Source: Candidatus Auribacterota bacterium
GTDB taxonomy: Bacteria > Auribacterota > Tritonobacteria > UBA1439
Direction of reading: 5' to 3'
Length of the DNA: 64,000 bases
NCBI GenBank assembly: GCA_026392015.1
Contig: JAPLCW010000028.1
Span: 1-64,000, forward strand
Both the position numbers and the translations under genes were made by a program. Shown here piece by piece: positions 1-64,000 of the stretch. The notes beneath the pieces were generated by a model. The model was not told where the DNA came from. It saw nothing but the letters and a program-made list of their open reading frames with translations, and did no database searches. Every line of letters starts with the position of its first letter. Position 1 is the stretch's first letter.

Positions 1-83
1 TGAATCTGTAACAGGGCTGGAGGAGAATCCCTGCTCAGTTGGGGCGCATGCGATTCAAAGATATGGGACCCTGTACCCGGTAA

Positions 84-398
84 GTAATGGGTTAGTGTGC
101 CGTCTCAGGAATATCTTGCGTATGTTTGTCATTGCGAGCGAACGCGAAGCAATCCGACCCGAAGGGTCGTCCCGAGCGAAGCGAGGGATCTAAGATAGAT
201 CGCCACGCCCCGAATATTTCTGGGCTCGCGACGCTTCGCGGATTGCTTCGTCGCTTCGCTCCTCGCAATGACACGACTTTGTAAAGCTATTTATGGGACA
301 CGACATCAGTTATGGGGGGCATATTGCTAAGTATGTCATTCCTGCGAAAGCAGGAATCCAGATTCCATACTGGATCCCCTCCATAACTAACGCATTGT
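84..398. mobile_element. IS66-type MITE, composite copy
   Basis: The left end reads GTAATGGGTTAG and the right end CTAACGCATTGT, an inverted pair related to the four other copies in this window. Flanking 8-mers CCCGGTAA (76-83) and ACCGGTAA (399-406) match at 7 of 8 positions, as expected of a target duplication. The interior is disturbed: a second left-terminus-like stretch begins near 302 (TTATGGGGGGCATATTGC), and a separate inverted repeat sits at 128-272. The right half carries the GTCATTCCTGCGAAAGC palindrome shared by all copies. No transposase is encoded. This is the least regular of the five copies. Confidence 0.55.
128..272. repeat. REP-like inverted repeat nested in the MITE
   Basis: The arms GTCATTGCGAGCGAA (128-142) and TCGCTCCTCGCAATGAC (256-272) are inverted copies. 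Further inside, CGAAGCAATCC and GGATTGCTTCG also pair. The whole could fold into a long imperfect hairpin of about 145 nt. It carries no credible gene, and the reading frame through it on the minus strand is an accident of the repeat. Confidence 0.65.
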
Positions 399-436
399 AC
401 CGGTAAATATATTCAAGTTACTATCAGGGAGGTAAA

Positions 437-1906
437 ATGAAAATCACAAAACTCGCATTGCTCGGTGCATTTATACTCTCCATCATGCTCGTGGTGGCAC
501 AGGCGGGATACAGCCAACCCTCGGGCGCTGATAAGGCGGGCCAGGGCAAGGTCATCTACTATTGCCCCATGCATCCATCGTATACCTCTGATAAGCCGGG
601 GGACTGCCCTATCTGCAATATGCGACTCGTGAAAAAGGAACGTGACGGCGTATCGGCGTATCGGCGTGACGGCGGGGAGAAGACAGAACAGGGGACACAG
701 CCTGCAATTCACGAGTCACCCGCAGCAGCGCATGAGCATTCTGCCCATGCGATGCCCCCCCCGCCCAGCCTGAAAGGGAAAACCCCGGAAGAAGTATGCG
801 TCGAGCACCATTGCACGATGAAGAACTGCCCGATGATGATACGGGCGCATCTGCTCCCCGGAGAAAAGATTAGATGCCCGATCTGTGGTGAGTTTATCGT
901 CACTGCCAGCGGCACACTTATCGAGGTCACGAAAACCCCGCCCGAGGGCGCGAAACAACCGGAAGGGGAAAAAAAGGAGCGCAAGATTCTCTATTACCGT
1001 AATCCCATGAATCCCGAGGCGACCTCTCCTGTCCCGATGAAAGACTCGATGGGCATGGACTACGTGCCGGTATACGAGGAAGAGAAGCCCGGCCCGGCAC
1101 AGCCCGGGGTTTATATAAGCCCGGAGAAACAGAAGCTCATAGGTATCGCCACTACGGAGATTAAAAAAGTTACTCTTGTCAAAATAGTGCGCGCCTCGGG
1201 GAAGATCGCCTATAACCCGGAGTTGTTCGTTACGCAGGAAGAGTTCATCCAGGCGATCGAGAGCGAGGATAATCTCAAAAATTCACAATTATCGGATGCT
1301 GTCGAGAGGGCCAGGGAGCTGACCGAGGCGGCGAGGCGGAAACTCAAACTTCTTGGCATGAACGATGATCAGATTGCGCAGCTCGAAAAGACAAGAAAGG
1401 CCGACCAGGGTCTTTACCTCCCTAGCAAAGGAGAAGGCGTATGGGGGTATTTTTCCGTCTACGAATACGAGATCGGCCTCATCAAGGTCGGCGCACCCGT
1501 GGATATATCGGCAACTGCGTACCCCGGCGAGAAGTTCGAGGGCAAAGTGGCATCGATTAATCCTGTGCTCGATCCGGCCACCAGGACAAACGAGGTACGC
1601 GTCGAGGTTTCGAATCCCGGAGACAAACTTAAACCGGAGATGTTCATTACGGCGTCCATAATAGTCAACCTTGGAGATAAACTCGCCGTCCCCGATTCGG
1701 CGGTTATCGACACCGGGCTGAGGAAGATTGTCTACCTCTCCAAAGGGGAGGGTATGCTGGAGTCACAAGAGATCAAAGTGGGGCAAAAGGCGGAAGGGTA
1801 TTACGAGGTGATCGAGGGATTGCATACAGGAGATAATGTTGTCACATCAGGAAATTTTTTCGTTGATTCGGAGAGCAGCCTTAAATCCGCGATCGGCTCT
1901 CAATAG
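437..1906 (+). CDS. cusB: CusB-like RND periplasmic adaptor with two heavy-metal-binding domains
   Basis: Membrane-fusion protein of a copper/silver RND efflux system, linking the inner-membrane pump to an outer-membrane channel. A strong ribosome site (GGAGGT, 428-433) precedes the ATG, and residues 1-24 form a signal peptide. Residues about 41-67 are a Cys/His/Met-rich heavy-metal-binding domain (YYCPMHP...CPIC). A second, Cys-poor copy at about 184-213 has the typical PMNP...MGMDY pattern. Between them lies a further Cys/His/Met-rich stretch with CxxC motifs (VCVEHHC...CPICGE). The lipoyl/barrel adaptor domains fill the C-terminal half with a short helical hairpin. It runs 43 bp upstream of cusA, so one operon is likely. 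No TolC/CusC-type channel gene is in the window; it may lie upstream. Family assignment is firm; Cu/Ag specificity follows from the domain and the neighbour. Confidence 0.9.
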   Translation: MKITKLALLGAFILSIMLVVAQAGYSQPSGADKAGQGKVIYYCPMHPSYTSDKPGDCPICNMRLVKKERDGVSAYRRDGGEKTEQGTQPAIHESPAAAHEHSAHAMPPPPSLKGKTPEEVCVEHHCTMKNCPMMIRAHLLPGEKIRCPICGEFIVTASGTLIEVTKTPPEGAKQPEGEKKERKILYYRNPMNPEATSPVPMKDSMGMDYVPVYEEEKPGPAQPGVYISPEKQKLIGIATTEIKKVTLVKIVRASGKIAYNPELFVTQEEFIQAIESEDNLKNSQLSDAVERARELTEAARRKLKLLGMNDDQIAQLEKTRKADQGLYLPSKGEGVWGYFSVYEYEIGLIKVGAPVDISATAYPGEKFEGKVASINPVLDPATRTNEVRVEVSNPGDKLKPEMFITASIIVNLGDKLAVPDSAVIDTGLRKIVYLSKGEGMLESQEIKVGQKAEGYYEVIEGLHTGDNVVTSGNFFVDSESSLKSAIGSQ

Positions 1907-1949
1907 CATCAGCATGAATAATAATCGCCATTACTCTGGATAACTACAC

Positions 1950-4900
1950 ATGGGCAAGTTAATCGATAAGACCATCGAATTCACCGCGCACAACAAGTTG
2001 ATAACTTTCCTACTTGTCGGCGTCGCCGTCGCGGGCGGTATCGCGGCGATCAAAAATATCCCCCTTGACGCCATCCCCGATCTCTCAGATACGCAGGTGA
2101 TCGTCTTTACAAAATGGGACAGGCCTCCGCAACTGATTGAAGATCAAGTCACCTATCCGATCGTGGCGGCGCTGCTTGGCGCCCCCAAGGTGAAGGACAT
2201 CCGCGGCTTTTCGGACTACGGCTTTTCCTATGTCTACGTCATCTTCGACGACGGGACGGACGTCTACTGGGCACGCTCAAGGGTTCTTGAATATCTTTCC
2301 AAGGTGATCCCGCAGCTCCCGCCTGATGTGAGTGTAGAACTGGGGCCCGATGCGACAGGTGTGGGGTGGGTATTTGAATATGTGCTCGTTGATGAAACAG
2401 GGAAGTATTCCCTCCAGGACCTCACCACCTTCCAGAGATGGCATCTCAAATATGCGCTGCAATCCGTGAAAGGGGTCGCGGAAGTGACCAGCGTTGGCGG
2501 CTTCGTAAAACAATACCAGGTAGTGGTAAATCCGGACGCCCTGCTCTCCTACAATATTCCTCTGGGCGATGTGGTGATGGCCCTTAAAAAATCAAACCAG
2601 GAAGTTGGCGCCAGACTCATCGAATTTTCCGGACGGGAGTATATGGTCACCATCCGGGGCTATATCAAGTCATTGAAAGACGTTGAAGAGATCGTGCTCA
2701 AGCTCGACAAGAACGGCATCCCGGTTAAGATAAAGGACGTGGCAAAGGTCCAGTTCGGGCCTGATATCCGGAGGGGCGTCGCAGACCTCAATGGCGAGGG
2801 TGAGGTCGTGGGCGGCATCGTCGTCATGCGTTACAAGGAAAATGCCTTGAAGGTGATCGAGCGGGTTAAAGAGAAACTCCGCGACATCCAGCTCCCCGAA
2901 GGGGTAAAGCTCGTAGTAACCTATGACCGCGCTGATCTTATTCTGAAAGCTATCCATACCCTGAAGAAAGAGCTCTTTCAGGAAATGGCCGTCGTGAGCC
3001 TCGTCATCCTGGTTTTCCTCCTGCATATCCCCTCGGCGTTGATCCCGATCATCACTCTCCCCGTCGCGGTGATTATTTCGTTCATTCCAATGTATTTCAT
3101 GGGGCTTAGCTCAAACGTAATGAGCCTCGGAGGAATTGCGATTGCCATCGGAGCAATGGTTGATGCGGCGATCGTCGTCGTGGAGAATTCCCACAAGAAA
3201 CTCTCCGTATGGCAAGAGTCGGGAAGGGTCGGAGACTATCATAGCGTGCTCTTGGAGTCCCTCAAGGAAGTGGGAGGGCCGGCGTTCTACTCGCTCCTGG
3301 TAATCGCAGTAGCCTTTTTGCCGATCTTCACTCTAGAAGGAATGGAGGGCCGTCTCTTCAAGCCGCTCGCCTTCACCAAGAACTTCGCGATGTTTTTTGC
3401 TGCCCTCCTGGCTATCACGCTCGATCCGGCGGTTAGGTTTTTATTCATGCGGCTCGATTTTTACAGTTTCCGGCCCCGGTGGCTCTGCAGTATCGTCAAC
3501 CATGTTTTTGTCGGGACAATCCACGCAGAAGAAAAACACCCGGTCAGCCGCTTCCTTTTCAAGTGCTATGAGCCGGTCGTTCACTTCGTGCTCAGAAAAC
3601 CGCGCCTCATCATCGCTTCTGCGGCGGCGCTTTTCCTCTTCAGCATGCCCTTCTTTGTGAAGATCGGCAAGGAATTCATGCCACCTCTGAATGAGGGGAC
3701 CATCCTCTATATGCCCACCACACCCCCCGGCATTTCCGTCACCGAGGCCACGAAGCTCTTGCGGCTTCAGGACAAGATCCTGAAATCTTTTCCTGAAGTG
3801 GTGAGTGTGTTCGGCAAAGCCGGCCGTGCGGACACATCCACAGATCCAGCCCCCTTCTCAATGATGGAGACGGTCGTTGTGTTGAAACCGCAAAATGAAT
3901 GGCGGCATAAACCGAGATGGTACTCTCGCGTAGTTCCCGGATTTCTGCAGGGGCCGCTCCGCCTGATCTGGCCCGACACGATCTCCTGGGATGATCTCGT
4001 CACGGAAATGGACAATAAGTTGCAGCTCCCCGGGCAGGTCAATGCCTGGACACTCCCCATCAAGGCGCGGATCGACATGCTCACCACCGGCGTGCGCACC
4101 CCCGTCGGGATCAAGATATTCGGCGATAACGTCGCGACGATAGAAACAATCGGCGCTCAAATTGAACAGCAGCTTAAGAAAGTCAAGGGAACGCGAAGTA
4201 TTTACGCGGAGCGAACCTCCGGCGGCTATTTTGTCGATATCGATTTAAAAAGGGATGAAATCGCGCGGTATGGCCTGACGATTGAAGACGCTCAGATGCA
4301 GCTCATGTCGGCGATAGGAGGCGAAAATATCACCATCACAGTCGAAGGCAGGGAACGCTATCCTGTCAACATCCGATACCCTCGCGAGCTCAGGGATGAT
4401 ATTGACAAATTGAAGAAGGTTTACGTATCTACCCCGTCGGGCGCGAACATACCGCTTGCGCAGATCGCCGATATCAAACTGACCACCGGACCGTCGATGA
4501 TCAGGGATGAAAACGGTCGCCTCTCCGGCTATGTATATGTCGATATCGCCGACAGGGATCTCGGGAGCTACGTGAACGAGGCGAAGTCAATACTGCGGAA
4601 TAGTCTAAAATTACCCGCCGGCTATTCGCTTGTGTTCAGCGGACAATATGAATTCATGGAGCGGGTAAAGCAAAGAATGAAATTTGTATTGCCGCTGACC
4701 CTGTTCATCATCTTTTTCTTGCTGCATTTGAATACCCGCAGTTACGTGAAGACATTTATTGTATTGCTCGCCGTCCCGTTCTCCCTCATCGGCGTGGTGT
4801 GGATCCTATATCTCCTGCACTACAACATGAGCATCGGGGTGTGGGCGGGAATCATCGCGCTCCTGGGCGTTGACGCGGAGACGGGGATTTTCATGCTGCT

Positions 4901-5243
4901 CTATCTCGATCTCTCCTATGATGATATGAAGAAGAAAGGGCTCCTGCGCACGGTGAGCGACCTGAAGGAAGCGGTCATCCATGGCGCCGTCAAGAGGATC
5001 CGGCCGAAGATGATGACCGTCGGAACGACATTCATAGGGCTCCTCCCCATCATGTGGGCGCAAACGTACGAACTGGGCGCTGATGTGACCAAGAGGATCG
5101 CCGCGCCAATGGTGGGCGGAATATTCAGTTCATTCGCCATGGAACTCATTGTGTACCCTGCAATTTATTTTCTATGGAAGAAGAAGGGACTTGGCGCGCA
5201 AAGTCTTAAAGACACTATCGAAGATAAAATCGAAAAGACGTGA
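1950..5243 (+). CDS. cusA: CusA-like heavy-metal efflux RND transporter
   Basis: Inner-membrane proton-driven pump of the HME-RND family, 1097 aa, full length, with twelve predicted transmembrane helices and two large periplasmic loops. The proton-relay Asp sits in GAMVDAAIVVVEN (D405, the same number as in E. coli CusA). The three Met residues forming the CusA metal-binding cluster have equivalents: M588 (LYMPTT), M638/M639 (FSMMET) and M710 (RIDMLTTG). This points to Cu(I)/Ag(I) rather than Zn/Co/Cd. The gene follows cusB in the same direction. The ribosome site before the ATG is weak, which suits translation linked to cusB. Confidence 0.93.
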   Translation: MGKLIDKTIEFTAHNKLITFLLVGVAVAGGIAAIKNIPLDAIPDLSDTQVIVFTKWDRPPQLIEDQVTYPIVAALLGAPKVKDIRGFSDYGFSYVYVIFDDGTDVYWARSRVLEYLSKVIPQLPPDVSVELGPDATGVGWVFEYVLVDETGKYSLQDLTTFQRWHLKYALQSVKGVAEVTSVGGFVKQYQVVVNPDALLSYNIPLGDVVMALKKSNQEVGARLIEFSGREYMVTIRGYIKSLKDVEEIVLKLDKNGIPVKIKDVAKVQFGPDIRRGVADLNGEGEVVGGIVVMRYKENALKVIERVKEKLRDIQLPEGVKLVVTYDRADLILKAIHTLKKELFQEMAVVSLVILVFLLHIPSALIPIITLPVAVIISFIPMYFMGLSSNVMSLGGIAIAIGAMVDAAIVVVENSHKKLSVWQESGRVGDYHSVLLESLKEVGGPAFYSLLVIAVAFLPIFTLEGMEGRLFKPLAFTKNFAMFFAALLAITLDPAVRFLFMRLDFYSFRPRWLCSIVNHVFVGTIHAEEKHPVSRFLFKCYEPVVHFVLRKPRLIIASAAALFLFSMPFFVKIGKEFMPPLNEGTILYMPTTPPGISVTEATKLLRLQDKILKSFPEVVSVFGKAGRADTSTDPAPFSMMETVVVLKPQNEWRHKPRWYSRVVPGFLQGPLRLIWPDTISWDDLVTEMDNKLQLPGQVNAWTLPIKARIDMLTTGVRTPVGIKIFGDNVATIETIGAQIEQQLKKVKGTRSIYAERTSGGYFVDIDLKRDEIARYGLTIEDAQMQLMSAIGGENITITVEGRERYPVNIRYPRELRDDIDKLKKVYVSTPSGANIPLAQIADIKLTTGPSMIRDENGRLSGYVYVDIADRDLGSYVNEAKSILRNSLKLPAGYSLVFSGQYEFMERVKQRMKFVLPLTLFIIFFLLHLNTRSYVKTFIVLLAVPFSLIGVVWILYLLHYNMSIGVWAGIIALLGVDAETGIFMLLYLDLSYDDMKKKGLLRTVSDLKEAVIHGAVKRIRPKMMTVGTTFIGLLPIMWAQTYELGADVTKRIAAPMVGGIFSSFAMELIVYPAIYFLWKKKGLGAQSLKDTIEDKIEKT

Positions 5244-5285
5244 TTGATAAATCAATGCTCTCCCTTATGATCGGGTTACCTTGAA

Positions 5286-6629
5286 ATGACAGTTCAAACC
5301 CTCAACAGCCCTCATGTGATGAATTTCGTTTGCTTCCTAACCTTTGTAACCTTCATCGTAGTATTCGGATTGATTATCTGGGAAAAGATCCCCCGGATGT
5401 ATCTGGCATTATTTGGCGCCGTCTTTGTGGTTGCGCTGGGGGTATTTGACATCACGCAGGCGATAGCCGTTGTAAACTGGGAGACAATCGGTTTTCTCCT
5501 GGGAATGCTCCTGCTGATCGAGATCCTCGCCGAGTCAGGTTTTTTCCGCTGGGTGTCGCTGGTCCTGGCCAGGGCACTGAAATATCAACCGCTCAAGATT
5601 TTGATTTTCTTCCCCGTCTTGTCTTTTATTTTATCGGCCTTTATCAATTCTATAACGGTGATGGTCTTTCTGTCGGTGATCACATATGAATTGAGCAAAC
5701 TCCTCAAATTTGACCTCCTCCCGGTCATCGTGAGCGAGGTTGTGCTGTCAAATATAGGCGGGGCGGCGACGCTTGTGGGCGATCCTCCTAATATAATTCT
5801 GGGTACCGTGCTGGGTTTTGGGTTTATTGATTTCCTTGTCCATAACGCACCTATTGCGATAATTGCCGGAGGGGCGGCCATCTGCGTGAGCTATATGATG
5901 AATAGGAATAAATTTGCCAGGTTGCATCCTCATGTGGAACTGGAGGAGATAAAAAATATCGTCCCCCGCTCACAGATAACAAATCATTATCTTCTCAAGT
6001 GCGGGCTGACGGGAATAACCGTCGCCCTTATTCTCCTCATCGGGAAGCCGCTCTTTGAGAGACTCGGCATACCGGTACACATCTCCACAGCCTCTCTTCT
6101 CCCCGCATTTGCCATCCTCACCTTCGGGGGGAAAAAAATATACCGGCACCACTTCATCCGCAGAATTGATTCCGAGTCACTCCTCTTCTTTATCGGCCTA
6201 TTTATTCTCATCGGAGCTCTCGAGAAGAGATTTATAATCCAGGCATCGGTTAATTATCTTGCCTCCCTATTCACGACATCAGGGGGATTCATCAGCTCCA
6301 TCTTCTGGGGATCATCAATTTTCTCGGCTTTCGTGGATAACGTGCCGCTTGCCATGGCAATGAGCTATGTCATAAAACAGAGCGTGATGGATAGAATCGT
6401 TCCCGCGGCAGGCATCCTGGTCTGGGCAACCAGTCTCGGCGTGGATCTGGGGGGTACTCTCACCCCTATCGGCGCTTCCTCGAATGTCGTGGCGTATTCC
6501 TACCTGGAAAAGAATGGCATCAAGGTCAGTTGGGGGCGCTGGCTACGGTTGGCACTTCCGCAAGGCATTATAGCCTTGGTTATAAGTTATCTGGGAATTT
6601 TAATCAAACTGCACCTGAACTTCTTTTAG
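5286..6629 (+). CDS. ArsB/NhaD-type (ion transporter superfamily) permease
   Basis: Polytopic membrane protein of 447 aa with about eleven hydrophobic helices. It contains both re-entrant-loop signatures of the IT superfamily: GGAATLVGDPPNIILG in the first half and GGTLTPIGASSNVVAYSY in the second. Members export arsenite (ArsB), exchange Na+/H+ (NhaD) or carry dicarboxylates. The sequence alone does not choose among these. It lies 42 bp after cusA and before a Ca2+ ATPase, so a metal or ion homeostasis role is reasonable. No arsR or arsC is nearby, which argues against a dedicated arsenic operon. The start is uncertain because no ribosome site is visible; an alternative Met lies 12 codons in. 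Confidence 0.8.
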   Translation: MTVQTLNSPHVMNFVCFLTFVTFIVVFGLIIWEKIPRMYLALFGAVFVVALGVFDITQAIAVVNWETIGFLLGMLLLIEILAESGFFRWVSLVLARALKYQPLKILIFFPVLSFILSAFINSITVMVFLSVITYELSKLLKFDLLPVIVSEVVLSNIGGAATLVGDPPNIILGTVLGFGFIDFLVHNAPIAIIAGGAAICVSYMMNRNKFARLHPHVELEEIKNIVPRSQITNHYLLKCGLTGITVALILLIGKPLFERLGIPVHISTASLLPAFAILTFGGKKIYRHHFIRRIDSESLLFFIGLFILIGALEKRFIIQASVNYLASLFTTSGGFISSIFWGSSIFSAFVDNVPLAMAMSYVIKQSVMDRIVPAAGILVWATSLGVDLGGTLTPIGASSNVVAYSYLEKNGIKVSWGRWLRLALPQGIIALVISYLGILIKLHLNFF

Positions 6630-6645
6630 TGAACATCGCGCGATA

Positions 6646-6673
6646 TTGACGGATACGATTTCTGCGCTATACT
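6646..6673 (+). promoter_or_regulatory. Sigma-70-type promoter for the P-type ATPase
   Basis: TTGACG (6646-6651) and TATACT (6668-6673) are separated by 16 bp, close to the vegetative consensus. They lie in the 91-bp gap before the ATPase gene. Downstream, ACCGG...CCGGT (about 6682-6701) forms a small hairpin or dyad in the 5' leader. A ribosome site AAGGA precedes the ATG at 6721. The ATPase can therefore be transcribed apart from the cus genes. Confidence 0.55.
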
Positions 6674-6720
6674 GCTCATACCACCGGTGAATAATTCCGG
6701 TAAAAACAACAAGGATATCA

Positions 6721-9420
6721 ATGTCTCAGGATAAATTTTACACTGGCACAGCCGAAGAATCGGCAAAAACCCTCCGTACAGACTTGAAAGCCGGCCTGGC
6801 AGAGGGCGAAGCCCGCCGCCGCCTTGAGGAATTCGGCCCCAACCGGCTCGAAGAAAAGAAGGGCGCGTCGCCGCTCAGGATCCTGATCGAGCAGTTTCAG
6901 GACTTCATTATCTGGGTGCTCATCGGCGCCGCCCTGGTCTCGGGATTTCTGCAGGAGTGGATTGACGCCTTCGCGATCATTGGCATCGTCATCGTCAATG
7001 CGATCCTTGGATTCATTCAGGAATACCGCGCGGAAAAATCTCTTGCTGCCTTAAAAAAGCTCTCCTCCCCCACTTCAAAAGTTATTCGCGGCGGGCGGAG
7101 TGATATCATTGCCTCGAGAGAACTCGTCCCGGGCGATCTCATCGAATTGGAGGCGGGAGACAATGTCCCGGCCGATAGCCGCCTTGTCTGGCTTACCGCA
7201 AACTTCAGCGTCCATGAGGCGAGCCTTACGGGCGAATCAACCCCCGTAATGAAAACGAGCCACGCCCTGGAAGAGAAAGAGGTTCCTCTCGCCGACAGGG
7301 CCAACATGGTATACATGGGCACCTCGATTTCCTTCGGGAAAGCGAGAGCGCTTGTCACCGGCACCGGCATGCAGACCGAGCTTGGAAAGATCGCCGGGAT
7401 GATCCAGGAGATAGAGCGCGAGGCCACGCCTCTCCAACGGAAGCTCGAGGCGTTTGGGAAATGGATTGTGTATCTTTGCTTCGCGCTGGTGGCGATGGTG
7501 TTTGCGTTGGGCCTGCTTCGGGGCGGGAAGCTTCTCGATATGTTCCTCACCGCGGTAAGCCTCGCGGTCGCCGCTATTCCCGAGGGATTGCCGGCAGTGG
7601 TAACGATTGCCCTCGCCCTAGGCGTCCAGCGCATGGTCAGACGCCACGCGCTGATCAGGAAGCTCCCTTCCGTGGAGACGCTTGGATGCGCCACGGTCAT
7701 ATGCTCCGACAAAACGGGGACTCTGACCAAGAACGAGATGACCGTCCAGGCCATCTATGCGGGGGGCAGCCTGTTCAGGATAACCGGAATAGGATATGCT
7801 CCGGTCGGAAAATTCCTTCTCGATGATGCACCGGCCCGGCCTGAAGATCATCCCGCGCTCTCAGAAACGCTGAGATGCGCAGCCCTGTGCAATAGCGCGC
7901 AGCTTGTGAAGGAGAACGGAGGATATAAGATACTCGGCGATCCGACTGAGGGGGCCCTCCTGACGGCCGCGGCGAAGGCGGATATATGGAAAACCGTGAT
8001 TGAGGGGGAATTCCCCTTTATCGATGAGATCCCGTTCGATTCCGAGCGCAAGAAGATGACGATGGTGCGTAAACGCGATGGACGGATCATCGCCTTCGTC
8101 AAAGGGGCGCCCGATATATTGATCGACGATTGCGCCACCCTTTTTGAACAGGGAGGAGCGAGAATCTTATCCCCCGAAGATAGAAAAGCGATTCTGGAGT
8201 CGAACAGCGCCATGGCGGACCAGGCGATGCGGGTCCTGGCGGTCGCGTATAGGGTTTTCGATTCTCCCCCCGAAAGCTACGAGCCGGCGCATATTGAGAA
8301 GAATCTCACCTTCCTGGGCTTGATTGCCATGATCGACCCGCCCCGGGAAGAGGTCAAGGCCGCGATAGGCGAATGCAAAGTCGCCGGGATCAAAACAGTG
8401 ATGATCACCGGCGATCATAAAAATACCGCCGTGGCCATCGCGCGCCAGCTCGGGTTCTTTAAAGGAGATTCCATCGCGTTGAGCGGGGAAGAACTGGACA
8501 GCCTCTCCGAGGCAGAATTCAGCAGCGAGGTGGAGCGCGTTCCCGTGTATGCCCGCGTTTCTCCAGAGCACAAGCTGCGTATCGTGCGCGCGCTGCGCAA
8601 GAAGGGCGAGATAGTCGCGATGACCGGAGACGGGGTGAACGACGCCCCCGCGGTGAAAGAGGCGGATATCGGCGTTGCGATGGGGATCACGGGGACCGAT
8701 GTCACCAAGGAAGTGTCGGATATGGTGATCACCGATGACAACTTCGCCTCGATCGTCGCAGCCGTCGAGGAGGGGCGGGGAATCTATGACAATATTCTGA
8801 AATTCATCCACTATCTCTTATCCTGCAACACGGGAGAGATACTCGTCATGTTTACCTCCTCTCTTGTCGGCTGGCCGGTACCTCTTCTCCCTATCCAGAT
8901 TCTCTGGGTCAATCTCGTCACCGACGGGCTACCCGCCCTCGCTCTGGGCGTCGATCCGGTGGACCCGAAGATCATGGATCGCCCCCCACGCACACCGGAG
9001 GAGTCGGTCGTCACAAAGCAGCGGGCATATTTGATGCTCGTGCAGGGCGCCTTCATTGCGCTGTGCAGTCTGGCAGCTTTCTATTTTGTGCTGTATGTGG
9101 AAAGGGAGGGGCTGGAGCGCGCGCGGACAGCCGCGTTCATCGTGCTCGCGGTATCACAGCTCTTTCACTCATTCAACTGCCGTTCAATGACGGAATCGCT
9201 TTTCCGGATCGGCGTCTTCTCGAACGGGAAACTCGTAGCCGCCACGGCAGTGTCGTTCATGCTTCAGATGGTGGTGGTCTACGTCCCTTTTCTGCGGGAC
9301 ATATTCAAAACTGCGTATCTCGGAAGCTTTGACTGGCTGCTTGTAATCGCCATTTCCTCTTTCCCTCTCTGGGCAATGGAGCTGGCAAAGGTGATAATAA
9401 GAAAACGAGAGGATTATTAG
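6721..9420 (+). CDS. P2-type Ca2+-transporting ATPase
   Basis: ATP-driven cation pump of the plasma membrane, 899 aa, full length for bacterial P2A enzymes. Visible in order: an N-terminal cation-ATPase domain; the actuator TGES loop (LTGESTPV); M4 with PEGL; the phosphorylation site CSDKTGTLTKNEMT (D330); the nucleotide-binding domain with KGAPD; the hinge MTGDGVNDAPAVKEADIG; and six C-terminal helices. Calcium ligands known from SERCA are matched in M4 (Glu of PEGL), M5 (SCNTGE) and M6 (NLVTDG). In M8 the SERCA Glu seems to be replaced by Gln (VSQLFHSFN), as in plasma-membrane Ca2+ ATPases that move one ion. Ca2+ is the likely substrate, Mn2+ possible. Confidence 0.92.
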   Translation: MSQDKFYTGTAEESAKTLRTDLKAGLAEGEARRRLEEFGPNRLEEKKGASPLRILIEQFQDFIIWVLIGAALVSGFLQEWIDAFAIIGIVIVNAILGFIQEYRAEKSLAALKKLSSPTSKVIRGGRSDIIASRELVPGDLIELEAGDNVPADSRLVWLTANFSVHEASLTGESTPVMKTSHALEEKEVPLADRANMVYMGTSISFGKARALVTGTGMQTELGKIAGMIQEIEREATPLQRKLEAFGKWIVYLCFALVAMVFALGLLRGGKLLDMFLTAVSLAVAAIPEGLPAVVTIALALGVQRMVRRHALIRKLPSVETLGCATVICSDKTGTLTKNEMTVQAIYAGGSLFRITGIGYAPVGKFLLDDAPARPEDHPALSETLRCAALCNSAQLVKENGGYKILGDPTEGALLTAAAKADIWKTVIEGEFPFIDEIPFDSERKKMTMVRKRDGRIIAFVKGAPDILIDDCATLFEQGGARILSPEDRKAILESNSAMADQAMRVLAVAYRVFDSPPESYEPAHIEKNLTFLGLIAMIDPPREEVKAAIGECKVAGIKTVMITGDHKNTAVAIARQLGFFKGDSIALSGEELDSLSEAEFSSEVERVPVYARVSPEHKLRIVRALRKKGEIVAMTGDGVNDAPAVKEADIGVAMGITGTDVTKEVSDMVITDDNFASIVAAVEEGRGIYDNILKFIHYLLSCNTGEILVMFTSSLVGWPVPLLPIQILWVNLVTDGLPALALGVDPVDPKIMDRPPRTPEESVVTKQRAYLMLVQGAFIALCSLAAFYFVLYVEREGLERARTAAFIVLAVSQLFHSFNCRSMTESLFRIGVFSNGKLVAATAVSFMLQMVVVYVPFLRDIFKTAYLGSFDWLLVIAISSFPLWAMELAKVIIRKREDY

Positions 9421-9451
9421 TCTGATCTATTCATCAACTTTTAATGTCTCA

Positions 9452-9558
9452 ACCGCGGATCACGCTGATTACGCGGATTCTTGTTTGTAATTAGTCCAAT
9501 CCCTGCCTATGCCGAAGCGGAGCTCCGGCTCCGCGCAGGCAGGCGCGAAATCCGCGGT
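9452..9558. repeat. Empty inverted-repeat element, 9-bp-period arms
   Basis: The left arm is three imperfect 9-mers, CGCGGATCA-CGCTGATTA and then CGCGGATTC, starting at about 9456. A partial inverted right arm (AATCCGCGGT) ends near 9558. Between them is a GC-rich hairpin (CTGCCTATGCCGAAG... with CCGCGCAGGCAGG). It contains no gene. It belongs to the same arm class as the repeats framing the GxxExxY gene at 21.8-22.2 kb. Confidence 0.55.
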
Positions 9559-9641
9559 CTCATGCTTTACTCCGTTAAAATTGCTCTTTTGTACTTCTGA
9601 TAAATAATTAAGGTTAGAATGGGTCGGTTAAGAATATTCTT

Positions 9642-9780
9642 ATGCATTTTGGGAAAGTAGGTGCGCGGGGCCTTTGCTTTTGCAGGATGGCAGTCGAGCC
9701 CCATGGAAACAGGATCGGCGTGAAAAGTAAACTGGGCAAAGGAAACACATTTTATATCACGATGGCAGAAAGGATACGCC
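9642..9780 (+). pseudogene. Remnant of a histidine kinase C-terminus
   Basis: The translated frame reads ...ARGLCFCRMAVEPHGNRIGV followed by KSKLGKGNTFYITMAE. This is recognisably the end of a HATPase_c domain (G2 box GLxxCRxxVExHGGxIxV, then SxxGxGTxFxxTLP). Nothing of the dimerisation domain, phospho-His or N/G1 boxes lies upstream, because the sequence before about 9640 is repeats. The remnant runs straight into the response-regulator ATG at 9781, so a former kinase-regulator pair has been cut down to the regulator plus about 45 kinase residues. Confidence 0.6.
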
Positions 9781-10269
9781 ATGACGAAAATATTAGTGGT
9801 AGAAGACAACAAGGAAATAACTATGCTTCTTACTACCATTCTCGTAAAGGAGGGGTTTTCGGTCGATAGTGTAAACGGAGGATATTCCTTGTTAACATAC
9901 TTGCGAGACTCCAAAGAGCCGGATGGCGTCATCTTGGATTTGTTCTTACCGGAGAGGAGCGGTATAGAATTGATGAGTAGTCTGATATCAAAGTGGACCA
10001 AAACAAAGATATTTATTTTCTCCGGGCAGAGGGAACATAGTGAAAGCTATTTGTTTAAGAATCCTTCTATACGGGGCTTCTTTTGGAAGGCAGACGGTGC
10101 ACACAATCTCATTGCGGCGATAAAAAAGGAATTCAAACTAAAAAATAGGGTCTCTTCCATTTTGTGTGGGTGCGCTACATTCTCCTCCCCCCTTGAGGGG
10201 GAGGGGATAAGAAATTTGCCCACACAACGTGGAAGAGAACCAAAAAATGTATATCTTCGAGCGCCATGA
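9781..10269 (+). CDS. Stand-alone response-regulator receiver domain with a repeat-derived tail
   Basis: CheY-like REC domain: acidic pair E8/D9 (VVEDN), phospho-acceptor D53 (VILDLFLPERSG), Ser81 at the Thr/Ser switch position (IFIFSG) and Lys103 (GFFWKADG). The domain ends by about residue 120 with no DNA-binding output domain. The remaining 40 or so residues are read from a hairpin repeat (10151-10237) and beyond, so the native C-terminus seems to have been replaced. Its partner kinase survives only as a remnant just upstream. Function is probably impaired or dependent on an unlinked kinase. Confidence 0.75.
   Translation: MTKILVVEDNKEITMLLTTILVKEGFSVDSVNGGYSLLTYLRDSKEPDGVILDLFLPERSGIELMSSLISKWTKTKIFIFSGQREHSESYLFKNPSIRGFFWKADGAHNLIAAIKKEFKLKNRVSSILCGCATFSSPLEGEGIRNLPTQRGREPKNVYLRAP
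10151..10237. repeat. Hairpin element inside the response-regulator 3' end
   Basis: The outer arms of 20 nt (10151-10170 and 10218-10237; TCTCTTCC...TTGTGTGGG and its inverse) pair at 18 of 20 positions. An inner stem, CCTCCCCC with GGGGGAGG, closes around TTGA. The 87-nt unit would fold into one long hairpin. It lies in frame in the response-regulator gene and encodes its odd tail. There is no T-run, so it is not a canonical terminator. Confidence 0.6.
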
Positions 10270-10368
10270 AAACCTTCACATAGTTCATGGGACAGCCCAC
10301 CCCGCGTATATCTATGAACTTATGCAGATGCTCCTCAGTCATTGAGCTCCTCCCCCTAAGTATCTCAG

Positions 10369-10661
10369 CTATCGAGCAATCGAGCTATCGAGAAAGGGCG
10401 GCGAAGACGGAGGGAAGTAAGCACATTATCGAGTGTCGGGCCAGATGTTCATCGCTTCTCGATAGTTCAAGGTAATGGGTCAGTTATTGGGGGGTAGTCA
10501 GTTGAATTGTCATCCCCGCGAAAGCGGGGATCCAGCATAAAGTCTGGACTCCTGCTTTCGCAGGAGTGACATGTTTTAGAATTTGTACCCCACCGAAACT
10601 GACCCATTACAGTTCAAGTGTTATTTAGCTGTCTTCCTCGATAGCTTGATAGCTAAAAATA
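10369..10661. repeat. Inverted 8-bp-period arms around a MITE, no gene
   Basis: The left arm near 10369-10396 is CTATCGAG-CAATCGAG followed by CTATCGAG, three 8-bp units. The right arm near 10638-10660 reads CTCGATAG-CTTGATAG in the opposite orientation. A single CTCGATAG also occurs at about 10458. The space between is filled by the IS66-type MITE and carries no credible gene. It has the 8-bp period of the arms around the two S23 genes. A similar lone stretch lies at about 35559-35611. Confidence 0.45.
10472..10610. mobile_element. IS66-type MITE with perfect 8-bp target duplication
   Basis: The 139-bp element starts GTAATGGGTCAG and ends CTGACCCATTAC. The direct repeat AGTTCAAG abuts both ends (10464-10471 and 10611-10618). 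The interior has the GTCATCCCCGCGAAAGC palindrome and its counterpart CTTTCGCAGGAGTGAC in inverted orientation. It encodes no protein. GTAA termini with an 8-bp duplication are the signature of the IS66 family, so a trans-acting IS66 transposase elsewhere is inferred. Confidence 0.85.
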
Positions 10662-10677
10662 CTATCTGTTTCCTCCT

Positions 10678-10941
10678 CTATATCCCTCCCCCATCGACGA
10701 ATAATGCTGACAGCTCCTGAATGGCGATATCCTCATCCTGACCTGTAGCCTCGATACGTAATTCGGAACCACTCGCCGCTCCGAGAAGCAAGAGCTGAAG
10801 GATCGAGCATCCGTCCGCACGCTGGCAGTCTTTGCAGAGCATGATCTTTGACTTGAATTCCTTGCTCTTGTCCACGATCTGGGCGGCCACCCGCATATGA
10901 AGACCCTGGGAGCATATTATTCTCACGGTGGCATCCTTCAT
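10678..10941 (-). CDS. HPr-like phosphocarrier protein
   Basis: 87-aa HPr-fold protein. The active-site His is H15 in SQGLHMRVA; the usual Pro after Arg is Val here. The regulatory Ser is S46 in CSILQLLLLGA, so both phosphorylation positions are kept. It could act in a PTS phosphorelay or, without sugar permeases, in HPr-kinase signalling. No EI, EII or hprK gene is in the window. It lies 64 bp downstream of cysK on the same strand and may be read with the sulfur genes. Three Cys residues (10, 36, 39), including CKDC, are unusual for HPr. Confidence 0.8.
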   Translation of the reverse strand: MKDATVRIICSQGLHMRVAAQIVDKSKEFKSKIMLCKDCQRADGCSILQLLLLGAASGSELRIEATGQDEDIAIQELSALFVDGGGI

Positions 10942-11005
10942 GGGCTTCTCTCTCTGTTCTCCGCATGCCGAGTAGCTCGGGCCGTTCGCGTGTGGCCGTT
11001 TCCCT

Positions 11006-11935
11006 CTACGCTTGCTGAAAGAGCCATGTGGAGAGATACCGTTCTCCCGTATCAGGGAGCACCACTACAATGACTTTCCCTCTGTGCTCCTTCCTCTTTG
11101 CGACCTCGAGTGCGGCCCAAGTCGCCGCCCCGCTGGAAATTCCCGCGAGAATCCCCTCGAGCTTCGCGAGGCGCCGCGCAACAATCCCCGCATCCTCATT
11201 CGTCACACGGATTACCTCATCCACGAGATCCCTGTTCAGTACTTGAGGAACAAAACCCGCGCCGATCCCCTGGATTTTATGTGGGCCAGGCTTCCCTCCG
11301 GACAGAACCGGAGATGCGTCCGGTTCCACGGCGATGGCCAGAAAACCTTTTTTCCTTTTTTTTATCACCTCGGAAACCCCGGTGATGGTACCCCCGGTGC
11401 CGACCCCTGCCACAAGAATATCCACTGCCCCATCCGTATCTTTCCAGATCTCTTCCGCGGTTGTCCGGCGATGAATCTCGGGGTTTGCGGGATTGTTAAA
11501 CTGCTGGAGCATTACCGCATGGGGGATCGTGTGCGTCAATGCCTCCGCCTCCTTCACTGCTCCTTTCATACCTTCACTGCCGGGCGTGAGGATAAGCTCC
11601 GCCCCAAAGATGGTGAGAAGCTGCCGCCGCTCCATGCTCATGGTGTCCGGCATCGTGAGGATGAGCCTATATCCTTTCGCGGCGGCGACGAATGCAAGCG
11701 CGATGCCGGTATTTCCGCTGGTAGGTTCGATGAGCACCGACTCCGTAGTGAGTTTCCCGCGCTTCTCTGCGTCTTCGATCATCGCGACACCAATCCTGTC
11801 CTTGACGCTCGACAGCGGATTGAATGATTCCAGCTTTGCCAGCACCACCGCGTCAACACCCTCGGCAATCTTGTTCAGCTTTACCAGAGGGGTGTTTCCT
11901 ATGGTCTTTGTGATATCATTGAAGATATTGCTCAT
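11006..11935 (-). CDS. cysK: Cysteine synthase A (O-acetylserine sulfhydrylase)
   Basis: PLP enzyme that makes L-cysteine from O-acetylserine and sulfide. 309 aa, full length. The PLP Lys is K45 in SSVKDRIG. The substrate loop [10 protein letters not shown] and the phosphate-cup motif [10 protein letters not shown] are intact. The gene starts 11 bp after metY with a clear AAAGGAG site, so the two are co-translated from one message. CysK can also act as a sensor subunit with Rrf2 proteins (CymR in Bacillus). An Rrf2 gene lies 3 kb upstream on the same strand, which makes such a link plausible here, though unproven. Confidence 0.95.
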
Positions 11936-11946
11936 ATATATCTCCT

Positions 11947-13278
<1,332 letters not shown>

Positions 13279-13321
13279 TTATTCCATGTTCTCTCCCACT
13301 AAGTACAGGTTGTCTCAGTTG

Positions 13322-13349
13322 ATTCCTCCCCTTCTCAAGGAGTAGGAAT
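13322..13349 (-). promoter_or_regulatory. Dyad in the metY leader, possible second Rrf2 site or RNA hairpin
   Basis: Read on the minus strand it begins ATTCCTACT, identical to the first nine bases of the Rrf2 operator at 15336-15358, and ends GGAGGAAT. The inner spacing is longer (28 bp against 23), and the halves can also pair as an RNA stem. It lies 59 bp before the metY start. An AT-rich stretch (TTATATATGG) just upstream could serve as a -10. Either reading is tentative. Confidence 0.35.
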
Positions 13350-13438
13350 AATTGGATGCTCCATATATAATGGATGAGAACCTTTCCCGAAAATGTTATA
13401 TCCCCTTCTTGTGACAGTTCCGTTTCAATACGCTCCTT

Positions 13439-13486
13439 TCAGAGTGCGCCACCGAGGCGGCATATGGTACATAGTGTGTTCTGCAT
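13439..13486 (-). CDS. Cys-containing leader peptide ORF (15 codons) upstream of metY-cysK
   Basis: Translates as MQNTLCTICRLGGAL and stop, with Cys at positions 6 and 9. A near-perfect ribosome site (AGGAGG, 7 nt from the ATG) lies in the 39-bp gap after the DUF3034-like gene. Eight bases after the stop a second AAGGAG occurs without a good ATG. A strongly initiated short ORF with two Cys codons ahead of a cysteine/methionine operon suggests a cysteine-sensing leader peptide. This is inferred from position, ribosome site and codon content only. Confidence 0.4.
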   Translation of the reverse strand: MQNTLCTICRLGGAL

Positions 13487-13525
13487 GACCTTTCCTCCTC
13501 TCCCTACTGTCTGCCTTCCCATTCG

Positions 13526-14536
13526 CTAAATCTCGTACTTGAGCTGGAGCCACCATGTTCCGTTCTCCCTTTCATTGGCAACATTGCCGAATGCTCCCCA
13601 GCCGGCGACTAAGGTCATATGGTTGTTGATGATCCAGCTCGCGTCGATCGCATTCCACGAATCCTCCTCGCCGATCAGCCCCGGGATTGTACTGTAGGGA
13701 CTCTTCTTCTGGCGGAGCTCATACGCTATCAGCAGCCAGCCGGTGGGGAGGAACGCGACGTTTCCTTCAAACGATGGTCTCCACTTATCCCCATAGCCCA
13801 GAAAACCTATCTGAGCCGCGCTGCTTCCACGTATCCCCGCGGTGGCAATGAGCGGACGTTTGATGACCGGAAGCACGAAGGTTTTGGTGGATGTCAGTGT
13901 GAAATCAACGCCGTTCGATTTCTCGAGACCGATGGATTTGAGCGCGCCGCCGAGCCTATGGTCTATATCCTGTATCCCGGAGTTATACTTGAACTGCGTC
14001 CCGAAGGTGAGCGCCGGCAACGGGAGCTTGAACGAGTTTTCCTCCAGGAGCAGAGCCCGAGCGTTAAAGCTGTGCAGCAGGACATGATGAGTTCCGATGC
14101 TAACATCGGTGGCATCTGAAATATCCTGCGGCAATTTCCCCAGCCCGAATCGGTCAAATCCGTATCCCAGCTCCAGTCTCCTGAACAGCGTCTCCGTGAA
14201 CGTCCACGCCTCGAGATCCCTCTTCCCATTGGGCATGAATATCTGTGAATACGCGCCGGAGGGAAGGCCGAAGATGGTACCTTCCGAACCCGGATTCGCC
14301 AGATATGCCATCGGCGTGATCGCCCCTCCTCCGTATCCTTCAATCGTGTGAAACGGCAGCGGCGGCGCTTTCTGGGCCTTCGGCGGCGCCTCGGCGGCAG
14401 TCGCCCCCGCGGAGCTGTCGGGCGTATCTGTACCGGCGGCCACGCTCGCGGGCAAATCCTTCGTCTGATCCTGCGCCACCACGACACCGACTGCTAGGGC
14501 TTGCGTAACTGCAACAATTAAAGCGACCAGTTTCAT
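13526..14536 (-). CDS. DUF3034-like secreted, probably outer-membrane, protein
   Basis: 336 aa from the chosen start, where AAGGAGG precedes the ATG and a clean signal peptide follows (MKLVALIVAVTQALAVGVVV). An upstream in-frame start would add 15 Arg-rich residues and spoil the signal. After an Ala/Pro-rich linker (residues about 25-60), the body is rich in alternating hydrophobic strands, Gly and Trp/Tyr and ends in ...GTWWLQLKYEI, consistent with a beta-barrel C-terminus. The EGYGGGAITPMAYLANP region resembles DUF3034 proteins. It stands between a DUF2292 gene and metY in the sulfur block. Its function is unknown; a porin-like or structural role is possible. Confidence 0.6.
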   Translation of the reverse strand: MKLVALIVAVTQALAVGVVVAQDQTKDLPASVAAGTDTPDSSAGATAAEAPPKAQKAPPLPFHTIEGYGGGAITPMAYLANPGSEGTIFGLPSGAYSQIFMPNGKRDLEAWTFTETLFRRLELGYGFDRFGLGKLPQDISDATDVSIGTHHVLLHSFNARALLLEENSFKLPLPALTFGTQFKYNSGIQDIDHRLGGALKSIGLEKSNGVDFTLTSTKTFVLPVIKRPLIATAGIRGSSAAQIGFLGYGDKWRPSFEGNVAFLPTGWLLIAYELRQKKSPYSTIPGLIGEEDSWNAIDASWIINNHMTLVAGWGAFGNVANERENGTWWLQLKYEI

Positions 14537-14644
14537 GTCAATCCTCCTTAGCCGCCTGATCCTCCAGTTAACTGGTCGCATCAGTATATTAGGTATGCGT
14601 GAATGGTCTCCGGTGATCCGGTAGATTCCCTACCTGCAAGAACC

Positions 14645-14836
14645 TTAAATACCACCCCCTTTCTCAAACCTCCATAGATTGTCGAAACGTTTTCTCTCGG
14701 ACACTTCTATTTGTGTTATTCTCGAATTATGAACCGTAATACTCACCGTGCCATATGTGATATTCCTAACGGCACCGCTGATCTCCCTGATGATTGCGTC
14801 ATTCACCGCACTGGGCGTATTCTGATTCCTGTTCAT
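14645..14836 (-). CDS. DUF2292 (YezD-like) small protein
   Basis: 63 aa from ATG 14836; an in-frame TTG five codons earlier is possible but GAGAGG sits too close to it. The pattern IIREISGAVRNITYGTVSIT then VHNSRITQIEVSERKRF fits the DUF2292/YezD family. YezD in Bacillus lies in a sulfur-metabolism operon, and here it follows an Rrf2 regulator by 29 bp and precedes metY-cysK. That supports a conserved role in sulfur assimilation. The biochemical activity is unknown. Confidence 0.65.
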   Translation of the reverse strand: MNRNQNTPSAVNDAIIREISGAVRNITYGTVSITVHNSRITQIEVSERKRFDNLWRFEKGGGI

Positions 14837-14865
14837 GGTGTGTTCAATCAACCTCTCATCTCAGC

Positions 14866-15306
14866 CTAAATGGCGTAGTTGATTGCCTCCTGTACAGACC
14901 TCTGTTTCTCGATCATTTTTTCCAATGTAAATGAATCAAATGTGCGCGAAATTGTTTGAGAGACATCACGCCATATATCCTTGGGGATGCAGTCGCGTGA
15001 CCTGGGACACAAAGATGGATTGGCGACACAATCCACAAGGCATATCCGCCCCTCGAGGACATCGAGAATATCCTTGAGCGATATTTGGGAGGGCGGATGT
15101 GCAAGAACATACCCTCCGCGCACGCCACGCGAGGAGCGAATCAGCCCGGCATCTCGCAACGGCGGAATCAAGTGCCAGAGATACTTTTCCGAAATACTCT
15201 GTCGCGTGGCGATATCCCGCAAAGAAACAGGTCCCTGACCGTTATGCAATGCAAGATCAAACATGAGACGAACACCATACCGACCTTTTGTAGATAGCTT
15301 AAGCAT
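14866..15306 (-). CDS. Rrf2-family transcriptional regulator with three Cys (IscR/CymR-like)
   Basis: 146-aa winged-helix regulator. The N-terminus MLKLSTKGRYGVRLMFDLA and the wing region LIRSSRGVRGGYVLA are typical of Rrf2. Cys93, Cys100 and Cys106 are spaced C-x6-C-x5-C, close to the C-x5-C-x5-C [2Fe-2S] site of IscR and unlike CymR, which lacks the triad. An Fe-S or redox-sensing regulator of sulfur genes is therefore likely. It heads the sulfur block and is preceded by a consensus promoter overlapped by a dyad, which suggests autoregulation. Confidence 0.88.
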   Translation of the reverse strand: MLKLSTKGRYGVRLMFDLALHNGQGPVSLRDIATRQSISEKYLWHLIPPLRDAGLIRSSRGVRGGYVLAHPPSQISLKDILDVLEGRICLVDCVANPSLCPRSRDCIPKDIWRDVSQTISRTFDSFTLEKMIEKQRSVQEAINYAI

Positions 15307-15335
15307 AAAGCATCTCCCAGTTTAAATATCCCACC

Positions 15336-15358
15336 ATTCCTACTATTCTAGTGGGAAT
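15336..15358 (-). promoter_or_regulatory. Operator dyad for the Rrf2 regulator
   Basis: Half sites ATTCCTACTA and TAGTGGGAAT are inverted with 9 of 10 matches around a 3-bp centre. The dyad overlaps the -10 element and the expected transcription start of the Rrf2 gene, the usual position for autorepression. An ATTCC-centred dyad is in the style of Rrf2 operators. Confidence 0.6.
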
Positions 15359-15384
15359 TATAGCAAAACATGAAATCGTGTCAA
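15357..15384 (-). promoter_or_regulatory. Consensus promoter for the Rrf2/sulfur genes
   Basis: On the minus strand TTGACA (15379-15384) and TATAAT (15357-15362) are both perfect consensus hexamers with a 16-bp spacer. No other comparably good promoter is visible between here and metY, so read-through into DUF2292, the DUF3034-like gene, the leader ORF and metY-cysK is possible. Confidence 0.8.
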
Positions 15385-15450
15385 TAATGAAATCTAACTT
15401 TTTTAGGGAGATGTTTTATATAGGAGGTTGAAATGGAATAATAGATCAGT

Positions 15451-16095
15451 TTATGCGCCGATGGCCGGCCATGCCTTTGCGATCCTCACCACATGGCCTG
15501 TGATGCGGTTCAGAGCCTCGATCATATCCATGAATAGCACTGAGCTCCTCACCTCACATGCTCCCGAGATAAGCCTTTTCTCGTGCTCTGCACGAGAGTT
15601 GTCGAGCAGGCGCTGAACCTCCAAGCCCTTTTGCCCTATACTCTGTGCGGGATCTCCTTTGTCTTCACGAATGCATCTGATTGATTCCTGCATGATCGAG
15701 ACGACTTTTCCATGTAGGGTAATGATCTCTTCGAAGGCGGCGTCGCTGAGGAGCAACCCTTCCCTCATCTGCACCAGCACTGTGTCGCAAAAATCGATGA
15801 TGGAATCGCCGATAAGCTTGATCTGGTGTATCACTCCGATGGATGCTCGAAGCGCCCTGCTTTCTTCTCCTGCGCCCTTCTCATGACCCTCGACGAGCGC
15901 TGCGGTGAGGCGCACCGCTTCGCTCCCCATTGCATTTCCTCTCCCTTTCGCTGCCTGGAGGCTCTCCATCCGGAAACGCGCAAAGCCATCTCCCGCCAGG
16001 CGGAACATCTCCTCTGCGCTCTCCGCCATCGCGCAGATTCCACCGCGGGCTCGCTCCATCGAATCCTGTATCTTTCCCCCCTCGCCTTCTCCCAT
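15451..16095 (-). CDS. PhoU-like helical protein
   Basis: 214 aa, entirely helical, with the periodic hydrophobic and acidic pattern of PhoU domains (for example LIGDSIIDFCDTVLVQ and ...DMIEALNRITGHVVRIA near the C-terminus). PhoU-like proteins modulate phosphate or other anion transporters and sometimes chemotaxis-type signalling. No transporter is adjacent. It is the last gene of a minus-strand run (ComEA-like, STAS, zinc-ribbon protein), 18 bp after the previous stop. The family call rests on pattern only. Confidence 0.5.
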   Translation of the reverse strand: MGEGEGGKIQDSMERARGGICAMAESAEEMFRLAGDGFARFRMESLQAAKGRGNAMGSEAVRLTAALVEGHEKGAGEESRALRASIGVIHQIKLIGDSIIDFCDTVLVQMREGLLLSDAAFEEIITLHGKVVSIMQESIRCIREDKGDPAQSIGQKGLEVQRLLDNSRAEHEKRLISGACEVRSSVLFMDMIEALNRITGHVVRIAKAWPAIGA

Positions 16096-16113
16096 GGGCC
16101 GTCGCTCCCGCTC

Positions 16114-16542
16114 CTATCTCGGATTATGCCTGTATCTGAATACAAGCACCACGATCAGCATCCAGATGATCATCTCGTACCACTCTACAGGACGATGAAT
16201 GTCCGTTCCCAAGCTTATCCCCTCGTAAATATCACCGCCCGTCTTCATGAGCGAATCGATAACCTTCAAAAGAAAAATGGAAATCCGGAAGATGAAGCTG
16301 AATAACGCGCACACGAAGATAGATTCGACCATCTTGTGCATAAGCCGTACAACGAGCCCCTCCGAATGTCCCGGCTCTCTCTCCTCATGTACTCTCTCTG
16401 GTCCCGCTGCTTGGGGATGAATATGATGCGGGAGCGGCTCCCCCACTCGGGAATATATGACTGCGCCCCGCCTCAACGCATCGCCACAGTGCGGGCAGAT
16501 GCTGCCGCCAAAAAAATCTTCCTCACATCGTCTACAGTGCAC
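16114..16542 (-). CDS. Zinc-ribbon membrane protein of unknown function
   Basis: 142 aa. The N-terminus is a zinc ribbon, CRRCEEDFFGGSICPHCG. A polar, His-rich stretch (residues about 30-60) follows, then two hydrophobic segments (about 70-92 and 120-137) and a basic tail. Its start overlaps the stop of the STAS gene by one base, so they are translationally coupled. I do not recognise a family. It may tether or scaffold its STAS and PhoU-like neighbours at the membrane, which is inference from the layout. Confidence 0.6.
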   Translation of the reverse strand: MHCRRCEEDFFGGSICPHCGDALRRGAVIYSRVGEPLPHHIHPQAAGPERVHEEREPGHSEGLVVRLMHKMVESIFVCALFSFIFRISIFLLKVIDSLMKTGGDIYEGISLGTDIHRPVEWYEMIIWMLIVVLVFRYRHNPR

Positions 16543-16919
16543 TACGCCGTCCCCGAGAATGATTCGATCGCCTTCTTTTCATCGTCGTAGACCTTGAATA
16601 CCCCCTCGAGACGCGCCATCTCAAACACATTGCGGGGAGCTCCCGTAAGATTGAGGAGTTTCAGGGCGCCCTTCTGATCTTCGAGGCGTTTGAGTTCGGA
16701 GAGCAGAACGCCGATCGTGGAGCTATCAATGTAGGTGACCTTGCCCATATCCACAATGATCTTGATGATGCGCCGCGCGATGTAGGCATCGATCAATTTT
16801 TTAACTTCGGAGCAGTTGTAAATATCAATCTCCCCGGCGAGCTCGATGACGGCCACATCACCCGCTTCCCGCACCAGCACCTCCATCTTCCCCATCATTC
16901 CGAGAATCTTTCGCTTCAT
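16542..16919 (-). CDS. STAS-domain protein (anti-sigma-factor antagonist type)
   Basis: 125 aa covering one STAS domain. The region VAVIELAGEIDIYNCSEVKK and the phospho-acceptor loop VTYIDSSTIGVLLSEL match SpoIIAA/RsbV-type antagonists; the conserved Ser lies in DSST. Such proteins bind anti-sigma kinases when unphosphorylated. No RsbW-like kinase or sigma factor is in the window. GGAGG precedes the ATG by four bases. A later Met (residue 12) is an alternative start that would remove a short basic extension. Confidence 0.85.
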   Translation of the reverse strand: MKRKILGMMGKMEVLVREAGDVAVIELAGEIDIYNCSEVKKLIDAYIARRIIKIIVDMGKVTYIDSSTIGVLLSELKRLEDQKGALKLLNLTGAPRNVFEMARLEGVFKVYDDEKKAIESFSGTA

Positions 16920-16963
16920 AAATCCTCCGATCTTTTTTTACCACTGAGATCGTGGTAAAAATC

Positions 16964-17548
16964 CTATTCTGCGGTTTCTTTTACTATAAAATAATCTTTG
17001 ATCTGTTCGAACTTCTTTCCCCCGATTCCGGCAACCGTCTTCAATTCATCCACGCTGCGAAACGGTTCGCTCCGGCGTTTGAGTACGATCGCCATCGCAA
17101 GCTTCTCCCCCACCCCCGGAACGGTGGCCAGCTCTTCGAGGCTCGCGCTATTGAGATCAAAAGGCCTGACCTGCAGCGGCTGTCTCCATCGCCGCAGAAT
17201 CTCCTCCCTCTTGCTCTCCGCATCCAGCGCGCTCTCGCTGCGCGACGGAACATAGACAACCTCTCCCTCCACGAGAGGAACAGTTGAGTTGAGGTAATCG
17301 AGAGCCGCGTCCCCTCCAGAACCTGCCGCGTGCGCCGCCTCAAGGGCGAGGCTCCCCTTTCGCACCCGGTATTCGCCCGGATGTTCTACCGCACCCGCGA
17401 CCAGCACCGTAATGGCATCGCTCGCGTTGAGTTCTCTCGGGAGCAGGAACACCTGGGGGTATCGTATGTACCCCATCCACAGAGCGCCGAGGATGCCGCA
17501 CGCAATGATAACCAAGACCGCCAGGCGCTCCTCAAAAAACAGCTTCAT
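16964..17548 (-). CDS. ComEA-like protein: TM anchor, SLBB domain, helix-hairpin-helix
   Basis: From the chosen ATG (194 aa): a single transmembrane segment near the N-terminus (LAVLVIIACGILGALWMGYI), an SLBB-type domain (ITVLVAGAVEHPGEYRVRKG...), and paired helix-hairpin-helix motifs (FDLNSASLEELATVPGVGEK; VDELKTVAGIGGKKFEQI). This is the architecture of the DNA receptor ComEA of natural transformation. An upstream in-frame start at 17647 would add 33 residues read from repeat-like sequence and is rejected. No comEC lies in the window. Membrane-tethered DNA binding is well supported; competence is inference. Confidence 0.82.
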   Translation of the reverse strand: MKLFFEERLAVLVIIACGILGALWMGYIRYPQVFLLPRELNASDAITVLVAGAVEHPGEYRVRKGSLALEAAHAAGSGGDAALDYLNSTVPLVEGEVVYVPSRSESALDAESKREEILRRWRQPLQVRPFDLNSASLEELATVPGVGEKLAMAIVLKRRSEPFRSVDELKTVAGIGGKKFEQIKDYFIVKETAE

Positions 17549-17739
17549 GAACAAACGCTCGCCGTGGATCACACCTTCTTTACCACTGAGAACACTGAGG
17601 ACAGATGAAAGACAAATGACAAAATTCAAATGACGAAAATGATTCAAATTACAGAACTTAAAAATCAGAACTGAAATAGTTCTATCATCTATGCCTCCAC
17701 ATTTATCATTATGGGCACTATGTCAATCCGCGAAAATCC

Positions 17740-17872
17740 GTAAGTGGTCATTTCTATTGGGGCCTTATTGTTTGTCATCCCCGCGAAAGCGGGGATCCCG
17801 TATGGAACCTGGATTCCTGCTTTCGCAGGAATGACATATTCCATAATGTTGCACGATTAAGTGACTCGTCAC
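17740..17872. mobile_element. IS66-type MITE, degenerate ends
   Basis: Starts GTAAGTGGTCA and ends AAGTGACTCGTCAC (11 of 14 positions match the better-preserved right ends). Flanking 8-mers are GAAAATCC (17732-17739) and GAAATTCC (17873-17880), 7 of 8 identical. The interior carries the GTCATCCCCGCGAAAGC palindrome pair. It fills most of the gap between the ComEA-like gene and leuS. Just beyond it is a short 9-bp-period stretch (ATTCCGCGA-ACTCCGCGG). Confidence 0.7.
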
Positions 17873-17903
17873 GAAATTCCGCGAACTCCGCGGTTTCATC
17901 CCT

Positions 17904-20396
17904 TTATTTCACAACAATATTCACAAGCCGGCCCGGGACCACAACCGTCTTTATAATTTGCTTGCCGCCGATATGCGCGCGGATATTCTCCTCAGCGAGC
18001 GCCGTTTCCTTGAGCTCCTCCTCGCTGATACCGGTTTTTACCGTTACTCGCGCTCTCACCTTCCCGTTCACCTGCACGACTACCGTCTGCTCTTCGTCCG
18101 TGAGGAGTTCCAGAACCGGCTCGGGCCACGGGTGCCTGAAGATCGTTTCCTTTTCTCCGAGCGCCTCCCAGAGTTCCTCGGCGATGTGCGGCGCGAACGG
18201 TCCGAGCAGCAGTAGAATCGTCCTCAGTGCTTCACGGAGCGCCGCCCTCTCACCCGGCGCCGACGGCGCTCCATCACGGAGAAAATCCCGGATGGAATTC
18301 TCGAGCTCCATGAGAGACGCGAGCGCCGTGTTGAAGTGAAAGCTGTTCTCTATGTCACACGTTACCTTCTTGATCGTCTTGTGCACCGAACGCCTCAGGG
18401 CAAGCGCTCCCCCGGAAAACCCCTCCCGCGTCCGGCCCGGCTCGGGGATCCCCGTTACCGCATCCGCTACGGAGAAGAAGAGATCCCACAGCCCGCGCAG
18501 GAACCGGTGCGCCCCCACCACGCTCTCGTCCCTCCACTCCGCATCCTTCTCGGGGGGGCCGATAAAAAGCGTATAGAATCGGACAGTATCCGCCCCATAT
18601 TTTTCAATCAACGCGTCGGGGCTCACGGTATTCCCCTTGGATTTCGACATTTTTGCCCCGTCCTTGATGATCATCCCCTGCGTGAAAAGGTTCGCGAACG
18701 GCTCGGTGAAGCTCACAATGCCCCTGTCGTACAGCACCTTGGTGACAAAACGCGAATACATCAGGTGCAAGATCGCGTGCTCGACGCCGCCGATATACTG
18801 ATCGACGGGAAGCCATCGATTCACGAGCTCCGAATCAAAGGGCCGCTCGCTTTCGCGCGGTGAGATGTAGCGCAGGTAGTACCAGCTCGAGTCAACAAAG
18901 GTATCCATGGTGTCCGTCTCGCGGCGCGCAGCCCCCCCGCACTTCGGACACCGTGCGGCAACAAACGCCGGGCAACGCGCAAGCGGCGACTCTCCCGTCG
19001 GCTTGAACTCCACATTCTCGGGAAGGAGGACGGGAAGATCCTTTTCCGGCACGGGGACCATCCCGCATGAATCACAATATATTATCGGAATCGGTGCGCC
19101 CCAGTAACGCTGCCGCGATATGAGCCAGTCGCGGAGGCGGTAGTGAATCTTCCGGCGGCCGAACCCTCTGCTTTCCATCATGTCCGCCATCTTCTCGAGC
19201 GCCTGCCTGTTCGGCAATCCGTCGAATTCCGCTGAGTTGACCTGGAGACCGTCACCCTCATAGGCCGCGGCCATCTCCCGGGGGGTCGTTTCACATTCAG
19301 GGTCCTGAATCACCATTGTTATCGGCAGTTTGAATTTCTTGGCGAATTCGAAATCCCTTTGGTCGTGCGCCGGCACCGCCATGACTGCGCCCGTTCCGTA
19401 CTCCATGAGAACATAGTTCGCGACCCAGAGAGATATTTTCCCCCCGGTAAACGGGTTCACCACTGTTTCACCGGTGTCCATCCCCTCCTTCTCGGTGTCG
19501 TCCGCGGCGCGCATGAAGCGATCCTGTCGCGTCACCCTCTCAACAAACGCCCGCAGGTTTTTCCCTTGCGAGCCGCGTTCGCAGAACCTTTTCACCAGCG
19601 GATGCTCCGGGGCGAGCACCATGTAGGTTGCTCCGTAGATGGTGTCGAGTCGCGTCGTGAAACAGGACACCACCTCTCCGGTTGAGGCGAGTCGAAAATC
19701 GATCTCGCAACCCTCGCTCCGCCCAATCCAGTTTTCCTGCATCAGCTTGACGCGCTCCGGCCAGTGCTCGAGCAACTTCAGATCATCGAGCATCCTCTGC
19801 GCGTATGCCGTGATTTTGAAGAACCATTGCTCCAGCTCCCTCTGTGTCACGGAAGTAGAACAGCGCTCGCATGCCCCCTCGACGACCTGCTCGTTCGCAA
19901 GGACGGTCGAGCAGGAGGGGCACCAGTTCACCGCGGCCTTTTTCCTGTAGGCGAGACCTTTCTCATGGAGCTTAAGGAACAGCCATTGCGTCCATTTATA
20001 GTAGTCGGGCAGGCATGAGGTCACCTCCCTGTCCCAGTCGAAGCACACCCCCCAGTCGTTCAACTGCCGCTTCATGGTGGCGATGTTGCGCATCGTGCTC
20101 ACCCAGGGTGGAAGCCCTCCCTGAATCGCTGCATTTTCGGCGGGCAGCCCGAACGAGTCCCACCCCATCGGCGTGAGTAGATTGTAACCTTGCATCAGCT
20201 TGTAGCGCGCCACCACATCGCCAATGATGTAGTTCCTGCCATGGCCGACATGAAGCGCGGCCGACGGATAGGGAAACATCATCAGGCAGTAAAATTTTTT
20301 CTTGGGTGAGTTATCGGGGGCTTTGAATAACCCGGACTCAGCCCAGTACTCCTGCCATTTTTTCTCTATTATTTTAGGATCATACTGTTTGCTCAT
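17904..20396 (-). CDS. leuS: Leucyl-tRNA synthetase
   Basis: Class I aminoacyl-tRNA synthetase, 830 aa, full length. It has the HIGH-type motif (PYPSAALHVGHGRN, near residue 50), a zinc domain (WCPSCSTVLANEQVVEGACERC), the CP1 editing region with a GTGAVMAVPAHDQRD motif, a second Cys cluster (CDSCG...CPKCGG), and KMSKS (GAKMSKSKGN, near residue 580). I start at MSKQYDPK; GAGGG precedes it. An earlier in-frame start at 20426 would add ten residues encoded by the repeat arm next to the S23 gene and is not credible. Confidence 0.97.
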   Translation of the reverse strand: MSKQYDPKIIEKKWQEYWAESGLFKAPDNSPKKKFYCLMMFPYPSAALHVGHGRNYIIGDVVARYKLMQGYNLLTPMGWDSFGLPAENAAIQGGLPPWVSTMRNIATMKRQLNDWGVCFDWDREVTSCLPDYYKWTQWLFLKLHEKGLAYRKKAAVNWCPSCSTVLANEQVVEGACERCSTSVTQRELEQWFFKITAYAQRMLDDLKLLEHWPERVKLMQENWIGRSEGCEIDFRLASTGEVVSCFTTRLDTIYGATYMVLAPEHPLVKRFCERGSQGKNLRAFVERVTRQDRFMRAADDTEKEGMDTGETVVNPFTGGKISLWVANYVLMEYGTGAVMAVPAHDQRDFEFAKKFKLPITMVIQDPECETTPREMAAAYEGDGLQVNSAEFDGLPNRQALEKMADMMESRGFGRRKIHYRLRDWLISRQRYWGAPIPIIYCDSCGMVPVPEKDLPVLLPENVEFKPTGESPLARCPAFVAARCPKCGGAARRETDTMDTFVDSSWYYLRYISPRESERPFDSELVNRWLPVDQYIGGVEHAILHLMYSRFVTKVLYDRGIVSFTEPFANLFTQGMIIKDGAKMSKSKGNTVSPDALIEKYGADTVRFYTLFIGPPEKDAEWRDESVVGAHRFLRGLWDLFFSVADAVTGIPEPGRTREGFSGGALALRRSVHKTIKKVTCDIENSFHFNTALASLMELENSIRDFLRDGAPSAPGERAALREALRTILLLLGPFAPHIAEELWEALGEKETIFRHPWPEPVLELLTDEEQTVVVQVNGKVRARVTVKTGISEEELKETALAEENIRAHIGGKQIIKTVVVPGRLVNIVVK

Positions 20397-20409
20397 ATAT
20401 CCCTCGAAA

Positions 20410-20441
20410 CGGCGAGTCGGTGGCACGGCGACGCGGCGAAT
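20410..20441. repeat. Downstream 8-bp-period arm of the S23 cassette A
   Basis: Units CGGCGAGT-CGGTGGCA then CGGCGACG-CGGCGAAT begin at 20410, 20418, 20426 and 20434, exactly 8 bp apart. The inverse of the last two units (CGCCGCGTCGCCGTG, 15 of 15) is found at 20899-20913 on the other side of the S23 gene. Confidence 0.65.
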
Positions 20442-20478
20442 TTGAGAAAAACGCAGACTGCTTTCGGTATCAGATTAG

Positions 20479-20862
20479 TTACTCTTTCCTTATAACCCAG
20501 TTGTCTGCATCGCTTATCATCTTGACGATCTGAGCTATAATGTGATCATATTCCTCATCCAATCGTTTAATATCGGATTCGCTGATATAATTGCATCGGC
20601 GACTGAATTCAAGCCATACTTGCGTTTCGGCTGCTTCTGTTTCGGCATCGCTTAGTTTATTAATGAATGCAGCTCTGTACCGCCTCTTACGCCACGCTTC
20701 CGCAATATTTGAGCACACCGATCTTGAAGACCGCCTAACCTGATCCACTAAGGAAAATCTTTCTTCCGATGGAAAAGCCTTTGTAATTTGGAATATCTCC
20801 ATCGCGACATCCATCGCCCTGCGATAAACATCCAGCTCTTTGTAACTTCTTATTGTCGCCAT
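20479..20862 (-). CDS. Four-helix-bundle protein (S23 / 23S rRNA intervening-sequence family), copy A
   Basis: 127 aa, all helical. It has the family signature of ...YKELDVYRRAMDVAMEIF, FP.EERFSLVDQVRRSSRSV and the highly conserved ETQVWLEFSRRCNY region. Such proteins were first found in intervening sequences of spirochaete 23S rRNA and are related to the Avd accessory protein of diversity-generating retroelements. Here the gene is free-standing, with no rRNA or reverse transcriptase nearby. It is closely similar to copy B at 37.9-38.2 kb, including a 30-residue identical core. It is framed by inverted 8-bp-period arms, and the upstream arm runs into its start codon. Function is unknown; a cassette-type mobile gene is inferred. 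Confidence 0.88.
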   Translation of the reverse strand: MATIRSYKELDVYRRAMDVAMEIFQITKAFPSEERFSLVDQVRRSSRSVCSNIAEAWRKRRYRAAFINKLSDAETEAAETQVWLEFSRRCNYISESDIKRLDEEYDHIIAQIVKMISDADNWVIRKE

Positions 20863-20930
20863 CCGCCGCTCCGCCCCTTGCCCTTTGAATTTCTTTAACG
20901 CCGCGTCGCCGTGTCGCCCCTCGCCCCTTC
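20857..20930. repeat. Upstream 8-bp-period arm of the S23 cassette A
   Basis: Read on the minus strand, an outer block (GGGGCGAG-GGGCGACA, then CGGCGACG-CGGCG) is followed by a 15-nt spacer and an inner block GCGGCGGA-TGGCGACA. The inner block contains the ATG of the S23 gene (GGATGGCGACA). The purine-rich unit GGGGCGGA upstream could act as the ribosome site. Confidence 0.6.
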
Positions 20931-20933
20931 GTT

Positions 20934-21665
20934 TTACTCTCCTTCTCCAAAAACATCCGCGGTGTAGACAAGCACCTCATACTGATCCGGGTGCCGCCAG
21001 GCGTCTTCGGGGAGCCCCGCTTTGTACTGGCAGAGGTGGTTCCAAAAGAATGCGGCATCCTTATCCGGGAAATGCTCGCTCCACACTTGCGGCAGGTAGG
21101 TGCCCCCGCCAAAACCGCGTTTCGGTTTGATGTAGATGCCATGCACGCCCTTCTGTATGGAGAGAGGATCCTTAATGGGCATGAGCGGCGAGAGGGCGGA
21201 GATTTCAATTTTGATATCCTTGAACTCGCTCTCCGACACCGGAGGGAAACGCGTGTCGCTGCTGCACGCGGAGACTGCCATCTCCCTGATGGTCTCCACG
21301 AGCGGAGCCGAGGAGAAAAAGTTCCCGATGCACCCCCTGAGCGTTTCCGGATAGACCGGATTCGATCTGGTCGGATTCGTGATCGTGACGAATGCCCCTC
21401 CCGGCCCCCTCATTCTCTCGGTAACGGTGTAGTCCTTAAGGTCGGCAACCTTTTTCTCCCTCACATACTTCTCAATTGTATCCCTCGCGATTTTAAGCAG
21501 GGTCTTCTTCTCATCTCGACTGAGTGAGCCCTGGGATGATTGCTCCTTTTTCACGGCACTCTCCTTTGCAGTCTCCCCCGCCACAATCTTCTTTTGCTCC
21601 GAACAACCATAGAAAAGAACCGCCATCACACTACATGACACCGCAACAACATATACTTTCACCAT
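20934..21665 (-). CDS. amrA: AMMECR1-domain lipoprotein (AmmeMemoRadiSam protein A)
   Basis: 243 aa. The N-terminal signal ends in a lipobox (AVLFYGC, lipidated Cys21), followed by a charged linker to about residue 50. The AMMECR1 domain follows: GGAFVTI, the signature LRGCIGNFFSSAPLVETI, SDTRFPPVSESEF and the C-terminal WSEHFPDKDAAFFWNHLC. In many bacteria it accompanies Memo (amrB) and a radical SAM enzyme (amrS). Memo is the next upstream gene here (22295-23266), but a GxxExxY cassette has come between them, and no amrS is in the window. Export as a lipoprotein departs from the usual cytosolic form. The biochemical role of the family is unsettled. Confidence 0.88.
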   Translation of the reverse strand: MVKVYVVAVSCSVMAVLFYGCSEQKKIVAGETAKESAVKKEQSSQGSLSRDEKKTLLKIARDTIEKYVREKKVADLKDYTVTERMRGPGGAFVTITNPTRSNPVYPETLRGCIGNFFSSAPLVETIREMAVSACSSDTRFPPVSESEFKDIKIEISALSPLMPIKDPLSIQKGVHGIYIKPKRGFGGGTYLPQVWSEHFPDKDAAFFWNHLCQYKAGLPEDAWRHPDQYEVLVYTADVFGEGE

Positions 21666-21770
21666 TCACCCCACAATGCAAAAACCTCTAACCGCAGATT
21701 GCGCAAGATCTTATAATCCGCCTAATCCGCTAAATCCGCGGTTTTATCCTTTAAACCGCAAAATACTTTT

Positions 21771-22254
21771 AACCGCGGATTTAGCGGATTGAGCGGATTA
21801 CCTGAAAAATCCTTATTCTTTTGCATCGAAATAAGTTTCGCAGATAAGCCTTTTCCACTCCAAACTTCTTTTGCCGAAATTCAGAAGCAAACCGACTTTT
21901 ATCGTTGTGGCTTTTAAATAATTGAAAACTTGAGCCTCATCAATCTCAGTGAGTCCCGAAGTTGCTTTTGTATTGACAATTATTTTATCTTCAACTATGA
22001 GGTCAGCCCTATATCTATGCTGCAGTGTGGTATTCTTATAGTATATAGAAAGCTCTTTCTGCCTATCATAGCGCAATCCCACATTATTAAGTTCCATGCC
22101 CAGAGCTTCTTCATATACTGCTTCCAAAAACCCCGGCCCTAATACTCTATGAACCTCCATCGCCGCGCCGAGAATTCTCTCTGTAATATTGCCATGCAGA
22201 AGGGGTTCCTTTACTTCCATAAAATAATCCGCCCAATCCGCCAAATCCGCGGTT
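21771..22254. mobile_element. GxxExxY cassette A: 30-bp inverted arms around one gene
   Basis: The left arm (21771-21800) is three 9-bp units of the type GCGGATTTA-GCGGATTGA. The right arm (22225-22254) is its inverse with 28 of 30 matches. The only gene inside is the GxxExxY ORF: its stop lies 12 bp from the left arm and its ATG 4 bp from the right arm. Additional partial arms of the same class lie outside (about 21690-21760 and 22262-22292). The unit stands between the AMMECR1 and Memo genes. Confidence 0.8.
21813..22220 (-). CDS. GxxExxY protein (PD-(D/E)XK-fold family), copy A, catalytic Glu replaced
   Basis: 135 aa from ATG 22220; an in-frame TTG at 22244 would add eight residues encoded by the repeat arm itself. 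The name-giving motif is G30-FLEAVY. The nuclease-fold core is RYRADLIVEDKIIVNTKA: Asp73 is kept, but the expected E-x-K reads N83-T-K85, so the metal-binding Glu is lost and the copy is probably inactive. C-terminal features QVFNYLKATTIKVGLLLNFG are typical. Compare copy B (44832-45254), which keeps E-x-K. The molecular function of the family is not established. Confidence 0.88.
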   Translation of the reverse strand: MEVKEPLLHGNITERILGAAMEVHRVLGPGFLEAVYEEALGMELNNVGLRYDRQKELSIYYKNTTLQHRYRADLIVEDKIIVNTKATSGLTEIDEAQVFNYLKATTIKVGLLLNFGKRSLEWKRLICETYFDAKE

Positions 22255-22294
22255 ATAACTCTTTAACCGCCTAATCTTCGTAATCTGCGGTTTA

Positions 22295-23266
22295 TTATCT
22301 TACCGTAAATACCATCGACACGTAGCTCACGCAGTGGCTGTAGTCCCCGGTAAGATCACCGGAGGTTTCATACTTCAGGAGCGTGCCGTGGGCGTTTCGC
22401 GGCAGTGCTTCGAGGAGGATCCCGATCGGACAGTGCCCGCAGATGGTGGCACCCGTCCTTTCGACATACGAATTGAACCCCTCCGCGTCCATCTTCTCAA
22501 TCTGTTGGACTGCCCCGAGGTCGAGATTTTTCAGGTTCTCCTTGATGTTGTCCCGGAACGGAACATATCCGAAGCTGTAGCCGTAGTGCGTGAAATCGGA
22601 GCTTGCGACAATGATTGTCTTTTCATCGAGGAGTTTCCGGAGCGGCGCGGCAATCGACTTGTTATCCTCTTCACTGGTTTGGCCGATGATAATGGGTATG
22701 AGCGTGAAATCTTTCAAGACTTCCTGGAGAAACGGGAGCTGTACCTCGAGCGAATGCTCATCCTCGTGCGCGGCAGGGGATCCCGAGTAGATCTCATTCT
22801 TGCTGAGCATCTGGCATGATTCCCGGTCGATCGGAATAATCCCGAGTGGTGTCTTGTATGCATCCGCGGCCGGAAGCGCAGCCCCCCTGAAGCCGACATG
22901 ATGCGACGGCGCGACCACTATCACTCGCTTGATCCCTTTGCCTTCCAGGAGCTTGTAGCCGTACGCCGCAGTCTGCCCGGAGTAGGTATAGCCTGCGTGC
23001 GGCGATATGAGCCCGACTATCTTTCCTTCGATTTTCTCAGAGGCAACCTTGTCGAGATACCCCTTTACCTCTCTCCGCAGCTCCGATTCGCTTCCCGGAT
23101 AGAACTGCCCCGCCACCGCCGGATCCCTCACCACCTGCCGACCTGCTTCTCCCGCTTTTTCCCTCTTCATGGCCGCCCCCCCTGATTCTTTTCCCTCATG
23201 ACACGAAACAAGCGCGCACGCGAGGAGTCCCAGTGCAATTACCGATACTATTTGATAGCGATACAT
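22295..23266 (-). CDS. amrB: Memo-family lipoprotein (AmmeMemoRadiSam protein B)
   Basis: 323 aa. The signal peptide ends in a lipobox (CALVSC, Cys22), followed by a charged linker, then the Memo domain from DPAVAGQFYPG. The residues that bind metal in human MEMO1 have counterparts: H90 (ISPHAGY), H122 (APSHHVGF) and C276 (TICGHCP); the 32-residue spacing of the two His is conserved. The fold is related to non-haem iron dioxygenases, and copper binding has been reported for MEMO1. GGAGG precedes the start. It was probably once directly upstream of the AMMECR1 gene. Both partners being predicted lipoproteins suggests an extracytoplasmic version of the pair. Confidence 0.9.
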   Translation of the reverse strand: MYRYQIVSVIALGLLACALVSCHEGKESGGAAMKREKAGEAGRQVVRDPAVAGQFYPGSESELRREVKGYLDKVASEKIEGKIVGLISPHAGYTYSGQTAAYGYKLLEGKGIKRVIVVAPSHHVGFRGAALPAADAYKTPLGIIPIDRESCQMLSKNEIYSGSPAAHEDEHSLEVQLPFLQEVLKDFTLIPIIIGQTSEEDNKSIAAPLRKLLDEKTIIVASSDFTHYGYSFGYVPFRDNIKENLKNLDLGAVQQIEKMDAEGFNSYVERTGATICGHCPIGILLEALPRNAHGTLLKYETSGDLTGDYSHCVSYVSMVFTVR

Positions 23267-23757
23267 AGCCTAACCTCCGCCCGATCTGATAGTAACATAA
23301 CGGGGCCAAAAATCAATTATGCTGAGGATAACAGCGTAATGCGTCAGTCTCGCTAGGGTCTGCTGAATTTTCGGACGTACGGATTTTTATTATAACCATG
23401 GATAATAAATGTGAGCGTGGCTTCCAGCCGCAATAATCGGGGCAAGATGCCCCTCCCACAATTGGACCATCTGAGACAATCCGTGTTTATCCGTGGTCTA
23501 TATACCCATGCGTAACTGATGGGATACATGACCGCAAAGAAAAATTCGAATTGTGAGGAAGATCAGTGGCGCGTATAGATACTGCTTGCCTTTGGGATAT
23601 CGGGAGAGCCGCTACAGCATCCTGGAATGCCGGTCGCTCAGGTCGAATATTGGCGGATCCATCACACTTTTCATGCCGATTTGATGATTATCCCTTCCCC
23701 TAACTCCCACTTGCACGTGCGGGTAAAGATTGGATGCGCGTAGAAATGAGTGATTCA
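23267..23757. other. Intergenic, no gene seen
   Basis: 491 bp with stops in all frames and no recognisable RNA. A short stretch ATCCGTGTT-TATCCGTGG at about 23479-23497 belongs to the 9-bp-period repeat class. Otherwise I see nothing. Confidence 0.5.
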
Positions 23758-26700
23758 TTAGTCGGAAGCTACCTGTATTCTTTCTTCATCAATCAGAAGA
23801 GCGGCGGATCGGCTGGGGGGGCTGCCGGGATGCATAAGACCGGCGATTATGTTGTAGCTCCCTCCCGAGCCAGGGGGCAATGCGGATATCTCAAGCAGCC
23901 TTCCGTTGTAGCCCTGCGGCAACCCCGGTACGTTGGTGGCCAGCGGCTTGAGCCCGTCGGCCAATCTCCTGTCGAGCATTATGGATTTAATCTTACCTCC
24001 GGGGAAAACCACCACTGCATACGCATCAAACGGTTGATACACGGGCAGCACTAGCAGATCCGCAAAAAAGCCATTTCCCGTATGTGGTGAATTGCTGCTG
24101 ACACGGACATCAAAAGGCGGCGCGGGGGTCGGAGTGGCGGTGGGAATGAACCCCGGGGTTTCGGATCCATCGGGACGCGTTGGAGTGGACGTGGGCTCGG
24201 GGGGCGCGGTCGTTTGCGGCGTCGAAGTCGATGAAGGCTCATGCATGGGCGTCATCGTAGGTGTAGCCGTAGGGGTACACGTAGGGGTCTTCGTTGGTGT
24301 AGCCGTCGGCGTTGGCGTCGAGGTAGGAGAAATCGTCGGAGTCCCAGTCGGTGTGGGCGTGGGAGAGATAGTTGTCATGCCGGTTGGTGTTGACGTTGGG
24401 GTGACAGTTGGTGTGGGGGTTGGCGTAGGGATGGCCGTTTCTGTAGGTGTAGCTGTGGGAGTAAGCGATTGCGCCGGCTTGCCGTAGACCTCAATCTCCT
24501 GCATGGCGATGAAATCACGCTTCTGGTAGCTGTCCAAGGTCATACGCATGTACCGGCCTACAGACGGAGGGAAGGTATAGATCATCGGATATCTTCCATT
24601 CTGTAAACTGTGGAAGGTAAAATTCGACTCTTTGGACAGCAGGCTCTGTTCACCTGAAAACGCCCCCGTGGGGGATATCTCAAATCTGAAATCGTACCCC
24701 TCGTAACCCCATGGCGCGTAATCATCCCACATCGGATAGAAATGTATTTTGCAGACCGCGTAGTCATCTCCCAGATCAACCTGCCAGTAAGAGTCCCTCT
24801 GATACTCCCTCGGCCGCCACCATTCCCAAGGATTTGGCCTCCCTTCAAGGAAATTCCCGATAAAATCAAACTTGACACTGTTCACCAAAATATCCGGGGT
24901 AAGCCACATTGGATCGCTTTCCGATGCCGTCACCGGCTTGCCCAATGCGACATTCCAATATTCATTGGGATCAACCCCATTGACAACGCCAGTCTGAATA
25001 TCGTATTCGGCGCTTTCGGTCTCTCCTGAATAATACGCCATATTCATCCGCCTCGCCTCATAGAACTGGAAGTCAACTTGATTCTCCGCTTCGATTTTCA
25101 GCAATACCGCACGATACGTCTGCACGCAAAGATCAAACGGTTCGTACGAATCATGGACATCGATGATGCCATCCGCGTTAACATCATAGGCGGATACTTC
25201 ATCCCATGTAATGCGACCGTCACCGTTCACATCATGGGGAAGGATGCCTGTGTCAGGGTCTCTGGCCATGAATATGTTGCATCCAACAAACACCCTTCCG
25301 TTTTCATCGGAGATCGTGGAAAATTCAGGGAGATTATCGAACTGCTTGATCTCATACCAGCGGAGAATCTTATAGCAATATAGTGTGACCCGCGCACCCG
25401 GCAGCGGATTGCCCGCCGCATCCAATATTCTAAAATAGTTCTCATGCGGAAGAAGATGCGTATAGCGCCCGGTGTAATCCACATTGATGTTTGCGTTCAT
25501 GAATTCCACCCGCTTCCCTTTATAATAATCCATTGTTTGAACGTGATAGGGTGCGTAACCTATATCATAAGAACCGCCCATATGCTCGGGTTCGGGATAG
25601 TATATACCCGCCGCATTTGCCCCCATTATCATGGGAAGATATACCCTCCCGGCAATATCCTCCCCCATATGTTGCACCAACATATATTGTTCTTTGATAA
25701 CACCATTTTCAATCCGGTAGGCCGGCATATCGGTTGCATAAGTATCGATTAACGACAGCCCATGACTCATCTCATGCAGCAATGAATACTCCCGATCGAA
25801 CGCCTCCACATAGTGGCCCGTGCCCGGATTTTTGTACACGCATGATTTATCAAATCCCCACTGAGTATCCATTGTCCTTGTGGCAAATGGATAGTTCCCC
25901 CAAATGAAAGTGCCGTTATCCCGTATTTCGATCTCATCGATATACATCCGCTCGCCAGTCCCATTAAACCGGCAGAAAGTGTTCCACACCGCTATCTGGC
26001 GCTGGGCCCAATCCTCCCAGGAGTTGGATCCCAGCCCGAGATTCACCTGCTCATTATCGAACATATGGAGAATGCTCTCATTCAGCGCGAACCCAACCAT
26101 CTTGCCCGTATTCATGATGGTAACACTGTTGTTCTCCTCGGATATCTCGGGGATGGCGTCATTGATGTCCGCGACAAAGCTAATATCATGATCGCCTTCC
26201 TGCCATGTCCATACCAGGTCCGTCGCAACCCCGGGTGGGTGGGTGACAGAAGACGACTGCAGCGGATCGGATGCGGGTCCGGCGCAGTGCGGGTCGCGCT
26301 TCACCGCGTCCGGCGGAGGAGGCAGCGGCTTATAATCGGATCTGTCTACTCCCCGGGCATCGCTTTTCCCTCCCGGTGCCGCCGTAGAAATATGCCACAG
26401 GAGCGCCTCGCTGCTTAAGGGAATATTCAGAGATACCGTCGAAACCTCCCGTCCATCGATGTACCATTTGCATTGGACATTGTTCAGATCCGATGCTCCG
26501 CGGTTGCGGACATGAGCTCGGAAGGTCACACTGTCGCCAGCGGCAGGTTTGTTCTTTACGGCGTTAAAATTGTATTTCGGGAAACGCTCAATATACGTGA
26601 CGTCAACATCCTCGTTGCCGCCACCTTCCGTGATCGTGACCAGCTCCAGTTCCCTTAAATGAACTCTCTTCGATCCGGTGAGATTCTCAACCTCAACACG

Positions 26701-27306
26701 GAAAGCCCTGGCGCGCCTCAAGGGAAAATCGAGCGTCACGAACCTGTCTGACTGGACACGTTCTTTGTATATCAAGTTTAAGAACTTCTGCGAGCGGCTA
26801 TTTACTCCATCCAGCGTGTCTGCTGACTGGACCGTTACCTTATATGGCTTGTCCCCGAAGGCATCTGCGCAGTAAATCTTTATCCCCTTCGCGACAACCC
26901 AATCAGGATATTCCATAGTAAACCAGGTCGGCTGAGGCCATGTATCCTGCATTCCATAGGTGGTCAGATCGCCGTCGGTTAAACCTGCCGGAAAATTCCC
27001 CGATTGATCATTGCCGCTGGTCTCCCATAATGGAGGCCCTGAAGGCGCGCGTGAAAGTGCATGGTGCGCATAGTTATTATTGTGGACACGAGTTCCAATC
27101 CTAGCCGGCTCAACAATTCCTGTAGCATACTCTGTGATGTTAGAACTCATCGTATAATGAATCTGGGGCGTACAGGACAGGGCGGTAGTATTATCTAGAT
27201 GTGCCACTGCAGTCACAGGCTCCCACTCGGAATAAAGCGGTGTGACATGATACAGAAATAGGAACAGCATCAAAATCTCTGGAGTAATTATTGCTTTTTT
27301 AATCAT
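23758..27306 (-). CDS. Large secreted protein with metzincin-like HExxH motif, CARDB, discoidin and Thr-Pro linker
   Basis: 1182 aa, exported (N-terminal signal, GGAGGAGGG ribosome site). Approximate order: a discoidin/NPCBM-like beta domain (about 85-230); a CARDB-like domain with an inserted Pro-rich loop (about 240-400); a domain with [15 protein letters not shown], whose H511, E512, H515 and D521 fit HExxHxxxxxD, the metzincin zinc site with Asp as third ligand and Ser for the usual Gly; a dockerin/EF-hand-like stretch [13 protein letters not shown]...[12 protein letters not shown] (about 690-720); a second discoidin domain ([12 protein letters not shown]..., about 780-945); about 100 residues of Thr-Pro repeats; and a C-terminal beta domain. 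A surface-bound or secreted protease acting on glycoproteins is inferred. It follows the subtilase gene by 32 bp. Confidence 0.8.
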
Positions 27307-27338
27307 TGCACCCTCCTCCAGAGATTTTCTATCCAGAA

Positions 27339-30300
27339 CTATTTTATCGTGAAATATCCCTCGCTCAGATCATATACTGATGGATGCATAATGCTCTGAA
27401 CACCCGCACGATAGTCCTTGCCCTTCGGAATAGCAGACGGCACTTTGCAGACGAATGAGCCTGGGCCGCAGGGAACAGGCGCAACGGTCATGACTATCCT
27501 TTCGCCGCGCAACACGCCCAGTCTCACATATCCTCCGATATCGCCGGCAGATTCCCATTTGAGCTCAACCGTGCTGCCGCGTTTTATCATCTCTCCCCCA
27601 TTCGGGTACGGCATCGTGAGTGACGGCAGAGATGTCGGGGTCGGCGTGGCATCCTCTAATTCCGTCAACACAGTGTCCGGCGTGGGAGTGGGAAGCATCA
27701 CATCAAATGGCGTGGGGGTGGCGCTGGCTATTTGCTCGGGCATCCCCGCCGGCGTCTGAGTGGGCGTTGGCGTCGGCGTAGGAGTTGGGGTATCTGTCGG
27801 CGTCGCTGTTGGGGGCGGAGCGCAAAGCATTTCGGCATTTAGGGTTGGAGAGCTTGTTTGTACAGAGGCAGCGGCGGTGCCCTGAGATATCACGGAGCTG
27901 GCTATTGCGGGTTCATAGGTTGAGGGCGATGGTATTGTGACCGCCAGATCTATACTCTCAATATAGGAACAATGGGGAATGTTACCGGAAGAATCAAGTT
28001 TGAAAATTAAGACGTCCATATTTCCCGATCCATAATAACTTGCTCCTGTGCCTCCGGCCACAACATAGCCGCCGTCAGATGTCTGCTGGATGGAAGAGGC
28101 ATAATCATAACCCCTCCCCCGGAGAGTCCTTGCCCATATCTGATTCCCGGATGAGTCAAGTTTTAGAACGAGGAAGTCGCTGGACGGCACCCCGGACTCG
28201 TATGTATAGCCTCCCACAATATAGCCGCCATCAGATGTCTGCTGGATGGAAGAAGGGTCATCATCACTGATCCCCCCGAAGGACTTCGCCCATGTCTGAT
28301 TCCCGGATGAGTCAAGTTTGAGGATAAGGAAATCATCGTATCTCGTTTCATTATTATAGGTGCTACCTGCCACAATGTAGCCGCCGTCGGATGTCTGCTG
28401 GATAGATTTAGCCTCATCCCAGTAGCTCCCTCCGAAAGTCCTCGCCCATGCCTTATTCCCCGATGAGTCAAGCTTCAGGATAAGGAAGTCGCTGATCCCC
28501 GAACTGTATGTATCACCTGCCACAATGTAACCGCCATCAGAGGTCTCCTGGATGGAAAAAGCCGCATCAATGTCGTTTCCCCCAAAAGTCTTGGCCCATA
28601 TCTGATTCCCGGATGAGTCGAGTTTTAGAATGAGGACATCCGTGCTGCCGGTATCTGTACTACCTGCCGCAATGTAGCCGCCATCAGAGGTCTGCTCTAT
28701 AGCGTTAGCACGAATGTTGCCGCTCCCCCCAAAAGCCCTTGCCCATGTCTGTGTTCCGGATGGGTCAAGTTTCAGGATAAGGGCGTCCTCGTACCCCGCT
28801 CCATAACTGGATGTATAGCCCCCCACGATATAGCCGTCGTCGGAGGTCTGTCGGATGGAAGAAGCCCAATCATCTTTGCCCCCCCCGAAAATCCCAAATT
28901 CACTAATCGGATTAGGTGTCCCCGGCGTCTTGGTCGGCGTCTGGGTGAAAGTACCTGTCGGGATCGCACTTGGCGTCCGGGTCGCTGTCCAGGTTGGCGT
29001 AGGGGTCTGGGTCGGCGTCTCTGCCGGGGTTCCTATCTGCTCCAAGCCGATCGGCAACTCATTGCCCGGTGGATATCCGGAAAACCCGGGATAACTCTCG
29101 GAAAATGGATAATACCCGCTCGCAGTGACCGTTATAGCAATCGTGCCCGTGTCATGCGCGCGTACCGTGATGGAACATTCCCCGGTGGCGTCGGTCATGC
29201 AACTATCGCTTCCCATCGGATCCCCGGGCGGATAGGGATACGATATCGCATTCACCTCCGCGCCTACGATGGGGGCGGCGGGCGTCGCGGCAGCGTCATA
29301 CACATGTAGTGTGCGCGTCCACCACAGATCGCCCACCTGTGTCGGAGTCGGGGTTGGCACCTCAACCTCACGTACTGCGCGCACATAGGCTATAGCCGTA
29401 CTAATTGGGAGTTCATACAACGCGCAATTGGAAAAGCTAACACCGTATGCATCGTATTCGGTCGCCTCGGTAGATGACCAGTACGAGCTTGGATGATAAT
29501 CGCCCATGACCCCTTTGTTCGCGCATATCGTGATTAGCTCGTCTTTCGTCGGCAGCCGCCAGTCATCCTTATCCAACCACACCAGATCAGTTCCCCAAGA
29601 ACACATAAAGGGCCATTCCGGTACGATGTTTGTATCAGTGCCGGCATTATTGGTCCACTTGGCAACATACATGTTTCCTATTTCAACAACCATATCCTTC
29701 CCTCGGGGAGCTGGACCCCACTCCTCATACCACGATGCGTAGGTAGGCGTGATCGTCGGCGTCACGGTCGGGGTTGGGGAAATCCAAGAACTATTCCTCG
29801 GATTCGGGCTCACCTCCGAAAAATCGGTGAGGTTGTCGTTTGTATCACGCCCGTCGGCATTCCGCTTCCAGGCTTTTGACTGAGTCAGCCAGCCCAGCCT
29901 CCTCCCCTCGTAGAGGATTGAGGACGCCCAGCCTAAGGTGTCAATGCTCTCCCGAAAATATCCGAGTAGCTGCGCATAACTGTACAGCCCGTTGTCGTAA
30001 AAATCGATGGCGGTATACACATCAGGGATCACACCGCACACCGGACTGGTGTCCGATATAAGGAAATAGCCTTTCGCGGGAATTACATCGGAAGATCTGA
30101 ATAAATAATCTCCATAAGACACATGCAGCCTGTAGCCACCGAGATTGACCGGCGAATCCGCACTATTGTAAAGCTCGACATACTCACCCGGAGTGCTGAA
30201 CGGGCAGACCTGGTTGACCACAATCTGAGTAACAGGTGTCAGGGTCACAGTCGGCGTCTCTGTGGGTGTGGGAGTTGGGGTGATTGTTGGCGTGGGGGTG

Positions 30301-33300
30301 CCCGCGAGTGTGGTGAACTTATTCGCATTACTCCACGGGCTGTCATTCCCGTTCCTGTCGGTGTGCCTCACCCTGACCCAATAGTCGGTGCCTCGATCCA
30401 GGACAGGATCCACATCTATTGCAGCATAATTCTCAACATTGTCATAGTTGGACCATGCAAGCTCACTCAGCCCTTCGTCCCTGTAAATCTCCCAATCACT
30501 CGAAATATGCTCATCACCGATCATTATCGGCACGTGCTGCTGGTATAGAATATTCCGGTGGTGTTCGGAAATCTCCGCTTGGGACAGCGCGCGGCGATAC
30601 ACCCCTACCTCGTCAATCTTGCCGTCAAAATTGCCGCAACTATCGCTCTGCCTGCCGCCGATCCAGAGATGCGCTGACGCATTCCCCTTCATGATCCCAT
30701 AGGGCGTGTTATCCATCCCGCTCGCTTGCGCATTGACATACAATCTGAGATTTGAGGGGGCTTCGTATGTGAACGCCACATGGTACCAGCTACCCGGCTT
30801 TGCCGATACGCTGCTTGCCGCAATGAGGTAATCCATCTGATCGGTGTTCCATATAACCGCCTCAAACTTGTTATTTCTGTGATACAGCCCCCATTCAAAA
30901 AATCCGTGATCCCCCTTGCTGACAATCCAGTAACGGTCGTTGCCGCTGGAGTGAATAAGGACCCAGGCTTCAACCGTGAGATTGTTTTCGGAGGGGCTGT
31001 AGTCGTCGGCATCGTCGAAGGCAATATACCCGGGCGGCGTAAACTCGGGCCCTTGCCATAGCGCGCCGGTTCCCCAGCTGGCACCGTGGTTCGTCCCGTT
31101 GTGTCCATGACCTGTTTCGTCATTGAGGTTATTCTCAAACCGCCACTGGGCCACCAGATCCAGGTCCGGCATCAGATCCGGATCGCTGAACTCGCTCGAT
31201 ATGATCGTGGGATCGAGCGAGACTCCCGTCTCACCATTGGCCGGCTCGATGATGCTCGGCTGATCAGGCGATCTGCCTAAGGGTGTGAGCGTTGGCGTCG
31301 GCGTGTGGGTTGCGCAATAACAGCAGTCGCAGGGCCCCCCGCAGATTTTTGATTCCCCGGCGGCACACTGCGTACCCGTTGCACATGGGGTACAGGATGG
31401 CATAGTCGTGGGCGTCGGCGTTATCGTGGGCGAAGGTGTCGGTGTTGGTGTCTCCGTCGGTGTGTCGGTTGGAGTCGGAGTGGGCGTTGGTGACGGAGCC
31501 TCGACGACTTCCATCTCCACAGGTACTATCACGTTGTCTTTCAACCGATCGTTGCTTTTGATATTTAGTTCAGCCGTGTAGTTCCCGCTCGGCAGACCAG
31601 TGGCATCAAATGTAACCTGGACGGAATCCTGAGAAGAAGGAGCAACATTGCCGGAATCCGGATCAACTTCAAGCCAGCCGCACCCTGAACTGAGAAGCAA
31701 TGCATTATGAGCATTTATCCTTCCCTCGCTTACGCACTTTCCCGAAAGGGCAGGAATCTTGTCCACACTGTCCAGTATTACCTGTTTAATCCCCAGGTGA
31801 GTCATACCGGGTGAATGGGACATAAGCAATGTAGCCAGGCCGGCAACGTGCGGTGTGGCCATCGAAGTGCCGCTCATTGTGGCGTATTTATTGCCAGGGT
31901 AAGTGCTCAGAATGTCCGATCCGGGCGCCCCCACGTCCACCGAGGTTGGGCCGTAATTGGAAAAATATGATAGTGTATCTGCATGGGTCGTAGATGCGAC
32001 CGCGATAATATTCGCGTTGTTGAAGCTGGCGGGATAAACCGCATGGTTATCGTTATTGTTCCCACTATCGTTGCCTGCTGCTGCGATAAAGAGTACGCCC
32101 GCCTGATTGGCCGCTTCAATCGCGTCATGCAATGCCTGCGCATAGTTTCCGCCTCCCCAACTATTGCTCAAAACTTTGGCGCCATTCGCAACCGCATATT
32201 CGATGCAGCTTATCGCGCCAGCTGTGGATCCGGACCCGTCACTACCCAGAAACTTCAAAGCCATGATCTTTGTTTTCCAATTCACTCCCACCACACCTAT
32301 GCCATTATTCCCCACCGCCCCGATCGTGCCCGCGCAGTGTGTCCCATGGCCGTAATCATCCATGGGATCGTTGTCGCCATTGCAGTAGTCCCAGCCGTAG
32401 ACGTCGTCTACGAGACCATTCCCATCGTCATCTATTCCGTTGTTCGGAATCTCACCCGGGTTTGTCCACATATTGGCTGAAAGATCCTCATGGGTATAAT
32501 CAATGCCCGTATCAATCACCGCAACAACCATGTTTCGCTCGCCTTTATAAACGCCCCACGCCTCAGGGGCGTCTATATCCGCATCGGGCGCGCCGCCGGT
32601 CTGTCCGGAGTTGTGCAAGCCCCATAATTCCGGGAAGCGCGGGTCATTGGGCGTGCCCGATTCACTCCCGCGGATCTTCACGCCTTTGGAAGCAAGATCA
32701 GTTCGCCCGTGATCGTTTCGCATTACCCTGCTCTGTGCGGCTATATCGCTCGGCGGGTTGCTTTCCTCGATAGCCTTCACGATGTAGTTTGGCGCTGCAT
32801 AAGATACATCATCACGTTCATTCAAGCGCGAGATAGCTTCCTCTAAAGTCATCGAGCTACCCAGCTTGAGGTGATACAGGTGGGGGACTAGCTTGTATTC
32901 GCGAATTACCCTGCCCTCCAGCTGCGCGAGAATACCTGCCCGGGAAGAAAGTGAAACCTGCGGTTTAAACCTGACTAAGATTTCATCGGGAATGTGAGGC
33001 TTGGAGAGATCCGGCGATTTGGCCAATGCGTCGCCTTGCGGGTTTCCATCAACAGAAGAGCCGGCGCTCTTTGACAGGGTCTTTGCTCTATAATCTCCCG
33101 CTGAACCTAAATTCCGCTCGCCGCGTGATGTTTTTACAGAAAATCCTCCCTCATTGGATAACCCTTCCGTTGTTTCATGCGGATAGATTCTATACGACAA
33201 CTCACCTATTCCCAGATTCTCGATTATAATATTCCTGACAGTTTGACTTCCGGATTCGAGAATCACGCTAAGGGCGGAGGGTGTTACCTCAATATCAGGC

Positions 33301-34226
33301 GGGAGGGGCGTTTGCGTCGGCGTGGGACTTGGAGTCGTAATTGGATCCATGAACAATTGAAGTACGTATCCTGGCTTGCCCAAAGGTACCCAGTATTCAC
33401 ACCCGGTTAAATAGCCCTCTGCCACAGCGCATACCGATGCCGAGCCATACCCCTGGTCATTTACTTCACCACAGAGCTCCAGTTGACATGTACAATCGTA
33501 AGTATCGCACTCATCGGAATTCTCACCCTTACATTGACAATAAGACCCACCTTCTACATGCGCGCCATTTATGCATTGATGATTGCTGGTATCCATGGTA
33601 ATTACCGTTAATCCCAACAGTGGACACGTGGGTGTCGGCATTACCGTCGGTACAAGCGTTACTGTTGGCGTCGCTGTCGATGTCTCCATTGGCGTCGCTG
33701 TGGGCGTCAGCGTCACGGTTGGCGTTGCAGTCGGCGTCATGGTCGCGAGGGGATATTCATCGATATCCACCACACCGGGGCGTGAATCGGTGATGGTAAA
33801 TTCCGCAGCGGCCAGATTGCTTATCCATCCGTTCCGGTCCAACGGATTGCCGTCCGGCCGCACGAGTAATCCGAGCACTTTGTATTTTCCGTTGCTCAAT
33901 CCGTTGAGGTCAACAGCAATACCCCCGCGGCCTGTCATCACTTTACAATGCCGGACGAGTGCCCGTATTCTGTTATCCCTTTCTCTCTGTCCCGCTATAA
34001 TCTGAAGCTTCCCGTCGGGACACTGAAATGCAAGATATCCATCTGCAGAAATCCCCTCCTGAGAAGGTTCAAAAGTCGCATCAATTTGCAGAGTGGCGCT
34101 ATCAGTGATATCCGATTGTCGGGTAGTAAGCTGAAGGCGAATCGAGGGGGGGCTCGATGGATAAGAATTCAAAGAGGTGAGAACTACGATTGCAATTCCC
34201 GCTGTCAGACATCTGAGGATTTTCAT
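27339..34226 (-). CDS. Giant multidomain secreted subtilase (2295 aa)
   Basis: Signal peptide with a strong AAGGAGG site. Domains, approximately: N-terminal beta domain (25-150); Thr-Pro linker; Cys-rich region (200-280); beta domain; fervidolysin-like propeptide (425-500); S8 subtilase with D572 ([13 protein letters not shown]), H627 (GHGTHCAGT) and S788 ([11 protein letters not shown]); beta domain; Cys-rich segment ([10 protein letters not shown]...CDCCYC); LamG-like jelly roll (about 1020-1220); fibronectin-like segment; lamin-tail domain (about 1330-1460); DUF1566/C-type-lectin-like domain with WRLPTKDEL and YWSSTEA (about 1510-1620); carboxypeptidase-regulatory-like domain (about 1640-1725); six roughly 51-residue repeats with [11 protein letters not shown] (about 1770-2085), probably a beta-propeller; linker; C-terminal Kre9/Knh-type domain. 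Linkers are Thr-Pro repeats. Probably a processive surface protease or adhesin. It shares an operon with the metzincin-like gene. Confidence 0.88.
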
Positions 34227-34441
34227 CTTTCCTCCTTTTGATGTTTTTCTCGTGGCGAGTTTTTAACTGTCCAGGAAAATATTGCTACCTTTTTTTGATT
34301 ATCAGCAAGTTTTGTGCCAATAAGCCTCCTCAGCATGCAATTCTTATCAACGATTAATTTAATTCCCTGCATTAAAATCAGTAACGACTCAAAATTATTT
34401 ATCCCCCCTACATGACAAAGGATGTAGCGTATGTAAAAAAC

Positions 34442-34479
34442 TGTTCAATTATTGAACACCACTGTTCCATTATTGAACA
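34442..34479. promoter_or_regulatory. Two tandem TGTTCAAT-n-ATTGAACA palindromes
   Basis: A perfect palindrome TGTTCAAT-T-ATTGAACA (34442-34458) is followed by TGTTCCAT-T-ATTGAACA (34463-34479). Their starts are 21 bp apart, two turns of the helix, so both would face the same side of DNA. They lie about 215-255 bp upstream of the subtilase gene in an AT-rich 0.8-kb gap. Cooperative binding of a dimeric helix-turn-helix regulator controlling the surface-protein operon is inferred. Confidence 0.6.
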
Positions 34480-34919
34480 GTTTAAAGATATTTTCATTTT
34501 GCTGCATCCCTAGGGAATAATATAATGATGCACAATATTCTTTTTGAAGAGCGAAGCAAACTTCATCGCAGATAAAATTTCAAAAACACTAAGACTAATT
34601 ATTGTCATGCAATACCCTGCCCGATCGCCCCTCACTACCTTTCTGCAAGCAACTACTGTGCCAATTAGATGGTAATAATATTATTTTCATTACCGGCTCA
34701 AAATAAACGAGTTACATCGCCACTGTAAACTTGGTTACATGCAGGCAAAATACAACTGCAAACTTTGTTTATAGCGATGTGAGCATATACTACATACTTT
34801 GTTTACACACCAGGGCGCTAAAATGCGTTTATTTTTGCAGTGATGCGAAGGGGGTGACTCTATTTCCAAATCAGGAGCAGTATAAGGAACTCATCAAAAG
34901 GACGGCAAATCGTAACTGC

Positions 34920-35031
34920 CCAGGAGCCAGAATTCAGGAGACAGGGGATAAACGTTTCCTTGAAATGCTGTTATTCTTAATTCTGTATTCTGTATTCTGA
35001 ATTCTATATTCTGTCTTCTGGCTTCTGACTG
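34920..35031. repeat. Inverted repeat with 7-bp-period arms
   Basis: The left arm (about 34920-34948) reads CCAGGAG-CCAGAAT then TCAGGAG. The right arm (about 34980-35031) is ATTCTGT-ATTCTGT-ATTCTG and onward to TTCTGGCTTCTGACTG, in the inverse orientation. No gene lies between. The rest of the 34.24-35.09 kb gap is AT-rich; apart from the tandem palindromes I see nothing else in it. Confidence 0.5.
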
Positions 35032-35088
35032 CCTGAGTAGTTACGGCAATTCTTCCAGTGGAGCCGAACCTGCTTCCGCTGTTGCGAA

Positions 35089-35541
35089 TCACAGCTCAAC
35101 GGCGACAGGGATTTCGCCGCAGTCGGGAAACTTGGGGCAGTTGAGACAGTCCCCCCATATCTTATGGGGCAGCTTTGACTTGGGATAACGTGCAAATCCA
35201 CACTTCTTGAAAAACTTGGGGAGGTAGGTGAGCGCAAATACGCGTTTGAGTCCGAGCCGGCGCGCCTCGGCGAGGCATTTGAGCACCAATCTCTTTCCAA
35301 CCCCCCTCCCCTTGTGAGACTCCCGCACCGCAAGGGACTTGATCTCCGCCAGGTCAAGCCAGATCATGTGGAGGGAACAACACCCGATAAGCGTCCCCGC
35401 CTCCTCCGCGACCCAGAAATCCCGTATGTTCTCGTAGAGATCATTCAGAGAGCGGGGCAACATCCAGTCTTTTTTGGCAAAATAGTTGATAAGTTTCTGG
35501 ATTTCCGCAACATCGTTCGGAATAGCCTTCCTAATTTTCAT
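35089..35541 (-). CDS. GNAT N-acetyltransferase, short ArgA-like type
   Basis: 150 aa from ATG 35541; a TTG three codons earlier is less likely. It has the GNAT acetyl-CoA loop HKGRGVGKRL after the beta-strand IKSLAV. The C-terminus YLPKFFKKCGFARYPKSKLP then WGDCLNCPKFPDCGE, with three Cys, is the pattern of short ArgA-type N-acetyltransferases of arginine synthesis. Acetylation of glutamate is therefore the best guess, but no other arg gene is nearby. Confidence 0.72.
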   Translation of the reverse strand: MKIRKAIPNDVAEIQKLINYFAKKDWMLPRSLNDLYENIRDFWVAEEAGTLIGCCSLHMIWLDLAEIKSLAVRESHKGRGVGKRLVLKCLAEARRLGLKRVFALTYLPKFFKKCGFARYPKSKLPHKIWGDCLNCPKFPDCGEIPVAVEL

Positions 35542-35626
35542 AGTCCTCAATCTTCCAGTTTTCTCGATAGCTCGATAGCTTCTTTGCTCTGTCTCCCGAT
35601 AGCTCGATTGCTTGTTCTCCTGCTTT

Positions 35627-36595
35627 CTAACACCGATGCGTCTTCAAGTATTCCGCCGTTCGCCGGATCATCTCCTCCACGTCAACGGAGGGACTGAATT
35701 CCATGAGACGCCTGAGTTTTGCAATATTTGCAGCGCGCCTCCCCATATCCTCGAAACCCTCCTCGTATGCCTGCTCGTAGCGCATGTGGGTGATACGGGA
35801 GCTGCTGCCTGTCTGTGCAACGATCTTTTTTGCGAGGTCTTCGATGCTGATCTCATTATCACTCCCTATATTGATCACCTGCCCTTCCGCCTGGGGCAAA
35901 TCCAGGAGCATGAGGAAGACTCGAATCAGATCTGCGACAAAGAGGAAGCTCCGGGTCTGCTTCCCCGTGCCATACACAGTCACGTCTTCCCCGTGGAGCG
36001 CTTGCCAGATGAGCCTCGGGAATACCATGCCGTAACGCCCTGTCTGCCTTGGCCCCACGATATTGAACAACCGGCAGATGACGACCGGCAGCTTCCCCTC
36101 CCTGTGGTACGCAAGCGCAAGGAACTCGTCGATTGCCTTCGAGCAGGCGTAGCTCCAGCGCGATTTGACCGTCGGGCCGAGCACCAGGTCATCATCCTCG
36201 CTGAACGGCACCTTGTCGCTCTTGCCGTAAACCTCGGAAGTCGAGGCCAGCACGACTTTCTTGCCCTTCTTGCTCGCCATGTTCAGACAGATCTCGGTGC
36301 CCCTGATGTTTGTGGAGATTGTTCTCACGGGGCTTTCGACAATAAGCCTCACGCCGACCGCCGCGGCGAGGTGGTAGACGATATCGCAGCGATCGATGAG
36401 CTCGGCCATCAGCGGGCAGTTCAAGATCGTGTCGATCGTGTAGTGGAAATTTCTCTGCGGTTTCAGGTGATCGATGTTGGCCATGCTTCCCGTGGAGAGG
36501 TCGTCAATGATATCAACCTCGACTCCGCGCGCCAGCAACGCTTCCGCCAGATGTGAACCGATGAAACCCGCCCCCCCCGTGATCAAAGCTCTCAC
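35627..36595 (-). CDS. NAD-dependent sugar-nucleotide epimerase/dehydratase
   Basis: 322-aa extended SDR. The NAD-binding Rossmann motif is TGGAGFIGSHL. The catalytic set is Ser in ASTSEVYG and Tyr/Lys in SYACSKA. The HRxxN-type region NIVGPRQTGRYGMVFPRLI fits UDP-glucuronate decarboxylase/GDP-mannose dehydratase relatives. A GTG start immediately follows the accA stop, with GGAGGAG as ribosome site, so the two are coupled. It probably makes a nucleotide sugar for surface glycans; the exact substrate cannot be told from sequence. Confidence 0.85.
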   Translation of the reverse strand: MRALITGGAGFIGSHLAEALLARGVEVDIIDDLSTGSMANIDHLKPQRNFHYTIDTILNCPLMAELIDRCDIVYHLAAAVGVRLIVESPVRTISTNIRGTEICLNMASKKGKKVVLASTSEVYGKSDKVPFSEDDDLVLGPTVKSRWSYACSKAIDEFLALAYHREGKLPVVICRLFNIVGPRQTGRYGMVFPRLIWQALHGEDVTVYGTGKQTRSFLFVADLIRVFLMLLDLPQAEGQVINIGSDNEISIEDLAKKIVAQTGSSSRITHMRYEQAYEEGFEDMGRRAANIAKLRRLMEFSPSVDVEEMIRRTAEYLKTHRC

Positions 36596-37552
36596 TCACT
36601 CCTCCTCAAAACTACCGATGCGCCTGTACTTCGTATACCTCTTCTCCATAAGTTCCTTCATGGGAATATCCGCCAGACGGTCCAGAGAATCCGCAAGCGC
36701 CTTCTTCACCTCGCGCGCCGCACGCTCATAATTCCGGTGCGCCCCGCCGAGCGGCTCGGGAACGATCCGGTCGATAATGCCGAGAGCGAGCAGTTCCTTG
36801 GGGGCGATGCGCAGCGTGCTCGCGGCCTCCGGCGCCTTGCTATGATCCTTCCAGAGGATCGCCGCGCAGCCCTCCGGGGAGATAACCGAGTAGTAGCTAT
36901 GGGCCAGCATCATCACCTCATCCCCCACCGCAATCCCGAGAGCGCCGCCACTGCCCCCCTCTCCGATAATGATGACTATGATCGGCGTCTCTAGTTCGGC
37001 CATCGTGCGGAGGTTGTAGGCGATCGCTTCGGCCTGCCCCCGCTCCTCGGCACCCACGCCTGGATAAGCCCCCGGCGTGTCGATGAACGATACCACCGGG
37101 AGTCTGAACTTCTCCGCCATCTTCATGAGCCGGTGCGCTTTTCGATACCCTTCCGGGTGGGCGCTTCCAAAATTTCTGTGCAGATTCTCCCTAGTGTCCC
37201 TTCCCTTCTGGTGCCCGATAACCATCAGGGTGCGGGCTCCCATGCGCGCAAGCCCTGCAACGATCGCCGGGTCATTCGCAAAGAGCCTGTCACCCGCGAG
37301 TTCGACGAAGCTATCCATTACCAGCCGGATATAGTCGAGCGTATACGGCCTCTGGGGGTGCCGGGCGATCTGCACACACTGCCACGGCGTCAGGTTGCTG
37401 TAGATCTCCTTCCGCGCCAGGTCGAGTTTCACCTCGAGACTCTTGATCTCATCGGAAACGTCTACCGCATGGCTCTCCGGGAGCTTCTTAAGCCCCTCGA
37501 TCTTCGCCTCGAGCTCCAGGATAGGTTTCTCGAAATCAAATCCGCCGTTCAT
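36596..37552 (-). CDS. accA: Acetyl-CoA carboxylase carboxyltransferase subunit alpha
   Basis: 318 aa, full length. It starts with the family pattern [18 protein letters not shown] and contains [31 protein letters not shown], the crotonase-fold oxyanion region [19 protein letters not shown], and [12 protein letters not shown]. With AccD it transfers carboxyl from biotin to acetyl-CoA, the first step of fatty-acid synthesis. accD, accB and accC are not in the window. GAGGG precedes the ATG. It is the first gene after the 45-bp tandem array on this strand. Confidence 0.96.
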
Positions 37553-37594
37553 ATCATAACCCTCGAGCCGTAACCCCCGAGCCGGTGAGTGGGA

Positions 37595-37838
37595 GAGCCG
37601 GCGATGGGGCGACTTTTTTAGACGAGACGGGGAGCCGGAGAGCCGGCGATAGGGCGACTTTTTTAGACGAGACGGGGAGCCGGAGAGCCGGCGATGGGGC
37701 GACTTTTTTAAACGAGACGGGGAGCCGGAGAGCCGGCGATAGGGCGACTTTTTCAGACGAGACGGGGAGCCGGAGAGCCGGCGATAGGGCGACTTTAACG
37801 GACGAGCCGGTGAGTGGGAGAGCCGGCGATGGGGCGCG
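37595..37838. repeat. 45-bp tandem array (about 5.4 copies), downstream flank of S23 cassette B
   Basis: Units of 45 bp start GAGCCGGCGATGGGGCGACT and end with GACGGGGAGCCGGA; small changes include GATAGGG for GATGGGG and TTTAA or TTTCA for TTTAG. A special flank, GAGCCGGTGAGTGGGA, occurs before the first unit (from about 37580) and within the fifth. Within units an 8-bp rhythm is visible (ACGGGGAG-CCGGAGAG, CCGGCGAT-AGGGCGAC). The length is a multiple of three, so open frames cross it on both strands, but these are not genes. Inverse blocks (CGCCGGCTCTCCGGCTC) lie on the other side of the S23 gene. Confidence 0.85.
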
Positions 37839-37855
37839 ATTAAGACAATAATAAT

Positions 37856-38245
37856 CTAAGACTCTTTTTGTTTGATAATCCATTTATCTGCATTCTCCAG
37901 CATTGTAATTATCTGTGCGATGCAATGATTATAACACTCATCCAAGCGCTTTGCGTCGTCATCATTCAAATATCCGCATCGCCGACTGAACTCAATCCAT
38001 ACCTGGGTCTCAGCCGCTTCAGTTTCAGCGTCGCTTAACTTGTTAATAAACGCTGCACGGTAGCGCCTTTTCCGCCATGCCTCTGCGAGATTTGCACATA
38101 CCGACCTTGACGACCTGCGGATTTGATCAACCAATGAATATCTCTCCTCAGGAGGAAACTTAGCGGTGATTTTAAAGATCTCCATAGCCGCGTCCATTGA
38201 TCTTTGAAATACATCCAATTCCTTATAACTGCTTATCACCGTCAT
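37856..38245 (-). CDS. Four-helix-bundle protein (S23 / 23S rRNA intervening-sequence family), copy B
   Basis: 129 aa and strongly similar to copy A (20479-20862), differing mainly at the ends. It has the conserved YKELDVFQRSMDAAMEIF, RRSSRSVCANLAEAW and ETQVWIEFSRRCGY regions. It is free-standing between accA and an L,D-transpeptidase. It is enclosed by a 45-bp array downstream and 8-bp-period blocks upstream; the ATG again falls in the inner end of the upstream arm (minus strand CGGCGGAT-AGTGCGAT-GACG). Function is unknown. Two near-identical copies in similar surroundings suggest recent spread. Confidence 0.88.
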   Translation of the reverse strand: MTVISSYKELDVFQRSMDAAMEIFKITAKFPPEERYSLVDQIRRSSRSVCANLAEAWRKRRYRAAFINKLSDAETEAAETQVWIEFSRRCGYLNDDDAKRLDECYNHCIAQIITMLENADKWIIKQKES

Positions 38246-38346
38246 CGCACTATCCGCCGTTTCGCCCTTCCTCCGTCTCTCCGTCTCTCCGACTCTCCCG
38301 CTCTCCCACTCGCCGGCTCTCCGGCTCGTGCGTTCGGATCATTCTA
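38239..38346. repeat. Upstream 8-bp-period arm of S23 cassette B
   Basis: A run of about seven units 8 bp apart: CCGTCTCT-CCGTCTCT, CCGACTCT-CCCGCTCT, CCCACTCG-CCGGCTCT, CCGGCTCG. The purine-rich strand of this block reads toward the S23 gene. The core CGCCGGCTCTCCGGCTC is the inverse of the 45-bp-array sequence on the far side. Confidence 0.65.
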
Positions 38347-38483
38347 TGATCCGAATGCGCGCCGTTTCGCCCCTTCGCCCACTCGCCGGCTCTCCGGCTC
38401 GTGCATTCGGATCATTCTATGATCCGAATGCTCACCGGCTCTCCGTCTCGTGCAGGTTCGGATCGTTCCACGATCCGAACCTG
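38333..38483. repeat. Three hairpins with GGATC-ttc-GATCC-type stems
   Basis: TTCGGATCATTCTATGATCC-type hairpins lie at 38333-38355, 38403-38431 and 38453-38483; the last is CAGGTTCGGATCGTTCCACG and its inverse. They alternate with CCGGCTCTCCGGCTCGTGC blocks. The L,D-transpeptidase gene ends inside the second hairpin, so its last 20 or so residues are hairpin-encoded. Confidence 0.65.
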
Positions 38484-39590
38484 CGTCCCCATCGGCACAA
38501 TTGTATAGAGCTCCTCCACCTCTTTATTGAGCATCCGGATGCAACCGGCGCTTGCTTGTTTTCCAATCGTGTCCGGCTGCCATGTTCCATGTATCCCGTA
38601 CGTGGGAGAGTCTATCCCCATCCAGCGCGTGCCAAGCACATTCTCAGGGTCGCCGAACGGGACTGTCTTCCCGCCCGGTTTGAACCAGTCCGGCTCGCTG
38701 ATTTTATTGATGATGGAGAACTCCCCCACCGGCGTGCTCCCCTGCTTCCCCGTGCCGACGGAATACACCTTCACCACTCGATCACCCGCCTTGAGAGAAA
38801 GCGTGTTCGCCGACTTGTCCGCGACTATGGAGAATTCCGTTGTGCACACCTTCAGCCGGTCGTTGGGCCGCAACGAATTCCCTTTGATCGTCCCTTTATT
38901 CATCTCTTTGATCAGCTCAACGGTGGTGCCGAATCTTTTCGCGATCGCCTGGAGCGAGTCACCCCGACGCACTCTATACTCCTCCGTCCCCTCGCCCTGG
39001 CCGGAAAAGAGAAGCGCGATGTAAAGATCCCCCATCTTTTTCCGCGCCTGCCCCGCGACGGCGCTTTCCGGATACTCTTCCACCACCTTCTGCACGGCCA
39101 GGAGAGCGCCCGAGATGTCTCCCTTTTTCTCCAGGAGCTCCGCGCGCATCAGCTTCGCCTCAGCGATCAGCGGCGATTGTGAATTCGCTCCAAGGAATGT
39201 ATCAAGCGCGCCCGCCGCGGCATCGAGGCGGTTCCCGTCAATATCCGCACGCGCGAGCGCGAGAACGGCCTGCGGATGAAACGCGCGCGCCACGGGATTG
39301 GCCAAAAGCTCTCTCCAAGCCTTTGCCGACTCCCCTCCCTCTCCGAGGGCGTCAAGAGAGCGGCAATAGTAGTAAAGCGCGTTGGCCCCTACCGCCGATG
39401 ACGGCCTCATGTGATACACACCCTGCAGTGAGGATGCCGCATCCCTGTAGCTCTTCTGATGGTAGAGTGTGACCGCTGCCTCATAACGTTCGCTCAGGGC
39501 GGCAATTCTCCAGCTATAGTACGCCGCGCAGAGTCCGGCGATAACCAGGACAAGAACAAAAACCCTCAGAAACCTTTTACGCCGTGACAC
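38412..39590 (-). CDS. L,D-transpeptidase (YkuD) with TPR and LysM domains
   Basis: 392 aa. An N-terminal membrane anchor (residues 8-25), TPR-like helices (30-205), a LysM peptidoglycan-binding domain (EYRVRRGDSLQAIAKRFGTT..., about 207-250) and a YkuD catalytic domain (from about 255) with GIHGTWQPD and the active-site SAGCIRMLNKEVEEL. It cross-links or modifies peptidoglycan in the periplasm through L,D bonds. The start is GTG after a G-rich stretch. The extreme C-terminus (ERSEPARDGEPVSIRIIE) is read from inserted hairpin repeats, so the ancestral end was probably near TQVRIVE. Confidence 0.9.
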   Translation of the reverse strand: MSRRKRFLRVFVLVLVIAGLCAAYYSWRIAALSERYEAAVTLYHQKSYRDAASSLQGVYHMRPSSAVGANALYYYCRSLDALGEGGESAKAWRELLANPVARAFHPQAVLALARADIDGNRLDAAAGALDTFLGANSQSPLIAEAKLMRAELLEKKGDISGALLAVQKVVEEYPESAVAGQARKKMGDLYIALLFSGQGEGTEEYRVRRGDSLQAIAKRFGTTVELIKEMNKGTIKGNSLRPNDRLKVCTTEFSIVADKSANTLSLKAGDRVVKVYSVGTGKQGSTPVGEFSIINKISEPDWFKPGGKTVPFGDPENVLGTRWMGIDSPTYGIHGTWQPDTIGKQASAGCIRMLNKEVEELYTIVPMGTQVRIVERSEPARDGEPVSIRIIE

Positions 39591-39753
39591 GGAGACACCC
39601 CCAATGACGCAATCGAGCGCTCACGCCGTCTTTCGACCGTGCGCACGTGCCCCCGAGTCTTGCCGGGAGAGTACGCGCCCGCGGTCATGCAACAGAACGG
39701 TGAAAATATGGGTCGCAAGGTCCGGGACATTATACACAATACGGAGGAGGGGA

Positions 39754-40500
39754 TTAAGAATTTTCACTGTCCTCGGGGAGAGGCTCGGTGAGAAGAATAG
39801 ATCTGATCCACGATGTGAGTGTCTGGAACCTGAAATGAGCGAGGACACCATACGCTGCGTACGCGGCAAAGAGGATGAAGAACGATATCTCAGGATAGAT
39901 GACCACGATGACCGCCGAAATCACGATCCCCACAAGATTGAGGAACGGTTTCCTTTTCCTCGCGCCCCCGCCATTAAAGGCGGGATAACGGAGAGTGCAC
40001 ACCATGAGGTACGATAAGCCGAGCATGAGGAACGGGAGTGTCTTGATCATCACGTTCAGATCGTAGCGCCCCACGAGTACGATCACCGAGCATATGAGCC
40101 CGCCCGCTGCCGGGGTGGGCAGGCCGGTGAAGCTCCGTCGCTCCTCCTTGTTGAGCTGGATATTGTAACGGGCGAGCCTGAGCGCACAGCACACCGCGTA
40201 GAGGAATGCGATCGCCATCCCGAAACGCCCCATGCCGGCGAGGATCATCGAGTATGCCATGAAGGTAGGGACAATGCCAAAACTCAACATGTCGGCGAGG
40301 GAATCAAACTCAACCCCGAAGCGCGTCGAACCACCATGATGGCGAGCCACCTGCCCGTCCACAAAGTCGAAGAGCATCGCGACGAGACACGACTCCGCCG
40401 CGTACAGGTACTGGTTCTGAATCACGAACGTCATGCCCAGCATCCCGCAGAAGAAATTTCCGGTCGTGATCAGACTCGGAAGAAGAGGCACCTTTCTCAT
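39754..40500 (-). CDS. pssA: CDP-diacylglycerol-serine O-phosphatidyltransferase
   Basis: 248-aa membrane CDP-alcohol phosphatidyltransferase. The catalytic signature DG-x2-AR-x8-G-x3-D-x3-D is complete: FVDGQVARHHGGSTRFGVEFDSLAD. It has about seven hydrophobic helices. It makes phosphatidylserine, the substrate of the adjacent Psd. The start overlaps the psd stop by 4 bp (ATGA), giving a coupled psd-pssA pair for phosphatidylethanolamine synthesis. The order psd then pssA is common in many bacteria. Confidence 0.93.
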   Translation of the reverse strand: MRKVPLLPSLITTGNFFCGMLGMTFVIQNQYLYAAESCLVAMLFDFVDGQVARHHGGSTRFGVEFDSLADMLSFGIVPTFMAYSMILAGMGRFGMAIAFLYAVCCALRLARYNIQLNKEERRSFTGLPTPAAGGLICSVIVLVGRYDLNVMIKTLPFLMLGLSYLMVCTLRYPAFNGGGARKRKPFLNLVGIVISAVIVVIYPEISFFILFAAYAAYGVLAHFRFQTLTSWIRSILLTEPLPEDSENS

Positions 40501-41126
40501 TCCATCCTCGCAATCACTGTTTCTCCCCCTCTGACCTTCTGCCCGTTGCGCACGGTGATTTTTGCTTCAAGGGGGAGGAAAATGTCCACACGCGAACTGA
40601 ATTTGATCATCCCGATCATCTCCCCCGCGCGAATCGTATCGCCCACGGTGCATCTGCACACGATGCGCCGCGCGATCATTCCCGCGATCTGGCGGATGGC
40701 CATCGTCGTGCCATTCCACTTGATGCCGATGGTATTGTTCTCGTTTGTCACGGAGGCGATGTTGTTCATCGCATTCCTGAAAGATCCCCTCCGGTAGTGC
40801 ATGTAATCCACCGTCCCGCTCACCGGAGCATAGTTCATGTGCACATCAAAGATGGAAAGAAAGATACTTATCCTCCTGACCGTCTGGCCAAAATAGCTGT
40901 TTTCCATAACCTCGTCCACCTGCATTACTCTTCCATCCGCGGGGGCTACGACCTCGCTGTCGACAACCCGCGCAACCCGCGCGGGCGAACGGAAAAATAG
41001 TGCGAAACCCGCCGCCAGGACGAGCAGTATGCTCCCGTAAAGAGACGAAAAGAGGAGCAATATCACTCCAACCATAAGGGCCGGAACGAGATACGGATAT
41101 CCTTCTTTTGCAATAGGTATTTTCAC
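40497..41126 (-). CDS. psd: Phosphatidylserine decarboxylase, short type
   Basis: 209 aa from GTG 41126 (reads M/VKIPIAKEGYPYLVP, the usual start of short Psd enzymes). An ATG at 41186 would add a 20-residue extension that is not typical of the family. Two hydrophobic segments near the N-terminus anchor it. The maturation site reads GMIKFSSRVDIFLPLEAKI: the usual Gly-Ser self-cleavage pair is Ser-Ser here, with the pyruvoyl-forming Ser kept. It converts phosphatidylserine to phosphatidylethanolamine. No good ribosome site precedes either start, so the start is uncertain. Confidence 0.9.
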   Translation of the reverse strand: MKIPIAKEGYPYLVPALMVGVILLLFSSLYGSILLVLAAGFALFFRSPARVARVVDSEVVAPADGRVMQVDEVMENSYFGQTVRRISIFLSIFDVHMNYAPVSGTVDYMHYRRGSFRNAMNNIASVTNENNTIGIKWNGTTMAIRQIAGMIARRIVCRCTVGDTIRAGEMIGMIKFSSRVDIFLPLEAKITVRNGQKVRGGETVIARME

Positions 41127-41186
41127 TGTTACTCGGAAAGCAAGTGTACCTGAAGAACTGTACAAAATCAAACCATTTTCGGGCAA

Positions 41187-41243
41187 ACCACGAATTGGTC
41201 GAATTACACGAATTAAATTCGTTCAATTCGTGTAATTCGTGGT
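41187..41243. repeat. Small palindrome with 9-bp-period arms
   Basis: The left arm CCACGAATT-GGTCGAATT then ACACGAATT (three 9-mers) is followed at once by the inverse TTCAATTCGTG-TAATTCGTGG. The whole could fold into a hairpin. No gene lies inside. Same architecture as the GxxExxY arms with a different unit sequence. Confidence 0.7.
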
Positions 41244-41289
41244 TAAGTCCAAATATTCACTCCGTAAGACTAAGGCCCAACTTTTCGGA

Positions 41290-41424
41290 GTAATGGGTCA
41301 GTCTTGGGGGGTATCCCTTTCACTTGTCATCCCCGCGAAAGCGGGGATCCACTATGAAACCTGGATTCCTGCTTTCGCAGGAATGACATATTAAGCAATG
41401 TACCCCCCATAAGTGACCCCTTAC
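41290..41424. mobile_element. IS66-type MITE
   Basis: Starts GTAATGGGTCAGTCTTGGGG and ends CCCCCCATAAGTGACCCCTTAC. Flanking 8-mers are TTTTCGGA (41282-41289) and TTTTCGGG (41425-41432), 7 of 8 identical. The interior carries the GTCATCCCCGCGAAAGC palindrome and the inverse CTTTCGCAGGAATGAC. The remaining sequence to 41577 holds no gene. Confidence 0.82.
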
Positions 41425-41577
41425 TTTTCGGGATTGAATTTCTTACCTCAAGTTCAGGGAAAATGATATCATTACCCATACTTTCGTGAATCGTTGCAGA
41501 CATACTCATTGGAACTGAAGACGATACTCCCCGTAGGGGGGCCTTAAGGCCCCCCCACATAGTAGGGAATTCTCATC

Positions 41578-42696
41578 ATGCATATTCTTGTGACTGGCGG
41601 GGCCGGCTTTATCGGCTCGCACACGGTCGATGCCCTTCTTAAGAAAGGTCACCGTGTAAGGATTCTCGACAATCTTCAGCCCCGCGTTCATCCGAAAGGA
41701 ATACCGTCCTATATTCCCCCCGACGCCGAGTTCGTCAAGGGGGATGTCCGCGAACGCGTAGACTGGGAAAAGGCCCTCAAGGGAATCGAGGTCGTATATC
41801 ACCTCGCCGCCTACCAGGACTACATGACGGATTTCAGCACCTTCTTCCACGTGAACGCGGTTTCCCCGGCGCTTCTTCTCGAGATCATCGTTGCGAAAGG
41901 GATTCCTGTCAAAAAGATTATCTTCGCCTCCTCGCAGGCGGTGTACGGGGAAGGGAAGTATCGGTGCGGCACCCACGGCGATTTCTTTCCCGCGCCGCGT
42001 CCCCTCGCCCAACTGGAGAGGGCAGAGTGGGAAATGCGCTGTCCCGCCTGTAACAGCGAGGCCACGTGGCAATTCACCGATGAAACCGCGCTCAGCCCCC
42101 ACACCTCCTACGCGATCTCGAAATACACCTCCGAACTCGCGTTCATCAACCTCGGCCGTCGCTACGGCATCCCCACAGTGGGCCTCCGCTACTCGATCAC
42201 CCATGGTCCCCGCAACTCCTTCTACAACGCCTACTCCGGAATCTGTCGTATTTTTTCGCAGCGCCTCATGAATGATCAGGCCCCTGTTGTTTTCGAGGAT
42301 GGATTACAGAAGAGGGACTACATCAATGTGGGAGATATCGTGCGGGCCAACCTCCTCGCACTGGATGAGCCGCGGGCGGACTGGGAGGTGTTCAACGTCG
42401 GCGGGGGAAAAGCGGTGAGCGTAATTGAATTCGCCCATATACTCTCCCGCGCGATGGGGAAAGAGATCCAACCGCTGATCAGCGGGGAATTTCGTTTCGG
42501 CGACACCCGCCACACGGTGTCCGACATATCCAAGCTGAAGAGGCTGGGATGGGAACCGCGCGTGCCGCTGGAAGAGACGGTGAGGAGCTACGTCGAGTGG
42601 CTCTCCGGTCAGGGGGATGCGCGCGGAGGTTTCTACCAGGATGCCGATCAGGAGATGCGGCGCGGCAAAATAATCATGAAGGCGCACCGTCCGTGA
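41578..42696 (+). CDS. NAD-dependent epimerase (extended SDR) with zinc-knuckle insertion
   Basis: 372 aa. N-terminal TGGAGFIGSHT, Ser in FASSQAVYGEG, and catalytic YAISK. Between them is an inserted CGTHGDFFPAPRPLAQLERA...MRCPACNSE segment: four Cys/His ligands typical of one epimerase subfamily (similar to dTDP-L-rhamnose 4-epimerase-type proteins). It probably makes a nucleotide-sugar isomer for a surface glycan. Its stop codon overlaps the GTG of the next gene (GTGA), so it is the first gene of a coupled module. Confidence 0.87.
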   Translation: MHILVTGGAGFIGSHTVDALLKKGHRVRILDNLQPRVHPKGIPSYIPPDAEFVKGDVRERVDWEKALKGIEVVYHLAAYQDYMTDFSTFFHVNAVSPALLLEIIVAKGIPVKKIIFASSQAVYGEGKYRCGTHGDFFPAPRPLAQLERAEWEMRCPACNSEATWQFTDETALSPHTSYAISKYTSELAFINLGRRYGIPTVGLRYSITHGPRNSFYNAYSGICRIFSQRLMNDQAPVVFEDGLQKRDYINVGDIVRANLLALDEPRADWEVFNVGGGKAVSVIEFAHILSRAMGKEIQPLISGEFRFGDTRHTVSDISKLKRLGWEPRVPLEETVRSYVEWLSGQGDARGGFYQDADQEMRRGKIIMKAHRP

Positions 42697-43427
42697 AAGC
42701 GCTTCTCCTCGCAGCGGGATGCGGCACCAGGTTCCATGCGGACGGTAAAGGGATACCCAAGCCCATGGCGCGTGTGGCCGGGAAGCCGCTGCTCGAACAC
42801 GCCCTGGAGCACGTCCGCGATCACGGCGTCACGCAGATATATATCAACCTGCACTATCGGCCATCCGCAATACAGAACTACTTCAAAGACGGCCTGCACT
42901 GGGGGGTAAAGATTCAATACTCCCACGAGCCCGAGCTCCTGGGAACGGCGGGAGCGGTGAAGAAACTCCGCCGCGAACTCGACGACACTTTTTTAGTATA
43001 CTATACGGATAACCTGTGCTCGTGCAACCTGGCAAAAATGGCCGCCTTCCACAAAGAGAAGAGAGCGCTCGCGACAATTCTCGTCTCCGTAAGCTACGAC
43101 GACCTTGCGGGAGGGGTCATCCGATGCGATGAGGAGGGTCGGATCCTGAGCTTTCTGGAGAAGCCGACGGACGTCGTTCCGGGAGAGCGCCTCGAGAACG
43201 GAGGTATCTACATCCTCGAACCGCGGATCATGGATTATATCCCCGATGGCGGGCCGAGCGATTTCTCGAAGGACATCTTCCCACATCTTCTCCGGTCCGG
43301 GGAGGCGCTCTATTGTTACCGGGCAGAGGGATATGTGCGCGGAATCGACACCCCGGAGAGGTACAGGAACCTCCAAAGGGAATTACACAAGGGGACGCTG
43401 ACGGAAGAGGAATCAGGACGCAGATAA
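42693..43427 (+). CDS. Sugar-phosphate nucleotidyltransferase (heptose-1-P guanylyltransferase-like)
   Basis: 244 aa from GTG 42693, which overlaps the epimerase stop. The NTP-binding signature is LLAAGCGTRFHADGKGIPKPM, with YYTDNL as the metal-binding Asp region and ENGGIYILEPRIMDYI downstream. With the SIS and GmhB-like genes that follow, a GDP-D-glycero-D-manno-heptose pathway is a good fit (HddC role), although no sugar kinase (HddA) is in the window. The last residues SGRR and the stop are supplied by the beginning of an inserted 9-bp-period repeat. Confidence 0.85.
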   Translation: MKALLLAAGCGTRFHADGKGIPKPMARVAGKPLLEHALEHVRDHGVTQIYINLHYRPSAIQNYFKDGLHWGVKIQYSHEPELLGTAGAVKKLRRELDDTFLVYYTDNLCSCNLAKMAAFHKEKRALATILVSVSYDDLAGGVIRCDEEGRILSFLEKPTDVVPGERLENGGIYILEPRIMDYIPDGGPSDFSKDIFPHLLRSGEALYCYRAEGYVRGIDTPERYRNLQRELHKGTLTEEESGRR

Positions 43428-43518
43428 ACGCAGAGCACGCAGATATGCAAAGGTTTCAAAGGGGAAGAACACAAGGCTGAAATCTGCTGCTTTTTTAATC
43501 TGCGCAAATCTGCGTCCA
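43414..43518. repeat. Empty GxxExxY-type element E1
   Basis: The left arm TCAGGACGCAGATAAACGCA and onward (43414-43445) and the right arm TCTGCGCAAATCTGCGTCC (ending near 43518) are inverted and built of 9-bp-type CGCAGAT units. The roughly 60-bp interior ends in CTGCTGCTTTTTTAATCTGC, shared by the other empty copies. It begins inside the last codons of the nucleotidyltransferase gene. Confidence 0.75.
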
Positions 43519-43541
43519 ACCTTTCAGCCGAGGGGAGAAGA

Positions 43542-44111
43542 ATGAGCAATCAAAATTCTGAACAGTATGTATCTCAGTACTTGAGGGAGACGGTGCAGAT
43601 CGCGGATTCCCTTGAACAGGCTACGATCGCACGGATGGTGACCATGCTCCGGGAACTGCGGACGAGGGCCGGCAGACTCTTCATCCTCGGCGTCGGGGGC
43701 AGCGCCGCGAACGCATCCCACGCGGTCAACGACTTCCGCAAGATTGCGGGGATAGAAGCGTATGCCCCCACCGATAACGTTTCCGAGCTCACCGCCCGGA
43801 CAAACGATGAGGGGTGGGATACCGTGTTCGTGAACTGGCTCAACGGTTCGAGACTGGCAGCGAAAGATATGCTGCTCATCCTCTCTGTGGGAGGCGGATC
43901 CGAAAAGGCGTCGCTCAATCTCGTGCGCGCGATGGAATACGCGAGAAAGATCGGCGCGCCGATCATCTCCATCGTCAGCCGCGATGGCGGCAAGGCGAAA
44001 GAGCTGTCGGACGCGGCGCTCCTGATTCCGGTGGTTTCCCGCGAGAGAGTCACCCCCCACGCCGAGGGATGGCAGGCGGTGGTATGTCACCTCCTCGTCA
44101 ACTGCGTATGA
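43542..44111 (+). CDS. SIS-domain phosphoheptose isomerase-like protein
   Basis: 189 aa with one SIS domain. Sugar-phosphate-binding motifs are GVGGSAANASHAVNDFRK and LSVGGGSEKASLNLVRA. The overall length and the early HAVNDFRK region match GmhA-type isomerases, which turn sedoheptulose 7-phosphate into D-glycero-D-manno-heptose 7-phosphate. GAGGGGAGAAG precedes the ATG. Its stop overlaps the ATG of the phosphatase gene (ATGA), which supports a shared pathway. Assignment as GmhA proper is likely but not proven. Confidence 0.8.
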   Translation: MSNQNSEQYVSQYLRETVQIADSLEQATIARMVTMLRELRTRAGRLFILGVGGSAANASHAVNDFRKIAGIEAYAPTDNVSELTARTNDEGWDTVFVNWLNGSRLAAKDMLLILSVGGGSEKASLNLVRAMEYARKIGAPIISIVSRDGGKAKELSDAALLIPVVSRERVTPHAEGWQAVVCHLLVNCV

Positions 44112-44707
44112 AGAAATATCGCGCTGTGTTCCTTGACAGGGACGGGGTGATCAACAGCCTCGTGCATAAAAGAGGCGCCGTCGATTCCCCTTTTTCCGCC
44201 CGACAGTTTAAACTGCTGCCGGGGGCGGGAATGGCGATACGGAAGCTCAACCGTCTCGGAGTAAAGGTCGCTGTCGTATCCAATCAACCGGGCGTGGCCA
44301 AAGGAAACTTCACGGCAGCCGCTCTCAGGGAAATGACGGAGAAGATGGAGAGGGGACTCGGGCGCGCCGGAGCTCGGGTCGACGGAGTCTACTACTGCCT
44401 CCACCACCCGCAGGCGTTGCTCCGCCGCTACAGGAGCCAGTGCCGGTGCCGCAAGCCGAAACCCGGTTTGCTTCTGCAGGCGGCGAAGGAACTCACTATC
44501 AATCTCCGTCAATCGTTCATGGTGGGAGACAACCTCACCGACATCGAGGCGGGGAAAGCCGCGGGGTGCGCAACGATTTTTGTCGGAAGCTTGAAGTGCG
44601 ACCAGTGCCGGTTTATGCGTGCGAAAAAAGCAATGCCGGATTACATCGCGGCGGATATAATGGACGCGGTAAGGGCTATTCAAAAACATTTTTCAGGACG
44701 CAGATGA
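44108..44707 (+). CDS. GmhB-like HAD phosphatase (heptose bisphosphatase family)
   Basis: 199 aa. The HAD nucleophile motif is FLDRDGVIN and motif II lies in VVSNQPGVAKG. The GmhB-type zinc loop is complete: C-L-H before HPQALLRRYRSQ and C-R-C before RKPKPG. MVGDNLTDIEAGKAAG is motif IV. It removes phosphate from heptose 1,7-bisphosphate or histidinol phosphate in related enzymes; the neighbours favour heptose. An upstream extension of this frame through the SIS gene is not coding. The final SGRR and stop come from an inserted repeat, as in the nucleotidyltransferase gene. Confidence 0.85.
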   Translation: MKKYRAVFLDRDGVINSLVHKRGAVDSPFSARQFKLLPGAGMAIRKLNRLGVKVAVVSNQPGVAKGNFTAAALREMTEKMERGLGRAGARVDGVYYCLHHPQALLRRYRSQCRCRKPKPGLLLQAAKELTINLRQSFMVGDNLTDIEAGKAAGCATIFVGSLKCDQCRFMRAKKAMPDYIAADIMDAVRAIQKHFSGRR

Positions 44708-44806
44708 ACGCAGAACACGCAGATAGAAAAATGATCCGAGGAAACAATGAAGTTTGCAGGCTGCTTCTTCCTTAATCTGCGTTCATCTGCGCGAATCTGC
44801 GTCCAA
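44693..44806. repeat. Empty GxxExxY-type element E2
   Basis: The left arm TCAGGACGCAGATGAACGCA and onward (from 44693) and the right arm ATCTGCGTTCATCTGCGCG and onward (to about 44806) are inverted. The interior ends GCTGCTTCTTCCTTAATCTG. It begins in the last codons of the phosphatase gene and supplies its stop. It is followed within 15 bp by the gene-bearing copy. Confidence 0.78.
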
Positions 44807-44820
44807 TTTTAAACCGTTAT

Positions 44821-45298
44821 TCAGGACGCAGATGAACGCAGAGCACGCAGATTATGGCCAGTTCAAACACATTGAGTTAACCGAGCTGATTCTTGTCGCA
44901 TTTTATAGGGTATATAGCGAACTTGGATATGGATTTCTTGAAAAGATTTACGAAAATGCAATGGTTATTGAGTTACGTAAATCCGGGCTAAATTGTATAC
45001 CGCAATCCCCCATACGCGTGTTGTATGATGGGCAACTAATAGGTGAATATTTCGCTGACATCCTTGTGGAAAGCAAAGTCATAGTGGAGATCAAAGCCGC
45101 AAAATCCCTTATAGAGGAGCACGAAGCTCAATTATTGAATTATCTAAAGGCAACAAATATCGAAGTCGGATTATTATTGAACTTCGGAATACGACCCGAG
45201 ATACGGCGAAAGGCCTTTGACAACGAGCGCAAGTTAATGAGAGAATCCTCTTAATAGTGATATCTTATCTGCGTTCATCTGCGACAATCTGCGTCCAA
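44821..45298. mobile_element. GxxExxY cassette B: gene-bearing element
   Basis: The left arm (44821-44852, TCAGGACGCAGATGAACGCA and onward) and right arm (45267-45298, ATCTGCGTTCATCTGCGACA and onward) are inverted sets of three roughly 9-bp CGCAGAT-type units. The GxxExxY ORF starts in the left arm and stops 12 bp before the right arm, the same 12-bp distance as in cassette A. Empty copies with the same arms lie on both sides. Confidence 0.8.
44832..45254 (+). CDS. GxxExxY protein (PD-(D/E)XK-fold family), copy B, intact motif
   Basis: 140 aa. The only plausible ATG lies in the repeat arm, so residues 1-7 (MNAEHAD) are repeat-encoded, and AGGA in the arm (CAGGACGCAGATG) is well placed as ribosome site. 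The motif GFLEKIY gives the family its name. The nuclease core is intact: Asp76 (YFADILVES) and E86-I-K88 (VIVEIKA). The tail NYLKATNIEVGLLLNFG is characteristic. The biological role is unknown. Association with inverted-repeat arms in two unrelated unit sequences in this window suggests that the gene travels with such arms. Confidence 0.9.
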   Translation: MNAEHADYGQFKHIELTELILVAFYRVYSELGYGFLEKIYENAMVIELRKSGLNCIPQSPIRVLYDGQLIGEYFADILVESKVIVEIKAAKSLIEEHEAQLLNYLKATNIEVGLLLNFGIRPEIRRKAFDNERKLMRESS

Positions 45299-45310
45299 TT
45301 TCAACGCTAT

Positions 45311-45370
45311 TCAGGACGCAGATAAACGCAGAGTCCACAGATAAAAATGGTTCGAGCTATCTGCGTCCGA
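45311..45370. repeat. Short element E4
   Basis: A shortened member: the left arm TCAGGACGCAGATAAACGCA and onward and a reduced right arm ATCTGCGTCCGAA, 60 bp in total. It lies just upstream of the transaldolase gene, whose ribosome site follows about 15 bp later. Confidence 0.6.
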
Positions 45371-45397
45371 ATTACACATTAAAAAAAGGAGGAAGCC

Positions 45398-46069
45398 ATG
45401 GCCATTTTTATCGATTCATCGAACGTCACGGAGATCGAGGAGATCGTCCGGTGGGGCATCATCAGCGGCGCAACCACGAATCCAAAGATCCTTTGCCAGG
45501 ATGGCGCATGCGGCGAGCTCAAGACCGTGATTACAAAAATAGTGAAGCTGGTGAAGGGGCCGGTGAGCGTTGAACTCACGGAGGAAACCTGCGATGCGAT
45601 GCTCGCCCAGGCAAAGAAATTCGCGGCGTGGGACAAAGAGCATATCGTCATCAAGGTGCCGATCGGGGGGGATGCCCTCAGGGTCACACATACGCTGGAA
45701 AAAGAACTGGGAATCAAGACAAACGTCACCTGCATGATGTCGTTCAACCAGGCGTACCTCGCCGCGCTCGCCGGGGCGACATACGTGAGCATCTTCTTCG
45801 GGCGTATCAAAGACATGGGCTACGATCCGTGCGAGGTCATCGCGTCAACGCGGGAGATGATCGACGACGAGAATCTCAAAGCGAAAATCATCACGGGAAG
45901 CATCCGCCACATAATGGATGTGAACGAGGCGCTCCTTGCCGGATCGCATATCGTCACGGTCACGCCCCCGATTCTCAAGAAGATGCTCTGGAATCCTTCG
46001 TCGGAACTTTCCGTGGCCGAATTCAACAAAATCTGGCGGGATATGAAAAACAAGGGGCAGATTCGTTAG
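45398..46069 (+). CDS. Transaldolase / fructose-6-phosphate aldolase family
   Basis: 223 aa, the short TalC/FSA type. N-terminal FIDSSNVTEIEEIVRWGIISGATTNPKI; the Schiff-base Lys lies in IVIKVPIG; MMSFNQAYLAALAGATYVS and ...TGSIRHIMDVNEALLAGSHIVTVTPPILKKML complete the barrel. It transfers dihydroxyacetone units or cleaves fructose 6-phosphate. In this neighbourhood it could supply sedoheptulose 7-phosphate for the heptose genes upstream, which is inference. AAAAGGAGG is a strong ribosome site. Confidence 0.92.
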   Translation: MAIFIDSSNVTEIEEIVRWGIISGATTNPKILCQDGACGELKTVITKIVKLVKGPVSVELTEETCDAMLAQAKKFAAWDKEHIVIKVPIGGDALRVTHTLEKELGIKTNVTCMMSFNQAYLAALAGATYVSIFFGRIKDMGYDPCEVIASTREMIDDENLKAKIITGSIRHIMDVNEALLAGSHIVTVTPPILKKMLWNPSSELSVAEFNKIWRDMKNKGQIR

Positions 46070-46123
46070 TCCGTCTCCTGTTTCCCCAGTATCTGCGGTA
46101 TCTTCGTCCAATCTAAACGCAAT

Positions 46124-46238
46124 TCAGGACGCAGATGAACGCAGAGCACGCAGACAAGGAAATGGTTCAAGTTGAAAAGCACAGGTTGAAAGCTGCCGCT
46201 TCGTTAATCTGCGTTCATCTGCGACAATCTGCGTCCAA
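46124..46238. repeat. Empty GxxExxY-type element E5
   Basis: The left arm TCAGGACGCAGATGAACGCA and onward and the right arm ATCTGCGTTCATCTGCGACA and onward are nearly identical to those of cassette B. The interior (GGTTCAAGTTGAAAAGC...GCCGCTTCGTTAATCT) is about 60 bp. A lone right-arm fragment lies just before it at about 46090-46112. Confidence 0.78.
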
Positions 46239-46250
46239 TCTAAACTTTGT

Positions 46251-46374
46251 TCTGGACGCAGATGAATGCAGAGTACGCAGATACAAAAATGGTGCGAAAC
46301 GGCTGGAGGGGAAAAGCCCAATGTTAAAAACTGCTGCTTTGTGAATCTGCGCTATCTGCGGTATCTGCGTCCAA
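46251..46374. repeat. Empty GxxExxY-type element E6
   Basis: The left arm TCTGGACGCAGATGAATGCA and onward and the right arm ATCTGCGCTATCTGCGGTAT and onward. The interior includes CTGCTGCTTTGTGAATCTG, as in E1 and E5. It is more diverged than E5 and fills the gap before the convergent GT-C gene. Confidence 0.72.
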
Positions 46375-46398
46375 TTCTTAATCGCTGTTACGGCTAAG

Positions 46399-48279
46399 TT
46401 ACAGCGTCACCTGAATATACGGTCTTCGCGCAGCTTCCTCGATGCCCTTCGCAAACGCATTGCGATACTCATCGGGGATATACGGCGTGATCAGATCAAT
46501 TTTTCTCTTTTGAGGATCGGAAAAAGAACCTACAACCTGCCCCATTCCCTCGAATACAGCCCCTCTGAAACCAGGGTCTGTTTCTTTGAACAGCGAAATG
46601 CACCTCGCTACCTGATAATCTCTTTCATAAATATATCGGAGGCATAGAACTCGCCCCAGCGCCTTGTAGAACTCCCGTACGTATGCGGGATCGATGCCGT
46701 TAATCTTCCCTTCGATTGCGGTGATGTTGTGCCTGATGCTGTGATCAATTTCCGTAGTCGGCGCGCCTTCTTTGAGAGGGATTTCGTCTACCTCAATAGC
46801 CCCCCACCAGAAAATTTCGCAAAACCCCTCTATGAAATCCAATCTATCCTCTGGAGAAGTGAGTCTAGAGCTCAGGCTCAATCCCGTGCGAATCGCCTCC
46901 GGAGCATTGTCCCTCTGTGCGATCTTCCAGCCGAGCAGGTAATAGCGATATCCCTTATGGTGAGCCGCTGGAGCAACGCCGCTGAGCGTGAGAGGCAATG
47001 AGAGTATGGAAAAGAAAACGATGCTCCCGATGATAATGAGAGTGAGCGCGCGGACAATGTTAATGCGGCTCTCCCACAGCCTCGCCAGAAAGAGAGCAGT
47101 CACACAAAAAATGTAGGGCACGAGCACCGAAAAATAGCGATATGCGCTGAAGTTACCATACTGCATATCGAGAGCAAATTTTCTCTCCAGATGTGTCCCC
47201 ACTGAAATTGCAAAGAAAAGAATGATGTAAATAAGTATCGGGAGCTCGATGTAGTCGCATTTGTCATATCTTATCCGCCGGCGTGAGAAGGGTGACGTGA
47301 TGAGTGAATTGAGGAGGATTTGACCATTACGAGTAAAGATCCATAACCCCGCGCATAGGATCAAGGCTGAATACACAAACCAGTAGCATTGTGTAACCCA
47401 TCCGTAGCAGCCGATCCCGAACCAGTAGGTATCATACAGCAGCATGCGCAAAAATACACGCATGCTTCCCACGATGCCGGGCGCGGCCCATTCCTGGCCG
47501 GGCATTATGGCGACAATGGTCTTCAATCCCGCCAGCGGATGGATACTGTTGTAGAAGAGGAGGGGGAACGATCCCACGATCAAAGAGAATAAGAAACCCC
47601 ACAGATATTTACGCCCCCCCGTTTTTATAGGAATAACAAGCCATGTGAGAAGACACGCCAAAAGGGTTATTACGGAAAAATAGCAGAAGTATATTCCCAG
47701 ACCTCCCCAAAAACCGAAAAGGCACGCGTTCAGAAAGCGCCGCCGCACGGACAGCGCATCAGACTCTATAGGGTATACGCCGACATCGGCGAAGCAAAAA
47801 CGATAAAACGCAGTGAGCATTAAAATGTCGAACAACGGGTTCTGGGAAATACTTCCTATGCTGACAAAGAATAGTCGTGTAAGACCGATGGGAGAAAAAC
47901 AGAAGAATATCCCGCAAAAGAGGGCGCTCCTCCGGCCAAAAAAGCGCGCCATTAAAAAATACCACAGCGCAAAGGTTAAAAATGAATACGCTACCGCTGT
48001 GGCCTTCAGCGCAAGATATGTCGGGCCGATAATCTCGAAAAACGGGATGGCTGATATGCCGAAAATGAGCGTGCCGCCCTCATAGGTATGCCACATATAT
48101 TCCATAGGAGAAAGCATAAAACCATCATGCACAACCCTGGCGATCACCCCGCTGTAGAGTTCCTCAAGGAAGGTGTATGTTTCCGGCCAGAAGAGGAGCA
48201 GCATGACGCGGATGGCTATAAAGACAGCTGCGAGCACCATGAATGTCCGATAGCTCGATTCGTATGAAGCATCACGCAT
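46399..48279 (-). CDS. GT-C-like membrane protein with helical C-terminal domain (paralogue 1)
   Basis: 626 aa from ATG 48279; a start at 48324 is possible but would overlap the preceding gene. About ten to twelve transmembrane helices (residues about 15-430). The first extracytoplasmic loop has paired acidic residues (TYTFLEELYSGV), the position of the catalytic Asp/Glu in GT-C enzymes of the ArnT/PMT type. The last 170 residues are soluble and helical with a repeat-like pattern (YVREFYKALGRVLC...FRGAVFEGMGQVVG). The gene upstream encodes a protein of the same layout. It probably moves sugars from a lipid carrier; donor and acceptor are unknown. Confidence 0.6.
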   Translation of the reverse strand: MRDASYESSYRTFMVLAAVFIAIRVMLLLFWPETYTFLEELYSGVIARVVHDGFMLSPMEYMWHTYEGGTLIFGISAIPFFEIIGPTYLALKATAVAYSFLTFALWYFLMARFFGRRSALFCGIFFCFSPIGLTRLFFVSIGSISQNPLFDILMLTAFYRFCFADVGVYPIESDALSVRRRFLNACLFGFWGGLGIYFCYFSVITLLACLLTWLVIPIKTGGRKYLWGFLFSLIVGSFPLLFYNSIHPLAGLKTIVAIMPGQEWAAPGIVGSMRVFLRMLLYDTYWFGIGCYGWVTQCYWFVYSALILCAGLWIFTRNGQILLNSLITSPFSRRRIRYDKCDYIELPILIYIILFFAISVGTHLERKFALDMQYGNFSAYRYFSVLVPYIFCVTALFLARLWESRINIVRALTLIIIGSIVFFSILSLPLTLSGVAPAAHHKGYRYYLLGWKIAQRDNAPEAIRTGLSLSSRLTSPEDRLDFIEGFCEIFWWGAIEVDEIPLKEGAPTTEIDHSIRHNITAIEGKINGIDPAYVREFYKALGRVLCLRYIYERDYQVARCISLFKETDPGFRGAVFEGMGQVVGSFSDPQKRKIDLITPYIPDEYRNAFAKGIEEAARRPYIQVTL

Positions 48280-48314
48280 GATTATTTCTTTCCCACACGG
48301 CAGACACACCGCGC

Positions 48315-50171
48315 TCAGTGGCATAGCACTGGCGAATAATACATCCTCGTTCCATATGGATCTTTGCAGCCTGCCAGGAAAATTTCCTTATCGCCAATTC
48401 CATCGGCTATGGCGCTGATTGACGCTCCTTGATCGGGTCCTGTGGCAAAATATTGCCCCATCGCGTAGAAAAGCGCTTTCTTATCTGAATAAGGAATTGT
48501 GTTGATAGCTTCCTTCAATTTCAAAGGGTCCTTTGTCCAGGCCGGCAGCACCCTTGCCAAGCCAACAAAACTGAGCTCAGCATCTTCTCTACTCAATCCT
48601 TTGGTAAGATTATCAATGGAAGATTTAAAATCATATTTCGAATGCCAGAAGACAAAAGCCCCTAGCTCCTCACGAAATATAGATTGCAGCTCTCGCGGAA
48701 CACACCTTTTCAGCGTTTCCATACATGCAGAGAATTTGTCAGGATGGATCACCTGAAATTCACTATCTGTCACCTTATAAAGATACATAAGCCATGCAGC
48801 ACCGCGAACTATATCATTGCGCTCAACTTTATATGGAATTTTTGATAGTTTCTCTAGCTTCACCTTGAGCTGCTGTTCATTATCATAACATGATTCCATA
48901 ATCCGACATCCGGTCTCCTGTGCGAAATAGCCAGGTTCTCTTGTTCCGTAGCCTATATCTACAGGAGTTAATACGGTACAAAAGGAGAATATGCCAAATA
49001 CAATCAATACTGCGAGAATCAAAATTCCTCCCATTTTCAATACTCCATACCTGGATGTTACAGCCCAATGAATCATGAGAGCCTTTGCAAGCAGGAGGCT
49101 GCTTATTAAGGGGGATAGGTACCTCGCTTGGAGAATGGGGGAATTGCCGCTTGTCTTGACGAGCGCGCAATGGACAAATATACTGATATATATTAGCGGA
49201 TAGCAGGTGATAAATAACAATAGCATCCTATTGTAATGTCTGCGTTTTGAAAGCAGCATGCCCCAAGCCCAGATGTACGCGACAACCCCTATCAGGTAAA
49301 TGGACCACTGCCATGCGATACCATTATTCTGCCACGGTGCATAGCTTGCGGGTAAGGACTCAGTCAATAGTATATACACGCTCTTTATGACATTATAATG
49401 CGACTCCATTGACAACGAACTGGGAGAGAATATCTTCAAAATAGCGTGACTCTGAAGCAATGCCGGTATAGAGGCAAGGGCAATACCCATGATCAAAAGG
49501 CTCGCTCTTACCCAGGTCCCTATTGCAGGTTGCTGTTTCCGACTCAATAAACATAAGGAAAATATCATACCCCCCGCGATACAGTTACTAGGCCAAACGA
49601 AAAGTGAAAAACCGATGATAAAACCCAGTATCAGTATCCACACCCTCTTATAACTCCCCTTGCGTGAACTTTCTGTTTTCCAAAAGGCGAGCAGCATAGC
49701 GACGCTAAAAGTAAAAATATATTCATGGGTTATCGTTGCCCAGCTATAATAGTAAATAGTATTAGCCGAAGGCAAAAGATACAAAAGGCATGCAATATAT
49801 GCAGCCTTCCTGTCAACGTACAATTTAAGGAGGAAGTAAAGCAACACAAAAGTTGTTATGGGCCAAATGATAGCAGTCAGCTTCAGGCATGTGTACGACG
49901 TCCCAATAATGTAGAAAACAGGTATCGCACAGAGACTTAGCAAAAAGAGCCCACCATGCAGAGGATCAAGCATGTAATCCCGAATCGGAAGAAGTGGCCC
50001 ACCGCTAACAATATCTATTGCAAGATTTCCCGCAAATAGCTCCTCAACATCATTAAGCGCATAAATCTTTAGGGAACCGAGTAGCATAATGATCTGCAAC
50101 GCAACAAATACAGCAACGCCGCTAAATAGCGCGATACGAGTTAACAATCTATTATTGTAAGCCAGTGACAT
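48315..50171 (-). CDS. GT-C-like membrane protein with helical C-terminal domain (paralogue 2)
   Basis: 618 aa with the same plan as the next gene: an N-terminal membrane helix, a first loop with NDVEELFAGNLA (acidic pair), about ten helices, then a C-terminal soluble helical domain (about 440-618; FVFWHSKYDFKSSIDNLT..., FYAMGQYFATG). GGAGGAG lies just before the ATG. I do not recognise a named family; the layout fits GT-C glycosyltransferases. With its paralogue it forms a two-gene unit, presumably acting in surface glycan or glycoprotein assembly. Confidence 0.6.
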   Translation of the reverse strand: MSLAYNNRLLTRIALFSGVAVFVALQIIMLLGSLKIYALNDVEELFAGNLAIDIVSGGPLLPIRDYMLDPLHGGLFLLSLCAIPVFYIIGTSYTCLKLTAIIWPITTFVLLYFLLKLYVDRKAAYIACLLYLLPSANTIYYYSWATITHEYIFTFSVAMLLAFWKTESSRKGSYKRVWILILGFIIGFSLFVWPSNCIAGGMIFSLCLLSRKQQPAIGTWVRASLLIMGIALASIPALLQSHAILKIFSPSSLSMESHYNVIKSVYILLTESLPASYAPWQNNGIAWQWSIYLIGVVAYIWAWGMLLSKRRHYNRMLLLFITCYPLIYISIFVHCALVKTSGNSPILQARYLSPLISSLLLAKALMIHWAVTSRYGVLKMGGILILAVLIVFGIFSFCTVLTPVDIGYGTREPGYFAQETGCRIMESCYDNEQQLKVKLEKLSKIPYKVERNDIVRGAAWLMYLYKVTDSEFQVIHPDKFSACMETLKRCVPRELQSIFREELGAFVFWHSKYDFKSSIDNLTKGLSREDAELSFVGLARVLPAWTKDPLKLKEAINTIPYSDKKALFYAMGQYFATGPDQGASISAIADGIGDKEIFLAGCKDPYGTRMYYSPVLCH

Positions 50172-50467
50172 ACTCCTCCAAACAAAACTGACGGTATTCG
50201 AAGAAATTACCTTGTAAACAAACCGTATCCTCCCTCACCGCGAGGGAGTCATTATGACAGAGATCGCGACTTCATCCCTTTTTTGAAAGAATCATCCAAC
50301 CTATATTCGCAGCATAGCCGCCTCAGGGAAGCGTGGCTTCTTCAAAAAGCTTATTGTATAACAGCAGGCTTCACTTTTTGTACAATTATTTAGAATTACA
50401 TAAATCCGAATATCGAAAATAGTCTAATTTACTTTTGAGCAGAACACACGATCCCGAAAAGGATTAC

Positions 50468-50626
50468 GTAAGGGGTCACTTATGGGTGGTACATTGCTGA
50501 ATATGTCATTCCTGCAAAAGCAGGAATCCAGGTTTTATAATGGATCCCCGCTCGAGTTTACACTGAGCGCAGTCGAAGTGCCGGGATAACAAGCGAAATG
50601 GATACCACCCATAAGTGACCCCTTAC
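50468..50626. mobile_element. IS66-type MITE with perfect 8-bp target duplication
   Basis: Starts GTAAGGGGTCACTTATGGGT and ends ACCCATAAGTGACCCCTTAC. AGGATTAC abuts both ends (50460-50467 and 50627-50634), 8 of 8. The interior has GTCATTCCTGCAAAAGCAGG and, in place of the usual right half-palindrome, a different stretch (GAGTTTACACTGAGCGCAGT) that makes this copy longer, 159 bp. Confidence 0.87.
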
Positions 50627-50758
50627 AGGATTACATCCAAGCAGATTTACTTTAGGCATGCGGAAGGATATAATGGTCGATGTGGGTTTTAGTAACATCA
50701 CTATCCGACGATGCTCATATCATATGACACTTCGAGCCACAGCTAGTACGGGGTGAGC

Positions 50759-50920
50759 ATGAACCAGTTGACTGGCTTTATGTGTGCGCTCTATCATCTG
50801 GACTATCACCATTTTTCAAATCCCCCCATCCCACGCTTTGGAAAAGTCAGGCTAGAGGGGATTTGCTTGAAAACAAGCTGGATAAATGGAATTCCGCACT
50901 TTATCACCATTAAGGAGTGA
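50759..50920 (+). CDS. Small hypothetical ORF (53 aa)
   Basis: Reads MNQLTGFMCALYHLDYHHFS... and ends in ...WINGIPHFITIKE with a stop at 50918-50920. GGGGTGAG precedes the ATG. The composition is protein-like (aromatic and Pro residues, FGKVRLEGICL), and the stop lies 16 bp before the most likely start of the radical SAM gene. I do not recognise it. It could be the truncated end of a larger gene, since the sequence upstream is interrupted by a MITE. The rest of the 50.17-50.94 kb gap holds no gene. Confidence 0.3.
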   Translation: MNQLTGFMCALYHLDYHHFSNPPIPRFGKVRLEGICLKTSWINGIPHFITIKE

Positions 50921-50936
50921 TAATCCAAAAACTCTG

Positions 50937-52358
50937 ATGGACTTTGTTTTAATCAATCCGCCGCTGCATCTCAAGGACCTCTACCACAGTCTTTCTGCGG
51001 GGGGCAGTGAACTCCCGCCACTTGGAATCTGTTCCATTGCGGCCGTCTTGCGCGAAGGGGGATACTCCGTTGCTGTAGTGGATGCAATGGCTCTCCGCCT
51101 TGACTCAAACAAGACAGTGGAACAGGTTCGACGATTGCGGCCAAAGTATGCGGGCATTTCAACGACCACCATGTCTGTCAATACAGCAGCAGAGGTAGCG
51201 CACCTATGCAAAAAAGAAGGCGTTACTACCATATTGGGAGGTCCCCATGTTACCGCCGTGCCCGAAGAGACTTTTCTCCGCTATCCTCAATTTGACATAG
51301 GAGTTATTGGCGAAGGCGAGGATACTGTTCTTGAACTGGCCCACGCCCTGGAGGCTGGCAAAGACCTTGCTGAGATCCCCGGTCTTTTGCTCCGCCGCTC
51401 CAATAAGCTGCAATTGACCCCTCCCCGTTGCTTCATCAAGAATTTAGACAAGATCCCGCTTCCTGCATGGGATTTGCTCCCCGACATTGCCACACACTAC
51501 CAGCCCGCAGCCGATAGTTTATACCGATTCCCCGCCTCCAGTCTGGTGACTTCCAGAGGGTGTTCGGGGAAATGTGTGTTCTGTGATCAAAAGGTGTTTG
51601 GCGGAAGCTGCCGCGCCTTCTCATCTGATTATGTTATTCGAATGATTCAAGTACTACGCAACAGATTTGGGATCCGCGACCTCTTTATCCACGATGATAA
51701 TTTCCTAATGTTTTACAAACGCACCCTGGAAATCTGCACACGGATCATCGCTGAGAACATTGACATCACCTGGTCATGCCTGGGCCGTACAGATCAGGTG
51801 GACTGGTCAATCCTCCCGTTGATAAAAAAGGCCGGATGCTGGCAGATCAATTACGGTCTGGAGAGTGGCTCCCAGGAAATCCTTGATTTAATCGGGAAGG
51901 GAAATACCATCGAAGTCATGACCGAGGCCGTTCGCAGAACCAGGGAAGCCGGCATTAGGGTAAAAGGGTTGTTCATGATCGGATGTTTCGGAGAAACGCG
52001 TGAGACCATAGCGGCCACCAACCGCTACATCAAATCGCTCGACCTGGATGACTTTCATATGACCTGTTTCACGCCCCTTCCAGGCTCTCGGGCTTTCAGC
52101 ATCGCTCACAAATATGGGGATTTCGATCCCGATTGGGACAAAATGAATATGTTCCGCGCGGAGAGTTTTATCCCACATGGTTTCACGAGACAGGAAATTG
52201 AACGCGCGCACCGAAGGGCTTACAGGATTTTTTATTTCAGGCCTAGAATTGTGCTTTACTATCTTGCCAAATTCAATTCCTGGGCAATGGCGAAGAAACT
52301 TTTACAGTCGGCATGGGCCTTTATCAGATTCACTACCAAGAAAGAGGAAACAGAGTGA
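50937..52358 (+). CDS. B12-binding radical SAM enzyme
   Basis: 473 aa from ATG 50937 (MDFVLINPPLH, the normal beginning of the cobalamin-binding domain); an ATG 17 codons earlier is possible, and neither has a good ribosome site. The N-terminal Rossmann B12 domain has GGPHVTAVPEETF and GEGEDTVLEL. The radical SAM domain has the [4Fe-4S] motif SRGCSGKCVFCDQ, then HDDNFLM and GLESGSQEIL. Relatives (BchE/P-methylase type) carry out radical methylations or ring formation. It is coupled to a methyltransferase gene by a GTGA overlap. The glycan or lipid context suggests modification of a surface lipid or sugar. Confidence 0.9.
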   Translation: MDFVLINPPLHLKDLYHSLSAGGSELPPLGICSIAAVLREGGYSVAVVDAMALRLDSNKTVEQVRRLRPKYAGISTTTMSVNTAAEVAHLCKKEGVTTILGGPHVTAVPEETFLRYPQFDIGVIGEGEDTVLELAHALEAGKDLAEIPGLLLRRSNKLQLTPPRCFIKNLDKIPLPAWDLLPDIATHYQPAADSLYRFPASSLVTSRGCSGKCVFCDQKVFGGSCRAFSSDYVIRMIQVLRNRFGIRDLFIHDDNFLMFYKRTLEICTRIIAENIDITWSCLGRTDQVDWSILPLIKKAGCWQINYGLESGSQEILDLIGKGNTIEVMTEAVRRTREAGIRVKGLFMIGCFGETRETIAATNRYIKSLDLDDFHMTCFTPLPGSRAFSIAHKYGDFDPDWDKMNMFRAESFIPHGFTRQEIERAHRRAYRIFYFRPRIVLYYLAKFNSWAMAKKLLQSAWAFIRFTTKKEETE

Positions 52359-53149
52359 GACCTGTAGAAACAGTAATGCGCGATTTTCTCGGAAAGATGC
52401 CTTCCGCACACGCGCTGGTTCGCACCATTGAATATCTGCTCCTCTCACGTTATGAGTATAGCCCCCCCGTGATGGACATAGGGTGCGGCGATGGCTTTTT
52501 TGGGAGTTATCTTTTCAAAGACCGGAACCAGATTATCGATCTGGGAGTTGATCTCAACCTGCGGCGGGCACAAAAGGCGAAGAACTCCGGCGGCTACAGG
52601 GAGATCCTCACCTGCAACGCCTCTGACATCCCATACCCCGACGCACATTTTCAATCTATTTTCAGTAATTGCGTATTTGAACATATGCCAAATCTGGTGG
52701 AAGTATTTATGGAAATCCGGAGACTCCTCAAACCAGGGGGCAACTACATCTTTACAACCCATAGCAACTACTATAACGATTATTTATCTACCGTACGATT
52801 TCTTCGCCGGCTCAAATGCAACTCGCTCGCCTCACTCTATATAAAATTCATCAATGCTATGTTCAAGCATTTTAACTGCCTTTCTCCCGAGGAATGGCAA
52901 AAAAAACTTAACAAGGCAGGCCTTGCTCTTGTACATTACGAATACTACCTGGGGCCAAGTACGCTCGGCGCCTGGGATCACCTCTTGCCCCTGGCCGCCC
53001 CGAGTTATATATGGTATGCAATTTCCCAGCGATACACACTCCTCCCGAGAGCCATGGCACAGCTAATATTCCACCGTTATTTATGCAGGCTCGCAGAATT
53101 AAAAGAATCTACTGGTGGAGGTTTGCTTATGATAGCACAAAGGAAGTGA
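52355..53149 (+). CDS. SAM-dependent class I methyltransferase
   Basis: 264 aa from GTG 52355, which overlaps the preceding stop; AGAGG lies 7 nt upstream. Motif I is VMDIGCGDGFFGSYL, motif II/III is NASDIPYPDAHFQSIFSNCVFEHM, and then EIRRLLKPGGNYIFTTHS, the methyltransferase-11 pattern of small-molecule enzymes. The last 100 residues are helical and hydrophobic, possibly for lipid substrates. The pair radical SAM plus methyltransferase matches, as separate genes, the single fused protein at 61366-63543. Confidence 0.87.
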   Translation: MRPVETVMRDFLGKMPSAHALVRTIEYLLLSRYEYSPPVMDIGCGDGFFGSYLFKDRNQIIDLGVDLNLRRAQKAKNSGGYREILTCNASDIPYPDAHFQSIFSNCVFEHMPNLVEVFMEIRRLLKPGGNYIFTTHSNYYNDYLSTVRFLRRLKCNSLASLYIKFINAMFKHFNCLSPEEWQKKLNKAGLALVHYEYYLGPSTLGAWDHLLPLAAPSYIWYAISQRYTLLPRAMAQLIFHRYLCRLAELKESTGGGLLMIAQRK

Positions 53150-53435
53150 GCTCGCGTGATGGCCTGAATCCCTTTATAAATCTCCACCGCCTTATAGCGG
53201 TGGTCTCATGCAATTCGGACGAATAATGCCCAAGGTGGCAATAGCCAACCTCACTGGAGCAAAAATCTTCAACGGATTAAAAAGAGCTATAATCCGTGTT
53301 GTGAGCCGCAACGTTTTCGCATCATCTCTCAGATAGCTTACTTCACTTTTGCCACGCAACCTGTTGCGTGTGCACAATTCTTTGCCATTTTGACATGCTC
53401 TTCAAAGTCCGTCGTCACTACCTGATCCGCTTCCC
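53150..53435. other. Intergenic between convergent genes, possible gene fragment
   Basis: A short hairpin (CCACCGC-CTTATA-GCGGTGG, about 53188-53207) lies beyond the methyltransferase stop. On the minus strand the frame just beyond the GT39-like stop reads AIREADQVVTTDFEEHVKMA and on to ...CAHATGCVAKVK and stop, which looks like the end of a real protein but has no start and no recognised family. No other feature seen. Confidence 0.35.
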
Positions 53436-55112
53436 TTATTGCTTTTGCGGACAGTCCGCCAGTCTATATATCCTCAGCTTGGCTGCCGTGGGGATATCAA
53501 GCTCGCTTAGGAACGCCGACGTGGCGCGATAATCAACGCTATGCTCAAAGGCGAAATGCTTAAAGAATAGCGCATCAAAATCTTCCCGCACCTCAAAGAC
53601 CGGTTTGCAATCCCTCTCGACATGGCTGACCCAGCCACTTGTACTCGGCCCGAAAGTGGTTTGAAAATAGCTTTGCATGTTTATGAGGAGATACGGATAT
53701 TCCGATGCATCGGGCAATGGGCCCCCTGTACCGGATTCAAGGGGGGGGCGCTTTGCAGACGCATCTCCAAAGTAGTATCCGGACAACATCCGGTTTGTAG
53801 CGTAGTGATGCGGGTTTGATTGGGTACGGAGATATTCTATCGCTTCTTTGTAACGCGACCTCCAATGAATAATTTTCATATCCCGGGACAGGTTCGATAG
53901 CGCGATTAGGAATACGAGAATACCTACGCTGCAGTCCCTTACCCAGGCAGATGTCGATCTTCGTTCCACCGCGGCATCTCCTGCCCCATACAACAGATTT
54001 GCCATGATGAGGCAGAAACAGGGGATTGCCAGGGAAATGATCCGCAAAAAGTGGTGAGGCCTGAATGTATATAACGCAAAGGTGAACAAAAGGATGATCA
54101 GAAGTTGCAGATCCGCTTTCCTTCTGCGCACGCACAGGAAAAGGACGCCGAAGGCGAGAATAAGAGCCGACGTTATTCCTTCACAACAAGCGATTGTCTT
54201 CAGAAAGCATATAATTCCCCCGTACGCGATGCGAAACCCGATATGAAACACGGTTCTTGCCCGGAATTGATCAAAATAATCCAGAGGGATCAGGGAAAGG
54301 GAATTCTTCAGAAAATAGCATATGGATTCCCATGCAATAACCGGCAGGCAGAATCCGATAACCCAAACCCCATAATTGATAAGAATGCTCCTCCCCTCCC
54401 CTTCTTTCTTGAATACCCTTTCCGCGATTTCGAGAAAAAGAAAAATGAAGGGTATGATCACCCATCGATCATTGCAGGTAAGGGCTACACCGGCGCACAC
54501 TCCCGCAAGGACGAGGCAAAGCTTTTTCTTCGACATTGTATCCTTGGATCGGAGCCACAATAGGAATGCGCAATAGAAAAAGAGTATGCTGTCCGATTCC
54601 GCGAGCGTCTCGCGGGAGTAGATGAGGTGCAGCGGTGAAATCGCCAAAAGGAACGCACTTGCCAAACCGACGGCCGTGCCCCCGATGCGTTTCCCCAGAT
54701 AGAAAGTGACCACAATGGTCAAGGTCCCACACAATGCCGACATGATATTTCCGCAATAATCGTAATCGCCAAAAAGCGCCATGCTTGCAGCGATCAGCGC
54801 AATGTGGGTTGGCTTTGCTGTCTCCGGGTAACGCCCTCTGATGTTCCTCCTGATAGCGTTCAGCCTATCTTCGACATGGGAAATATCCTTGCCCGTTATT
54901 TTTTCTTTTACCTTGAGAGCAACGGCATCCGCTCCGACATATTCCTTCAAGCCCGCGGTTATGGAGCACAGACATTGCGCCTCCTGCATGTGCATCCCCT
55001 CGTCCCAAAAAAATAGTCCTTTCGACGTTATCCCATAAAAGCGCAGCGCCGCTCCCAAAACCAGGATGCCTATGAATGCTGATGAGAAGCTCATTAAATA
55101 TCGCTGGTTCAT
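53436..55112 (-). CDS. GT39/ArnT-like membrane glycosyltransferase
   Basis: 558 aa from ATG 55112; a TTG ten codons earlier is an alternative. The first loop has FFWDEGMHMQEAQ, the Asp-Glu signature of PMT/ArnT-type GT-C enzymes. About eleven helices follow with the typical AAVALFGDYDYCGNIMSALCG and YSRETLAESD regions. A C-terminal periplasmic segment of about 150 aa includes the AIEYLRTQSNPHHYATNRML region. It transfers a sugar from a polyprenyl-phosphate donor to an extracytoplasmic acceptor. It is the last gene of a five-gene minus-strand run with a GT2 polyprenyl-phosphate sugar synthase at its head. Confidence 0.8.
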   Translation of the reverse strand: MNQRYLMSFSSAFIGILVLGAALRFYGITSKGLFFWDEGMHMQEAQCLCSITAGLKEYVGADAVALKVKEKITGKDISHVEDRLNAIRRNIRGRYPETAKPTHIALIAASMALFGDYDYCGNIMSALCGTLTIVVTFYLGKRIGGTAVGLASAFLLAISPLHLIYSRETLAESDSILFFYCAFLLWLRSKDTMSKKKLCLVLAGVCAGVALTCNDRWVIIPFIFLFLEIAERVFKKEGEGRSILINYGVWVIGFCLPVIAWESICYFLKNSLSLIPLDYFDQFRARTVFHIGFRIAYGGIICFLKTIACCEGITSALILAFGVLFLCVRRRKADLQLLIILLFTFALYTFRPHHFLRIISLAIPCFCLIMANLLYGAGDAAVERRSTSAWVRDCSVGILVFLIALSNLSRDMKIIHWRSRYKEAIEYLRTQSNPHHYATNRMLSGYYFGDASAKRPPLESGTGGPLPDASEYPYLLINMQSYFQTTFGPSTSGWVSHVERDCKPVFEVREDFDALFFKHFAFEHSVDYRATSAFLSELDIPTAAKLRIYRLADCPQKQ

Positions 55113-55239
55113 TTTGATTATTTTTCTTCTCGTCGCGAACAATATTTACTGCAAATGAGGTAGCCTCTCTTCGTGACCCCGGGACTGCGCGAGGTGCGGG
55201 AGTATCGGTCGAGAAAGGGAGGATTAAGAAGGAGGACAT

Positions 55240-57552
55240 TCATAGCCGCTGGGCCCTCACCGCGGGCATCGTCTCACTCTCGGGCGGGAGAGACGGCGGC
55301 GTATGGTCTGCGTTGGCGCCTTCGAGTGAGTAAAGATGCAGCTCTTTCACTGACCAGCAGACAGAAGGCTGTGTCTGCGAGAGCCTCAGGTACCTCGCCA
55401 TCCTCGGAGCGCAGGATATCTCGAATCTTCTCGCTTCAGGGTGCCGCAGCAGATCGATCACAAGATCCCTGTAGGCGCCTAGGACATCAAGCCTTTCCCA
55501 ACGGGTTCCGTCCATTGAGATCTCCGCAACCAGGCCGCGCGGGTACTCACGGAAGCTCCGGTAGTCAAGGGAGATCCGAGAAATCTCTATCGGTGTACCG
55601 AAATCGACCTGCAGGAAATTGCCGTTGCTGGGCAAACCCTCGTTGTGCATCGTGTCCCACGCAGTAGCGGGGTCGCGGTCGAAGATGTGAGTGACCGTCT
55701 CGGGGTGGATGGAAGCCGTCATGCGCCATTCTCGCCCCGGCATGATCTCCTTCACACGCGCACTCTTTTTTCCATCGGGCGGGGATTCAGCCGGTAGTAT
55801 CGCGAACACGTAGCTCGAGCCAAACAGCCCCACTGGTCTAAGATCCTTGGTAAGTCGCATGGCACCCTCCACCACGCGCTTGCCCACGCCCTTCCCGATC
55901 GACTGCTGCTCGAATTCATTGTAGTCATAGCGGTCGGCATGGACGATGACATAGCGCACCCCGAGGCTCCTCAGGATATCTATTGTCTCCGGAGAAGGGA
56001 AATGCATCATCATGTCGGCTAAAGGCCAATACTCTACCGGGGGAAACCCGGCATAGCCATTCACTATTCTCTTGCCATGGTACAAAGACCACAACATATA
56101 GTAATTTTCATACCCCGGCATATCAAACTGTCCATCGTTCTCGGGCATCGGCAGTTCGAGCACACCAAAATCGCCCTTTTGATATTTTAACCATTCATAT
56201 ACTGCCGGAACTTTTCTATCAATATAGAAATTCCGGGCCGTAAAATAATCTCCTGATGCGTTTCTATTGAAATATTCGACCAAAATTAAAAAGAGGAGTG
56301 AAATAAATAGTATTGCCTTTTTTCTTGGAGACGATACATGACCGAGCAATAGCGCGGCCCCCTCGCCACAGAAAATTGCAAAAGGAATAAGCGACAGGAT
56401 TACCGACCAACCAATCGCCCTCAGCATCCTGAATCCGGGGAGATACCGGTATAAAAACATATAAGGCCCCGGACAAACCCTGAATCCGAATAACTGGATA
56501 TAGGGGCCTAGGGAAACCGAGACTCCAAGGATGCCCAGAAGGATTAAGAATCCTCTCTCCCCGCTTTTTTTGACATGAGAATCCCTTTTTCTGAAGAGGC
56601 CGAGAAAAAACAGTATGCCCGCAACGACGCCCGGAAAGAGATACTGTGCCCTGGTCAACCTGTATTCTTTCGTTATCCAGCCGTAGAGGAGATTAGTAGG
56701 CGCCGTTACGAGATACGCACTCGCATCGCACGAGAGGATTTGGGTTTCTTCAATTCCGCGCGTCGTATCCTCCGCGCCTCTCACATGCATCATCTTGAAA
56801 GACGGATAAATCGCGGCTAACAACATCGGTGCAATGATGAGGAACGCAATGCCAAAGTTGAGAAGATTTCTCCGATTAAGTCGCACGCGCTTTGTAGCAA
56901 AATGAAAGATAAAATATGCTACGAGCATGAGCAGATAAAACATCCCTGAGGATGGATCGGTCAGAAACTGCATCCCGAAGAAGAACGCGAACAGCACGGC
57001 ATTGGATGACAAGGTCGCACGATTGGAATGAGATTGGTTCCCCGACTCTACAAACTTATGCAGGAACAGAAGCGCCAGGCAGATCCAGAACATGGACATC
57101 ATTGTCACAAGCTGTGGAGCGGAAAACCGGAAGGGACAGTACGCAAAGATGAACCCCGCGATAATAGCCGCATACGTATTCTTGATAATGTTCCGTGCTA
57201 AATAAAACATGCCTAACCCATTGAGAAAGAATCCCAGCACCAAGTAAAAATTGAACGCCACTATGGCATTTCCGCTTACAAGGTACACAGGCGATGCCAG
57301 AAGGCACATTCCTATAAGCCCCGGCGCGGAGGCCAAGGACCCCGAATGGGGGAAATAAAATCGTGCGTTCAATAAATCCTGTGGATTTATCCATATCTTC
57401 GATCCTTCTCCAATAAGGTAGGCGGTGGAAAGATCGTTGTAAGGATCCCCCACCATACTCCCCATGCTCATGATTTGAGGGTATGTCATGTACAGGGAGG
57501 CGAGGAGGAAAAATGCGATAATTCCTCCCTCAGAGAGGAGTGTTCTCTTCAT
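55240..57552 (-). CDS. GT-C-type membrane protein with C-terminal discoidin-like domain
   Basis: 770 aa from ATG 57552, which overlaps the DUF2304 stop (ATGA); an upstream start would run through DUF2304. First helix, then MGDPYND-type acidic loop (SMVGDPYNDLSTAYLIG), about eleven membrane helices to residue about 450, and an extracytoplasmic part. At about 640-750 is an F5/8-type C (discoidin) domain (DPATAWDTMHNEGLPSNGNFLQVDFG... and MARYLRLSQTQPSVCWSVKELHLY), which binds carbohydrate or lipid headgroups in other proteins. Combining a GT-C core with a lectin-like module on one chain suggests a glycosyltransferase that holds its polymer acceptor. Confidence 0.72.
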   Translation of the reverse strand: MKRTLLSEGGIIAFFLLASLYMTYPQIMSMGSMVGDPYNDLSTAYLIGEGSKIWINPQDLLNARFYFPHSGSLASAPGLIGMCLLASPVYLVSGNAIVAFNFYLVLGFFLNGLGMFYLARNIIKNTYAAIIAGFIFAYCPFRFSAPQLVTMMSMFWICLALLFLHKFVESGNQSHSNRATLSSNAVLFAFFFGMQFLTDPSSGMFYLLMLVAYFIFHFATKRVRLNRRNLLNFGIAFLIIAPMLLAAIYPSFKMMHVRGAEDTTRGIEETQILSCDASAYLVTAPTNLLYGWITKEYRLTRAQYLFPGVVAGILFFLGLFRKRDSHVKKSGERGFLILLGILGVSVSLGPYIQLFGFRVCPGPYMFLYRYLPGFRMLRAIGWSVILSLIPFAIFCGEGAALLLGHVSSPRKKAILFISLLFLILVEYFNRNASGDYFTARNFYIDRKVPAVYEWLKYQKGDFGVLELPMPENDGQFDMPGYENYYMLWSLYHGKRIVNGYAGFPPVEYWPLADMMMHFPSPETIDILRSLGVRYVIVHADRYDYNEFEQQSIGKGVGKRVVEGAMRLTKDLRPVGLFGSSYVFAILPAESPPDGKKSARVKEIMPGREWRMTASIHPETVTHIFDRDPATAWDTMHNEGLPSNGNFLQVDFGTPIEISRISLDYRSFREYPRGLVAEISMDGTRWERLDVLGAYRDLVIDLLRHPEARRFEISCAPRMARYLRLSQTQPSVCWSVKELHLYSLEGANADHTPPSLPPESETMPAVRAQRL

Positions 57553-57896
57553 TTTGGGCGTATTTCTTTTTTCAGCAGAGACAGTTCCTGGGCCAGCGTC
57601 TTGATTTGATCGGAGAAGCTTGAGATTTTTATTGAGAAGTGCAGGCAAATGAATATCAGGAACATCACTGCTGTGAACAGAAGCGTATTAGCGGTAGCCA
57701 AGATTCTGAAATAGTTCGTTACACCAAGCACGATCCTGTGGTTTATGGTCACAAAGAGGATACAGGATGCAGTAAGCAGCCACATGAGGGCATACCTCTC
57801 TTTGAGCTTCTCCCTTCTAATCAGTTCAACAACGAGCAGTATGAACGCAATTGCAATACTCAAAGCCAGTATTTTTTGCCTGATGTCGATCTCCAT
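57549..57896 (-). CDS. DUF2304 small membrane protein
   Basis: 115 aa with three hydrophobic helices (about 8-24, 36-55, 66-88) and a basic helical tail (LAQELSLLKKEIRPK). The pattern RREKLKERYALMWLLTASC is the DUF2304 signature. These proteins commonly sit beside GT2 polyprenyl-phosphate glycosyltransferases; here GT2 is two genes upstream. GGAGG precedes the ATG. A partner in lipid-linked sugar transfer or flipping is inferred. Confidence 0.82.
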   Translation of the reverse strand: MEIDIRQKILALSIAIAFILLVVELIRREKLKERYALMWLLTASCILFVTINHRIVLGVTNYFRILATANTLLFTAVMFLIFICLHFSIKISSFSDQIKTLAQELSLLKKEIRPK

Positions 57897-57898
57897 GG

Positions 57899-59005
57899 TC
57901 AGTCCTCCTCATATTTGTGTTTACAGATATGGCATATCCCTGCTTTTCTCTCCTCATATTTTTTTTCTCTCTTATTGAAGAGTGCGCGCGCGGTAACATA
58001 ACACTCATTATTCCATATGTGTGCGAACTCCCCGTGCAGGATATTCCCAAACTTAGACTCTTCAAACGATGGGAAATAGCAGCAGGGCCAAACCCAGCCA
58101 TCCCAGTTAACGAACACGCCCCTGTAGAGCCAGGAGCATCTATTCCTCTTCCTCTTTAGCCGGGCGTCGATACCGGAGTTTATATCATAGCGGACATACC
58201 TGCTTTCCGCTGGGACCCACTTTTCCAGCAGGTCCTTTCTGCGGGGATCGATATTCCCGACGGGCACGAAGCTGATGGAGTCGATGCCCATCTCCCGCGC
58301 CATTCTCCTCGCCGCGGGAATCTGATGCACGGTGTGCTTCATGACCAGGAATTGCCACTCCATAAATGGGGTCTTGCTCCTCAATCTCTTCCGAGCGTCA
58401 AGGATGCTTGACACATTGGCCACCACCCTGTTGAAGTCGCCCCCGACCCGGAACGTGGCGTAGGTTTCCTGGTCCAGGCCGTCGAGGGCAAAGGAGAGAT
58501 GTTCGAGGCCGGAAAGGACGAGTCTCTCGGCATCTTCCCTTCTGAAATCATTTAGATTGCTGCTTATCCTGACTCCGATGTTATTCTTGGTGGCGTACTC
58601 GACCATCTCGAGGATGTCGGCGGCTAAAAAGGGCTCCCCCATTCCGTAGAGGATTACCGTGAAGAGATAGTCCTTCAGCTCATCGATGATTTTCTTGAAC
58701 GTTGAAAAGGGAAGATCCCCATACTTAATGGGTCCCTTCGCTTTAAAATGGCGATCCCCGATAAGACGCGGACAGAGTGGACAGCGAAGGGTACACCTGT
58801 TTGTGGGATCGATCTTCAGGAAATAGGGACGGCTTCTCAACTCGGTCTTTCCGAGAAAATATTCGTATTCGACGAGGAGAAGGTTCAGTAACTTCTTCCA
58901 GGTAAGATGCCTGGGCACGGTGCGCAGAAGATCCCATAACTTCCTGAGATCACCGCTCGTTCTGATATTCAGAGGAATCGGTCGTTTGAGGGAAGGGATA
59001 CTCAC
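57899..59005 (-). CDS. Radical SAM enzyme with SPASM-type domain
   Basis: 368 aa. The cluster motif is DPTNRCTLRCPLCPRLIG, followed by VILYGMGEPFLA and ISSNLNDF. The C-terminal part has a Cys set (CSWLYRGVFVNWDGWVWPCC...GICHICKHKY) fitting a SPASM or related auxiliary Fe-S cluster. It overlaps the GT2 gene by 4 bp and precedes DUF2304 by 2 bp, so it belongs to the same operon. No precursor peptide is apparent, so modification of a sugar or lipid is as likely as a peptide. Confidence 0.87.
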   Translation of the reverse strand: MSIPSLKRPIPLNIRTSGDLRKLWDLLRTVPRHLTWKKLLNLLLVEYEYFLGKTELRSRPYFLKIDPTNRCTLRCPLCPRLIGDRHFKAKGPIKYGDLPFSTFKKIIDELKDYLFTVILYGMGEPFLAADILEMVEYATKNNIGVRISSNLNDFRREDAERLVLSGLEHLSFALDGLDQETYATFRVGGDFNRVVANVSSILDARKRLRSKTPFMEWQFLVMKHTVHQIPAARRMAREMGIDSISFVPVGNIDPRRKDLLEKWVPAESRYVRYDINSGIDARLKRKRNRCSWLYRGVFVNWDGWVWPCCYFPSFEESKFGNILHGEFAHIWNNECYVTARALFNKREKKYEERKAGICHICKHKYEED

Positions 59006-59724
59006 TGATTCTCCATCCTCCGCGATTTCCTCAGAAGTTCCACGCCCACCGCCAGCAATACCTTCGTCATATAATAGAAGGATTCGGCAAAGGTTATCGA
59101 GGACTTCCCTCCCATCCTCTCGACCATCTTAACGCCGACCTCTTCGATCTTGAACCCCATCCGGTGAAGCAGAATGATAGATTCCACCTCGGGATAATCG
59201 TCGGGATAATGCCTGCAGAAAGCCGAAATGACCTCCCGGTTCACCGCACAGAAGCCCGATGTTGGATCCGTGACACGACTGCCGACGATAGAGGATACAA
59301 CATAAGAGAGGATGATTATCCCCGCCCTGCGGGCCAGCGCGCCCCTATACAGGTTCCCCGCACAGTAGCGTGAGCCTATCGCTACGTCGGCTTTCCCCGT
59401 CACAACGGGCTCAAGGAGGCGCTCGATGCTATCTGCCTCGTGCTGGCCGTCAGCATCTATTCTGACCACATAATCATATCCATGCCTACGAGCGTATTTG
59501 TAACCGGCCTGAACCGCCCCCCCTATGCCCAAGTTGAAGGGGAGATTCAGGATGTCGACTCCCATTTCCCGCACGATGTCAGCGGTGCGGTCCGTCGAGC
59601 CGTCGTTGATAATCACTACATGGCGAAAGGATGTCTCATTGATGAGGCGGGAGAGAACACCTCTTATAGAGGCCTGTTCGTTATAGGCGGGCACTATGAT
59701 CAAAACCTTCTCCGGCAGAGACAT
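59002..59724 (-). CDS. GT2 polyprenyl-phosphate glycosyltransferase
   Basis: 240-aa GT-A enzyme: VLIIVPAYNEQASIRGVLSRL, the DxD-type metal site VRIDADGQHEAD, and the DPTSGFCAVNREVI acceptor region. It resembles dolichyl-phosphate mannose/glucose synthases without membrane helices. It probably charges a polyprenyl phosphate with a sugar that the GT-C enzymes downstream then use. AAAGGGAG lies immediately before the ATG. First gene of the five-gene run. Confidence 0.9.
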   Translation of the reverse strand: MSLPEKVLIIVPAYNEQASIRGVLSRLINETSFRHVVIINDGSTDRTADIVREMGVDILNLPFNLGIGGAVQAGYKYARRHGYDYVVRIDADGQHEADSIERLLEPVVTGKADVAIGSRYCAGNLYRGALARRAGIIILSYVVSSIVGSRVTDPTSGFCAVNREVISAFCRHYPDDYPEVESIILLHRMGFKIEEVGVKMVERMGGKSSITFAESFYYMTKVLLAVGVELLRKSRRMENQ

Positions 59725-59933
59725 CTCCCTTTCCCCCGCAGATACATGCGCATTATTGGCACAGCGCCGCTCATTATTGTATCAAAGTCATAGCGCCTCT
59801 GACGATTATTTGCTTGCTCAATCCTCCCGAAATTTCTATGATAAATGCCTCTTTGTGACAAGAATGCCCCGAGGCGGTAATCTCCTCGGGCGAAACGCAG
59901 CGCGAAGGATTCAGCAAGAGCGGCACGGTCACT

Positions 59934-61346
59934 ATGAAAATACTCTTGGTGTACCCCATCGACAGGGAGCCTACGGGCCACTATATGGTGCACCAGTCGT
60001 CAATGCCCCTCGGGGTGGGGTACTTGGCGGCGGTGCTCCTCAGCGCCGGTCACGAGGTGGAGGTGCTTGACTTCCAGATCAGGGATGTAGCCCTGGGGCA
60101 CCTGGTAAGAATGATGGGCGAGCGATCTTTTGACGTGTGCGGCATAAGCGCAACCACCCCGTTTTCCGCGATAGCCTACGAGGCCGCCGCAGCCGTGAAG
60201 CAGATATCTCCGGGGACTGCGGTCGTGCTGGGAGGACCTCATACCGTGGCAATCGGGGAAAAAGTCCTTGAGGAGTGCCCCGCGGCCGACTACGCCGTGT
60301 ACGGGGAAGGGGAGGTCACAATCCTGGAGCTGCTCGACGCCATGGCGGGAAAGAGGAGCCCCGAAACGGTGAATGGCATCGGTTTTCGAAGAGGGCCGGA
60401 GATAGTCCTCACGCACGAGCGAGAATATATTCGGGATTTAGACTCCGTCCCTTTCCCTGCCTACCATCTCTTCGAATTAAACAAATACCGCCCCCTGGTT
60501 GCTCAGTACCGCCGCCTTCCCTGGGCCAGCATAATCAGCAGTCGGGGCTGCCCCTACCGATGCATTTACTGTAATGAGAAGGTGTGGGGGCGAAGATACC
60601 GGTTCAGAAGCGCCCGGAATGTCCTCGAGGAGATTCTCCTTTTAAAGAATAGGTATCTTGTGAGGGAGGTCTCCTTTGCGGACGACACCTTTAGCATCAA
60701 TAGGGAGAGGACGGTGGAACTTTGCGAGATGCTCATAGCCGCCGGCAACCCCGTCATCTGGAAGTGCAGCACGAGGGTCGACAGGGTTGATTTAGAGCTC
60801 CTCAAGCTGCTCAAGAAAGCGGGCTGCTACAGTATTGGCACCGGCGTCGAGTCCGGTTCTCAGAAGATACTGGATATAATTAAAAAGGATGTAACCAAAG
60901 AGCAGATCAGGCGGGCCTTCAGGGACGCACGAACGGCCGGACTGGAAACCCGGGCTTACTTTATGTTGAACCTTCCCCATGACGACATGGAAACAACGGA
61001 GGAGACCATCAGGTTTTCCCGCGAGCTTGATGCCGATTATGTCGATTTCGAGTTCGCCCACCCCTTCCCGGGAACGGCCTTCCGCAGACTCATCGAGAAC
61101 GACGCGCGATATACGATCATAAAGGATAAATGGGATGACCCCAAGGCCCAGATCGGAAACCGCATCGTCTACGTGCAGCCGGGACTGCCTGCGGAGGCGT
61201 TGAGGAAATATATGAGGAAAGCCTTCGTCGGTTATTATCTAAGGCCAAGGCAAATACTCCGGCATATGCGCTCGCTTTTCAGGCCCGGGCAGGTGCTCGC
61301 CACCCTCAGGGAAGCATGGAATGTCCTGCACCTGCGGACAGGGTAG
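59934..61346 (+). CDS. B12-binding radical SAM enzyme
   Basis: 470 aa. The cobalamin-binding half begins MKILLVYPIDREPTGHYMVHQ with GGPHTVAIGEKVLEECPAADYAVYGEGE. The radical SAM half has SRGCPYRCIYCNEKVWG, FADDTFSIN and GTGVESGSQKILDIIKK. The layout is like the enzyme at 50937-52358, and the two share the C-terminal pattern YYLRPRQIL / YFRPRIVLYYL. It faces away from the GT2 operon, leaving a 209-bp divergent gap where promoters for both should lie, though none is clear. The substrate is unknown. Confidence 0.9.
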   Translation: MKILLVYPIDREPTGHYMVHQSSMPLGVGYLAAVLLSAGHEVEVLDFQIRDVALGHLVRMMGERSFDVCGISATTPFSAIAYEAAAAVKQISPGTAVVLGGPHTVAIGEKVLEECPAADYAVYGEGEVTILELLDAMAGKRSPETVNGIGFRRGPEIVLTHEREYIRDLDSVPFPAYHLFELNKYRPLVAQYRRLPWASIISSRGCPYRCIYCNEKVWGRRYRFRSARNVLEEILLLKNRYLVREVSFADDTFSINRERTVELCEMLIAAGNPVIWKCSTRVDRVDLELLKLLKKAGCYSIGTGVESGSQKILDIIKKDVTKEQIRRAFRDARTAGLETRAYFMLNLPHDDMETTEETIRFSRELDADYVDFEFAHPFPGTAFRRLIENDARYTIIKDKWDDPKAQIGNRIVYVQPGLPAEALRKYMRKAFVGYYLRPRQILRHMRSLFRPGQVLATLREAWNVLHLRTG

Positions 61347-61365
61347 CAGATTGACGGATGCGGAT

Positions 61366-63543
61366 TTATTTATTTCTTTTTGAATCACGCGGTGCATACC
61401 CCCAAAAAAGATAATACAATCTCCCCAGCTTCGGCGAGAGCCTGAATCTCGTGCCTTTGAAGACCCGCATCAGAATGCCGTCGATGATGCTCCCGCATTT
61501 CCCCGCCTTCACATCGGTGAAGCCGGCCTCTTTTGTGAATTGGACCCACCTTTCCATCGGGTACCACGCCTCGAACGGCCTGTTCATAAAGGGGGACATC
61601 CCGTAATAGACGAGCGCCTGGAGAAAGGACCTGGACGGCACCTTGGCCACCATCACCCCGCCCGGCTTGAGAATGCGCTTCATCTCCTCCAGGGCCTTGG
61701 GCACTTCCAAGTGTTCGATGACGCCGTCTGAAAATACCATATCAAAGCTCCCGTCCTTGAAGGGGATAGTATAGATATCCGCACCCGCCAGCGTGATGTC
61801 GATTCCGTAAAGGCTCTTGGCTTTTGCCCTGGTAATTCTCAGGGCCGACGGAGAATAATCCGACCCAATGCAGTCCCTGCCCTTTGAAGCCAACTCGATG
61901 GCGTAGGTCCCGGAACCGCAGCCGAGCTCGATACATCGCGACCGGGGAGTGGTGAGATTCATGAGGGTGTCCACCACTTCCCGGTAGGAGGTATTTATCT
62001 TGCTGAACTTTTCGACATGTCGCTCTCGGCCCCAATAGGTATCCCAGCCGTGCTCCCTGCTTCCGGATGGCTCCGGGCGGACGCGCTTGCGCGCGCGGAG
62101 CCTGTCCCTGATCGTGAAGTTGATGAAGGTCATAGCCGATCTGACCGTTCTCACTCCCTCGGCGGGATGCGCAATCCCCTGGCAAAGCTTCTTAAAAATG
62201 TAGGAGAGGCGCAGGTGATAGTGCACGTAGAAACTTTTGCAAAGCTCGACGATCCTGTCTCCGGGCAGCCCCGGCAAATCTATCACGCACCGGTAATCCC
62301 CTCCCTCGTCGAGCCACTCGCGGTAATTGGTGGTTGTGAGGTAACCGTGGCCGCGCGCCCATTCATACGCCTCTGTGCCAGGGTAAACAAAGAGAGGGTA
62401 GAACTGCATGCTGTCGCATCCGGCCTTCAAAGCGAAATCGAAGCTTTGCCGTGCTGTTTCCTCGCTCTCTCCCGGATTTCCTATCATAAGGCAGCCGTGT
62501 ATGAGGATCCCGGCCCGCCTCGCGTCTCCAACGAACTGAAGCATCCGATCCGCCTTTATGCCCTTGTGGATGTTGTTGAGTATCTCCTGGCTGGCGCTCT
62601 CAAAACCCACCGGCATCAGGCGGCAGCCAGCCTCCCTCATCTTCTTGAGAAGGGTGTAATCAATATCCGCCCGCGCGTTACAGTACCAGGGTATCTTGCT
62701 GCCCCGTTCTATCAGGAGGTCGCAGATCTTTTCGCACCGCGCCTTGTCCGCGGTGAACGTGTCATCCTCGATCCCGATCTCCTTTACCCAGGGCAAATTC
62801 TTCCGGACGTACTCGAACTCATCAACTACGTTCTCGGCGCTGCGCGGGCGGTATTTTCGGCTGTGAAAGGTCTGGGGGTAGACGCAGAAGGAGCATCTGT
62901 AGGGGCATCCGCGGCCGGTGATGATCATCACCATGGGGTGTCGGGCTGCGGCAAAGCGATAGTTCCTGATGTTGAGATGTTTTTTGTAGACCGAGGTGAC
63001 GAAGGGAATGCTGTCCATATCCTCTATCAACGGCATGGGGGGACAATGTCGTATCCTCCCCTCCTCCCTGTAGCTGATGCCCCGGACATCCGACAATGCC
63101 GTATCGTCCCGCAACGCAGCGGCCAGATCCCGCAGCGTGAAATCGTATTCCCCCCTCGCCACGGCATCCACGGATGGACTTAAGCCCATAGTCTCCTCGG
63201 GGAGCGCCGATGGGTGTGTTCCCACAAGCACCATAAAACTATCGGGGTAGCATAGTTTAAAGAACTCGCCACTTCGAACGTCGTCGTAGATGCTGGGCGT
63301 GCTGGTGTCCAGGACAATGAGTTGGGGCCGAAAATCCCTGAGTGCTTCCCTGACGTTCTCGTTGGTGAGACCGTCCGCCGGTGCGTCTATCAACCTGACC
63401 GTGTGGCCATTTTTCTCGAGCACGCCGGCAGCGTACGCGAGCCAGAAAGGGTAGTAAATAGTGCCGCCCTTTGTCACGGCGGGGCTTCGCGAGGTCCTCG
63501 AGTATTTCCCTATGAACGGAGGGTTAAGGAGAAGTATGTCCAT
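61366..63543 (-). CDS. B12-binding radical SAM enzyme fused to a methyltransferase
   Basis: 725 aa from ATG 63543 (MDILLLNPPFIG; TGGAG 10 nt upstream); a start at 63612 would add 23 unrelated residues. Domains: B12-binding (1-150), radical SAM with TGRGCPYRCSFCVYPQTF (about 210-420) and FESASQEILNNIHKG, a helical region, then a class I methyltransferase (about 510-690) with CIELGCGSGTYAIEL and EMKRILKPGGVMVAKVPS. The same two activities are separate, overlapping genes at 50.9-53.1 kb, so this is their fused counterpart. Both probably act in turn on one surface-lipid or sugar substrate. Confidence 0.9.
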   Translation of the reverse strand: MDILLLNPPFIGKYSRTSRSPAVTKGGTIYYPFWLAYAAGVLEKNGHTVRLIDAPADGLTNENVREALRDFRPQLIVLDTSTPSIYDDVRSGEFFKLCYPDSFMVLVGTHPSALPEETMGLSPSVDAVARGEYDFTLRDLAAALRDDTALSDVRGISYREEGRIRHCPPMPLIEDMDSIPFVTSVYKKHLNIRNYRFAAARHPMVMIITGRGCPYRCSFCVYPQTFHSRKYRPRSAENVVDEFEYVRKNLPWVKEIGIEDDTFTADKARCEKICDLLIERGSKIPWYCNARADIDYTLLKKMREAGCRLMPVGFESASQEILNNIHKGIKADRMLQFVGDARRAGILIHGCLMIGNPGESEETARQSFDFALKAGCDSMQFYPLFVYPGTEAYEWARGHGYLTTTNYREWLDEGGDYRCVIDLPGLPGDRIVELCKSFYVHYHLRLSYIFKKLCQGIAHPAEGVRTVRSAMTFINFTIRDRLRARKRVRPEPSGSREHGWDTYWGRERHVEKFSKINTSYREVVDTLMNLTTPRSRCIELGCGSGTYAIELASKGRDCIGSDYSPSALRITRAKAKSLYGIDITLAGADIYTIPFKDGSFDMVFSDGVIEHLEVPKALEEMKRILKPGGVMVAKVPSRSFLQALVYYGMSPFMNRPFEAWYPMERWVQFTKEAGFTDVKAGKCGSIIDGILMRVFKGTRFRLSPKLGRLYYLFWGYAPRDSKRNK

Positions 63544-63782
63544 TGTATGTTTCTCCAGGAGAGCGGTTATTTGTGCCGCGTAATAGTAACACTCCGGGTG
63601 CCTGTCGCGCACTCGTTTTCCAAATATGCGGTTGCCCTGACACGCGCAGCTGTCTTTAGAGTCTTATGTCATAACTTCTCCGCAGATTGCGAAGAAGTTA
63701 TATGATGACATATGCCTAGCCTGATCTATTCACCAACTAAAAACTAACATACCCGCCCAATAGCACAACAGACTACACGCTT

Positions 63783-64000
63783 TTAACCACTGAAGGCGCT
63801 GAGGTCACTGAACGGTTCGAACAACTATCTCATTGATATCATTATCGTTATTCAGGACGCAGATGAACGCAGAACACGCAGATACAAAGACAGTGTGAGG
63901 TAAAAACTTCAAGGGTTCACGCTGCTTCTTTTGTTAATCTGCGTTCATCTGCGCAAATCTGCGTCCAAATACTCAGTGTATTCAGTGCCCTCAGTGGTTA
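63783..64000. repeat. Nested repeat: 9-bp-period outer arms around element E7
   Basis: The outer left arm (63783-63813) reads ACCACTGAA-GGCGCTGAG then GTCACTGAA. The outer right arm (about 63972-64000) is its inverse (CAGTGTATTCAGTGCCCTCA and onward to GTGGTTA). The right arm may extend past the window. Inside lies another complete element with a different unit sequence. Confidence 0.7.
63852..63968. repeat. Empty GxxExxY-type element E7
   Basis: The left arm TCAGGACGCAGATGAACGCA and onward and the right arm ATCTGCGTTCATCTGCGCAA and onward, with the interior ending CACGCTGCTTCTTTTGTTAA. It is nearly identical in plan to E2, 19 kb away. It sits within the outer CACTGA-type arms. No gene was seen in 63544-64000. 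Confidence 0.75.

Follow-up and report, generated by a model that had tools for sequence, protein, structure and literature searches.

The GxxExxY gene designated copy B has its only plausible canonical start codon inside the inverted-repeat arm at its 5′ end. The gene lies in the window, by which we mean the whole stretch of 64,000 nt analysed from Candidatus Auribacterota bacterium (assembly GCA_026392015.1, contig JAPLCW010000028.1, positions 1-64,000, forward strand). We consider it probable that copy B is a compact inverted-repeat cassette in which the reading frame overlaps the ends and the ATG of the arm has come into use secondarily as a start. The gene, its arms and the elements of its start region are as follows.

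44821 to about 44853, forward strand: 5′ arm of the copy B cassette, TCAGGACGCAGATGAACGCAGAGCACGCAGAT, with units CGCAGAT-GAA-CGCAGAG-CA-CGCAGAT; pairs with 45267-45298 in the predicted fold
44823-44826, forward strand: AGGA, candidate Shine-Dalgarno sequence 5 nt before the ATG; weak, -4.0 kcal/mol
44827-44831, forward strand: spacer CGCAG between AGGA and the ATG of copy B
44832-44834, forward strand: ATG start codon inside the copy B arm, conserved in relatives
44832-44858, forward strand: codons 1-9 of copy B, MNAEHADYG, the first seven arm-encoded; predicted to be disordered
44832-45254, forward strand: GxxExxY / PDDEXK_3 gene, copy B, 140 aa plus stop, with TIGR04256 and PF13366 matches
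45267-45298, forward strand: 3′ arm of the copy B cassette, ATCTGCGTTCATCTGCGACAATCTGCGTCCAA; the spacer opposite the start codon is non-complementary

Copy B and its protein

An earlier note on this DNA held that the only usable ATG of copy B is inside the arm and that MNAEHAD is therefore repeat-encoded. This is borne out: the ATG at 44832-44834 lies within the arm at 44821-44852, and not one ATG, GTG or TTG follows it before the domain. The sole other in-frame start is a TTG at 44754, within the neighbouring hairpin, and the frame is open up to that point. The gene is intact and keeps the invariant columns of its family.

Profile searches make copy B a clear member of the TIGR04256 / PF13366 PDDEXK_3 family (TIGR04256: 2.1e-38, 131.3 bits against a cut-off of 35; PF13366: 2.2e-40, 138.1 bits against a cut-off of 22). 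The AF2 model has a pLDDT of 89.7, and its Foldseek neighbours, SSO0001, lambda exonuclease and Hjc, are PD-(D/E)XK nucleases. Judged by this model, copy B is a nuclease-like protein of the PD-(D/E)XK fold. Residues 1-5 and 7-9 fall under a pLDDT of 50, and since residues 1-9 are mostly below that value, the tail encoded by the arm is probably disordered and harmless. A PDB sequence search with copy B returned no match, and searches of Rfam, PADLOC and PDB sequences gave nothing informative, only a weak similarity to Cas4. The definition of TIGR04256 / PF13366 covers the protein only; flanking arms, hairpin derivatives and arm-borne start or stop codons are not included in it, and in the literature searched there was no paper describing these arms together with GxxExxY.

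The arm is a dispersed repeat

The arm pattern occurs nine times in the window against 0.00 expected from shuffles, and 37 exact copies are present in the genome, where the reversed control pattern has none. Of these exact copies 35 carry the ATG, and one alone fronts an intact GxxExxY gene. The ATG is thus present in about 34 of the 36 non-coding arm copies of the source genome; the copies read there are mostly non-coding hairpins of about 115 bp in which it opens only some 11 codons. Because the ATG is so common in non-coding copies, AGGA and ATG are to be counted as part of the repeat consensus, and alone they are no evidence of an expression signal. Members of the repeat family near copy B and elsewhere in the window are these.

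43414-43518, no strand: non-coding hairpin of the same repeat family, GATAAACG, without ATG
44694-44806, no strand: non-coding hairpin of the same repeat family, adjoining copy B
45312-45370, no strand: short or remnant repeat directly 3′ of the copy B cassette, GATAAACG
46125-46237, no strand: non-coding hairpin of the same repeat family as the copy B arm
46252-46377, no strand: diverged non-coding hairpin of the same repeat family as the copy B arm
63853-63967, no strand: non-coding hairpin of the copy B arm family, nested in CACTGA-unit arms

GxxExxY itself has five matches in the source genome, two of them full genes and both of these in the window. Two fragments of the gene lie at G000:C197:22073-22418 and G000:C187:16291-16404, one of them frame-broken.

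Inverted arms across the GxxExxY family

We surveyed GxxExxY genes from the bacterium's own phylum, from GTDB genomes spanning many phyla (80 loci) and from Desulfobacterota-related groups. Once near-duplicates had been removed 180 genes were left, and their flanks were tested for inverted repeats against 100 shuffles. Significant flanking arms, with 100/100 shuffles beaten, were found around 128 of the 180 genes compared with 2 of 106 control ORFs from the same loci. Most GxxExxY genes are thus bounded by inverted terminal repeats, as an autonomous element with MITE derivatives would be. Relatives on viral contigs and plasmids were few, so carriage by phage or plasmid is not the route seen.

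Among the 128 genes, the nearest start codon is inside the left arm in 19, 0-9 nt downstream of it in 22, 10-30 nt downstream in 32 and more than 30 nt downstream in 52; the rest have none or one upstream. These counts take the ATG nearest the domain as the start, a choice biased against arm starts, and taking the farthest ATG instead places 21 inside the arm. The stop codon falls within the 3′ (right) arm even more often, in 40 of the 128, and for this reason we read the overlap of start and arm as a sign of an extremely compact cassette rather than of arms evolved as expression signals. Purine-rich sequences predominate among the left arms (90/128). In a second architecture (L164, L165, L297, L325, L326 and others) the gene sits between two complete hairpins, so that a pyrimidine-rich arm adjoins the start.

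Arm starts in relatives of copy B

Ten loci with an in-frame gene share GGACGCAG followed by ATG(A/G)ACGCAG and a protein start of the form MNAD-xQDFK. They are copy B, L102, L160, L162, L163, L252 (domain broken later), L291, L294, L295 (interrupted later) and L323, from genomes of the bacterium's own phylum, Desulfobacterota and Ratteibacteria and from Myxococcota-labelled genomes. L296 has a related form of the arm start, and six more loci start in other arm types: L096 (ACACGCAG before ATGAACGCAG), L298, L301, L319, L320 (GCCACAGATTCRCACAG before ATGA) and L337. All fifteen intact in-frame relatives with an arm start that were checked use ATG, have no further ATG, GTG or TTG before the domain and have an in-frame stop 4-37 codons upstream. 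The search for NAEHAD-like, repeat-encoded N-termini proposed in the earlier note was therefore successful, yielding MNAD-xQDFK(Y/H)K in relatives from several phyla. The outcome that the note had named as contrary, starts at non-AUG codons past the arm in most homologues, was not seen; the start is past the arm in most homologues, but the codon there is ATG.

Differences among nine relatives at codon positions 1/2/3 number 28/69/92 in codons 5-11 and 8/16/70 in codons 12-14, and this rise toward position 3 from codon 5 onward is the pattern of translated sequence. Arm codons 2-4 have 8/0/0 differences; being frozen at synonymous sites, they indicate that the arm is under constraint as DNA or RNA. 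In a tree of 88 domains, built on a short alignment and with many forks open, the arm-start label needs nine changes, implying repeated gain or loss of the arm start.

The G of the ATG is present in 10 of 10 arms that precede intact genes and is rarer in non-coding arms when these are compared within genomes. The contrast is complete in the Ratteibacteria genome G047, with ATG in both gene copies (2/2) and ATA or ATT in every non-coding arm (20/20). A genome-stratified exact test gives p of about 6e-4 for all ten coding copies having the G, a value that comes nearly all from G047 and from coding copies that are related to one another. The G also occurs in 28 of 79 non-coding arms from other genomes, and since 34 of 36 in the source genome keep it as well, we dropped a general rule by which coding arms would have ATG and non-coding arms ATA or ATT. 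The excess of G in coding arms is supporting, not decisive, evidence for the arm start. In L292, L303, L397 and L402, which include both coding and deleted copies, a small palindrome, TTTTTAATGCGCCTAAGGCGCATAAA, is inserted right behind the arm-encoded codons and breaks the frame.

Ribosome site and predicted RNA fold

According to the earlier note the arm supplies both ribosome site and start codon. The start codon stands, being conserved in relatives; the ribosome site does not, as the energy of pairing with the anti-Shine-Dalgarno sequence is near background. The median duplex energy upstream of arm starts is -3.0 kcal/mol; other GxxExxY genes have -3.5 and random positions -2.6, and in the CACAG sub-clade the pairing is about -0.5 kcal/mol, that is, none. 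AGGA occurs in only part of the copy B clade, the remainder having TGGA or GGGA. As its energies are no better than those of other GxxExxY genes, the notion that the arm supplies Shine-Dalgarno sequences was rejected.

In the predicted RNA fold of the full copy B cassette, GGACGCAGAU of the 5′ arm, including the AU of the AUG, pairs with the 3′ arm (z -2.77 against shuffles), and GAA, including the G of the ATG, is left unpaired in an internal loop. Such pairing, if real, would damp translation of full-length transcripts. In ISPpu9, an mRNA fold that buries the ribosome-binding site of the transposase lowers translation (PMC8450116). An Rfam search of the window found nothing at gathering score, the best chance matches lying far below.

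Deletion derivatives and putative mobility

Short copies in Desulfobacterota (L393, L396, L403, L409, L385 and others) retain the 5′ arm with the first ~10 codons, together with the last bases and the 3′ arm; L403 reads MNADCKDFKHKELIE and then a stop. Such copies, at dispersed sites, have lost the interior of the coding cassette and stand to it as MITEs do to an autonomous element. Flanks differ among loci in genomes G047, G642, G019 and G000, which places the arms at or near the ends of the element. The GxxExxY cassette would on these grounds appear to be mobile; no target duplication was recognised in the flanks of the copies compared. Many Desulfobacterota copies (L291, L293, L386, L395, L396, L403, L409) have a leader, TATAGGAAWTYCCWTTTTT, before the left arm, which in L280 lies downstream. 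A leader like it is found in G047, where the arm that follows is of a different type.

Copy A and the S23 cassettes

The window holds a second full GxxExxY gene, copy A, and two cassettes with an S23/IVP gene.

21813-22220, reverse strand: GxxExxY copy A, with its ATG 4 nt after its own arm
22225-22264, reverse strand: 5′ arm of copy A, 40 nt of GCGGATT units, 88% complementary to 21761-21800
21761-21800, reverse strand: 3′ arm of copy A
20479-20862, reverse strand: S23/IVP gene 1, ATG outside the paired arm at 20899-20918
37856-38245, reverse strand: S23/IVP gene 2, ATG outside the paired arm

What had been claimed for copy A proved accurate: 4 nt separate the arm from the ATG at 22220 (reverse strand), and read upstream the frame enters the arm, where it has a TTG at 22244. 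The same note had put the ATGs of both S23 genes in the innermost arm unit, and here the alignment disagrees, placing them outside the arm, 27 and 16 nt from its aligned edge; the surroundings of both ATGs are degenerate, unit-like sequence outside the detected inverted arm. Across the S23 genes of the bacterium's own phylum 20 of 25 have significant arms, and in these 20 the start is never inside the arm and the stop is inside it in 7. S23/IVP (PF05635; 20479-20862 and 37856-38245 in the window, and L130-L159) is a family unrelated to GxxExxY and weakly similar to the DGR protein Avd; its arms are of the same style as those of GxxExxY (20/25), with a unit sequence individual to each.

Comparison with known systems

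Copy B resembles the intervening sequences (IVS) of 23S rRNA that contain an S23/IVP gene, as in Coxiella burnetii, in being a small ORF between terminal inverted repeats in a selfish cassette, and also in having tandem short units just before the start codon and a poor Shine-Dalgarno sequence (PMC4990558). Those IVS are cut out as RNA by RNase III (PMC4990558). The copy B protein, in contrast, is unrelated (PF13366), the cassette is outside rRNA, with no Rfam match in the window, and the ATG lies in the arm; within the window PF05635 is found in the two other cassettes only and not in copy B.

Dispersed palindromic hairpins, tandem clusters and non-coding copies that far outnumber the coding relative are shared with REPIN/RAYT systems (PMC3116915). 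RAYT, however, is a tyrosine HUH transposase (PMC3116915), whereas the protein here is a PDDEXK_3 protein of the PD-(D/E)XK fold and is located between the arms. As with autonomous insertion sequences and their MITE derivatives, a coding element is accompanied by internally deleted copies with both ends, and a possible mRNA hairpin over the start region is a further likeness, here to ISPpu9 with its buried ribosome-binding site (PMC8450116). Unlike them, the cassettes are without a transposase gene, no target duplication was found, and the arms are built of degenerate ~9-10-nt units.

Origin of the arm start

In the reading that we favour, copy B would be the protein-coding member of a small hairpin-forming repeat family. 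The cassette would comprise an arm of ~32 nt, a gene of ~420 bp for a small PD-(D/E)XK-fold GxxExxY protein and an inverted arm of ~32 nt, and because it has almost nothing else in it, the reading frame overlaps the ends. Translation would start at an ATG present by chance in the 5′ arm consensus, CGCAG-ATG-AACGCAGAT, and would give the protein a short N-terminal extension (MNAEHAD, or MNAD in relatives) that is disordered and tolerated. What keeps the arm would be mainly its role as a DNA or RNA end; use of its ATG as a start would be secondary, having arisen in several lineages and been conserved thereafter. In most of the GxxExxY family the start codon follows shortly after the arm. Pairing of the two arms in a full-length transcript can hide the start region, and expression is therefore probably low. 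We infer initiation at the arm ATG of copy B, mobility of the cassette and damping of translation by the hairpin. Several points count against this account: the start region is paired with the 3′ arm in the predicted fold, non-coding copies in the source genome and in others also keep the ATG, the S23 protein of the comparable cassette that has been studied best is apparently not produced in vivo (PMC4990558), and neither an empty site nor a target duplication was identified.

The broader proposal of the earlier note, that arms may be expression signals, is not supported as a general rule. That the arms of the whole class evolved to give a ribosome site and a start to any gene they flank is improbable, even though the copy B clade has AGGA or GGA 5 nt upstream of the ATG, the start is in the arm or at most 9 nt after it in 41/128 genes, and 90/128 left arms are purine-rich. 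The start is actually inside the arm in just 19/128 GxxExxY and 0/20 S23 genes, anti-Shine-Dalgarno energies are no better than in other members, and some members have a Shine-Dalgarno sequence of their own between arm and start (AGGAGG in L164, GAGGAG in L297); moreover, non-coding hairpins share both the ATG and the R...Y polarity. Alternatively, the arm ATG might be mere repeat consensus before a silent or decaying gene that is not translated. The ATG of 34/36 non-coding hairpins in the source genome, opening ~11 codons, would fit this, as would the burial of start and Shine-Dalgarno sequence in the predicted stem, the breakage of several relatives (L252, L292, L303, L127) and the finding that the S23 protein inside the Coxiella IVS is apparently not synthesised in vivo (PMC4990558). 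We think it unlikely all the same, as copy B is intact with the invariant family columns kept, changes between relatives concentrate at third codon positions, and the arm-start frame is preserved in at least 15 loci.

Were copy B translated from a non-AUG codon beyond the arm (ATT or CTG, around codons 14-19), the product would be shorter yet keep the whole domain, and homologues without arm overlap mostly start 9-36 nt before the domain. Homologues nevertheless use ATG and not ATT or CTG, the arm-start clade has no GTG or TTG available, and the xDFK(Y/H)K stretch before the domain is conserved with third-position bias, all of which makes such a start highly improbable. There is some chance, though we would not favour it, that the overlap is mainly regulatory, with arm pairing in read-through or full-length mRNA hiding the start so that the protein stays scarce. 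The pairing of GGACGCAGAU, including the AU of the AUG, with the 3′ arm at z -2.77 and the ISPpu9 precedent for reduced translation (PMC8450116) speak for it; the fold, however, comes from one sequence and leaves the spacer with the G of the ATG unpaired, and any inverted repeat brings arm pairing with it. Regulation of this kind can coexist with the compact-cassette explanation. More speculatively, GxxExxY might be the sole enzyme of widespread, undescribed minimal mobile cassettes, consisting of a small PD-(D/E)XK nuclease, arms of degenerate ~9-10-nt units and hairpin derivatives; the overlap of the frame with the mobile ends would then be deliberate, any change in an end also affecting production of the enzyme.

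For a family of unknown role, the N-termini MNAEHAD and MNADxQDFK are now available for testing. Automatic start calls in such cassettes must read the repeat as coding sequence. The tie between GxxExxY genes of many phyla and hairpin-repeat arrays with deletion derivatives makes the mover of these repeats directly testable.

Other repeats of the window

CGCAG hairpins (63781-64000 in the window; most in L006-L035) are nested in a second inverted repeat of CACTGA units, AACCACTGAAGGC...CCCTCAGTGGTTA, and this composite CGCAG-in-CACTGA repeat has multiplied. Another dispersed repeat, GTAAGGGGTCACTTATGG... with TGTCATTCCTGCGAAAGCAGGAATCCAG, is unrelated to the arms and lies at 306-379, 10472-10610, 17772-17877, 41324-41424 and 50463-50626. 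Long tandem repeats occupy 28035-28787 and 24293-33745, in and around a 2295-aa ORF at 27339-34226 on the reverse strand.
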